Shown: piece by piece, positions 1 to 40,320 of the stretch
How positions within the stretch are numbered: position 1 is the stretch's first letter
Layout: each line of letters opens with the position of its first letter
Source of the DNA: Candidatus Woesearchaeota archaeon
Lineage (GTDB): Archaea; Nanobdellota; Nanobdellia; Woesearchaeales; GW2011-AR4
DNA: 40,320 bases
Reading direction: 5' to 3'
NCBI GenBank assembly: GCA_016192985.1
Contig: JACPTC010000055.1
Span: 1 to 40,320 of the forward strand
Position numbers and translations under genes: made by a program
Notes under the pieces: generated by a model
The model's database searches: none
Seen by the model: the letters and a program-made list of their open reading frames with translations, nothing else
Told to the model about the DNA's origin: nothing

Positions 1-46
1 AATATTGTCCAAAAATAGGTGTAAAGAGAACCCGTTGATTTTGTAG

Positions 47-409
47 TCAGTATAAAGAACAGTTTACACACTCTTTTTTGCCACATCCAAAATCTTGGTG
101 GGAATATTTAGCATTCCATGCTTTTAGGTTTTCTACAATATCTTGCAACTCTATGCCTTTTGCAGTCAACTTGTATTTCGTCTTTATAATTGATTCGCTC
201 TTTAATACTTGTTTTTCAATAATCCCATTTTCTTCTAGCTTTTTGAGCCTTTTTGACAGTATCTTTGGGCTAATCTTGCGCATTCGCTTAAGCACGGAAT
301 TAAATCCTTTTTCGCCATTAAGCGCTATCTCTTGAACTAAAAAAATTGTCCATTTTTTACCAAGAATATCTGCGGCTTGAAAAACAGGGCAATTATTCAT
401 TTTTTTCAC
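47..409 (-). CDS. HxlR-family winged-helix transcriptional regulator with Cys-rich C-terminus
   Basis: Motifs CPVFQAADILGKKWTIFLVQEI...FNSVLKRMRKISPKILSKRLKKLEENGII typical of HxlR; C-terminal CGKKECVNC. Confidence 0.85.
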   Translation of the reverse strand: MKKMNNCPVFQAADILGKKWTIFLVQEIALNGEKGFNSVLKRMRKISPKILSKRLKKLEENGIIEKQVLKSESIIKTKYKLTAKGIELQDIVENLKAWNAKYSHQDFGCGKKECVNCSLY

Positions 410-490
410 TAGTAACTATCCTTTTGGAAACTGATATATTTAAATATTTGTTTTTAGGAAATATAACATATTTGCTAAAAAGAGGAAAAA

Positions 491-1312
491 ATGCGAACTC
501 AGTTGATTTTGATATTAAGTATAATAGCGATTGTTGCATTAAGCGGATGTATTTCTGAGAAGTCCACTCAAAAAGCAGAGCTTTCTTTTAAAGAGCAAGG
601 AAATGTTGGAAAAGTTGTTCCTTCTGAAATTGCATATCAAATGCGGCAACAAGGAGATGATATAGTATTAGTAGATGTACGTGAAAAAGAAGAGTGGGAT
701 GCAGAGCATATTCCTGGAGCAATTTGGATTCCACATAGCAAATTAAAAGAAAATGACAAAGAAGCTTGGAATTTGCTTGAAACATTATCTAAAACCCATA
801 AGAATGTTTTTACTTATTGCGGAGCTGGTCATAGAAGCGGGTTTATTGCAACAAAAGCACAAGAAAAAGGCTTCAGCAACGTGTTTAATTTAGATGGCTT
901 TTCGTTTTGGAAGTTGAAATTTCCGATTATAAAGGGCAAGTCAGATCCAGATAAAGAAGCAAAGCCTATTCATCTTGACGAAGCAAATTATTATTATACA
1001 AATTTCGATGATGTAGATTTTGTCGATGTGAGGGAACCAGAATCTATTGAGCTTACAGGAGGCAAAAAAATCAAAGGCGCAAAATGGATTCCTCTTTCAG
1101 AATTGACAAAACACTTAGACGAGATTAATTGCGATCACGACACAGTTTTCATTTGCGAAGGCACTTGGGATGGAGGAGAATGCTCAGCAAGCCCTGCAGC
1201 AGCAAAGATAGCTATAGAAAGGAAAGGATGCAAAGCAGGAAGAATGAAGTATCTCCTGGAAGGTCATGGAGCTTGGGAAGCTGCTGGCTACCCAGTGGAG
1301 ACTTACAAATGA
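491..1312 (+). CDS. Lipoprotein with two rhodanese domains
   Basis: Lipobox ALSGC; rhodanese motifs VLVDVREKEEWDAEHIPGA...YCGAGHRSG and a second VDFVDVREPESIEL...; SD GAGG upstream of ATG. Confidence 0.88.
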   Translation: MRTQLILILSIIAIVALSGCISEKSTQKAELSFKEQGNVGKVVPSEIAYQMRQQGDDIVLVDVREKEEWDAEHIPGAIWIPHSKLKENDKEAWNLLETLSKTHKNVFTYCGAGHRSGFIATKAQEKGFSNVFNLDGFSFWKLKFPIIKGKSDPDKEAKPIHLDEANYYYTNFDDVDFVDVREPESIELTGGKKIKGAKWIPLSELTKHLDEINCDHDTVFICEGTWDGGECSASPAAAKIAIERKGCKAGRMKYLLEGHGAWEAAGYPVETYK

Positions 1313-1319
1313 GGGCAAA

Positions 1320-2024
1320 TTGGCATTAGAAAGCGTTACATTGCCATTAGTTCTAACAACAGCTGTAATTGATTCTATAAATCCATGCGCAATCGGAGTT
1401 CTTCTTTTGCTTATTGCTGTACTGGTGAAGCATTCCAAAGAAAAACCAAAGATGCTGAAAATAGCAGCGATATACATCTCAGCAGTATTCATTGTCTATT
1501 TGCTTTCTGGACTCGGCCTTATAGGATTTCAAAGTATTCTTATTAAGCTTGGCTTTGCAAAATATGTTGGGATTGCAATAGGAATATTGGTTGTTTTGAT
1601 GGGTTTCGTCGAAATAAAGGATTTTTTTTGGTATGGGCGAGGATTTTCGCTGATGATTCCAGCGAGATATTCTGAAAAGATTAAGTTGATGATATCGCAT
1701 GTAACAGTAACAAGCGCAATAGGGCTTGGAGCCTTTGTGTCAATGGTTGAATTGCCATGCACAGGCGGTCCTTATTTGGCCATTACAACTCTATTAGCAA
1801 AAAAATTTGACATTCTTGGATTTTTATATCTCATCTTGTACAATCTCATTTTCGTCTTGCCTTTAGTTATAATTGTTGCACTTGCTTACTATGGCGTGCG
1901 TATAGCTAAAATGCGAGATTGGAAAGAAAAAGAAAGAAAGTGGATGAGGCTTGCTGCAGGCATTGTAATGGTTCTGCTTGGAGTTTTCCTCATTTACTAT
2001 TATGCAGCCGGGGTGCACTTATGA
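1320..2024 (+). CDS. CcdA/DsbD-like transmembrane thiol transporter
   Basis: Polytopic; NPCAIG and ELPCTGGPY Cys motifs; listed ORF begins 1266 but a TTG at 1320 preceded by GAGGG fits the end of the upstream gene better. Confidence 0.8.
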   Translation: MALESVTLPLVLTTAVIDSINPCAIGVLLLLIAVLVKHSKEKPKMLKIAAIYISAVFIVYLLSGLGLIGFQSILIKLGFAKYVGIAIGILVVLMGFVEIKDFFWYGRGFSLMIPARYSEKIKLMISHVTVTSAIGLGAFVSMVELPCTGGPYLAITTLLAKKFDILGFLYLILYNLIFVLPLVIIVALAYYGVRIAKMRDWKEKERKWMRLAAGIVMVLLGVFLIYYYAAGVHL

Positions 2025-2404
2025 AAACAAAAAAAAGTATATTGTTGGTAAGTATATTGTTGGTGATTCTTTTATTGTTCATTGCAAGCTGTTCTTCAAA
2101 AACAAAAATTCCTTCTGTTGACATGGACAATCTTGCGGCATGTCTTGCAAGCAAAAATGTTAAAATGTACGGCTCCATGACATGCTCTGCCTGCGCCGCC
2201 ACACGAAAAATGTTTGGCGACTCTTTCAAAAAGATTACAGAGATAGAATGCAACCCAAATGCCCCAAATACACAGGCAGAATTTTGCATCAAAAAGGGAA
2301 TAAGGAAGACTCCCACATGGATAATGGAAGATAATGAAGTGGATATAAAGCGTTTTGATGGTTATCAGACAGCAGATGGCCTGAAAGAGTACTTCGGATG
2401 CTGA
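2021..2404 (+). CDS. Thioredoxin-like (CSAC) lipoprotein
   Basis: Start at MKTKKSILLV (ATG 2021, overlaps upstream stop); lipobox FIASC; KMYGSMTCSACAATRKMF and cis-Pro TPTWI. Confidence 0.82.
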   Translation: MKTKKSILLVSILLVILLLFIASCSSKTKIPSVDMDNLAACLASKNVKMYGSMTCSACAATRKMFGDSFKKITEIECNPNAPNTQAEFCIKKGIRKTPTWIMEDNEVDIKRFDGYQTADGLKEYFGC

Positions 2405-2435
2405 TTATAACATAAAATAACATAAAAGAGCAAAA

Positions 2436-3488
2436 ATGAAGTGTAAGCGTATTTGCATATTGTTTTTTGTTTTTGTATTGGCTGCTGTGCTTTCTTGTTC
2501 TCAAGAGGATAGCGGTAAAAAAATTGCAAAAATTTACGTTGCCAATGAAGGTGATGGCACAATTTCTGTCGTAGATGCACAGTCCCTTAAAGTCGTTAAA
2601 ACTATAAAGCTTGAAGGGATGCCTCACAATGTGAATGTAGACCCATTAGGCAGATACGTGTATGCGACAAATCATGAAGGTGAAGAAGAGGAGCAGCATG
2701 ATATACACGCTAATCATGTTCCGTATCTTAGAATTATAGATGCAAAAAATCTCAAAATCGTACATTCAATTCCAATGCAAGAGATAGCGGCGCATGTAGT
2801 TCCAAGCAGAGATGGCAGATTTGTTTTTGTCTCAAGAGAAGGCGGCAGCACAATTGTTGAAGTCGATATTGAAGCAGAAAAAATAACAAAGATTTTCAAG
2901 GTCGGAGAAGGCCCACATGGCTTTGTGTTAAGCAACAATGAGAAAACTATATACTCTCCCAATATGAGAACAAATGACGTAAGCATAGTTGATATTGAAA
3001 CAGGAAATGAAGAAAGATTGGAAGTAACCTTTGATAGCCATAAATGTAACACTCCTGTTGCAATGGGAATAACACAAGATGACAAATTCTCTTTCGTAAC
3101 CTGCGGAAAATCTTTTGAAATATATAAAATAGATAATGAAAATAAAAAGGTAATTGGAAGGGTAGGGTTCAAAAAAGGTGACTTAGTTGGTCCTATTCAA
3201 GCACCTGTTTATCGAGGAAGCAATTTTCTCTATGTTCCTGATATGCGCAACTCTGTTGTTCACAAAATTGCTATTGAAAAATTTGAGCTTGAAAAGGACA
3301 TTCCAGCAGGGCAAGGTGCACATGGCATTGCTTACTCCTCTGATGGTAAGACTGCTTATGTAACTAACACTTGGGAGAACACTTTGTCTATTCTTGATTT
3401 AGCATCAGATTCCGTAATAAAATCAATAAAGGTTGGCTCAAAACCAAACGGAGTTGCTGTAAGTGATGGCTATAACCAAGGATGGTAA
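2436..3488 (+). CDS. YVTN/YncE-type beta-propeller lipoprotein
   Basis: Lipobox VLSC; repeated IYVANEGDGTISVVDAQSLKVVKTI / YVTNTWENTLSILDLASDSVIKSIKVG blades. Confidence 0.85.
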   Translation: MKCKRICILFFVFVLAAVLSCSQEDSGKKIAKIYVANEGDGTISVVDAQSLKVVKTIKLEGMPHNVNVDPLGRYVYATNHEGEEEEQHDIHANHVPYLRIIDAKNLKIVHSIPMQEIAAHVVPSRDGRFVFVSREGGSTIVEVDIEAEKITKIFKVGEGPHGFVLSNNEKTIYSPNMRTNDVSIVDIETGNEERLEVTFDSHKCNTPVAMGITQDDKFSFVTCGKSFEIYKIDNENKKVIGRVGFKKGDLVGPIQAPVYRGSNFLYVPDMRNSVVHKIAIEKFELEKDIPAGQGAHGIAYSSDGKTAYVTNTWENTLSILDLASDSVIKSIKVGSKPNGVAVSDGYNQGW

Positions 3489-3511
3489 AAAAGATTCCTT
3501 ATTGTCTTCTA

Positions 3512-3835
3512 TTATCCAAATACTAGAACTTTGTTAGATTCCTCAACAATTTTTAGCATATCTTCCATTCCAGAAACAGGGCATATACCAATTTCCTTTT
3601 CCCTTATTCTCAAGCAGACTCCACAAGCTAAAACTACGCCATTATTTTTTAAAAACTTTTTAATTGAGCCCTCAAGAAGAGGAAACTTATCATCATTTAC
3701 ATTCTCAATTTCAACACCTTTACCGAGCAAAAATATCTTTACAAAATGATTATTTTTCAGCGCTTCATTGCCAAATCTAAAGCAATTCCAGCAAATTTCT
3801 GCATCGTTTGTGTTTAATATTATGCCTATTTTCAT
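3512..3835 (-). CDS. DsrE-family protein
   Basis: MKIGIILNTNDAEICWNCFRFGNEAL...VFLLGKGVE-like and ACGVCLRIRE motifs typical of DsrE/F-like proteins. Confidence 0.75.
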   Translation of the reverse strand: MKIGIILNTNDAEICWNCFRFGNEALKNNHFVKIFLLGKGVEIENVNDDKFPLLEGSIKKFLKNNGVVLACGVCLRIREKEIGICPVSGMEDMLKIVEESNKVLVFG

Positions 3836-3844
3836 ATGTAAATA

Positions 3845-4369
3845 TCATTTTATTTCTATATCCAATTTTATTGGGTTTGTAAGGCAGTAAACACCGGGGC
3901 ATCTTTGCTTAGCAAGCTCTTCAATTTCTTTCAGCCTTTCCTTTTCAGCCTTACTTAAAACTTCTACAAAAAGTTTAACTTTCTCAACAATAGGTTCGTT
4001 GTCTAAGCCTAATGCTCTTGACAGATTTACTTTGTTCTCTGCAGCAACTATTAATTTATCTAATTCAATGCCTTTCTCTGCAGCAATTGATGCAAATGTC
4101 TGTGCAAAGCATGCAGCCAATCCAAATAAGCAGTATTGAACGGGATCTGGCTTAATTCCAGAACCGCCCATGAATGGAGGGCCATCGGCTTCCACAATAG
4201 TGCTTCCATTTGTATGCTCCAAAGTTGATGCAAACTGTATTTTTCCTTCCTCAAAATTCCAGACGCCTTCAACTCTCTTTACTTTTATTGCTTTGCTTTT
4301 GTCTTTCTTGACTTCTTCAACAAAAGCTTTTGATTTATCCAAATTTATGTTGTTTAATTTCATGCACAC
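3845..4369 (-). CDS. OsmC family protein
   Basis: Central ADGPPFMGGSGIKPDPVQYCLFGLAACFAQTFASIAAEKGIEL resembles OsmC core with reactive Cys. Confidence 0.82.
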   Translation of the reverse strand: MCMKLNNINLDKSKAFVEEVKKDKSKAIKVKRVEGVWNFEEGKIQFASTLEHTNGSTIVEADGPPFMGGSGIKPDPVQYCLFGLAACFAQTFASIAAEKGIELDKLIVAAENKVNLSRALGLDNEPIVEKVKLFVEVLSKAEKERLKEIEELAKQRCPGVYCLTNPIKLDIEIK

Positions 4370-4373
4370 ACCC

Positions 4374-4517
4374 CTATTTTATTACTCCAATTGAATACTT
4401 TGTTATTTCTGTATTGCAGCTATGATGCTTTTTGCAAAAGTCTTCGCATTTCTTTGCCAATTCCTTTTTAGCATATATCATTTTGCACGCTTCACAAACA
4501 TAAACTTCTTTTGTCAT
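4374..4517 (-). CDS. 47-aa Cys-rich mini-protein (putative zinc/metal-binding)
   Basis: Translated by hand: MTKEVYVCEACKMIYAKKELAKKCEDFCKKHHSCNTEITKYSIGVIK; ATGA overlap with upstream gene stop; not in supplied ORF list. Confidence 0.75.
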   Translation of the reverse strand: MTKEVYVCEACKMIYAKKELAKKCEDFCKKHHSCNTEITKYSIGVIK

Positions 4518-5011
4518 TTTTTATCTTTTTTCTGATATAGATTTCTCCATAATTTTATAATCCCTAAATAAACGAGAATTATCAATCCAATCAGCAAAAT
4601 TGCATATAAAACATTTAGAAAATTCCAATAGCCAAGACCATATCCATAGTTTCCCATCATTCCATAGCCCATATTTCCTCCCATCATCATGCTCATCATT
4701 CCTCCGCCCATCATACCGCCAGATTCACCACAATATATTGTTTTTGCCATATTAATATGGAATTGTTTTTCTGGTTCAGATCCTTCTTTTAAGCCCATCA
4801 TCTTATGCATAGCTTCATGGGAATCTCCAGGATGCATTAATTCCATTTCATACTCCCCGATTATTTCTAACTGGGAATCTGATAGACTTTTACAGTCCAT
4901 TTTTGAATCAATCAGGTTCTTAGCTTCTTTGATTTCTTGCTGCGTAATTGCATTAACCAAATTCAAAGCGAGCATTAGAACCGCAAAAATTACCAAAATT
5001 GCCTTTCTCAT
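4514..5011 (-). CDS. Secreted/membrane Met-Gly-rich protein
   Basis: N-terminal signal peptide, segment GGMMGGGMMSMMMGGNMGYGMMGNYGYGLGYW followed by a C-terminal TM helix. Confidence 0.75.
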   Translation of the reverse strand: MRKAILVIFAVLMLALNLVNAITQQEIKEAKNLIDSKMDCKSLSDSQLEIIGEYEMELMHPGDSHEAMHKMMGLKEGSEPEKQFHINMAKTIYCGESGGMMGGGMMSMMMGGNMGYGMMGNYGYGLGYWNFLNVLYAILLIGLIILVYLGIIKLWRNLYQKKDKK

Positions 5012-5020
5012 ATTTCCACC

Positions 5021-5323
5021 TCATATATTTTTACTATTTTGTAATCTCTCTTTCAAAACCTCCCTTATTATGTCAAATGCTTTGATAATTTTTGGATTGG
5101 TAAGTTTGTAGTAGACATTTTTGCCCTTCCTATTTGACATAACAATCCCTTTGGACTTCATAATCGATAAATGCTGAGAAATATTAGCTTGGCTCAACTT
5201 TGTTTTTTCTATAAGCGCTGTTACAGACATTTCTTTATTCCTTAATAGATTTAAGATTTCCAGTCTAGTAGGATTTGAAAACACTTTGCACATTTCAGCA
5301 TGAACCAAGTATAATCCCTTCAT
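5021..5323 (-). CDS. ArsR-family HTH transcriptional regulator
   Basis: CKVFSNPTRLEILNLLRNKEMSVTALIEKTKLSQANISQHLSIMKSKGIV...YYKL. Confidence 0.9.
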   Translation of the reverse strand: MKGLYLVHAEMCKVFSNPTRLEILNLLRNKEMSVTALIEKTKLSQANISQHLSIMKSKGIVMSNRKGKNVYYKLTNPKIIKAFDIIREVLKERLQNSKNI

Positions 5324-5328
5324 AATAG

Positions 5329-5348
5329 ATATTAGAATATTCTAATAT
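5329..5348. promoter_or_regulatory. 20-bp perfect palindrome, candidate ArsR operator
   Basis: ATATTAGAATATTCTAATAT, between the arsR ATG (5323) and a TATA-like TATTTAAATA on the minus strand. Confidence 0.75.
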
Positions 5349-5420
5349 TTAAATACTTTTTGGTTTTGTTCCGCAAAAGGTGTCTCGTGTTCAAAGGGAG
5401 GGGGTGCAGAAATAAGTTTT

Positions 5421-7307
5421 TTAATAATTAAATAAACTCAATCCGTTAAAAATAACGATAACAGTAACCCCCACATCTGCAAAAATAGCAAAGGCAAGAT
5501 TGCTGAATCCGAATATCGCTCCTATAATAAACAAAGATTTTGAAAGAATTGACAGTGATACATTAACTCTAATCTTTTGAGCGCATTTTCTGCCAAGCTT
5601 TGTCAAATATTCCAGCAAACTTAATTTGTCATTCATGATAACCACGTCTGCGGTCTCAATCGCTGAATCAGCGCCAGCAGCGCCCATGGCGATTCCTACA
5701 GAAGCGCTTGCAAGCGCAGGGGCATCATTGATTCCATCGCCTATCATTGAAACATGCTTATATTTTTCTGTTAATTTTCTTATTTCATCAACTTTATCCT
5801 GCGGCAAAAGCCCTGATTTGTATTCCTTGATTTCAAGTTCTTTCGCAACGTTTTTGACAGATGCTTCGCTGTCTCCCGATAATATAATTGATTTTATCCC
5901 CATTGATTTAAGGGATTTTATTAGCTGCGGGCTTTCCTGCCTTATTGTGTCAGAAACTGCAATCAATCCTTTTACCTTGTTGCGGTCGCAACTTATTATG
6001 ATTGTTTTTCCTTCCTTTTCGAGTTTTTCTATCTCATTCAAAACTTTTTTTGGTACCTTATGTTCCTGAGTTACAAATTTTAAATTTCCAATGCAATGAT
6101 GCTTGTCAAAACAAACTGTGCATTCCCCTTTCATCCCTTTGCCCTGCAAAAATTCTATATTTGAAAATTTGTGGGATGTAACGTTGTCTTTACTTGCTTT
6201 TTTTAAAATTCCCTTTGCAATTGGGTGCTCCGAATAAGACTCCATTCCTGCAACGCATGCCAAAACTTCCTTTTTGCTGAATCCATTAAAAGGTATAATA
6301 TCTGCAACCCGTATTTCTCCTGTTGTCAAGGTTCTTGTCTTGTCAAAAGCCATGACTTTTAACTTTCCTACTTCTTCGACATACTTTCCGCCTTTAATCA
6401 GGATTCCTTTTCTTGATGCGTTTCCAATTGCGGAAAAAACAGTTACAGGAGTTGAAAGCACAAGAGCGCATGGGCATGAAATGACAAGCAAAGTTATAGC
6501 GCTCTTGAACCATCTGTTAAATGATTGATTGAATCCAAAAACGGGGATTATCACTAATAGAAATGAAATTGTTACAACCATTGGAGTATAAAACTTTGCG
6601 AATTTTTCTATGAACTGCTCTGATCTTGATTTTGTTTCCAAAGCTTTTTCTGTTAATTGCAATATTTTTGAGTATGTAGTTTCTGAAGCTTTCTTGGTTA
6701 CGTAAATTTCCAGATAGCCATTGCCGTTCAAAGTTCCTGCATAAACAGTGCTGTCTTTTATCTTGTCAGCCGGAATTGACTCGCCTGTGATTGCAGACTC
6801 ATCAACAAAAGACCTTCCCTTGATTACTTTTCCGTCCAGAGGAATTGAGTCGCCGGGCTTGACAACAATTATTTCTCCTACATTGATTTCCCCTATTGGC
6901 ACTTTTTTCTTTGCATTTTTCCTCAATGCAGTTTTTGGTTGGTTTTTTACAAGTTCCTCAAGGCTTTTCTGGCTCTGCTCATAGCCGTAATTCTCAAGGT
7001 AATTTCCTATCGAAAATAGAATAACAATGATTGCAGCCTCTTCCAATTCCCTTAGATAAAAAGCCCCGATAATTGCTGTTGTCATAAGGAGATTTATGCT
7101 GCTGAATTTTAATTGGGCAAGGCTCTTTAACCCCTTAAGCAAAACGTTTCTTCCAATAGCTATAATTATCACCGCAAAAAAAGGAATCTCAAACCACATA
7201 GGGAAATGTATTGAAAACAATGATAATATCTCAAAAGGAATAATTAAGATTAAAGAAAATAGCAGATATCTGAATTTCTTGTCTTTTATAAGCTCTGAAA
7301 ACTTCAT
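5421..7307 (-). CDS. Heavy-metal translocating P-type ATPase (P1B, CPC type), no N-terminal HMA domain
   Basis: SCPCALVLSTPV, TGES, SEHPIA, GDGINDAPALASASVGIAMG; phosphorylation motif reads DKTRTLT. Confidence 0.93.
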   Translation of the reverse strand: MKFSELIKDKKFRYLLFSLILIIPFEILSLFSIHFPMWFEIPFFAVIIIAIGRNVLLKGLKSLAQLKFSSINLLMTTAIIGAFYLRELEEAAIIVILFSIGNYLENYGYEQSQKSLEELVKNQPKTALRKNAKKKVPIGEINVGEIIVVKPGDSIPLDGKVIKGRSFVDESAITGESIPADKIKDSTVYAGTLNGNGYLEIYVTKKASETTYSKILQLTEKALETKSRSEQFIEKFAKFYTPMVVTISFLLVIIPVFGFNQSFNRWFKSAITLLVISCPCALVLSTPVTVFSAIGNASRKGILIKGGKYVEEVGKLKVMAFDKTRTLTTGEIRVADIIPFNGFSKKEVLACVAGMESYSEHPIAKGILKKASKDNVTSHKFSNIEFLQGKGMKGECTVCFDKHHCIGNLKFVTQEHKVPKKVLNEIEKLEKEGKTIIISCDRNKVKGLIAVSDTIRQESPQLIKSLKSMGIKSIILSGDSEASVKNVAKELEIKEYKSGLLPQDKVDEIRKLTEKYKHVSMIGDGINDAPALASASVGIAMGAAGADSAIETADVVIMNDKLSLLEYLTKLGRKCAQKIRVNVSLSILSKSLFIIGAIFGFSNLAFAIFADVGVTVIVIFNGLSLFNY

Positions 7308-7359
7308 GTTTTTTGAATAATTTTTTGATATATTAAAATTTAGTGGTTTTTAAAGAACG

Positions 7360-7956
7360 TTAAAATGCCTTTATCAAATACAGTACTGCAAAAACAAAAA
7401 GCAATGCTCCAGCAATCTTGGGCAGATAATGCTCGTATTTGTGAATTTTATGCTCTACTCTTTCATACTCAAATACAGAAAGAAGAGTAATGCTTACGAG
7501 AGAGAAAGTAACGGTGCTTGCGTAGCCAACCATCATCACCATGCAGTTTATATTATTGAGGCAGAAGGCAAGTAGCGCAAATTCTTCCTCATGGATGAAT
7601 CCAAGCACGAAAGCAAAAGCAGCTATTTCCTTTAAGCTTTTTACTTTCCTTTTTTCCCCAGCATGCTCGTGCTCGGTCCAGAATTTATATGCCATGTAAA
7701 ACAATAAAGCCGCTGCAATATACCTTATCCAGGGCGAAGATGACAAATTAAATTTTTTGTTTACAAGGATAAATAGAATAACAACTGCAATTGAAGATAC
7801 AAAGTGGGCGGCAGCTATTATTAGAGAGCTTATCAGAGCAAACCCGTATTTTCTTTTTTGCCTCATTGAATACAATGCTGCAACTGGCCATCCGTGTCCC
7901 GGCTCAAGACCGTGGATAAGCCCAATCGAAATCACTCTCAAGTATATTTGGAACAT
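7360..7956 (-). CDS. NicO-like (nickel/cobalt efflux family) membrane protein
   Basis: IGLIHGLEPGHGWPVAALYSMRQKRKYG motif and about six TM helices. Confidence 0.75.
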   Translation of the reverse strand: MFQIYLRVISIGLIHGLEPGHGWPVAALYSMRQKRKYGFALISSLIIAAAHFVSSIAVVILFILVNKKFNLSSSPWIRYIAAALLFYMAYKFWTEHEHAGEKRKVKSLKEIAAFAFVLGFIHEEEFALLAFCLNNINCMVMMVGYASTVTFSLVSITLLSVFEYERVEHKIHKYEHYLPKIAGALLFVFAVLYLIKAF

Positions 7957-8072
7957 AAATTTAAAATTATGGATTTATATAAAAAGTTTGTTTATTGGAT
8001 TTTAAAAAAACGAAAATATCTTTAAACTTTATTGGTAATATTGTTAAGCAGTAAAATGATATACTCCCAAAA

Positions 8073-9341
8073 CTAAATCCCAACGCCCTGAAATAACACT
8101 TGATACAGCAGATACCCATTAAATCCCAGAATAACTAATGCAAATACAACTGCAAAGACATTTGTTATTTTTTTGTTGACAAGCTCTTTCATAATATTCT
8201 TGTCTGCTGTATACATTATCAATGGTATCAATGGCAAGGGGATAAGCAAGCTTAATGCAACCTGGCTTAAAATAAGGATTCTCAAAGGCTCTATGCCGAG
8301 CAAAACCGCAATTGTGACTGGAATAACATTGATGAACCTTGTTATCAGCCTTCTAACCCATACGCTTATTCTAAAACCTGTCAAGCCGTCCATGACTGAC
8401 TGGCCTGCCAAAGTGCCTGTAACTGAAGACGAGACTCCGGCAGACAATAATGCAAGTGCAAACACAAGAGCTGCAAAATTACCAAATAAAGGTATTAAAG
8501 TCTTATAAGCTTGATCAAGTGTTGCAACTTCTATGCCTGCCCTATAAAAAGCAGCTGCAGACATAATTATTATTGCTGCATTAATGCAGGCAGCAATTGT
8601 AAGAGAAACTACATTATCTATCAAGTGATATTTTAAGGTTTTAAATTTGCTGCCAAAGTTGGAATTGATTATCTTATTTTTAATAAGCCAAGAGTGCACA
8701 AATAAAGCATGAGGCATTACAGTTGCTCCGATAATACCAACAGCCACCAGTGCACTTTCTTTTGTCAGTATTGGTTTAACTGAATGGAATAGAACGGAAG
8801 ACATATCTGGTTTGCTGATAAACAGTTCATACACATAGCCCAAACCGATTATTGAGACAAAAATTATGAAAGACTGCTCAAGAGTTCTAAACCTTTTTTG
8901 AGTAAGGAGGATTATGATCAAAACATCTGCTACTGCGATATAAGTGCCCCACAGCAATGGAATGCCAAACAGCAAATTTAAAGCAACAACAATTCCTAGA
9001 AATTCTGCCAAGTCAGTTGCCAAAATAGCAACCTCTGCCAAAATCCAGTATCCCAATACAAGCCATTTTTTCTTCAGTTTTTCTTTAACCAGTTCTGGCA
9101 ATGAATATCCTGCAATGCCAAGCTTTCCAGATAAATACTGAAAAAGCATCGCCATTCCAGAAGCAAGCCACACCACCCAAAGCAAGTCATAGTTAAAAGA
9201 AGCGCCCCCACTTATGTCTGTGCCCCAGTTGCCAGGATCCATATATGCAACACTAACAATCAATCCAGAGCCCATAAACGATAATAGTTTTCTGTCAGAG
9301 AATACTTTAAAATAATCAATAAACTTTTGGAAAAATTCCAT
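8073..9341 (-). CDS. Nramp-family divalent metal transporter
   Basis: VAYMDPGNWGTDISGGASFNY (DPGN, TM1) and VGIIGATVMPHALFVHSW (MPH, TM6). Confidence 0.93.
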   Translation of the reverse strand: MEFFQKFIDYFKVFSDRKLLSFMGSGLIVSVAYMDPGNWGTDISGGASFNYDLLWVVWLASGMAMLFQYLSGKLGIAGYSLPELVKEKLKKKWLVLGYWILAEVAILATDLAEFLGIVVALNLLFGIPLLWGTYIAVADVLIIILLTQKRFRTLEQSFIIFVSIIGLGYVYELFISKPDMSSVLFHSVKPILTKESALVAVGIIGATVMPHALFVHSWLIKNKIINSNFGSKFKTLKYHLIDNVVSLTIAACINAAIIIMSAAAFYRAGIEVATLDQAYKTLIPLFGNFAALVFALALLSAGVSSSVTGTLAGQSVMDGLTGFRISVWVRRLITRFINVIPVTIAVLLGIEPLRILILSQVALSLLIPLPLIPLIMYTADKNIMKELVNKKITNVFAVVFALVILGFNGYLLYQVLFQGVGI

Positions 9342-9349
9342 TTTGTTAA

Positions 9350-10549
9350 TTATCCAACAACCAAAAATCCTGTTGCATACATTATCAATAATCCAGTTAG
9401 AAATCCAAGCACATTTGTGACTGTAAATATTGAAAGCCAGTTGCCCTTTGCAATTTGGTTTAAGATGTCGAAAGCAACGTCAAATATGGCGCCTGCACCG
9501 ATTGCAAGGAAAAAAACTCCAAGTGCAGCGGAAAAGGCAAAGCCACCAATTAAAGCTCCAACTATGGTAGGGGCTCCTGCAATTATTCCCATTAGGATTA
9601 GATGTGCTAAGAAATTCCTTATCTGTGTGAAAGTTTTTGTTAATGGAACTACAATTGCAACTCCCTCTGTGACATTATGCACCATAAATCCTATAACCAA
9701 TAAGCTGCCAAGAGCAATCTCTCCAACAGCATAAGCGCTGCCGATTGCAAGCCCTTCTCCAAGATTATGCAATCCAATCCCAAGCGCAATTAAGTAGCCC
9801 CACATTAAGGCTTGATAATGCTCGCTTTTTTCTTTTGCATTGTGCTGTGTTTTATAGCTTACAGCGGATAAAGTCAATACAGCAAGCAAAAATCCGATTA
9901 AAAGTATGCCAATACCATTATACGCTTGTGGCAAACTTTCTATAAGCTCAAATGACTCTGAAAGCGCGTCAAAGCCAAGAAAAACAAGCAGACCAATTGT
10001 AAGTGAAAGCAAGAAGCTGTACCATCTCAAGCGCAGCATTTTAAGGAAAGGGAACCAAAGCAAGCCAATTAGAACAGGTATAACACCAACATAAATACCT
10101 AGTAAAATAAATGTTTTAAAATAGAACCAATTGAATGTAGGAGTTATGGCAGCTGCCTCAATCTCCTTTTCAAAAGTTACTCCATTTCTAGATATTAAAG
10201 TTATTACTTCTGCATCTCCTTCCAGCCAAGGGTAATTAATATTTATCCTTCCTCTTTGTAAAGGCTCAAGGGTATTACTTGGAGTAATTTCAAATTGCCA
10301 ATATGCTTCATTGACAAGAACTTGGGCTATAGTTATTGACTCTGGACCGTCATTAAACACTTCAAGCTGGATATGCTCTGGAGAAAATATCACTCTTTGA
10401 ATGAATGCCTTCTCAATCGGCGCAACAGTTGATTTGAAAACTCCCAAAGGACCAAACTTGAGAAAAATAAGCAATAGCACTAAAAGTAGAAAAACTGGTA
10501 ACAAAGCGCTTATCCAAAGCTTTAACTTACTTTGTGCTTGTTCTTCCAT
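9350..10549 (-). CDS. ZIP-family metal transporter with N-terminal extracytoplasmic beta-rich domain
   Basis: IGLHNLGEGLAIGSAYAVGE and HNVTEGVAIVVPL motifs; about 120 residue N-terminal extension after the first TM. Confidence 0.88.
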   Translation of the reverse strand: MEEQAQSKLKLWISALLPVFLLLVLLLIFLKFGPLGVFKSTVAPIEKAFIQRVIFSPEHIQLEVFNDGPESITIAQVLVNEAYWQFEITPSNTLEPLQRGRININYPWLEGDAEVITLISRNGVTFEKEIEAAAITPTFNWFYFKTFILLGIYVGVIPVLIGLLWFPFLKMLRLRWYSFLLSLTIGLLVFLGFDALSESFELIESLPQAYNGIGILLIGFLLAVLTLSAVSYKTQHNAKEKSEHYQALMWGYLIALGIGLHNLGEGLAIGSAYAVGEIALGSLLVIGFMVHNVTEGVAIVVPLTKTFTQIRNFLAHLILMGIIAGAPTIVGALIGGFAFSAALGVFFLAIGAGAIFDVAFDILNQIAKGNWLSIFTVTNVLGFLTGLLIMYATGFLVVG

Positions 10550-10551
10550 TT

Positions 10552-11754
10552 TTACTCTGTTACCTCAAAAAAGCCCATCCAGCCAAGTTCTGCAAATTCT
10601 GAAACATGAGCATGAAACATGTACATTCCGGGCCATTTGAATCTTACATCAAGAATCGACCTTTCTCCTTGCACCATTGAAACAATATCGGTATAAGTGT
10701 TCGGCTCTTGCTTTGTTCCGGTCCTGTATTCATCAAAGAAAGTTGCATGTAAATGGAAAGAATTGATAGGGTCAAATTCAACAATATTTATTAAATAAAT
10801 CCTTATCAATTCCCCTTTCTTTACTTTTATGGGATTTAATGCATAATAAAATGCCTTTGTGTTGACTGCATAAACTTCATTTCCCCCATCGAGGTTTGTG
10901 TCGAATGCGTTCATTACCATTACAAGTTCTTTGTCAGCTTTTTGCCTTGTGTCATTTTTTGGGTCAACAATGTAAGCACCGTACAATCCTTTGGAAATGT
11001 GCTGCTTTAATGGAACAGAGTGGCAGTGGAACAAATGCACGCCATAAGGGTCTGCTTCAAATTCATAAGTAAATGATTTGCCAGGATACACAAATTCTTG
11101 AGTCATAGCACCATCCATTTCAGCAGGATGAAAGCCGTGAAAGTGCATAGTATGTGGTTTTGTGCCCTTGTTTGTGAAATGAATTCTAATCAAATCACCT
11201 TCAGTCGCCCTTATCGTTGGAGCAGGAACTTGACCATTGTATGTCCATGCAGGGAAAAAAACCCCAGGCGCGATTTCAATTTCCTTGTCTTCCGCATAAA
11301 TCCAGTATTCCCTTAGCAAACTCCCGTCAGCGCGTTTTGTTTCCTTGTAGTATTTACTGCGTTCTTCTGGAGGAAGGTTGTTGAAATTCCATGCTGTCAG
11401 GTATTCCATTGGATCAAAATCTTCTAAGGTGTAATTGCCAACCACACCAAATTTTTCCTGAGCTGTTTGTTGTACACTTTTGTAATGCGATGCGTAAGGG
11501 CTGTTTTCCCTTAATTCTACGAAAGATTCCAAACATTTTGGGTCTGTATCTGCCGGGTTTGTGCAATATTTTGCAGCCTCTTTCATCTTGTCAAACTCTG
11601 TTTCTGCCTTGACATCTTTTGTAGCATATTTTAGAGTTGCAAAGCCAGCTATCAAAAGCAAGATTATCAGCAATGGCACGGGTTTCTTTAAATTATTCTT
11701 AATTTTATCAATAAGTATTAATGATATTGCTGTGATTAATTTTATGTTTCCCAT
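10552..11754 (-). CDS. Multicopper oxidase, two-domain-like, membrane anchored
   Basis: HFHGFHPAEMDG, HLFHCHSVPLKQHISKGLYG, SFHLHATFFDEY, MYMFHAHVSEFAELGWMGFF. Confidence 0.9.
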   Translation of the reverse strand: MGNIKLITAISLILIDKIKNNLKKPVPLLIILLLIAGFATLKYATKDVKAETEFDKMKEAAKYCTNPADTDPKCLESFVELRENSPYASHYKSVQQTAQEKFGVVGNYTLEDFDPMEYLTAWNFNNLPPEERSKYYKETKRADGSLLREYWIYAEDKEIEIAPGVFFPAWTYNGQVPAPTIRATEGDLIRIHFTNKGTKPHTMHFHGFHPAEMDGAMTQEFVYPGKSFTYEFEADPYGVHLFHCHSVPLKQHISKGLYGAYIVDPKNDTRQKADKELVMVMNAFDTNLDGGNEVYAVNTKAFYYALNPIKVKKGELIRIYLINIVEFDPINSFHLHATFFDEYRTGTKQEPNTYTDIVSMVQGERSILDVRFKWPGMYMFHAHVSEFAELGWMGFFEVTE

Positions 11755-11773
11755 TTTATTAAAAATAAAGAAT

Positions 11774-12172
11774 TTAACTTGGTATTGGCTTGCCGTGAGG
11801 ATCCTTTTTTGGATTGCCTAACATTTTCTTTATTTTATTTATTGAATCGTCGCTAAACGCATGCTCCAACCTGTGCGCTTCTTGATGCACATTCTTTGAA
11901 TCAATCTTCAGCACATTTTTTAAAAAAAGCTCTATCAAGCGGTGCTTTGAAGTCAATTTTTGTGCAATTTTCCTTCCTTTCGATGTGAATTTCAACTTTG
12001 AGTACTTTTTATAAGAAACAAGCCCCTCTTTGTTAAGCTCCTGCACCATCTCTGAAACGCTTGGCTTTGAAACATCGAGATAATGAGCCAAATCAATAGA
12101 TTTGAGTTCCCTTTTCTCTTCCTCTAAAATGTACAAGCCCCTCAAATAGTCCTCCTTGTTTGCTGTAAACAT
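11774..12172 (-). CDS. DtxR/MntR-family metal-dependent transcriptional regulator
   Basis: EDYLRGLYILEEE...SVSEMVQELNKEGLV...HRLIELFLKNVLKID...VHQEAHRLEHAFSDD...DPHGKPIP. Confidence 0.92.
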   Translation of the reverse strand: MFTANKEDYLRGLYILEEEKRELKSIDLAHYLDVSKPSVSEMVQELNKEGLVSYKKYSKLKFTSKGRKIAQKLTSKHRLIELFLKNVLKIDSKNVHQEAHRLEHAFSDDSINKIKKMLGNPKKDPHGKPIPS

Positions 12173-12175
12173 AGA

Positions 12176-12195
12176 AAGTTAGGATAACCTAACTT
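12176..12195. promoter_or_regulatory. Inverted repeat AAGTTAGG-ATAA-CCTAACTT, candidate DtxR-type operator
   Basis: 8-bp perfect arms, located between the dtxR-like ATG (12172) and a minus-strand TATA box (TTTATATATAAG). Confidence 0.8.
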
Positions 12196-12259
12196 ATATA
12201 TAAAGGTTCGCTTTTTAACAAATCAAAAACATTATAAACGATGCAATATTAGCAATTTT

Positions 12260-12667
12260 ATGGTGCAAAAATACTTCACAGTGGACAGCGCTCAAAAGCA
12301 GATTCCGAAGATTAAAAAATCCTTGTTAAAGCTCCAACACTTGAAAAAGGCGATAGATGCAATTTTATCCATAAGGATAGACCCAATGGAGGTTGAGCAT
12401 GACGAATTTCTTGAAACAAACACAAAGCTGAACAAGGAATATCATAAATTGTCCTATGAATTTTACAAGGAACTGGAAAATCTGGAAAAAACAGGATGTG
12501 TTTTGAAAGACTTGGAGCAGGGCTTGGTCGATTTCTACTGCAAGTTTGAGGGCAGAGACATTTTCCTGTGCTGGAAGCTTGGAGAAGAAAAGGTAAAAGC
12601 ATGGCATGAAGCAGATGATGGATTTGCAGGCAGAAAGCCGATTATTGATTTAAAACAATTACAATGA
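12260..12667 (+). CDS. DUF2203 family protein
   Basis: KYFTVDSAQKQIPKIKKSLLKL...GCVLKDLEQGLVDFYCKFEGRDIFLCWKLGEEKVKAWHEADDGFAGRKPI. Confidence 0.88.
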   Translation: MVQKYFTVDSAQKQIPKIKKSLLKLQHLKKAIDAILSIRIDPMEVEHDEFLETNTKLNKEYHKLSYEFYKELENLEKTGCVLKDLEQGLVDFYCKFEGRDIFLCWKLGEEKVKAWHEADDGFAGRKPIIDLKQLQ

Positions 12668-14346
12668 ACGCAAAAATTAATTGGATTGAATGGGGCAAAG
12701 AATCCTTTGAAAAGGCAAAAAAAGAAAACAAGCCTATTCTGCTTGATTTAACTGCAGTATGGTGCCATTGGTGCCATGTGATGGACGCAACTTCATATTC
12801 TGATGATGAGATTGCAAAAAAAATAAATGGAGATTTCATACCTATAAAAGTGTATATTGACAAAAGGCCTGACATAAGGGAAAGATACAACATGGGGGGA
12901 TTTCCCTCAACTGTTTTTCTTGATTCTGATGGCCACATAATAGCAGGCGACACTTATGTGCCCGCAGAGAGATTTAAGTTAATGCTCGAGTTTGTTAAGA
13001 AATCTTACAAAAGTACTAAAAATGATATTTATAAAGGGGGAGTTGAATTTGGAAACGCATCAGAAAGAGGTAAAGATATCAACAAGACAAAAGTAAGTGT
13101 GCAGATTATAAAAGATGTACTGTTGTCCATAGAAGGCAATTTTGACAGGTTCTATGGGGGGTTTGGCATGCATCCAAAATTTCCAGCTCCAGAAGTTCTG
13201 GATTTGCTGTTTGCGCAGTATAAAAAAATAAAAAACAGAATATATCTTGATATGGCTTTAAAGACGCTTGACTGCATGTACGAAGGGATATATGACAAAA
13301 TTAATTTTGGCTTCTTTAGGTATTCAGTTACACAAGATTGGAAAATGCCTCACTACGAAAAGATGATTGACACGAACGCAGGCTTGCTGAGAAATTATGC
13401 AGTTGCATTCTACATAACAAAAGACGACAGATATAGGAAGATAGCAAGTGAAATAATTGGATACATCAGCAGATTTCTGTCAAATCAAAAAACTGGCGGA
13501 TTTTACGGCTCCCAGGATGCTGATGAGGAATATTATCATTTGAACCATGATGAAAGAAAAAAGGCAAAGCGGCCCTATGTTGACAAAACAATTTATGTTG
13601 ATTGGAATGCAATGATGGTTTCTTCCTACATAAAATCCGGTGCGGTATTGGATGACAGCAAAGCAACAGGTTTTGCTATAAAAACAGTTGATTTCATCTT
13701 GAAAAATTGTTATGATAAAAAACATGGGCTATCCCATTATTTTGGCGGCAAGCCCAATGTGAATGGCTTGTTATCCGATAATATATATTTTCTGAATTGC
13801 TTGATTGATGCATATCTTGTCACTCAAAATCAGGGATATTTTAAAAAAATAAAAGAAATCGCAGGATTGATTTTGAAAAACTTTTATGATAATAAAAATG
13901 GCGGCTTTTACGATAAAGTATTGAAAGATGTGGATTTTGGAGCATTAAAACGCAGAGATAAGCGATTTCTTGAGAATTCTTTTTGTGCAATTGTTTTTTT
14001 GAGGGTTTATTTTTTGACAAAAGATGGCAGATATAGGGAATCTGCTGAAAAAACAATAGCATATTTTTTTGACAGTTATCTCAGGCATGCATATTTTGCG
14101 GCAAGTTATGCTATTGCTGCAGAAATGCTATTGGACGGCGGAATAAAGGTTGATGTTGTCAATAAAAATGAGATGATAAAAATCTGCATGGCATCAAACA
14201 GCCCCGGGATTATTGTAAATTTTATTGATAAAGCGGGTAAAAAGCAATATCCGGGTTATGAGACGGAAGGGGCTTATATATGCAAAGGAACTGTATGCAA
14301 AGGCCCAATAACAGAACAAGATAAATTGGAAGAGGAATTGCCTTGA
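12664..14346 (+). CDS. DUF255/YyaL-type thioredoxin-domain protein
   Basis: KPILLDLTAVWCHWCHVMDATSYSDDEIAKKIN...GGFPSTVFLDSDG plus helical-barrel region; 4-nt overlap with upstream DUF2203 gene. Confidence 0.88.
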   Translation: MNAKINWIEWGKESFEKAKKENKPILLDLTAVWCHWCHVMDATSYSDDEIAKKINGDFIPIKVYIDKRPDIRERYNMGGFPSTVFLDSDGHIIAGDTYVPAERFKLMLEFVKKSYKSTKNDIYKGGVEFGNASERGKDINKTKVSVQIIKDVLLSIEGNFDRFYGGFGMHPKFPAPEVLDLLFAQYKKIKNRIYLDMALKTLDCMYEGIYDKINFGFFRYSVTQDWKMPHYEKMIDTNAGLLRNYAVAFYITKDDRYRKIASEIIGYISRFLSNQKTGGFYGSQDADEEYYHLNHDERKKAKRPYVDKTIYVDWNAMMVSSYIKSGAVLDDSKATGFAIKTVDFILKNCYDKKHGLSHYFGGKPNVNGLLSDNIYFLNCLIDAYLVTQNQGYFKKIKEIAGLILKNFYDNKNGGFYDKVLKDVDFGALKRRDKRFLENSFCAIVFLRVYFLTKDGRYRESAEKTIAYFFDSYLRHAYFAASYAIAAEMLLDGGIKVDVVNKNEMIKICMASNSPGIIVNFIDKAGKKQYPGYETEGAYICKGTVCKGPITEQDKLEEELP

Positions 14347-14428
14347 TAAATACCAAAGATTCCGATTTTGGGTTTTTGATTTTGATATTTCAAAACTTTA
14401 ATAAATAACTTCAAAATCATAGTTTATT

Positions 14429-15931
14429 ATGGAAAAAGCAACTGTTTCTATAAAAATATTGAGAGTTGAGATAGGCAAAATTAAAGATAATGCCCTCTTG
14501 GTGGGTTTTTTAAAGGATAAGCTAAGTTTTGATGTTGAATTAAAAAAGTTAGATAGCAATCTGAATGGAGTTATTGGCTCGTACATTAAAAACGGCAATT
14601 TTAAAGGGGAAAGTGGCGAAGTAAAAAGCATATTCACAAATAAAGACATAAAAAGTATTGTCCTTGTTGGTTTAGGTGAAGAAGCCAAATATAGCCTTTA
14701 CGTTCTCTCAAATGCAATCGCAGATGCATCGAAAAGATTAAGGGATAATGGTACTGATAGCTTTAGTATTTTTTTGGAATCATTCAACAATGGGAAATTT
14801 GCAGATGAAGGGCTTGTTGAAAAAGTCGCATTAAGCTCTTTAATGGCATTGTATAAGTTTATAGAATACAAAACAAAAGACAAAGATAAGGCAAAATGGA
14901 TAAAAAAGATTACAATCCTTACCAATTCAAAGCAGAGTTTTGACAGTGAAATAAGGTATGCATGCACAGTCGCTGATTGTGTCAATAAAACAAGAAGCCT
15001 TGTGAATACCCCTCCCAATGTTGCGACTCCTAGATATATAGCGGACTATGCAAAAGAGCTTGCCAAACAATCTGGATTGAGATGCATTGTTTTTGACGAA
15101 AGGCAAATTGAAAAAATGAAGATGGGTTGCTTTCTCGGAGTTGCGCAAGGCAGCGTGCAGAAGCCAAGGCTTGTTGTTCTTGAATATGATGGTGCTGGAA
15201 AAAGACAGAAGCCAATTGCAATAGTTGGTAAGGGAATAACATTCGACAGTGGCGGCTTAAACCTAAAGCCTTACCCATACATTCTCAATATGAAAGATGA
15301 CAAAGGGGGAGCTGCTGCCGCTATCCACATTATCGAAGCCTGCGCTAGGTTAAGATTGCCAATAAACTTAAGGGTTATCACTCCTCTTTGCGAGAATATG
15401 CCAAGCGGCACTTCCTTCAGGCCAGACGATGTATTAAGGGCTTGTAACGGGATGACTGTTGAAATAAAAAACACTGATGCAGAAGGGCGTTTGATTCTTG
15501 CAGATGCGTTGGCTTATGCTGCCGAGCAAAAGCCACAGGCAATAATAGACATTGCCACTTTGACAGGAGCAAGCCTGATTGTATTGGGCAATGTTGGAAC
15601 GCCTTTTGTTTGCACTGATGAAAATTTAAGAAAAAAAGTTAATAATGCTTCAGTAAAAAGTCTTGAAAAAATTTGGGAGCTTCCTCTTTGGCAGGAGTAT
15701 GAGGAAAGCCTGAAAAGCGATGTTGCTGACTTTAAGCACATTGGAGACGAAGGGGAGGCTGGAGTTATCACAGCTGCAATGTTCCTGAAGAATTTTGTGA
15801 AAGACATTCCTTGGGTGCATATCGATATAGGAACAACAGTATGGTCAAAGGTTGATAAAGGTGTGTTAACAAAAGGCGCAACTGGAGCAACTGTAAGGCT
15901 GATGATGAAAATGCTGAGGGAATGGAAATAG
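14429..15931 (+). CDS. pepA: Leucyl aminopeptidase (M17)
   Basis: GKGITFDSGGLNLKP, NTDAEGRLILADALAYA, GEAGVITAAMFLKNFV. Confidence 0.93.
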   Translation: MEKATVSIKILRVEIGKIKDNALLVGFLKDKLSFDVELKKLDSNLNGVIGSYIKNGNFKGESGEVKSIFTNKDIKSIVLVGLGEEAKYSLYVLSNAIADASKRLRDNGTDSFSIFLESFNNGKFADEGLVEKVALSSLMALYKFIEYKTKDKDKAKWIKKITILTNSKQSFDSEIRYACTVADCVNKTRSLVNTPPNVATPRYIADYAKELAKQSGLRCIVFDERQIEKMKMGCFLGVAQGSVQKPRLVVLEYDGAGKRQKPIAIVGKGITFDSGGLNLKPYPYILNMKDDKGGAAAAIHIIEACARLRLPINLRVITPLCENMPSGTSFRPDDVLRACNGMTVEIKNTDAEGRLILADALAYAAEQKPQAIIDIATLTGASLIVLGNVGTPFVCTDENLRKKVNNASVKSLEKIWELPLWQEYEESLKSDVADFKHIGDEGEAGVITAAMFLKNFVKDIPWVHIDIGTTVWSKVDKGVLTKGATGATVRLMMKMLREWK

Positions 15932-15934
15932 TTG

Positions 15935-16102
15935 TTATTGTATAATATTGATAAAAATTTGAATTGTTCTAAAACAAATGAAAATCATTATTTTTATAGA
16001 CAGGATTGATTTTAAAATGCCAATCTGTCGTCGGTAAATCAATTCGTTCTGTAATTCCTGAATGAAGCTTTTAAAATGTAGAAATTCTTTGTTATTTTGC
16101 AT
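15935..16102 (-). CDS. Candidate 55-aa small protein
   Basis: Translated by hand: MQNNKEFLHFKSFIQELQNELIYRRQIGILKSILSIKIMIFICFRTIQIFINIIQ; SD GAGGTG 8 nt upstream; TATA-like GTATATAAA at 16149-16157. Confidence 0.5.
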   Translation of the reverse strand: MQNNKEFLHFKSFIQELQNELIYRRQIGILKSILSIKIMIFICFRTIQIFINIIQ

Positions 16103-16170
16103 AAAAAGCGCACCTCTTTTACTAGCTTACCGATGATAAAGTTTGCGCTTTATATACTTTGCATGTATTC

Positions 16171-16201
16171 TGTCGTCTAGAAAATTATTTTTTGTCGTCT
16201 A
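16171..16201. repeat. Two direct copies of TGTCGTCTA spaced 22 bp start to start
   Basis: 16171-16179 and 16193-16201; a partial copy TGTCGTC at 16026-16032. Confidence 0.6.
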
Positions 16202-16289
16202 AAGGAATTAAGCGATTGCCTCTAGAGAGGATGGAAGTTGCGCAAAAAACATCAAAAAATCTTTATAAACAAAAATAAATTACCAATTC

Positions 16290-16363
16290 GTGGGATTGAA
16301 CAGCGACATGCGAGTTAGCTTCGTTCTTGAAGCGAACTCGCTCACAACTCACTGAAATCCCAC
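16290..16363 (+). ncRNA. Candidate structured ncRNA upstream of tRNA-Val
   Basis: Closing stem GTGGGATT/AATCCCAC (8 bp) enclosing hairpin GCGAGTT-A-GCTTC-[GTTCTT]-GAAGC-G-AACTCGC; TATA-like CTTTATAAAC at 16261-16270, about 25 nt upstream. Confidence 0.55.
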
Positions 16364-16391
16364 TTAATTAGATGTCAACGGGCTACAGTTG

Positions 16392-16463
16392 GGGCCCATG
16401 GTCTAGTGGCTAGGACATAACCTTCACAGGGTTAAGGCGGGGATTCGATTTCCTCTGGGCCCA
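16392..16463 (+). tRNA. tRNA-Val (anticodon CAC)
   Basis: Hand fold: acceptor GGGCCCA/TGGGCCC, D stem GTCT/GGAC, anticodon stem TAACC/GGTTA with loop TTCACAG, T arm GGGGA-TTCGATT-TCCTC, discriminator A. Confidence 0.9.
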
Positions 16464-16507
16464 CTTAAACAAAAAATATAATAAATTAAGAAATTTGATT
16501 TAATTAG

Positions 16508-17281
16508 ATGAAAACCAAAGATTTACTGATAGTGTGCTTAATCCCATTAATAATCTTCATTGCGGTATTTTTGTTTGATTTAAAAATTAATTACTTTGAG
16601 TCCTTGCTTCTTGTATTTGGCGTGCCGAGTTTTTATTTGTCAGTTAAAAACAGGGATAAAATAAAGAAAGTTGCGTTATTTTCACTGTCATTGAGCATAC
16701 CTACAGCTCTTATCTTCGAGCTGGTTGTATTTGGAGACAATGGCTGGAGCGTTCCCAGCAGCATTTTGCCTTACAGGCTCTTTGGTTTTTCGCCTATTGA
16801 AAATTATATATGGATGTTTATAACAATCTATATTATAATTCTCTTCTATGAGCATTTCTGCAATAAGAAATATTCAAATAAAATCAGCGGAAAATTTAAA
16901 ATAATGAATTATCTTATGTACTCTGCGGCATTGGCCAATCTTATTCTCTTCTTCACTGCTCCTTCATTAATTAGAATTCCATATTCCTATTTGTGGTTGA
17001 GTATAATCTTTTTTGCCATTCCCACAATTCTTTTTATAAGCAGTTATCCCTATTTTATTGTCACCTTCTTAAAGACGCAGGTATTTTTCTTTTACGTGCA
17101 TATGATTTTTGAGTTGATTGCAATGAAACTAAACCACTGGGTTTATACTGGGACGCATTTTATTGGGTGGGTAACAATCCTGAATTTAAAATTTCCGTTG
17201 GAAGAGTTCTTCTTTGTAATTATGTTGGGTGCATTTGAAACCTGCACATATTACGAATTTTTTACAAATGACTCATTTTAA
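16508..17281 (+). CDS. Lycopene cyclase-domain-like membrane protein
   Basis: About seven TM helices with FSPIENYIWMF and KFPLEEFFFVI motifs resembling CrtY(c/d)/CarR-type PxE(E/N) motifs. Confidence 0.7.
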   Translation: MKTKDLLIVCLIPLIIFIAVFLFDLKINYFESLLLVFGVPSFYLSVKNRDKIKKVALFSLSLSIPTALIFELVVFGDNGWSVPSSILPYRLFGFSPIENYIWMFITIYIIILFYEHFCNKKYSNKISGKFKIMNYLMYSAALANLILFFTAPSLIRIPYSYLWLSIIFFAIPTILFISSYPYFIVTFLKTQVFFFYVHMIFELIAMKLNHWVYTGTHFIGWVTILNLKFPLEEFFFVIMLGAFETCTYYEFFTNDSF

Positions 17282-17519
17282 TCTTAAGGAAAAGCTGATA
17301 CGAAACAATTACTCCAAAAATAGTGTTCATTATAATAATAGGCTTTCCGTTTATTAGAACACCATAAACAATCCAGAATACTGTTCCAACAAGCGTAGCA
17401 ATAATCATCCAGATTGACAAATCCTTGACGCTTTTTGTTTTGTAGGACTTAATCACCTGCGGAATAAAGCTGACCATAATAAAAATACCGCCTAAATAAC
17501 CAATAATCTCCTCAATCAT
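17262..17519 (-). CDS. SemiSWEET/PQ-loop transporter
   Basis: GYLGGIFIMVSFIPQVIKSYKTKSVKDLSIWMIIATLVGTVFWIVYGVLI, 3 TM, PQ motif. Confidence 0.85.
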   Translation of the reverse strand: MIEEIIGYLGGIFIMVSFIPQVIKSYKTKSVKDLSIWMIIATLVGTVFWIVYGVLINGKPIIIMNTIFGVIVSYQLFLKIKMSHL

Positions 17520-17551
17520 AAAGAATGGAGAATATCGCTGAAATATAAATG

Positions 17552-17866
17552 TTACCCAGAAATACCAAGGCCGATCTTTGCCTCTTCTGACATCTTTTCA
17601 GGACTCCAAGGCGGATTAAAAGTCAGCTCAAGCACAACTTCTCCGACGCCATCAACAGCGGAGACATGCCTTCTGACATCATCCATCAAAGCAGGGCCGT
17701 AAGGGCACATGGGAGAAGTCAGTGTCATCAGAATGCTGACCTTTTTGCCGTCTATCTTTATGTCATAAATCAGCCCAAGTCCCCATATATCGTATTGTAT
17801 CTCAGGATCGTATACTTTCTTTAAGACCTCAATAACACTCTCTTTTTCAACCATATGATAAGGCAA
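17552..17866 (-). CDS. MIP18/DUF59 family protein (Fe-S assembly related)
   Basis: VIEVLKKVYDPEIQYDIWGLGLIYDIKIDGKKVSILMTLTSPMCPYGPAL...VELTFNPPWSPEKMSEEAK. Confidence 0.9.
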   Translation of the reverse strand: MPYHMVEKESVIEVLKKVYDPEIQYDIWGLGLIYDIKIDGKKVSILMTLTSPMCPYGPALMDDVRRHVSAVDGVGEVVLELTFNPPWSPEKMSEEAKIGLGISG

Positions 17867-17949
17867 TCTTTTATGTTATAAAAATGTTTTTATTGATATG
17901 ATTATTAATACGAAAGTTATTTAAATTAATTAAAAATAAAATCTGATTT

Positions 17950-19383
17950 ATGATAAATTTCCATCAACTTCAATACCTAAAACCAGAAAAAATCAAACAA
18001 TTGCAGAACAAAATATTAAGGAATTTCATAAAAAATCAGATTCCATACAGCCCTTTCTATCATAAACTATTTAAAAAAAATAATATAAAATTTTACAATA
18101 TTAAAACAACTGATGACTTGAAAAAACTGCCGTTCACAACAAAAGCCGATATAGCTCCAACATACAAGCACAAAAAAAGATTTCTTGATTTTGTTTTGCA
18201 GCCGAACAAAAATTTAATAAGCAAGCACGCGCCGATTCACAAGAAAATAAAGTATCTTCTAAGCGAGCCGCATCTTTATTACGAGTACAAACCAATACAC
18301 CCCCATTTTACAACAGGCAGGACTGCAAATTCAGTTCCAATCCTTTACACAGCTTTCGATTTGCAGAGATTAGAAGAAAGCGGTAAAAGAATGATGGGTA
18401 TTTTTGACGTTTCTAAAGATGAAGTTGTAATTAATGCCTTTCCCTATGCGCCTCACCTTGCTTTTTGGCAGACATATTATGCAGCAAAGGGAGCAAATTT
18501 ACTGACATTGCACACTGGCGGCGGCAGAATTTTGGGAACAGAAAAGATAACAGCATTGATTGAGAGCATGAAAGCAACATGCTTGGCAGGAATGCCCGGC
18601 TACCTGTATCACTTGTTAAGAGCTGCTGAAGAGCAAAAAAACAATTTGAGCAGCCTTGGCTTAGTTGTTTTTGGCGGCGAAAGGGTGCCTGTTGAATTGA
18701 GGGGCAAGATAAGGCAGTTTCTGAAACCAATTGGCTCAAAAGCTCCAGCAGTGCTGTCAACATACGCATTTACAGAAGGCAAATGCGCATGGGCAGAATG
18801 TTATGAGGAATCCGGCTACCATATTTACCCTGATTTTGAGTTTATAGAAGTTGTTGACAAGAATGGTGAAAGGGTTAATGAAGGAGAGGAAGGCGAGATT
18901 GTATACACAAGCCTTGATTGGCGCGGCTCTGTCTTCTTAAGATACAAAACAGGAGACATAACAAAGGGCATTTACTATGGGAGATGCCCAAATTGCAAAA
19001 GAACATTGCCAAGAATTGATTCATCAATTGAAAGAAGCTCTGAGTACAAGGAGCTTAAGCTGACAAAAATAAAAGGCAGCCTAGTTAATCTTAATACCTT
19101 TTTTTCAATAATGATGTCCCATAAAGATATTGAAGAATGGCAGGTTGAAATAAAAAAGAGGAATAACGACCCATACGAAATTGACCAACTAATCCTTTAC
19201 ATATCTCCCAAGAAAAAAGCCAATTTTGAGAAATTAAGAAATGAATTGAGAAGCAGGATAATTGCAGAGACTGAAATTACACCCGAAATTGTAAAGCTGC
19301 AATTGGCGGAATTATTGGAAAAGCTTGGCATGGAAACAGAGCTGAAGGAGAAGAGGATTGTTGACAGCAGGAAAAAAGTTTAA
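17950..19383 (+). CDS. Phenylacetate-CoA ligase-like (AMP-binding superfamily) protein
   Basis: PYSPFYHKLFKK...LKKLPFTTKADI; TTGRTANSVPILYT; VFGGERVP; STYAFTEGKCAWAEC; RYKTGDI. Confidence 0.78.
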   Translation: MINFHQLQYLKPEKIKQLQNKILRNFIKNQIPYSPFYHKLFKKNNIKFYNIKTTDDLKKLPFTTKADIAPTYKHKKRFLDFVLQPNKNLISKHAPIHKKIKYLLSEPHLYYEYKPIHPHFTTGRTANSVPILYTAFDLQRLEESGKRMMGIFDVSKDEVVINAFPYAPHLAFWQTYYAAKGANLLTLHTGGGRILGTEKITALIESMKATCLAGMPGYLYHLLRAAEEQKNNLSSLGLVVFGGERVPVELRGKIRQFLKPIGSKAPAVLSTYAFTEGKCAWAECYEESGYHIYPDFEFIEVVDKNGERVNEGEEGEIVYTSLDWRGSVFLRYKTGDITKGIYYGRCPNCKRTLPRIDSSIERSSEYKELKLTKIKGSLVNLNTFFSIMMSHKDIEEWQVEIKKRNNDPYEIDQLILYISPKKKANFEKLRNELRSRIIAETEITPEIVKLQLAELLEKLGMETELKEKRIVDSRKKV

Positions 19384-19420
19384 GTATTTGTTCATCTTTG
19401 CATATAATTTGCATATAAAT

Positions 19421-20062
19421 ATGGACCAAAAAACTGAATTGATTAAGTTTTGGAAGGATAATTTTGGCTTTATGGATATTGAGTTAAACGCCTTTAAAGA
19501 GGTTAAGAGAGAGGATTTTATTCCTGCAGAGCTTATAAACGCAGCATACAATGACATGCCTTTGCCTTTGCTAAGGGGAAAAACCATATCACAGCCAACA
19601 ACAGTTATGATAATGACGCATGCACTTGAGCTTGAAAACGGTGAAAAGGTATTTGAAGTCGGCACAGGCTCCGGCTACCAAGCTGCAATAATTGCCAATA
19701 TTGTAGGGCCCAAAGGGAAAGTGATGACAACAGAAGTTGTGCCAGAACTTGTTAGTTTCGCTAAACAAAATCTAAAGAAAGCACAAATCAAAAATGTTTT
19801 TGTTTATGAAGATGACGGCTCAAACGGCATGCCGAGCGAGGCGCCTTTTGACAAGATAATCATCACTGCTGCGTGCAGGGAATTCCCAAAGCAATTAATC
19901 GAGCAGCTCAAGCCAGAAGGGATAATTGTAGGGCCTGTTGGCAGTAAACAGGAGCAAGAAATGGTAAGGGGCATTAAAGATAAAAACAGCCACCTTGAGC
20001 TCGAGTTTCTAGGTCCCTTTTTGTTCACGCCAATGTATGGCAAGTACGGGTTTGAGATTTAG
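19421..20062 (+). CDS. pcm: Protein-L-isoaspartate O-methyltransferase
   Basis: Start taken at MDQKTELIKFW; PLPLLRGKTISQPTTVMIMTHALELENGEKVFEVGTGSGYQAAIIA; downstream ITAACREFPKQLIEQLKPEGIIVGPVG. Confidence 0.92.
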   Translation: MDQKTELIKFWKDNFGFMDIELNAFKEVKREDFIPAELINAAYNDMPLPLLRGKTISQPTTVMIMTHALELENGEKVFEVGTGSGYQAAIIANIVGPKGKVMTTEVVPELVSFAKQNLKKAQIKNVFVYEDDGSNGMPSEAPFDKIIITAACREFPKQLIEQLKPEGIIVGPVGSKQEQEMVRGIKDKNSHLELEFLGPFLFTPMYGKYGFEI

Positions 20063-20137
20063 AAAAAGCAGGTATCTCAACAAGACACATAACTTTACGT
20101 TAAATTTAAATATAACTATCGCTAAGAAATTAAAAAG

Positions 20138-22966
20138 GTGATTAAAGTAAAGAAGTTTTTGTCTTTGTTGATGGTCGTTTTTCTTGTTTTTGGTAATGTT
20201 GCCCTTGCTGAAGAGATTATGTCAGAAGATAATTCCGGCACAGGCTCCTATTACAGCGAAGGGCAGGTTGTAGTTTATCCCGCTGAGCCAAACGCTAAAG
20301 AAAAAGAGATGATGGAGCGCTTTATGCGGGGCGGTATAAGCGAAGAAGAGATGCAGAAACTTGCAAAAGCTCAGTTAGGGGAGCAATTCTCGGAAATGGA
20401 ATTCCAGAAAGGAATGATTGAACTCAATGAACGAATGAGAAGAAAAGAGGCGTTTTCCTATGAGCATGAAGGTTACGGGCAGAAATATTATACAAGACCT
20501 TCATATGAAGGCTACTCAAAAGAGCACATGGTTTTTGGGATGATTTTTGAGCATATAGGCGATGATATGGACCCAAGAGAGATAAAGCAATATTGCAGAG
20601 AGCCTGAAAAGATTGCTGATATTGTGATTGGCAAGCTTAAGGAAAAGTTAGGCGACTTGCAAAAGATGTGCGCAAGATTTGAGGAGGAAGAATCAAAATG
20701 CAATGAATACTCAAAAAAAGTGTGCTCACAAATAGGGGCCGCTTTGGTCAGGAATGATGCAAGCGAAATTGAGAAATTGACCTCAGTTGCATACTCATGC
20801 CCTGTAAATAAAGACGCAATAGTTGAAGCTTGCAAGAGAAGAAGCCTGCACTATATGGAGCAGCGCATTAAGAATGCCGATGAAGAATGCAAAAAAAGGT
20901 TTGATTTTGAAGGTGATAAGTTGATTAGGGAATGCAACAGGTTCAGAGAATCAAACATATGCGACAAAGAGAGATTTATTAAGGGATGTATGGGCGGAAT
21001 TAAAAAGGAAGATTTTGAGGAAGATAAGAGGCAAGAGACATTATTCATGCATGCAACATGGCAGTGCTATGACGGCAGCACAGAAAAGCATACAGACAAT
21101 TTATGCAAATCATCCGAAGAGTGGAATAAACTGGCTAAAATATATTGTGAGAGCAGATGCAGTTCAGACACTGACAAATGCGGGGTTAACAGCTTTAGCG
21201 TTAGTGATGTGTGCAGAGATTCTGGAACAAAACCTGCGCCATGCCCTGAATATCCTGTTCCAAAGTGCGGTGCAGGCGCTGAACTCAAAACGAAAACCGA
21301 TTCAAACGGCTGCACATATTATTATTGTGAATCAATTTCTTGCCCGGCAGATGTACAGCAATGCCCCGATGGAAGCTATGTCAAAAGAATTGCCCCAAAC
21401 TGCAATTTTGAAGCTTGCCGCCCCGTAACTGCCCTAAAAGAAGAAGTAAAATGCGTATTTGAAGGCTCTACAACAAAACAAGAATGCTCTTCTGAAAAAG
21501 GTAGCTGTTCAGGGGAAGGAGCTTGTATTTCAACAGTCCAAGGGAACAGAGGAGAGCAGATAACATGGAAAAGCAGCTGCGGCGGCTATGCTTATACTGT
21601 GATTGATGGAACAAGCAAATATGCTTATTTTAAATGCACAGCTCCAACATGCCCAACTGTCCAAAAACCATCATGCGCTATAGATGAAACGCTACAGCCG
21701 TATTATGACAATGCAGGATGCGTTACAAGCTACCAATGCTTAAAGCAGCAGACAGCATGCCCTGAAGTTTCAAAACCAGCATGTTTAGAAGGGCAGAGCT
21801 TAACTACAAAATACGACGATAAAGGTTGCATTACAGGATACGAATGTATAAATACTGCTCCAACAGCCAATGCTATAAGAATTACAGGCAATGTTGCTGC
21901 AAGCACTTATGAAGATTTGTTAAGCAAATGTGAGAATTCTTGGCTGCGGCAGCAAAGAATATGCTCAACCATACAAAACCAATGCGATAAAGAGACTTTT
22001 ATGGAGAAATGCAGAGAGCAAGAAAGAAAGAATTATGAAGATTCCAAATTAAGAATCGAGCAGAATTGTGAAAAGCAAACAATAGCCGAGATAAGGCATG
22101 CTGATCAAAGATGCGCTAGAATAGACAAAGACAGGCAGCGCTGTTTAGACGAAAACGCAAAAAGATGCGAGCATATGGAAGGAGTTGCGCAGCAATGCAG
22201 GGAACTTTTGATTGAAGAAAACCTGAAGAAATTCATAGTAGGAGAAGCAAAGAAAAGATGCAAGTTCACCAACATAATACAGGATGAACAAGATATAAAA
22301 AGAGCTGACAAGGCAGAGATTGTATTGGCTGTGCTGAATACAGCAACTGAAGAGGATATAGGTAAATTGGAGCTTTTTGTTGATGATTTGAAGGAAGAAT
22401 TGAAGCTGCAGGACACGATTGTATACAAAGGAAGAATAGATCCCAACAGATTCGGAGACATAAAGCTGCTGCCTTTTGTTATTAACGCAAAGCTAAATGC
22501 TGTTGCAAGCTCTGAAAGGGCAAAAGAGGTTAAGGCAAATATTGTTGCAAGACAGAGAACTGAAGATGTTGCAGGCAAGCTTGCGTCATTAAGGGACTCT
22601 GACGTTCCAAAGGAATACCTTTACATAATTGAGGATAAAGCAAGCGAAGTCATTGATGTTTCCGACAAGCTCGAGGAAATCGAAAAGAAGGAAGAGCAGA
22701 AAGGGCTTGGATACAAGATAAGGCTTTTCCTCGGCATGGCAAAAAAAGCAGAAGAAGCGGAAATCAAGCAGCTGGAGGAAGGCAAATCCAAATTAAAGGG
22801 CTCAGTTGAGGCATTGACTAAGCTTATTGACGAAGTTCCAAGCGATGTTGCAAAAGCCATCCTTAAAGAGCAGGTTGAAAGTCTGGGCAGGCAGCAGGAA
22901 GAAATAGAGGTTCTCATAGAAACAAAGGAAAAGAAGTCAAAAGGATTGCTGGGCATATTCGGATAA
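20138..22966 (+). CDS. Large secreted Cys-rich, coiled-coil protein (942 aa)
   Basis: Signal peptide IKVKKFLSLLMVVFLVFGNVALAEE; GTG start; four CP...C...GC...C modules (about aa 370-570) flanked by Cys-rich helical regions. Confidence 0.85.
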   Translation: MIKVKKFLSLLMVVFLVFGNVALAEEIMSEDNSGTGSYYSEGQVVVYPAEPNAKEKEMMERFMRGGISEEEMQKLAKAQLGEQFSEMEFQKGMIELNERMRRKEAFSYEHEGYGQKYYTRPSYEGYSKEHMVFGMIFEHIGDDMDPREIKQYCREPEKIADIVIGKLKEKLGDLQKMCARFEEEESKCNEYSKKVCSQIGAALVRNDASEIEKLTSVAYSCPVNKDAIVEACKRRSLHYMEQRIKNADEECKKRFDFEGDKLIRECNRFRESNICDKERFIKGCMGGIKKEDFEEDKRQETLFMHATWQCYDGSTEKHTDNLCKSSEEWNKLAKIYCESRCSSDTDKCGVNSFSVSDVCRDSGTKPAPCPEYPVPKCGAGAELKTKTDSNGCTYYYCESISCPADVQQCPDGSYVKRIAPNCNFEACRPVTALKEEVKCVFEGSTTKQECSSEKGSCSGEGACISTVQGNRGEQITWKSSCGGYAYTVIDGTSKYAYFKCTAPTCPTVQKPSCAIDETLQPYYDNAGCVTSYQCLKQQTACPEVSKPACLEGQSLTTKYDDKGCITGYECINTAPTANAIRITGNVAASTYEDLLSKCENSWLRQQRICSTIQNQCDKETFMEKCREQERKNYEDSKLRIEQNCEKQTIAEIRHADQRCARIDKDRQRCLDENAKRCEHMEGVAQQCRELLIEENLKKFIVGEAKKRCKFTNIIQDEQDIKRADKAEIVLAVLNTATEEDIGKLELFVDDLKEELKLQDTIVYKGRIDPNRFGDIKLLPFVINAKLNAVASSERAKEVKANIVARQRTEDVAGKLASLRDSDVPKEYLYIIEDKASEVIDVSDKLEEIEKKEEQKGLGYKIRLFLGMAKKAEEAEIKQLEEGKSKLKGSVEALTKLIDEVPSDVAKAILKEQVESLGRQQEEIEVLIETKEKKSKGLLGIFG

Positions 22967-23854
22967 TTCTAATTGCACTGTATTCTTTTTTCTCCTGTTT
23001 GGAGATTGGGCGCACTTTTCCGAGCAGCTTGCACCGAATTTTTGAATGCAGTTTTCACATCCCACAAACAGCTTATCGCAATCCATGTTGTGGCAATTAA
23101 TGTAATTATCAGCTTTATTGCCGCATAATCCGCATCGAGTCAAAGCATGTCCACTCCTGTTCACGTCTATTGCTATTCTTTCGTCAAAAACAAAGCACCT
23201 GCCTTCCCAGTATGTGTCAGGAAACTCCTCAGCAAATTTTAATATTCCTCCTTGAATCTGTGAAACATCCTCAAACCCATTTTGCTTTAGAAAAGCGGTG
23301 GCTTTCTCGCACCTTATGCCACCGGTGCAGTAAGCCACTACTCTTTTGTCTCTCAGGTTTTTAATTTTCCCGACTGCAGATGGAAACTCCCTGAAATTCT
23401 TAATGCCCAAAGTTACCGCATCTTTGAATTTGCCTATTTTTGATTCATAATCGTTTCTGATGTCAAGCAAAACAATGTCCTCTCTCCCGTCAAGCATGCT
23501 TTTGACTTCTATTGGAGCCAAAAATTTTCCCGTATTGTCCAAATTAACATCATAGCCAAAATGAACAATCTCTTTTCTAATGCTTATGTAAAGCTTTTTG
23601 AAAGCTTCATTTTCGCTTGCTTGCTCCTTAAATTCAATGCCAGAAAATAAATTATTTTTCCTCACTTCTTCTTTGTAATTTTTAATATTGTCTTTTGTTC
23701 CGTAGACAGAGCCGTTTATTCCTTCTTTGCTAATCAAAATCCTGCCTTTTAGGTTTAGGGATTTACATAATTCAGTCTGCCACTCCTTTGCTTCTGCCGT
23801 ATTTTTTATTTCCGCATACTTGTAGAATGATAAAACAATGTTTTCATTAGTCAT
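22937..23854 (-). CDS. trhO: TrhO-type rhodanese (tRNA uridine hydroxylase family)
   Basis: GRILISKEGINGSV, VVAYCTGGIRCEKATAFLKQNGF, C-terminal Cys-rich RCGLCGNKADNYINCHNMDCDKLFVGCENC. Confidence 0.9.
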   Translation of the reverse strand: MTNENIVLSFYKYAEIKNTAEAKEWQTELCKSLNLKGRILISKEGINGSVYGTKDNIKNYKEEVRKNNLFSGIEFKEQASENEAFKKLYISIRKEIVHFGYDVNLDNTGKFLAPIEVKSMLDGREDIVLLDIRNDYESKIGKFKDAVTLGIKNFREFPSAVGKIKNLRDKRVVAYCTGGIRCEKATAFLKQNGFEDVSQIQGGILKFAEEFPDTYWEGRCFVFDERIAIDVNRSGHALTRCGLCGNKADNYINCHNMDCDKLFVGCENCIQKFGASCSEKCAQSPNRRKKNTVQLELSEYAQQSF

Positions 23855-23899
23855 ACAGAATAATTTTTCATATATGTTTTAAGCACAGGCGCACTCTCA

Positions 23900-25234
23900 T
23901 TAAGAATGCCCAAATCTTCGGCTATGGTAGCTTCCTCTACTCTCGCTTGAATACTCTCTTCTTTCGCCAAACCCTTCATGACTTCTCCCTTCTCTTTGGT
24001 GATATGGTCTTCTATGTTCTCCGTATTTGTGGCTTGAACGCTGGGAATAACCGTGTCTTGCGCCACTTCTTGGGCGGAAATCTCTTCTTGCGCCAAAATG
24101 ACGGTCTTTGTCTGACACAAAAAAAGGTATCCTTTGGAATTCAGGAAGCTTAAGCTGCTCAATTACAAGCGACCTGTCTTCCAGCACATTCCTAAAATTC
24201 TCATGGTCATGCTCTGATAAGAGAGAGATGACTTTCCCTTCTTCACCTGCTCTTGCTGTCCTTCCAATTCTGTGTATGTATTCCTTTGATGTTTTTGGGA
24301 TATCATAATTGATGATGTGACTCACATTTTTTATGTCCAAACCGCGAGCTGCAACATCGCTTGCCACCAAAACATCCGTCTTGCTGCCGTGAAACATTTC
24401 AATTGTCCTTTTCCTTCTGTTTTGGCTTAAGCCGCCGTGAAGAGGCTGGGCGTTTATGCCCTGCTTGTAAAGATTCCTGCTTAAAACATCTACCCTGCTT
24501 CTTGTCGCGCAGAAGATTATTGTAAGCTTAGGCTCTTCACGTTTTAGAAGATGCACAAGCAAAGAAAATTTGTCCCTCGAATTAACTGAATAGAAATACT
24601 GCATAAGCTTTCCCTTGTCAACATATGACTGCACTTTTACCTTTTCAGGATTTCTCATATAATTCTTAACAACTTCGTGCACCTGATGCGAAATTGTTGC
24701 GCTGAACAGCAATGTTTGCCTTTCTCTAGGCAGCTGGGATATTATTTTCTTTATGTCATCAATAAAGCCCATTTCAAACATTTTATCGGCCTCATCAAGC
24801 ACAAGAGTCTTTATATCAATGGTTCGAAGCGTGCCTCTCTGCATATGGTCTAATATCCTGCCTGGGGTGCCAACAACAATATCCGCATGCCTCAACTCTT
24901 GTATTTGAGGATTTATGGAAATTCCACCATAAACCTCTGCTATGCTCATTCTCTTGTATTTTGCAAACTTTCTCATTTCATTGCAGACCTGCCCGCATAA
25001 TTCCCTTGTGGGAACCAGTATCATAACCTGAAGTCCCTTATTATGTACTGTTTTTTCAAGAATTGGAAACCCAAAAGCTACAGTTTTGCCTGAGCCCGTG
25101 AATGACTGCCCTATGACATCTTTCCCTTTTTGAATGAGGGGTATTGCCTCTCTTTGGATGTCAGTCAGCTCAGAAAATCCCAACTCTTCAAAAGCTCTTT
25201 TCAACTCTGGCTGCAAATGGACTCCTGAAATCAT
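23900..25234 (-). CDS. DEAD-box RNA helicase with R/S/G-rich tail
   Basis: GSGKT, PTRELCGQ, DEADKM, SATIS, VASDVAARGLDI, HRIGRTARAG; tail RRDFRPRSGARHGYSQRSS. Confidence 0.95.
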   Translation of the reverse strand: MISGVHLQPELKRAFEELGFSELTDIQREAIPLIQKGKDVIGQSFTGSGKTVAFGFPILEKTVHNKGLQVMILVPTRELCGQVCNEMRKFAKYKRMSIAEVYGGISINPQIQELRHADIVVGTPGRILDHMQRGTLRTIDIKTLVLDEADKMFEMGFIDDIKKIISQLPRERQTLLFSATISHQVHEVVKNYMRNPEKVKVQSYVDKGKLMQYFYSVNSRDKFSLLVHLLKREEPKLTIIFCATRSRVDVLSRNLYKQGINAQPLHGGLSQNRRKRTIEMFHGSKTDVLVASDVAARGLDIKNVSHIINYDIPKTSKEYIHRIGRTARAGEEGKVISLLSEHDHENFRNVLEDRSLVIEQLKLPEFQRIPFFVSDKDRHFGARRDFRPRSGARHGYSQRSSHKYGEHRRPYHQREGRSHEGFGERREYSSESRGSYHSRRFGHS

Positions 25235-25313
25235 TGTGGTACTGCTTTAACGTGTTTATTTATATACCTTTGTGTTAATCTCCCCATAATTGCCATATTT
25301 GGCTGTCATAACA

Positions 25314-25346
25314 GCACTGGACATCTGCCTGCGCATAATATTTAAA
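25314..25346 (+). repeat. Imperfect direct repeat copy 1
   Basis: GCACTGGACATCTGCCTGCGCATAATATTTAAA; compare 26086-26116. Confidence 0.5.
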
Positions 25347-25355
25347 GCAGAAGTT

Positions 25356-26024
25356 CTAATTTTTATTATTTAAGGAATTAACTATACTACCTAACACTAT
25401 AATATGAACAATGAAACTAAATGCTAATTCAATTTGTACAAATAATTTTGACAAACCATTGGGAGTTTCTCCAAAAGTATTAGAGTAAAAAACTGAAGAA
25501 CTGAAATAAACATACTCCCAAGCGCCTTTTATTGGTTGTCCTTTTGAATCTAGTATTCTACTATCCTCAAAGGAACTAATTATTGTAAATATATACCCAA
25601 AAAGTATAATAGAAGTGAATGCAAGAGCTAAATAAAATATTATAATCCAAAAAATAGATTTACTTTTCCATAAATTGGAAAAATTCAGAATTAAAGTGCT
25701 TAATAAAATAGCACCAAAAGTTATGAGTAGTGTGATGATACTTATAGTAATCTCTTTTAGTACAGCAGAAGTATATACTATTGCAAAAAGAAGTAACAAT
25801 ATAAAATAAGACCATCTTAAAAAATTTGGATAAACTTTGGCCTCTTCGTCAATTTTTACCTTTAGATTATAAATCAGCTGGGAAATAGCCAAGCCAAAAG
25901 CGGCTAAAATCTTAAATGTTTCAGAGGGTATTTTTAAAAACCAAACAGTTGTAAATAATATAATCAATCCTAAATAGGTCCAAAACCAAAGATTGCTAAA
26001 TTCCGTTTGGAATTTATCTGTCAT
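25356..26024 (-). CDS. Ion-channel-like membrane protein with atypical pore loop
   Basis: Five or six TM helices; WEYVYFSSSVFYSNTFGETPNGLSKLFVQIELAFSFIVHIIVLGSIV has the layout of a 2TM pore domain. Listed ORF starts 26096; start at MTDKFQ (26024) is favoured because a TATA-like sequence lies about 30 nt upstream. Confidence 0.6.
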   Translation of the reverse strand: MTDKFQTEFSNLWFWTYLGLIILFTTVWFLKIPSETFKILAAFGLAISQLIYNLKVKIDEEAKVYPNFLRWSYFILLLLFAIVYTSAVLKEITISIITLLITFGAILLSTLILNFSNLWKSKSIFWIIIFYLALAFTSIILFGYIFTIISSFEDSRILDSKGQPIKGAWEYVYFSSSVFYSNTFGETPNGLSKLFVQIELAFSFIVHIIVLGSIVNSLNNKN

Positions 26025-26085
26025 ATAAGATTGGGACAAAAAGGTTGCTTTTATATATTTTGTTTTATTTCTATATAGAAAATAA

Positions 26086-26116
26086 GCACTGGACATTCTT
26101 GGACATAATATATAAA
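26086..26116 (+). repeat. Imperfect direct repeat copy 2
   Basis: GCACTGGACATTCTTGGACATAATATATAAA; compare 25314-25346. Confidence 0.5.
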
Positions 26117-26267
26117 CTAACTTCTACTAAATCCACAAATAATTTTTTATCAAAATTTGCTATCTTAAAATCACCTCAATCAATATTTCAACTGCTAAAT
26201 TAAATCTTTCGCTTACAGCAAAATCCTTTTACACAGTTTTTAACCAAGAAAAACTTGGTGATTTTAA

Positions 26268-27497
26268 ATGAATTTAAATAAAAATTCAATGGAAAATGTG
26301 GATTTAGTTAGCAAGAAATATCTAAATAAAAGTCCAGAGGAAAAAGCAATTATTAGGCAGCGTATTTTAGCTTATGCAAAAGAGCAGCTCAACAAAAATA
26401 TGCTTGTAACTAGGAGAGAACTTCAAAATTTATTTCATATAAGGTTATATTCCTATTTTAATTCCTTGGGAGAGGTGTATGAAAAACTTGAATTTGATAT
26501 TATAAATAATCCTAATCTCAGAAGGCAAAAGAAAGAAAAAGAACTTATCAAAAATAAGATGATAGAATATGTCAAAAATTGCTTAATTAACAATAAGAAA
26601 CCTACTGTTGCTGATATAAGGAAAAAATTTAATTCTGGCATTGAATCTTATTTCGGTAATATCACTAATTTATATAAGGAAGCTGGCATAGATTTAAAAA
26701 ACTTTTACTCTTTCTTTTACAAAGAAAAGGAAATTCAGATTACGCCTGTAATTATAGATTTTCTGAAAGATAAAGATTATGCAATAAAGAAAGTCGCTAT
26801 AAATGAGAATAGATTTGGACCCGATATAGTTGTAGAAAAAGAGGATATATCAATTCCTGTTGAGATAAAAGCAAGACATAAAAATAATATGCTCTTATAT
26901 CCAAGAGATAACCCAATTAAACAAATTCAGAGATATGTTAGGGAGTTAAATTCGCCTTTTGGAATTTTAATAACAACGACCGATAAAATTTCTCCTTACA
27001 AAGATGTGATGTCAAGTAATATTATTCTCTATAATGGACAGGATTTGCTAAATCATTTTAAAGGTAAGAAAGAACAATTAGATATAATAAATTGGATAAG
27101 AAATTCCATAGGACAAGATAAAAAAGATTTCATAAAAGAAAAACGAGAAAAGATAATTGAATTTATACAAAAAGAACATAGTGAAGGAAAATTGCCGTCA
27201 TTTAAAACTATTAGAGATTCTTTAAGAATTAATTTCTACTGCTATTTTGATAGTGTATATCAAGCTTACGAAGAGAGCGGAGTTGAATATCCATTACAGA
27301 GAAAAAAGAAGTTTGGAAGATTTTCCATGGAAGAGAAAGAAAAAATACGTGATGATATTATAAATTTTGTTAGACAAGAATACAAAAACAATCGTAGATT
27401 AAATAGGAATAGAATTGAAAATATTTTTCAAGTAGACATAAGGACTTATTTTAGCTCCAGGAAGGAAATTATCGAGGTAGCTAAAAATGGCTTATAA
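26268..27497 (+). CDS. Putative PD-(D/E)XK nuclease flanked by four HNH/homing-endonuclease-associated-type repeats
   Basis: Core RFGPDIVVEKEDISIPVEIKAR...PFGILITTTDK; four repeats of about 50 aa (two before, two after the core); SD GGTGAT before ATG. Confidence 0.7.
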   Translation: MNLNKNSMENVDLVSKKYLNKSPEEKAIIRQRILAYAKEQLNKNMLVTRRELQNLFHIRLYSYFNSLGEVYEKLEFDIINNPNLRRQKKEKELIKNKMIEYVKNCLINNKKPTVADIRKKFNSGIESYFGNITNLYKEAGIDLKNFYSFFYKEKEIQITPVIIDFLKDKDYAIKKVAINENRFGPDIVVEKEDISIPVEIKARHKNNMLLYPRDNPIKQIQRYVRELNSPFGILITTTDKISPYKDVMSSNIILYNGQDLLNHFKGKKEQLDIINWIRNSIGQDKKDFIKEKREKIIEFIQKEHSEGKLPSFKTIRDSLRINFYCYFDSVYQAYEESGVEYPLQRKKKFGRFSMEEKEKIRDDIINFVRQEYKNNRRLNRNRIENIFQVDIRTYFSSRKEIIEVAKNGL

Positions 27498-28611
27498 ATC
27501 TGGTATTTGCAATTTACCGCTTCATAATGGAACTTGCCCAAGATGGCTTTTTCCTAGAATGAAGAGATTAGCAGGGGCTATAAGCGAAGCTCTAGTTTAT
27601 GAGTATGGGCAAGAAGAATTTTTGAGAAGGCTGGCTGACCCTTTTTGGTTCCAATCTTTAGCATGCGTAATAGGGTATGATTGGCACTCTAGTGGGACAA
27701 CTACTGTTACTTGTGGAGCTCTTAAGCAAGCACTTAACAACCAAAATCTTGGCATTTCAATAGCAGGCGGCAAGGGAAAAACATCCAGAAAAACGCTAGA
27801 AGAAATAGAAAGCACTAATTTTGATTTATCAGCATCAAAAATTCAAAAACTAAAGTACTCTTCAAGGATGAGCGCAAAGGTTGACAATTGCCTAGTGCAA
27901 GACGGCTACCAGCTTTATCACCACAGTCTTGTCTATGATGAAAATGGAAATTGGGCAGTCATACAGCAAGGCATGAATTCTGAAACAAGATATGCAAGAA
28001 GATATCATTGGCTTAGCTACAATGTAGTTGATTTTGCTGAAGAGCCGCACAACGCAATCTGCTGCGACAACAAAAATAATTCAACATTGGATTTAACATC
28101 AAAAAACAATAACGAAATCAAAAAGATATCCGTTGATTTGGTTAATGATGATATTCGCCATCTGACAAAATGCTTTAATAAAAAAATTACAGCCCAAAAA
28201 ACATTAAACGATTTCAACAATAATCATAGAAAAAATACAAAAATTGTGACTATGCTGCCAAGGCATAATATAATCGATATGGGCAAAAGAAATATCGAGA
28301 TGCTTAAGAAAGCGCACGAATTACAGCCGCAGAATTATGAAGAGCTTGCCGCAATCAAAGGCATTGGCGCGAAAACAGTTAGGTCTCTTGCCCTTATTTC
28401 AGAGCTTGTTTATGGCGCTGAAATACAATGGAAAGACCCTGTGAAATTTTCATTTGCTCACGGCGGGAAAGATTCTATACCTTTTCCCATAGACAGAAAA
28501 CATTATGACAGCACAATTGAAATAATGAAAAATGCAGTAATGGATGCAAAGATTGGCGATAAGGAAAAGCTGACGGCTATAAGTAGATTGCGCGGCTTTT
28601 ATTCATCCTAA
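27487..28611 (+). CDS. DUF763 family protein with C-terminal HhH-like motif
   Basis: GICNLPLHNGTCPRWLFPRMKRLAGAI...DWHSSGTTTVTCGALK...GIAGGKGKTS-like...YHWLSYNVVDFAEEPHNAICC; IKGIGAKTVRSLALISELVYG. Confidence 0.88.
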   Translation: MAYKSGICNLPLHNGTCPRWLFPRMKRLAGAISEALVYEYGQEEFLRRLADPFWFQSLACVIGYDWHSSGTTTVTCGALKQALNNQNLGISIAGGKGKTSRKTLEEIESTNFDLSASKIQKLKYSSRMSAKVDNCLVQDGYQLYHHSLVYDENGNWAVIQQGMNSETRYARRYHWLSYNVVDFAEEPHNAICCDNKNNSTLDLTSKNNNEIKKISVDLVNDDIRHLTKCFNKKITAQKTLNDFNNNHRKNTKIVTMLPRHNIIDMGKRNIEMLKKAHELQPQNYEELAAIKGIGAKTVRSLALISELVYGAEIQWKDPVKFSFAHGGKDSIPFPIDRKHYDSTIEIMKNAVMDAKIGDKEKLTAISRLRGFYSS

Positions 28612-30078
28612 AAACCCCCTTATAAATCCTGCCCGTGTTATGTTTTCTGTCAATGTGGAATGCTCTCTTTTCTTTAGGTTGTCTAGGATAATAGATGTTA
28701 TTTTTTTGTGCTTTTCGTTAACCTCAAAATTAGCCATTTTTTTAATTATTTTTATATTCCTTGCAATTTCATTCGGAAATACCCTTAGATTGTCTTCATT
28801 AAGATACTGCAGCGAATCCCTCAAATCAACCTGAAAATTGGGATAAACATCTTTAATGTAATCCACCTCATTTTCATTCAAAACACTTAAACCAATAATT
28901 TCAGGCGGAAGCCCATAGGAGTAAAGTGCTGCGCAAAATGTGATTGCCCTAGGTAGCTTTAATTGCCCGACACTCCTAGAGTACCCAAACAACCCTATAT
29001 GCAGCTTTCTTTTTCTTCTTGATGGAACATATTGTGCCATCTCATTTATATACCTTCCAAGCAGTTTTACCTGCTTTTGGTATTCGTTCTGCAGTTTTTC
29101 TATAATTGGGATTAATTTTTTCTCGTCAACCAAAACAGGCTTTGAAGGCTTTGTTTCATTGAGATGCTTAACCGCATTCTGCACATCCTTTATATTGTAA
29201 TCATACTTAAAAGCCGATTGAAGCGTGAAAGTATAAACGCTCGGGTAGCCTTTCATGCAGTTCTTTATGTTTGTCGGCTTAAAATTGCCCCTAAACGGTG
29301 CACAGCCGCATCCAAGGATTGGAAATATCTCTATTGACGTTCTTTTCTCTAATGAATGCAGCTTTTGGAATGAAATCTTAAGCATAAGGACTGTTGCAAG
29401 GCTTCCATAGTTCAATGCAGGGTCTGACCTTGCAAGCCATACTCTTTGGTAATCCTTAATTTTTTCTTCCTTTATGAAAGGCTCAACCACCTTTTCTGGG
29501 CTTAGGATTGCTTCTTTAAGCTCTATCAAGGGAATCACACGAAGAGATTCAGGCTTGAAGTTGCCTATCCATTCAGCGATGGTTATTTCATTTCCCAGTT
29601 TATGATGCTGCTTGCCGACAACATGGTTCTTGTAATAATCTGCAATCCTTGATAGCTCTCTATGGCTTGTAGTCATCGGCAGCGCAATTTCAAATATCGG
29701 CGCAACCCCATCACCGTAAAACATCTTTGCAGCATCAAAATTTCTTGGTATGCTCTCAAGAGTCTCCAACAAAATTTTAGCTTCGCTTTTCTCAACTGAG
29801 GGGTTTGGAACCCTCAAAGTCAAAAAAACATCTTTGCCGAGAGTGTGCTTGCCAAAGTATGGCTCGTATTTGCTCAACAGCTTCTTCACTACAAAATTAT
29901 CAACTTCTTTTCCCTCGCAATCCCACAACTGCTCTTTGCAATGTATGTGCGAAAATGTATAAAACACCTCTTTTATCTCGTCTTCTCCGCTTAACTCCCG
30001 GCTGTCTGAGAAAAAGGGGTGGTTTACGTTGTCAGGGTGCTGTGTGGACATTGCCCTTGATACATTATAGTTTGGCAT
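28603..30078 (-). CDS. ppcA: Archaeal-type phosphoenolpyruvate carboxylase
   Basis: MSTQHPDNVNHPFF, GDGVAPIFEIALPMTTS, VWLARSDPALNYG, FPILGCGCAPFRGN, HIGLFGYSRSVG. Confidence 0.95.
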   Translation of the reverse strand: MPNYNVSRAMSTQHPDNVNHPFFSDSRELSGEDEIKEVFYTFSHIHCKEQLWDCEGKEVDNFVVKKLLSKYEPYFGKHTLGKDVFLTLRVPNPSVEKSEAKILLETLESIPRNFDAAKMFYGDGVAPIFEIALPMTTSHRELSRIADYYKNHVVGKQHHKLGNEITIAEWIGNFKPESLRVIPLIELKEAILSPEKVVEPFIKEEKIKDYQRVWLARSDPALNYGSLATVLMLKISFQKLHSLEKRTSIEIFPILGCGCAPFRGNFKPTNIKNCMKGYPSVYTFTLQSAFKYDYNIKDVQNAVKHLNETKPSKPVLVDEKKLIPIIEKLQNEYQKQVKLLGRYINEMAQYVPSRRKRKLHIGLFGYSRSVGQLKLPRAITFCAALYSYGLPPEIIGLSVLNENEVDYIKDVYPNFQVDLRDSLQYLNEDNLRVFPNEIARNIKIIKKMANFEVNEKHKKITSIILDNLKKREHSTLTENITRAGFIRGFLG

Positions 30079-30278
30079 GAAAAATGGAGTTTAATTTTAA
30101 TTTAAATAGTTATGCTGTTTGAGGCATTTTATAGAAAAATTTTTAACTTGGATGGCAGAATTGCAGCTACATGGCTCTAACTGCTAAAGAGGAGAATATA
30201 CTTAACATAAACAAAAGAGAAGTGTCAGCTCAGAAGCATGCTTGACAGGAAAGACAAAAATTGTTTAATTCAGAAAAG

Positions 30279-30986
30279 CTATCTGCCGCCCAAATAAATT
30301 TTTTTAATTCTTTTATCCTTTAAAATACCCTTATTGCCGCTCAACGCGACTTTTCCATCCTCAAGAACAAGAATCCTGTCAGCAATTTTGGTTGCCTGTT
30401 TTGCGTTCTGCTCTACAATAATCACAGCCACTCCCTCTTCATTTATCTCCAGTATTTTTCTGAACAATCCTTTCATTATTTTTGGCGCCAATCCCAAAGA
30501 AGGCTCGTCAAGAAGCAGTAATTGAGGGTCTTGCATTAATGCCCTGCCGATTGCGAGCATCTGCTGCTGCCCGCCTGATAAGTTGAAAGCATAATCATTC
30601 AGCCTCTTCCTCAAATCAGGAAAATGCTTTTCAACGACTTCGTTTAATTTTTTATCAATCAATTCCTTTTCTTTTGTTAGAAAAGCGCCCATCTCGAGAT
30701 TTTCCTTGACAGTCAGATTTCCGAAAACCTGCCTTCCTTGAGGCACATAGCTAATGCCAAGCTCAATAAGCTCATGAGTTGGCATTCTTGTTATGTCTTT
30801 GTTTTTGTAGATTATTTTTCCATTATAAATATCAACCAAGTTAAATATGCTTTTCAACAATGTGGATTTGCCAGCGCCATTGGGACCTATTAAAACAACA
30901 ATTTCTTCTGGCTTTACATTTAAATTAATTCCAAACAAAATTTGCATTTTTCCATAGCCTGATTCGAGATTTTTTATTTGAAGCAT
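30279..30986 (-). CDS. livF: Branched-chain amino acid ABC transporter ATP-binding protein (LivF-like)
   Basis: GPNGAGKSTLLKSIFNLV, LSGGQQQMLAIGRALMQDPQLLLLDEPSLGLAP. Confidence 0.92.
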   Translation of the reverse strand: MLQIKNLESGYGKMQILFGINLNVKPEEIVVLIGPNGAGKSTLLKSIFNLVDIYNGKIIYKNKDITRMPTHELIELGISYVPQGRQVFGNLTVKENLEMGAFLTKEKELIDKKLNEVVEKHFPDLRKRLNDYAFNLSGGQQQMLAIGRALMQDPQLLLLDEPSLGLAPKIMKGLFRKILEINEEGVAVIIVEQNAKQATKIADRILVLEDGKVALSGNKGILKDKRIKKIYLGGR

Positions 30987-31086
30987 TTACTTTGATTTTA
31001 GTTTTTTTATTATCAATTTTTAATTTTTTCGTTAATGTTCATTCGTTATTGAGTTTTGTCATTAAATCTTGAACAAAAAATAAAAA

Positions 31087-31770
31087 TCATTTCCCTAAAT
31101 AAGCCTCCAGCACTTTTTTATCTTTCACAATATCCTTTGGCTTTCCTTCTCTTAGCACTTTTCCTTCATTCATCACAATAACCTTATCGCTAATGTCCAT
31201 AACAAAGTCCATATCGTGTTCAATAAGCAGAATTGTTTTTCCCTGCTTCTTCAAATTTTTCAGAATGAGCTTTAATTCCTGCCTCACTCTTGGGTTTACG
31301 CCTGCAGTTGGCTCGTCAAGCATAAGCAGCGCATGCGGCTTCAGCAAAGCCCTTGCTATCTCAAGCAATCTTTGCTGCCCATAGGAAAGCTCAGAAGCGA
31401 TTGCATCAAGTGGCTTATGCAGATAAACACTTTCAAGCATCTTCTTCATTTCTGCTTCGCTCGTGTTTTTTGCGATAAGGAGGTTGTCCTTTACAGTAAC
31501 ATTTCTGAAAACTTTAGTAAGCTGAAAAGTCCTGCTTATGCCGCTCTGTGCTATTTTGTATGCAGGCATGCCTGTTATGTCCTTATTCAGCAGCCTTATT
31601 GTGCCTGAATCTGGATTTGTCAAGCCGCTTATTATGTTGAATATGGTTGTTTTTCCTGCGCCGTTTGGTCCGATAAGGGATGTGATTTCATTTTCCTCTG
31701 TCTTGAAGCTGCACCTATCGACTGCTTTGACCCCTCCAAAACTTTTGCAAATATTGTTTAATGACAGCAT
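31087..31770 (-). CDS. livG: Branched-chain amino acid ABC transporter ATP-binding protein (LivG-like)
   Basis: GPNGAGKTTIFNIISGLTNPDSG, SRTFQLTKVFRNVTVKDNLLIA, LLMLDEPTAGVNP. Confidence 0.92.
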   Translation of the reverse strand: MLSLNNICKSFGGVKAVDRCSFKTEENEITSLIGPNGAGKTTIFNIISGLTNPDSGTIRLLNKDITGMPAYKIAQSGISRTFQLTKVFRNVTVKDNLLIAKNTSEAEMKKMLESVYLHKPLDAIASELSYGQQRLLEIARALLKPHALLMLDEPTAGVNPRVRQELKLILKNLKKQGKTILLIEHDMDFVMDISDKVIVMNEGKVLREGKPKDIVKDKKVLEAYLGK

Positions 31771-31789
31771 TTTTAGCTAATTCCGTTCC

Positions 31790-32641
31790 TTAAACATCAA
31801 CCTTTCCGAAAATGCCCTTTGGCTTGAAAAGCAATATCAAAATCAATATCACCTCAAACATCATTTCACGCACAGGCCCTATCAATGCAGGGCTGACAAG
31901 CACAAATCTCATTGCCTCTGATAAGGCAAGCAGCGCAAAAACACTTATAACAGAGCCTTTTATTGAGGCCAAGCCGCCAGCAACAAGAATTGTCACAATA
32001 ACAACTAAAAATTCCAAGTCAAATATTGTCGGGTCAATAAAATTGATATGGTGCACAAGCAAGCTGCCTGCAATAGCAGCAAAAAATGTTGATACTGCCA
32101 TTGAAATTATCTTGTAAAAATACGTATTTTTTCCCAGAACAGCAGCTGCAGTCTCGTCGTCCCTGATTGCTTGAAATACCCTGCCTGTTTGAGAGTTGAT
32201 TAGCTTATAGAAAATAAAAATACATATTCCGGCTATGCTCATGCAAAGCACCATGTAGTAAAAATTATTCCTAATTATGTCAGGCACACCTGGCAATCCC
32301 AAAGCCCCTCTTGTCAATGAAATCCAGTTTCTTGACACAGCAATTGCAATGAACACCAGCCCAAGAGTAACCATTGCCAAATAGTCTCCTTTGAGCCTTG
32401 CAGTTATTGCGGCTATAGCAATGCCTAAAACAGAAGCCAGAATGCCTGCAATCAGCATTGCAAAATACCAAGGCACGCCGTTTAAAGTCAATAAAGCTGA
32501 TGCATATGCCCCAATGCCGAAAAACACCATGTGCCCAAGATTAATCAAGCCTGTAAACCCCATTGTTAGGTTTAGTGATGTGACTGCGATTGCATAGATG
32601 GATATTATTGTTAAAAGCTGAATCAAATACTCATGTATCAC
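31790..32641 (-). CDS. livM: Branched-chain amino acid ABC transporter permease (LivM-like)
   Basis: LNLTMGFTGLINLGHMVFFGIGAYASALL; RDDETAAAVLGKNTYFYK. Confidence 0.92.
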   Translation of the reverse strand: MIHEYLIQLLTIISIYAIAVTSLNLTMGFTGLINLGHMVFFGIGAYASALLTLNGVPWYFAMLIAGILASVLGIAIAAITARLKGDYLAMVTLGLVFIAIAVSRNWISLTRGALGLPGVPDIIRNNFYYMVLCMSIAGICIFIFYKLINSQTGRVFQAIRDDETAAAVLGKNTYFYKIISMAVSTFFAAIAGSLLVHHINFIDPTIFDLEFLVVIVTILVAGGLASIKGSVISVFALLALSEAMRFVLVSPALIGPVREMMFEVILILILLFKPKGIFGKVDV

Positions 32642-33518
32642 GGGCTTTCACCCCTAGAATGCCGTACGGCTTTATTAATAAAAACAAGAGCAGGACGGCA
32701 AATGACACCACATCTTTATAGCCGCTGGGAAGAAACCATATCCCTAGGTTTTCCGCCAACCCTATAAAGAAGCCGCCTATGACAGCGCCAGGCACAGAAT
32801 TTACACCGCCAACAACCGCACTTATAAATCCCTTTACAATAAGAGGCACGCCCATTCTCGGGTACAAATTCTGCTCAAGCCCAATCAAAATTCCCGCAAT
32901 AGAGCCAAGAACAGAAGCAATAAGGAAAGTGTAAGCGTAAATTCTTTCTGGATTGATGCCAACAACCTGAGCAGCCTCTTTATTGTCAGCCAATGCGCGC
33001 ATTGCTTTTCCAAGTTTTGTTTTTTTAAGCACTAAAAAAAGAATAAAAAACAGGATTAAAGTTGATAATATTATCGTTGTTTGAATTGCCGTTATTGTAA
33101 AAATCCCGAAATCATATGTCCTGTTAAAATTTTTTGAAGATATGATTTTTGTGGTGGAGCCGAATATTGCAAGCACAAAGGATGAGGAGAAGATCAATAA
33201 CGCCAGGCTTGAAATCATTAAAACCACATTAGTTGCTTTTCTTTTCCTTAAGGGCTTATAAACAATAACATTAACTATTATAATAAGCAAGATTGATGAC
33301 ATTATTGATAAAATTCCAGATAATATGTAACTCAAGTGCAATAAGCTAAAAAACAAAAAAAACATGTAGGCAGAAAATGTTATTATAGCCCCTTGAGCAA
33401 AATTGAGAAACTTAACAACGTAATAAACCAAGGAAAATCCAGATGCTGCTAATGCATAAATCGCGCCAGCAATCAAGCCATTAATAATAAGCTGAGGCAA
33501 AATCGAAGTTTGGGGCAT
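32631..33518 (-). CDS. livH: Branched-chain amino acid ABC transporter permease (LivH-like)
   Basis: LINGLIAGAIYALAASGFSLVYYVVKFLNFAQGAI; MRALADNKEAAQVVGIN; VVGGVNSVPGAVIGGFFIGLAENLG. Confidence 0.92.
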   Translation of the reverse strand: MPQTSILPQLIINGLIAGAIYALAASGFSLVYYVVKFLNFAQGAIITFSAYMFFLFFSLLHLSYILSGILSIMSSILLIIIVNVIVYKPLRKRKATNVVLMISSLALLIFSSSFVLAIFGSTTKIISSKNFNRTYDFGIFTITAIQTTIILSTLILFFILFLVLKKTKLGKAMRALADNKEAAQVVGINPERIYAYTFLIASVLGSIAGILIGLEQNLYPRMGVPLIVKGFISAVVGGVNSVPGAVIGGFFIGLAENLGIWFLPSGYKDVVSFAVLLLFLLIKPYGILGVKARDT

Positions 33519-33579
33519 TTTATTCTTCCTGCTTAATTCTCAGAAGATGAAAAATAAAAAATAAATTCAGGCTAAAGGC

Positions 33580-34725
33580 TCACTTCAAATCTACAAGCTC
33601 GCCGCCTCTTGCCTGCCTTACTGAATACTCCATTATTGGATCGCCGTTCTCATCAATTGTTATCTTGCCAGCTGCTCCATCGTAGTCTTTTACGCTATAC
33701 AGGTAATCTCTTATCTTCTCGCTGTCATAACCGTATTTGATTATTGCATCTGCTACCAAATAAGCAGCATCATAAGCAGCAGCAGTGAAGAACGGGAACT
33801 GCGCTTCTTCTTTTGCAGTTTGTTTGTATTTTGACAATAAAGCGGCTGATTTGGCTCTTTTGTCATCAAATTTCGGCTCTATGCCGATTAGACCTTCCAG
33901 CTCTTGGGAGTTCTCTTTTATAATGCTCCTTTGCCCTATAATGACTTCAGCTGTTAACAGCTGCTGACTGACTCCAGCCTCTTTAAGCTGCTTGGCTAAA
34001 AGCACGCCTTTTGCAGGAGATTGGGGTATAATATACACAACATCAGGGTTGGATGCCTTGACTTTTGTTACCTGAGTTCTAAAGTCAGTATCTTCTGGGT
34101 TGTAAGTTTCATCTGCCGCTATCTCACCACCAAGCTTTGCGAAATTTTCCTTAAAAACCTTTCTTAAGCCCTGAGCATAATCGGTTGATTCTGATATAAC
34201 CGCTGCTTTTTTTATTTGCAGTTCTTTAAAGGCATAGTCAGATGCAACAACACCCGCATATGCATCGCTTGGCGCTGTTCTGAATACAAAGTCGCCTGCT
34301 TTTGTGATGTCGGGATTTGTAGCGCTTGGTGAAATAAGAATAACCTTGTTTGCCTCTGTTATTGGCGAAGCTCCTAGGGTTTCTCCTGAGCAGGCGCCTC
34401 CAATAATCACCTTAACCTTGTCTATATTCACAAGCTTTTGCGCAGCTGCATTGCCGTCTTTTGGATTGCATTTGCTGTCTTCATAAATTCCCTCCAATCT
34501 TCTGCCATTAATGCCGCCTTTTGCATTTATCTCGTCTATGGCTATTTTCACGCCTCTCTGCTCAGGCAGCCCATAAGCAGCTCCATCCCCAGTTAATGGA
34601 AGCATTACACCAATTTTGTAAGAGCCTTGCAATTGGACAGGCTTTTCCTCAACAGGTTGTTGAACTACGCATGAACTTAAAACTAACAAAGTAAGTATTG
34701 CCAAGATTTTACTTTTCATTATCAC
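33580..34725 (-). CDS. livK: Branched-chain amino acid ABC transporter substrate-binding lipoprotein (LivK-like)
   Basis: Lipobox VLSSC; YKIGVMLPLTGDGAAYGLPEQRGVKIAIDEINAKGGINGR; strong SD GGGGGTG. Confidence 0.93.
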   Translation of the reverse strand: MIMKSKILAILTLLVLSSCVVQQPVEEKPVQLQGSYKIGVMLPLTGDGAAYGLPEQRGVKIAIDEINAKGGINGRRLEGIYEDSKCNPKDGNAAAQKLVNIDKVKVIIGGACSGETLGASPITEANKVILISPSATNPDITKAGDFVFRTAPSDAYAGVVASDYAFKELQIKKAAVISESTDYAQGLRKVFKENFAKLGGEIAADETYNPEDTDFRTQVTKVKASNPDVVYIIPQSPAKGVLLAKQLKEAGVSQQLLTAEVIIGQRSIIKENSQELEGLIGIEPKFDDKRAKSAALLSKYKQTAKEEAQFPFFTAAAYDAAYLVADAIIKYGYDSEKIRDYLYSVKDYDGAAGKITIDENGDPIMEYSVRQARGGELVDLK

Positions 34726-34923
34726 ACCCCCAAAGTAGTATTAACTATATTGAAAATTAATATATATTTAAAGCTTTTCTTTTGTAAATGATACCCATCC
34801 TGATTTAGTTCAACCATTTTAATCACTTATTATTGAATAACTGTTCTATTACTTAAAAATTCTCATCAAATTTTTTTACAAAACCGAAATATTTAAATAA
34901 AAATTAGTAAAAATAAAAAAAAT

Positions 34924-35883
34924 ATGTATAAAATCGATTTATATGACAAAAAATTGCTTTATGAATTGGACAAGGACTCAGGAATAAGCATTTCTGAATT
35001 GTCAAAGAAGCTAAAAAGATCAAAGCAATTTGTTTTTTACAGAATCAAGCAGCTGGAAAAAGCCAATATAATTACGGGCTACAATGCAATAATAGACATG
35101 TCAAAGCTCGGATTTTTTACTTTTAGGTGCTATTTCAAGTTCCAGCAGATGACTTCAGAAGATGGGAAAAAATTTGTAGAATACATAAAGAAAAATTTTG
35201 AGCCGGTTTGGACAATAACATCCATTCATGGAAAATGGGACTACGCCATATTTCTTGGCGTGAAATCAATCTCAGAATTTCATGCCATATGGGACAATAT
35301 TATGTACTTATACAAAAAAAATATTAAAACTTATGACATTTCAATATATGCGCCAATCTACAATTTTAACAGGAAATTTTTTATGGAAAATCTTTCTGAG
35401 TCAATAGAAAGAGTTTATGGCGCAGGCGAAAAAGAAGAAATAGACAAATTTGACTGGGATATACTTCAAATTTATTCCAGTAACGTACGACAATCTTCAT
35501 TGGAGATTGCAAGAAAATTCAAAGTTTCAGCAGATACAGTTAGAGCCCGCATAAAAAAGCTCGAAAAAAAGAGCGTTATAGCGGGCTATAAGATTGGATT
35601 GAACCTTGAACCGCTTGGGTATACTTCCTATAGGGTGGATTTGCAGCTTGTCTCAACAGAAAGAAACAAGGAATTGCACGAGTTCTGCAAATGGCATAAA
35701 AATATCTATCAAATAAACAAAACAATAGGGGAAGCCGATTTTGAGATTGAAGTTATAGTGAAAGATCTAAATCATCTATTGAAATTATTGGATGAGATTA
35801 AAGAAAGATTCAAGAATGTGGTAAATAGTGTTGATTTCTTCGGGTTTTCGGTATTTCATGTTCTGCATTACATACCTGATTAA
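34924..35883 (+). CDS. Lrp/AsnC-family regulator with tandem duplicated HTH-RAM architecture
   Basis: Two HTH units: LDKDSGISISELSKKLKRSKQFVFYRIKQLEKANIITGY and YSSNVRQSSLEIARKFKVSADTVRARIKKLEKKSVIAGY. Confidence 0.88.
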   Translation: MYKIDLYDKKLLYELDKDSGISISELSKKLKRSKQFVFYRIKQLEKANIITGYNAIIDMSKLGFFTFRCYFKFQQMTSEDGKKFVEYIKKNFEPVWTITSIHGKWDYAIFLGVKSISEFHAIWDNIMYLYKKNIKTYDISIYAPIYNFNRKFFMENLSESIERVYGAGEKEEIDKFDWDILQIYSSNVRQSSLEIARKFKVSADTVRARIKKLEKKSVIAGYKIGLNLEPLGYTSYRVDLQLVSTERNKELHEFCKWHKNIYQINKTIGEADFEIEVIVKDLNHLLKLLDEIKERFKNVVNSVDFFGFSVFHVLHYIPD

Positions 35884-35907
35884 AATCAAAACATTTAAAT
35901 ACTAATA

Positions 35908-35923
35908 GTATATACGTATATAC
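35908..35923. promoter_or_regulatory. 16-bp perfect palindrome GTATATACGTATATAC, candidate autoregulatory operator
   Basis: Ends 1 nt before the ATG at 35925; TATA-like ATTTAAATA at about 35892-35900. Confidence 0.7.
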
Positions 35924-35924
35924 C

Positions 35925-36701
35925 ATGCTAAGGACAAAATTAGTCCAAAAATTTGGTAATAGTGGACATATTGTATTACCCAAGGAGTATGTAGGCAAAA
36001 GAATAAGGTTTATAGCAGAGCCTAAAACTTTTGAAGATATAAAGTCAGAGATATTGGAAATTCTAAAGCCATATTTGGACAATATAATGGGAGTTTATCT
36101 ATATGGTTCTTACTCTAGAGATGAACAAACTATTGACTCAGATATTGATATTTTAGTGATTACAAACACAAAATTAAAAGTAATTGATCGGATTAATGAT
36201 TACTCTGTAGTTTCTATAACTTTGAAGGAATTAGAAAATGCATTAAATGCCAACGCTGTTTTAATACTTCCAATAATAAAAGAAGCAAAAACAATAATAA
36301 ATCCTATATTATTGGAAAAATACAAAGAATACACATTTACAAATAGCAACATTAGATTATTTGTAGGTGGTTCTATAAAAGCTTTAGGGTTAAATAAAAA
36401 GGGTTTAGAATTAGGCTTTGAAATAGGAAGTATTATTTATTCTTTAATGCTTAGGATAAGGGGATTATTAATGATAAAATTTGAATTAAACAATAAGCTA
36501 TATTCAAAATCTCTTTTATTTAATTATTTAAAAAATAATGGTTTTTCACAAAGCAAAATTGCAGAATTATATAAAATTTATAACAAAGAAAAAAATAACA
36601 TAAGAATAACAAAGAGTAATATAATAAAAAAAGAAGACATAATAAAATTATTGAATATAGCCGAAAATTTATTGAAAGAAGTCAAAATTTCATTAAAATG
36701 A
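35925..36701 (+). CDS. AbrB-like N-terminus fused to MNT nucleotidyltransferase and C-terminal helical (HEPN-like) region
   Basis: LVQKFGNSGHIVLPKEYVGKRIRF; YLYGSYSRDEQTIDSDIDILVI; C-terminal helical SLMLRIRGLLMIKFELNNKLYSKSLLFNYLKNNGFSQSKIAELYKIYNKEKN. Confidence 0.78.
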   Translation: MLRTKLVQKFGNSGHIVLPKEYVGKRIRFIAEPKTFEDIKSEILEILKPYLDNIMGVYLYGSYSRDEQTIDSDIDILVITNTKLKVIDRINDYSVVSITLKELENALNANAVLILPIIKEAKTIINPILLEKYKEYTFTNSNIRLFVGGSIKALGLNKKGLELGFEIGSIIYSLMLRIRGLLMIKFELNNKLYSKSLLFNYLKNNGFSQSKIAELYKIYNKEKNNIRITKSNIIKKEDIIKLLNIAENLLKEVKISLK

Positions 36702-36907
36702 GTAAAAAGAAATACAAAAAGGGAATTGAAAGCATAAAGAGAGAAATTGATATCCATAAAAATATTAAACTTGGAAAAGCTCTAGAAGAAGAAAACATAG
36801 AATTAGCTCAGTATTATGAAAAAGAAATCAAAAGATTAGAGGAACAGTTACTAGAAAAACAAGAAAAATTATTGCCGAGAAGTAAAAGGATTGAGATAAG
36901 GAAATAA
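36698..36907 (+). CDS. Small charged coiled-coil protein (69 aa)
   Basis: ATGA overlap with the upstream gene; MSKKKYKKGIESIKREIDIHKNIKLGKALEEENIELAQYYEKEIKRLEEQL. Confidence 0.65.
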   Translation: MSKKKYKKGIESIKREIDIHKNIKLGKALEEENIELAQYYEKEIKRLEEQLLEKQEKLLPRSKRIEIRK

Positions 36908-37125
36908 GGAGTCTTACAATTACTTTTTACTCAAAAACGAAAAATTTCTTAAAAGAATGGAAGACTTATCCAGAATCTGTCAAAAAAGAACAGTTCATTG
37001 ATTTGTCAATTAATTTTACATACAACACAAATGCTATAGAGGGCTCTACTATAACATTACATAAGACGGACTTTGTGAATTATTGCATTAGAGCGTATAT
37101 TACCGCACATAAAAAATATCTATGA
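36908..37125 (+). pseudogene. Truncated Fic-family N-terminal remnant
   Basis: In-frame ITFYSKTKNFLKEWKTYPESVKKEQFIDLSINFTYNTNAIEGSTITLHKTDFVN (Fic N-terminal FTYNTNAIEGSTLTL-like motif); no start codon, no catalytic HPFxxGNG motif before the stop. Confidence 0.7.
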
Positions 37126-37130
37126 TTAAC

Positions 37131-37916
37131 CTATTTACTTTTCAATTTAAGCAGCATGTAAACTCCCAACAAAAATATCGGAAAACTCAATAATTGCCCC
37201 ATTGTAAGATAATTAAAAATAAACCCTATTTGCTCGTCTGGCTGCCTGAAAAATTCAACAAATGTTCTAAACAAACCATACAAAGCCACAAAGCTCCAGA
37301 ACATAAATCCTTTAGGCAGCTTTCTGTCTTTTATGGCCCATAATACGCTGAAAATTGCCAAATTTTTTATTGAAGCGTAAATCTGCGAAGGATGCCTGCA
37401 TCCGCTTGGAAGGCTTTCAACAAATTTGTTTTTGGAATAGTCAATGCACCAGCTTGCATCAGTCAATCTCCCATAAAGCTCTGCATTCATGAAATTCCCC
37501 AATCTTCCCAAAGCCAATGCCAATGCTACAGGCAAAACAGCAATGTCCGCAATGTCATAAAATTCAATTTTCTTTTTTTTGCAGAAAAGGTAGGTTGCAA
37601 ATACTGCTCCCAATAAACCGCCGTGGAAGCTTAATCCCCCGTGCCAGACTGCTATTATTTCTAAGGGATTTTGCAGATAGAACAATGGGTTGTAAACAAA
37701 AACATAAATTAATCTGGCTCCGCTAACAACTCCAACAATAACATAAACCAAAAAATCCGCAACATGGTCTTTTGTTATTTGCAATCCTTTTCTTTTTGCC
37801 AGGTAGTTTATCGAATAATAAGCGATGACAAAGCCTAATGCGTAGAACAAGCCGTAATACCTTATTTGAAAAGGCCCAAGTTCAAACAGCACAGGATTTA
37901 TATTGTGGAAAAACAT
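37131..37916 (-). CDS. lgt: Prolipoprotein diacylglyceryl transferase
   Basis: IRYYGLFYALGF, HGGLSFHGGLLGA, GRLGNFMNAELYGR signature. Confidence 0.93.
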   Translation of the reverse strand: MFFHNINPVLFELGPFQIRYYGLFYALGFVIAYYSINYLAKRKGLQITKDHVADFLVYVIVGVVSGARLIYVFVYNPLFYLQNPLEIIAVWHGGLSFHGGLLGAVFATYLFCKKKKIEFYDIADIAVLPVALALALGRLGNFMNAELYGRLTDASWCIDYSKNKFVESLPSGCRHPSQIYASIKNLAIFSVLWAIKDRKLPKGFMFWSFVALYGLFRTFVEFFRQPDEQIGFIFNYLTMGQLLSFPIFLLGVYMLLKLKSK

Positions 37917-37981
37917 TTTATAATAAACTTAGTTTCCTCATTTAAATTTTTATTGATTAGTCTGATAAAAATAAAGTTTGG

Positions 37982-38821
37982 CTATTTGTCTTTGCCTTCC
38001 GCCGCTAATTGATAGAATGAAATTCTGTTTACTAAAATTATGAAGTAGAATACTGCGTCAAAAACAATTACAGATGCCTTTTTGAAGTAAGCATATGCGC
38101 TTAAATACAGGGCATAGTTCCTTGATGCAGCAATCCTTATCAGATATCCGCTCCCGAAGAATAGCAGCCATAAAAGCAAAGCAGCCAAAATCATTATCAA
38201 GATTGTTTCCCTGTAAACCCTAATTTTTGAAAAAGCTGTCTTAAATCCTTTCTTAATGGACTCTTTTATTGAAGCGCCTTCATAAAACTGAGAATGGGAA
38301 GCATTTGCTATCACATACAGAAGCAGCACATAAGGCACCGCGAAAAAAATAAAGACAAAAGGCGCATAATCTTTTTTTATGCCTGCCAGAATAAACTCAA
38401 GTATTACCATCACGGCAAAAAACATGCCTGCAATTATGATGTTCAATGAGTAAAACTCCCCAAGCCTTTTAAAAGAAAATTCTTTTTTTATGAATAAGGA
38501 TTTTACGTAATCCAACACAGTGTATTTAAAGAATGAGTAAGCAAACAACACCATTAGGTAATATGCTAGTTTTAACAGCATGACAATCAAAAAGAAAACA
38601 GTAAAAATGGAATTAGACGAGAATGTTTTAGGAGCAGCAATATTTTGGTTGACATATTGATTTAATATGGGCAATATGTAAAAAAAAATAATAAAAAACA
38701 AGCCGTCAAACAAAATCATGTAGCCGATTTTGCTTGGGTTTGCTCTTGCAAGCCTGATGCTTTTTATGAAAAGCGGTTCTTTAACAGCAAGAGCTTTTTT
38801 TGGAATTTTTGTTTTCATCAA
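37982..38821 (-). CDS. Polytopic membrane protein of unknown function
   Basis: 279 aa with about six hydrophobic helices; no recognised motif. Confidence 0.65.
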   Translation of the reverse strand: MMKTKIPKKALAVKEPLFIKSIRLARANPSKIGYMILFDGLFFIIFFYILPILNQYVNQNIAAPKTFSSNSIFTVFFLIVMLLKLAYYLMVLFAYSFFKYTVLDYVKSLFIKKEFSFKRLGEFYSLNIIIAGMFFAVMVILEFILAGIKKDYAPFVFIFFAVPYVLLLYVIANASHSQFYEGASIKESIKKGFKTAFSKIRVYRETILIMILAALLLWLLFFGSGYLIRIAASRNYALYLSAYAYFKKASVIVFDAVFYFIILVNRISFYQLAAEGKDK

Positions 38822-38851
38822 TAATGCTAAAACAAGGTAGTATATAAGGTT

Positions 38852-39538
38852 TTATTTTTTGTATTTTGTGACTTTTACAGTTTTGCCTTTTTCTATTTTA
38901 TTAATTAATATTTCTTCACATTCTTTTTCAAGTTTTTTTATGAAATCAACCGGCACCTCTACTTTCAAATCTTCCTTCAATTCCAACAAAAATTGATAAA
39001 GATTCAATGGAGTTGCATCTCCTACTAATGCCATTTGATTAAAGGATTCTTGGAATAATATATTCCAATTAACATTTGTATTTTTAATTATATTCGCAGC
39101 ATCCAACCTGTCGCCTGCCCTTTCTGTCGCACATTTTAATATTATTATGTCTTCCGGAGATACTACATTAACAACTAAATTCCCATACTCATAAACAAGT
39201 TGTGACCTGTCAATCATGCCATCGCTAAATCTTAAACCTATTACTGTCCTATTAAATAAATCAAACCTATTTTCTGCTCGCTGTAATAATATAGGGGCAT
39301 TTTTTTTATTTACATAAAGTATTTTAGGATTTCTTTCTGCATAGCCAAGATTTTTCATTAATTCTAGAATATACTGCCTGTCATTCTCATTTGATAGCAC
39401 AATATCTATATCTTTAGTTGCATCTTTTAATTTATAATAGAGCATTGCTGAACCCCCTATCACAAAGCACTTTATTTTTCTTTTGAGATTGGCCCCTATT
39501 AAATTGAAAATATCTTCCTGCTCTTTTAAGCCAGTCAT
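38852..39538 (-). CDS. Nucleotidyltransferase-like (AbiEii/DUF6036-type) protein
   Basis: KCFVIGGSAMLYYKLKDATKDIDIVL (GGSA...DIDI) then VVSPEDIIILKCATERAGDRLDAANIIK. Confidence 0.75.
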   Translation of the reverse strand: MTGLKEQEDIFNLIGANLKRKIKCFVIGGSAMLYYKLKDATKDIDIVLSNENDRQYILELMKNLGYAERNPKILYVNKKNAPILLQRAENRFDLFNRTVIGLRFSDGMIDRSQLVYEYGNLVVNVVSPEDIIILKCATERAGDRLDAANIIKNTNVNWNILFQESFNQMALVGDATPLNLYQFLLELKEDLKVEVPVDFIKKLEKECEEILINKIEKGKTVKVTKYKK

Positions 39539-40161
39539 TCTTTATACCTATCCAGGTCAGCCTTATTTAATGGAACATAAACATTCCATCTTTTTCCTAT
39601 ATCTGTAAAATCCTTTGATTTGGCATGCTTTATAATAAATTGTTTTCTTGTTTTTATTTTTAACAAACTTTTTCTTGTTCTCTCATCCATTTTTCTTGTT
39701 TTCATATAGCTTCTTGCAACATCATACAATGCCCCCACTTCCTTTGTCACACCATATTTTTTTGCAAAATAATGCAGTTTTGACCAATCCCTGACAAAAT
39801 TAAATAAGCCTAAGGAAGCAAGGACAAGCCTGAAATTGCCTTCCTTAATAGCCATTGGTATGGCTTCTTCAATGCTCAACTTTCTGTCCATAACCTTATG
39901 CTTGTAAGGCTCAAAAAGCTTGACCTTTGAATACTTGTTTATTATGTCGTATAAACCAAGATGCTCTTTTCCAGCCACTCTTATCGGGCTTATTTTGTAC
40001 AGCCTTGGCTTTTTGCCTCCACCGCTAGTTTCCACAAAGCCTTCCTTTCTTAAAATGCTTAGGGTTTTTATGGCTGTTGATTTGCGCACATCGAGTATTC
40101 TCCTCACCATCTCCAATGTGTTCAATCCTTCAAGCTTTTTTGCCAATTCTATGGATTTCAT
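39535..40161 (-). CDS. Winged-HTH protein, possible antitoxin partner of the downstream nucleotidyltransferase
   Basis: VRRILDVRKSTAIKTLSILRKEGFVETSGGGKKPRLYKISP; 4-nt overlap with the downstream gene. Confidence 0.7.
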   Translation of the reverse strand: MKSIELAKKLEGLNTLEMVRRILDVRKSTAIKTLSILRKEGFVETSGGGKKPRLYKISPIRVAGKEHLGLYDIINKYSKVKLFEPYKHKVMDRKLSIEEAIPMAIKEGNFRLVLASLGLFNFVRDWSKLHYFAKKYGVTKEVGALYDVARSYMKTRKMDERTRKSLLKIKTRKQFIIKHAKSKDFTDIGKRWNVYVPLNKADLDRYKE

Positions 40162-40207
40162 ATTCTAAGTAATACATAAGAACTAATATTTAAAGTTTTC
40201 TATTTTA

Positions 40208-40320
40208 TTACGCCAAAATTACTTTATTTATATCGTCTATTTTTTCAAATGTTTTGTCTGTGCTGACTAAAAGCATATTATTTTCTTTGGCCTGGCTTGC
40301 TACAATCAGATCAGCAAGCC
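40208..40320 (-). CDS. Partial PIN-domain (VapC-like) C-terminus, runs off the window edge
   Basis: Hand translation from the window edge: LADLIVASQAKENNMLLVSTDKTFEKIDDINKVILA, typical PIN C-terminal end. Confidence 0.65.
   Translation of the reverse strand, partial: LADLIVASQAKENNMLLVSTDKTFEKIDDINKVILA

Follow-up and report, generated by a model that had tools for sequence, protein, structure and literature searches.

The window analyzed here, a 40,320-nucleotide stretch from a draft Woesearchaeota genome of 1.26 Mb, carries a gene (26268..27497, + strand) that is probably a free-standing homing endonuclease gene, a selfish gene for a site-specific nuclease. Its 409-aa product contains four repeats placed around a central domain with a predicted nuclease fold and conserved catalytic residues. 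Genes of this family recur at a few chromosomal positions that have empty counterparts in relatives, and they have a common promoter element. Position, sporadic presence, promoter and leader RNA appear to favor homing as the role of the gene. A sequence-only reading of the window had listed defense, repair and homing side by side; the first two appear to fit this evidence less well.

Repeats and central core of the window protein

The open reading frame of 409 codons proposed in the sequence-only reading was found in place, and so were all four of the alignable modules that it had described, two before and two after a central segment. Repeat 1 (26337..26495, aa 24-76) and Repeat 2 (26541..26690, aa 92-141) precede the core (26709..27125, aa 148-286), which is followed by Repeat 3 (27138..27284, aa 291-339) and Repeat 4 (27339..27494, aa 358-409), all on the + strand. 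The repeats, each about 50 aa long, are more similar to one another than shuffled sequences are in 6/6 pairs (p <= 0.003, z 4.5-10.4). When each repeat was left out in turn and scored against an HMM of the other three, it reached 25-31 bits, compared with 10-13 bits for the best of 2000 shuffles. Extended over relatives, an HMM of the four copies identified 39 repeat copies in 13 related proteins.

The repeats had initially been assigned to the HNH_repeat family (PF18780). As a Pfam assignment this did not hold, the curated cut-off being reached neither by the window protein nor by the near relatives scanned; as distant homology it survived. In hhalign the family repeat aligned end to end with PF18780 copies from this phylum (95.3%, score 35.6). 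Among 100 column shuffles the highest score was 12.8; an Lrp helix-turn-helix (HTH) profile scored 23.2 and four non-HTH profiles about 8-11. Since the profile-profile score exceeds these controls, the window repeats are probably divergent relatives of the homing-endonuclease-associated repeat; judging by the same profiles, part of the similarity is due to generic HTH shape. The repeats are thus probably distantly related to a repeat associated with homing endonucleases rather than to a non-nucleic-acid family, the outcome that would have counted against the original proposal.

In these archaea, canonical PF18780 repeats are fused to cores that, by motif, are LAGLIDADG-like, HNH-like or PD-(D/E)XK-like. 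Three proteins (L155, L157 and L159) combine 4-6 canonical repeats with a putative PD-(D/E)XK core, and one of them, L155 of genome G299, has six Pfam matches to PF18780, four on the N-terminal and two on the C-terminal side of the putative core. PF18780 proteins therefore resemble the window protein in carrying a tandem repeat of about 50 aa around nuclease cores, and the bracketed six-repeat protein comes from the taxonomic order to which the window belongs; they differ in that the repeats of the window family stay below the cut-off and lack the FGSW signature. We also observed a second family (L018, L020, L022, L028, L034, L056, L057, L060 and L063), in which 2-4 repeats of the same type are followed by a C-terminal PD-(D/E)XK domain with the motif VEIKDF. 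Its repeats are clearly homologous to those of the bracketed nuclease (98.7% profile versus profile), in contrast to which it has the core at the C-terminus with nothing behind it. In genomes G096 and G137 members of this second family lie divergent from the same amino-acid-transporter-like gene.

Taken alone, the window protein matched no Pfam, NCBIfam or PADLOC model above threshold in profile scans. Its top sub-threshold Pfam hints were HSDR_N_2 and Hjc (PF01870; 13.2 bits versus 21.1 required), and the curated cut-off of Mrr_cat (PF04471), which it also missed, was passed by five relatives (L015, L003, L002, L018 and L034; best E 7.8e-10). A full-length AlphaFold2 model had uncertain domain placement (pLDDT 74.9, pTM 0.37), and because of this poor mutual placement Foldseek searches with it were uninformative, a problem solved by modeling the core only (pLDDT 85.7, pTM 0.84). 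The core-only model runs helix-strand-strand-strand-helix-strand, the alpha-beta-beta-beta-alpha-beta topology of PD-(D/E)XK enzymes. Its top Foldseek match in the PDB is MspJI (E 1.4e-4, prob 1.00), followed by EndoMS/NucS, Hjc, Bax1 and Ecl18kI, every one a nuclease. The stretch GPDIVVEKEDISIPVEIKA has aa 184 as its first residue. A D...ExK...Q signature consisting of D186, E199 and K201 with Q219 downstream (codons at 26823, 26862, 26868 and 26922, + strand) is conserved in 6/6 full-length members of the family. Predicted topology and catalytic residues together place the core in the PD-(D/E)XK superfamily. The catalytic D...ExK of the sequence-only reading is thus borne out by conservation in all six full-length members and its restriction-like core by the model; the contrary outcome, a predicted central domain without a PD-(D/E)XK fold, did not arise.

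The core fold and the D-ExK-Q residues are common to the window nuclease and the Mrr/MspJI restriction endonucleases (PF04471), whose recognition domain and defense context are not seen here. This affinity raises the question of antiviral defense: the protein could be a solitary Mrr/MspJI-like (type IV) restriction enzyme to which DNA-binding repeats have been added, and solitary, sporadic genes are indeed typical of defense. We nevertheless regard this explanation as distinctly unlikely. The window protein matches no PADLOC protein model, there is no adjoining partner methyltransferase, the neighbors are housekeeping genes at recurrent places rather than defense islands, and the presence of four repeats suggests a long, fixed target.

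Insertion sites and distribution of the family

The window gene is inserted between a DEAD helicase gene and a DUF763 gene (27487..28611, + strand; PF05559, E 1.6e-131), the first 11 nt of which are also the last 11 nt of the nuclease gene. In two genomes of the same genus (G016 and G017) the nuclease is absent, the DEAD helicase and DUF763 genes are directly adjacent, and a block equal to positions 25315..25346 of the window stands directly before DUF763. The window retains a recognizable divergent promoter block of the two genes (25235-25350), with the promoter-type element CACTGGACA-N17-TTTAAA at 25315..25346 (+ strand) as the former DUF763 promoter, now separated from its gene by the inserted genes. 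DUF763 starts 2.1 kb past this block, behind the nuclease gene and a gene for a putative membrane protein of 246 aa (25356..26096, - strand; no Pfam match) that belongs to the same insertion. The DUF763 site was seen occupied only once, in the window. A target-site duplication was sought at the window insertion and none was found, the longest common words being 6 nt. Outside the window the membrane protein was found in 2 of the other 98 relatives searched and as a second copy in the window's genome (G000:C46:428-1069, 66% identical); distant copies interrupted by stop codons are present in G046 and G006.

A survey of neighbors in homologs, as the sequence-only reading had suggested, added to the empty DUF763 site two recurrent sites, one at the 3' end of the SAHase gene and one at htpX. 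Of 353 genomes of the order, 16 gave matches to the nuclease, among them several that were weak or confined to the core. Full-length bracketed relatives are found in five further Woesearchaeota genomes, three of them with three repeats before the core and one after it (G002, G069 and G221) and two with the two-core-two layout of the window protein (G096 and G288). Remnants of the nuclease gene persist in G048 and G009; such decay is as expected of a selfish gene. At the SAHase site, seen in four families (G002, G069, G221 and the G048 remnant), the nuclease gene is convergent with the SAHase gene and ends at its stop codon. At the htpX site, seen in three families (G096, G288 and the G009 remnant), its position is immediately 3' of htpX, in the same orientation. 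With SAHase matched in 201/353 and htpX in 289/353 genomes, occupation of either site is rare, and no additional copies or remnants were found among the loci fetched.

Ten SAHase sites are empty (G000, G019, G006, G012, G001, G003, G014, G020, G344 and G220). Eight of these genomes are from the window's family, seven of them from its genus, the window's own genome included; in addition, the empty site of G344 is to be set against the remnant in G048 and that of G220 against the copy in G221. The nuclease is therefore an optional gene in a conserved neighborhood, with empty sites in relatives. Its lineage appears to track the site rather than the host. The nuclease of G002, a member of the window's genus, is 50% identical to that of G069 from another family, compared with 27% to the window protein, and the G221 nuclease is 46% identical to that of G069 versus 28% to that of G096, which is from the same family as G221. 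In the nuclease tree the htpX-site group splits off at 100/99 support and the SAHase-site group is supported at 80/80 to 84/87, with the window protein as a long branch.

The same map, with the SAHase adjacency as simple shared descent, could have been produced by vertical inheritance with many losses. This explanation is possible because the SAHase neighborhood is itself old. Repeated arrival is favored, since G002 has a distinct type of SAHase beside its copy (44-46% identical to the other SAHases) and the neighbors on the far side of the nuclease differ.

The insertions also contain companion genes, namely the membrane protein in the window, three genes in G002 and a Fic gene in G048, as would be the case if the nuclease were cargo of a larger mobile element with a preference for these positions and were not itself the mover. 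This is highly improbable: the companions vary by site and the nuclease is the sole common part, no recognizable transposase or integrase is present in the insertions, phage and plasmid collections gave no match, and the G221 insertion comes close to being the nuclease alone with clean flanks. Searches of viral contigs, phages and plasmids likewise returned no relatives of the nuclease. As a separate observation, the G002 nuclease adjoins a gene for a 261-aa protein (L043, 8202-8984, - strand) that has no Pfam match and in which the GLPDFLLVKEKEYSFLECK stretch resembles a PD-(D/E)XK domain of VRR-NUC-like type.

Promoter element and leader RNA

Upstream of the nuclease gene the window contains a promoter-type element, CACTGGACA-N13-TATATA (26087..26114, + strand). 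The CACTGGACA motif followed by a TATA-like box was present upstream in 7/7 loci examined (window, G002, G069, G221, G096, G288 and the G009 remnant). In six genomes (G000, G002, G009, G016, G096 and G288) the exact CACTGGACA-TATA pattern has about 11-30 sites per genome at near-fixed spacing, and a reversed control pattern gave zero matches. Within the genus, genes directly behind CACTGGACA include those for MCM, ribonucleotide reductase, a Cas4-like nuclease, an RNase_H_2 exonuclease, a tyrosine recombinase, an ERCC4 nuclease, DNA methylases, DUF763 and many LAGLIDADG endonucleases. A few others fall off the replication theme, namely an apparent gene for ribosomal protein L11, an isoprenoid gene and tRNA-like stretches, so that the term "replication-type regulon" describes the majority of targets and is not proof. 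We consider CACTGGACA-TATA to mark a candidate replication-type regulon of Woesearchaeota.

Two further groups of sites deserve mention. In four genomes the promoter precedes a gene for a conserved protein of about 100 aa (MNETRNVPEKKFSTGVITATVWQNQGKS...) that has no Pfam match (L225 235-537, L230, L248 and L263) and whose long leader may be structured too. At L240, L246, L253 and L274 it is followed first by a partial tRNA-like sequence and, after a gap of about 60-100 nt, by a full one (GCCGCGGTCGC...GGGTTCAAATCC...GCCGCGGCGC).

Between this promoter and the start codon, LAGLIDADG genes have a conserved structure of about 95 nt, which we term R1 (examples at L227 98-192, L231 2261-2355 and L049 5765-5859). 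Among its 18 pairs, 8 covary with both sides changed across 13 copies, compared with 1.2 expected and with 0/500 shuffles reaching this value, and the signal is lost when partners are slid. A covariance model of R1 matched in 37/74 genomes with up to 12 matches per genome, a count that includes some opposite-strand echoes. When full-length open reading frames behind the best matches were tested, 16/18 were LAGLIDADG_3 at E <= 1e-3, with 13 over the cut-off. Neither R1 nor the nuclease locus has an Rfam match, and on this ground descent of the leader from a group I intron was ruled out. One version of the leader (L272, about 2245-2281, - strand) has the inner hairpin cleanly absent between CGC and TTTAAATTCTC flanks, like a removable module. 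A full R1 leader is also present upstream of the PF18780-PD-(D/E)XK gene of G016 (L157), located directly downstream of MCM; the family with repeat array and C-terminal PD-(D/E)XK domain gave no firm R1 match.

Among the bracketed nucleases, R1 precedes the G288 gene and the G009 remnant, both of which are in the training set, and no match was found for the G096 nuclease. Outside the training set, weak matches occur in the right place and on the right strand in G002 (29.7 bits), G069 (26.6), the window (25.4) and G221 (24.7). The window match, an R1 leader core at 26190..26238 (+ strand; model positions 21-73), has an E of 0.009 in 269 kb and is weak alone. Because the stems are near-palindromic, training copies match themselves on the reverse strand at up to 41 bits. 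The weak matches therefore carry weight by position and not by score, and assignment of an R1 leader to the window gene is accordingly weak. In the predicted fold of 26155-26275, a 5' arm, UUAAAAUCACC (26165..26175, + strand), forms a long-range stem with GGUGAUUUUAA (26255..26265, + strand), just before the ATG at 26268, and would cover the ribosome-binding site GGUGA contained in this 3' arm (z = -1.98, with 7/200 shuffles equally stable). The G002 leader has a comparable fold and the G069 leader a shorter one only. Expression of T4-type homing endonucleases is restrained by RNA structure over the ribosome-binding site (PMC2988022), so occlusion of this site has a precedent in kind, not as R1 RNA.

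The promoter also provides the main argument for a role in the host. A structure- or sequence-specific nuclease of DNA repair or replication, co-induced with MCM, ribonucleotide reductase and DUF763 and inherited vertically with frequent loss, would be expected to have the element that it indeed has in common with these genes and with the Cas4-like, RNase_H_2 and ERCC4 genes; the translational overlap with DUF763 and the presence of EndoMS and Hjc among the fold matches point the same way. Such a host nuclease seems unlikely to us, given matches, several of which are weak, in just 16 genomes of the order, empty sites inside the genus, kinship that appears to follow site rather than host, and promoter and leader types identical to those that precede LAGLIDADG nucleases.

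Relation to known homing systems and implications

If the gene is a free-standing homing endonuclease gene, as we consider probable, four winged-helix-like repeats, two per side, would bind a long DNA target, which the central Mrr/MspJI-type PD-(D/E)XK domain would cut. Repair of the uninvaded chromosome from the gene-carrying one would then place a copy of the gene at the identical position next to a housekeeping gene. The nuclease would be expressed from a promoter type common to replication genes, and its structured leader would hide the ribosome-binding site.

PD-(D/E)XK homing endonucleases, free-standing homing genes and PF18780 repeats are each already known. The I-Ssp6803I type (PF11645) is a PD-(D/E)XK homing endonuclease of group I introns, which has in common with the window candidate a PD-(D/E)XK core serving homing and from which the window nuclease differs by its extra DNA-binding repeats. 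No PF11645 match was found in the window protein or the relatives scanned, and no group I intron or other Rfam match at the locus. A close parallel in gene organization is intronless homing by the seg and mob free-standing endonucleases of T4, in which a homing gene is an optional gene "inserted between two conserved genes" (PMC6083498), as is the window nuclease. In T4 segB and Aeh1 mobE, too, the ribosome-binding site is covered by an RNA structure (PMC2988022, PMC6083498), as predicted for the window leader. In contrast to seg and mob genes, the window gene is a cellular archaeal one with an Mrr/MspJI-type core and bracketing repeats, for which homing is deduced from context. In the limited open-access literature searched we found no description of the repeat-bracketed combination, or of a promoter and leader common to such nucleases and LAGLIDADG genes.

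As a homing endonuclease, the window protein would belong to a rare catalytic class and have a DNA-reading scaffold flanking the blade on both sides. The bracketed layout would make its mode of recognition directly testable, with possible use as a long-site cutter. More tentatively, and with somewhat less than even confidence, we propose that two unrelated kinds of selfish nuclease, LAGLIDADG and repeat-bearing PD-(D/E)XK, have one regulatory cassette in common, a replication-gene promoter with a structured leader RNA hiding the ribosome-binding site. Such a cassette would time them to DNA replication, a stage at which an intact homing template is present. This wider pattern would wire selfish nucleases of small-genome DPANN archaea into a host replication-gene promoter type via a common RNA leader. 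The promoter motif, which precedes the genes for MCM, ribonucleotide reductase and DUF763 among others, gives an entry point to a candidate replication-type regulon in uncultivated archaea.
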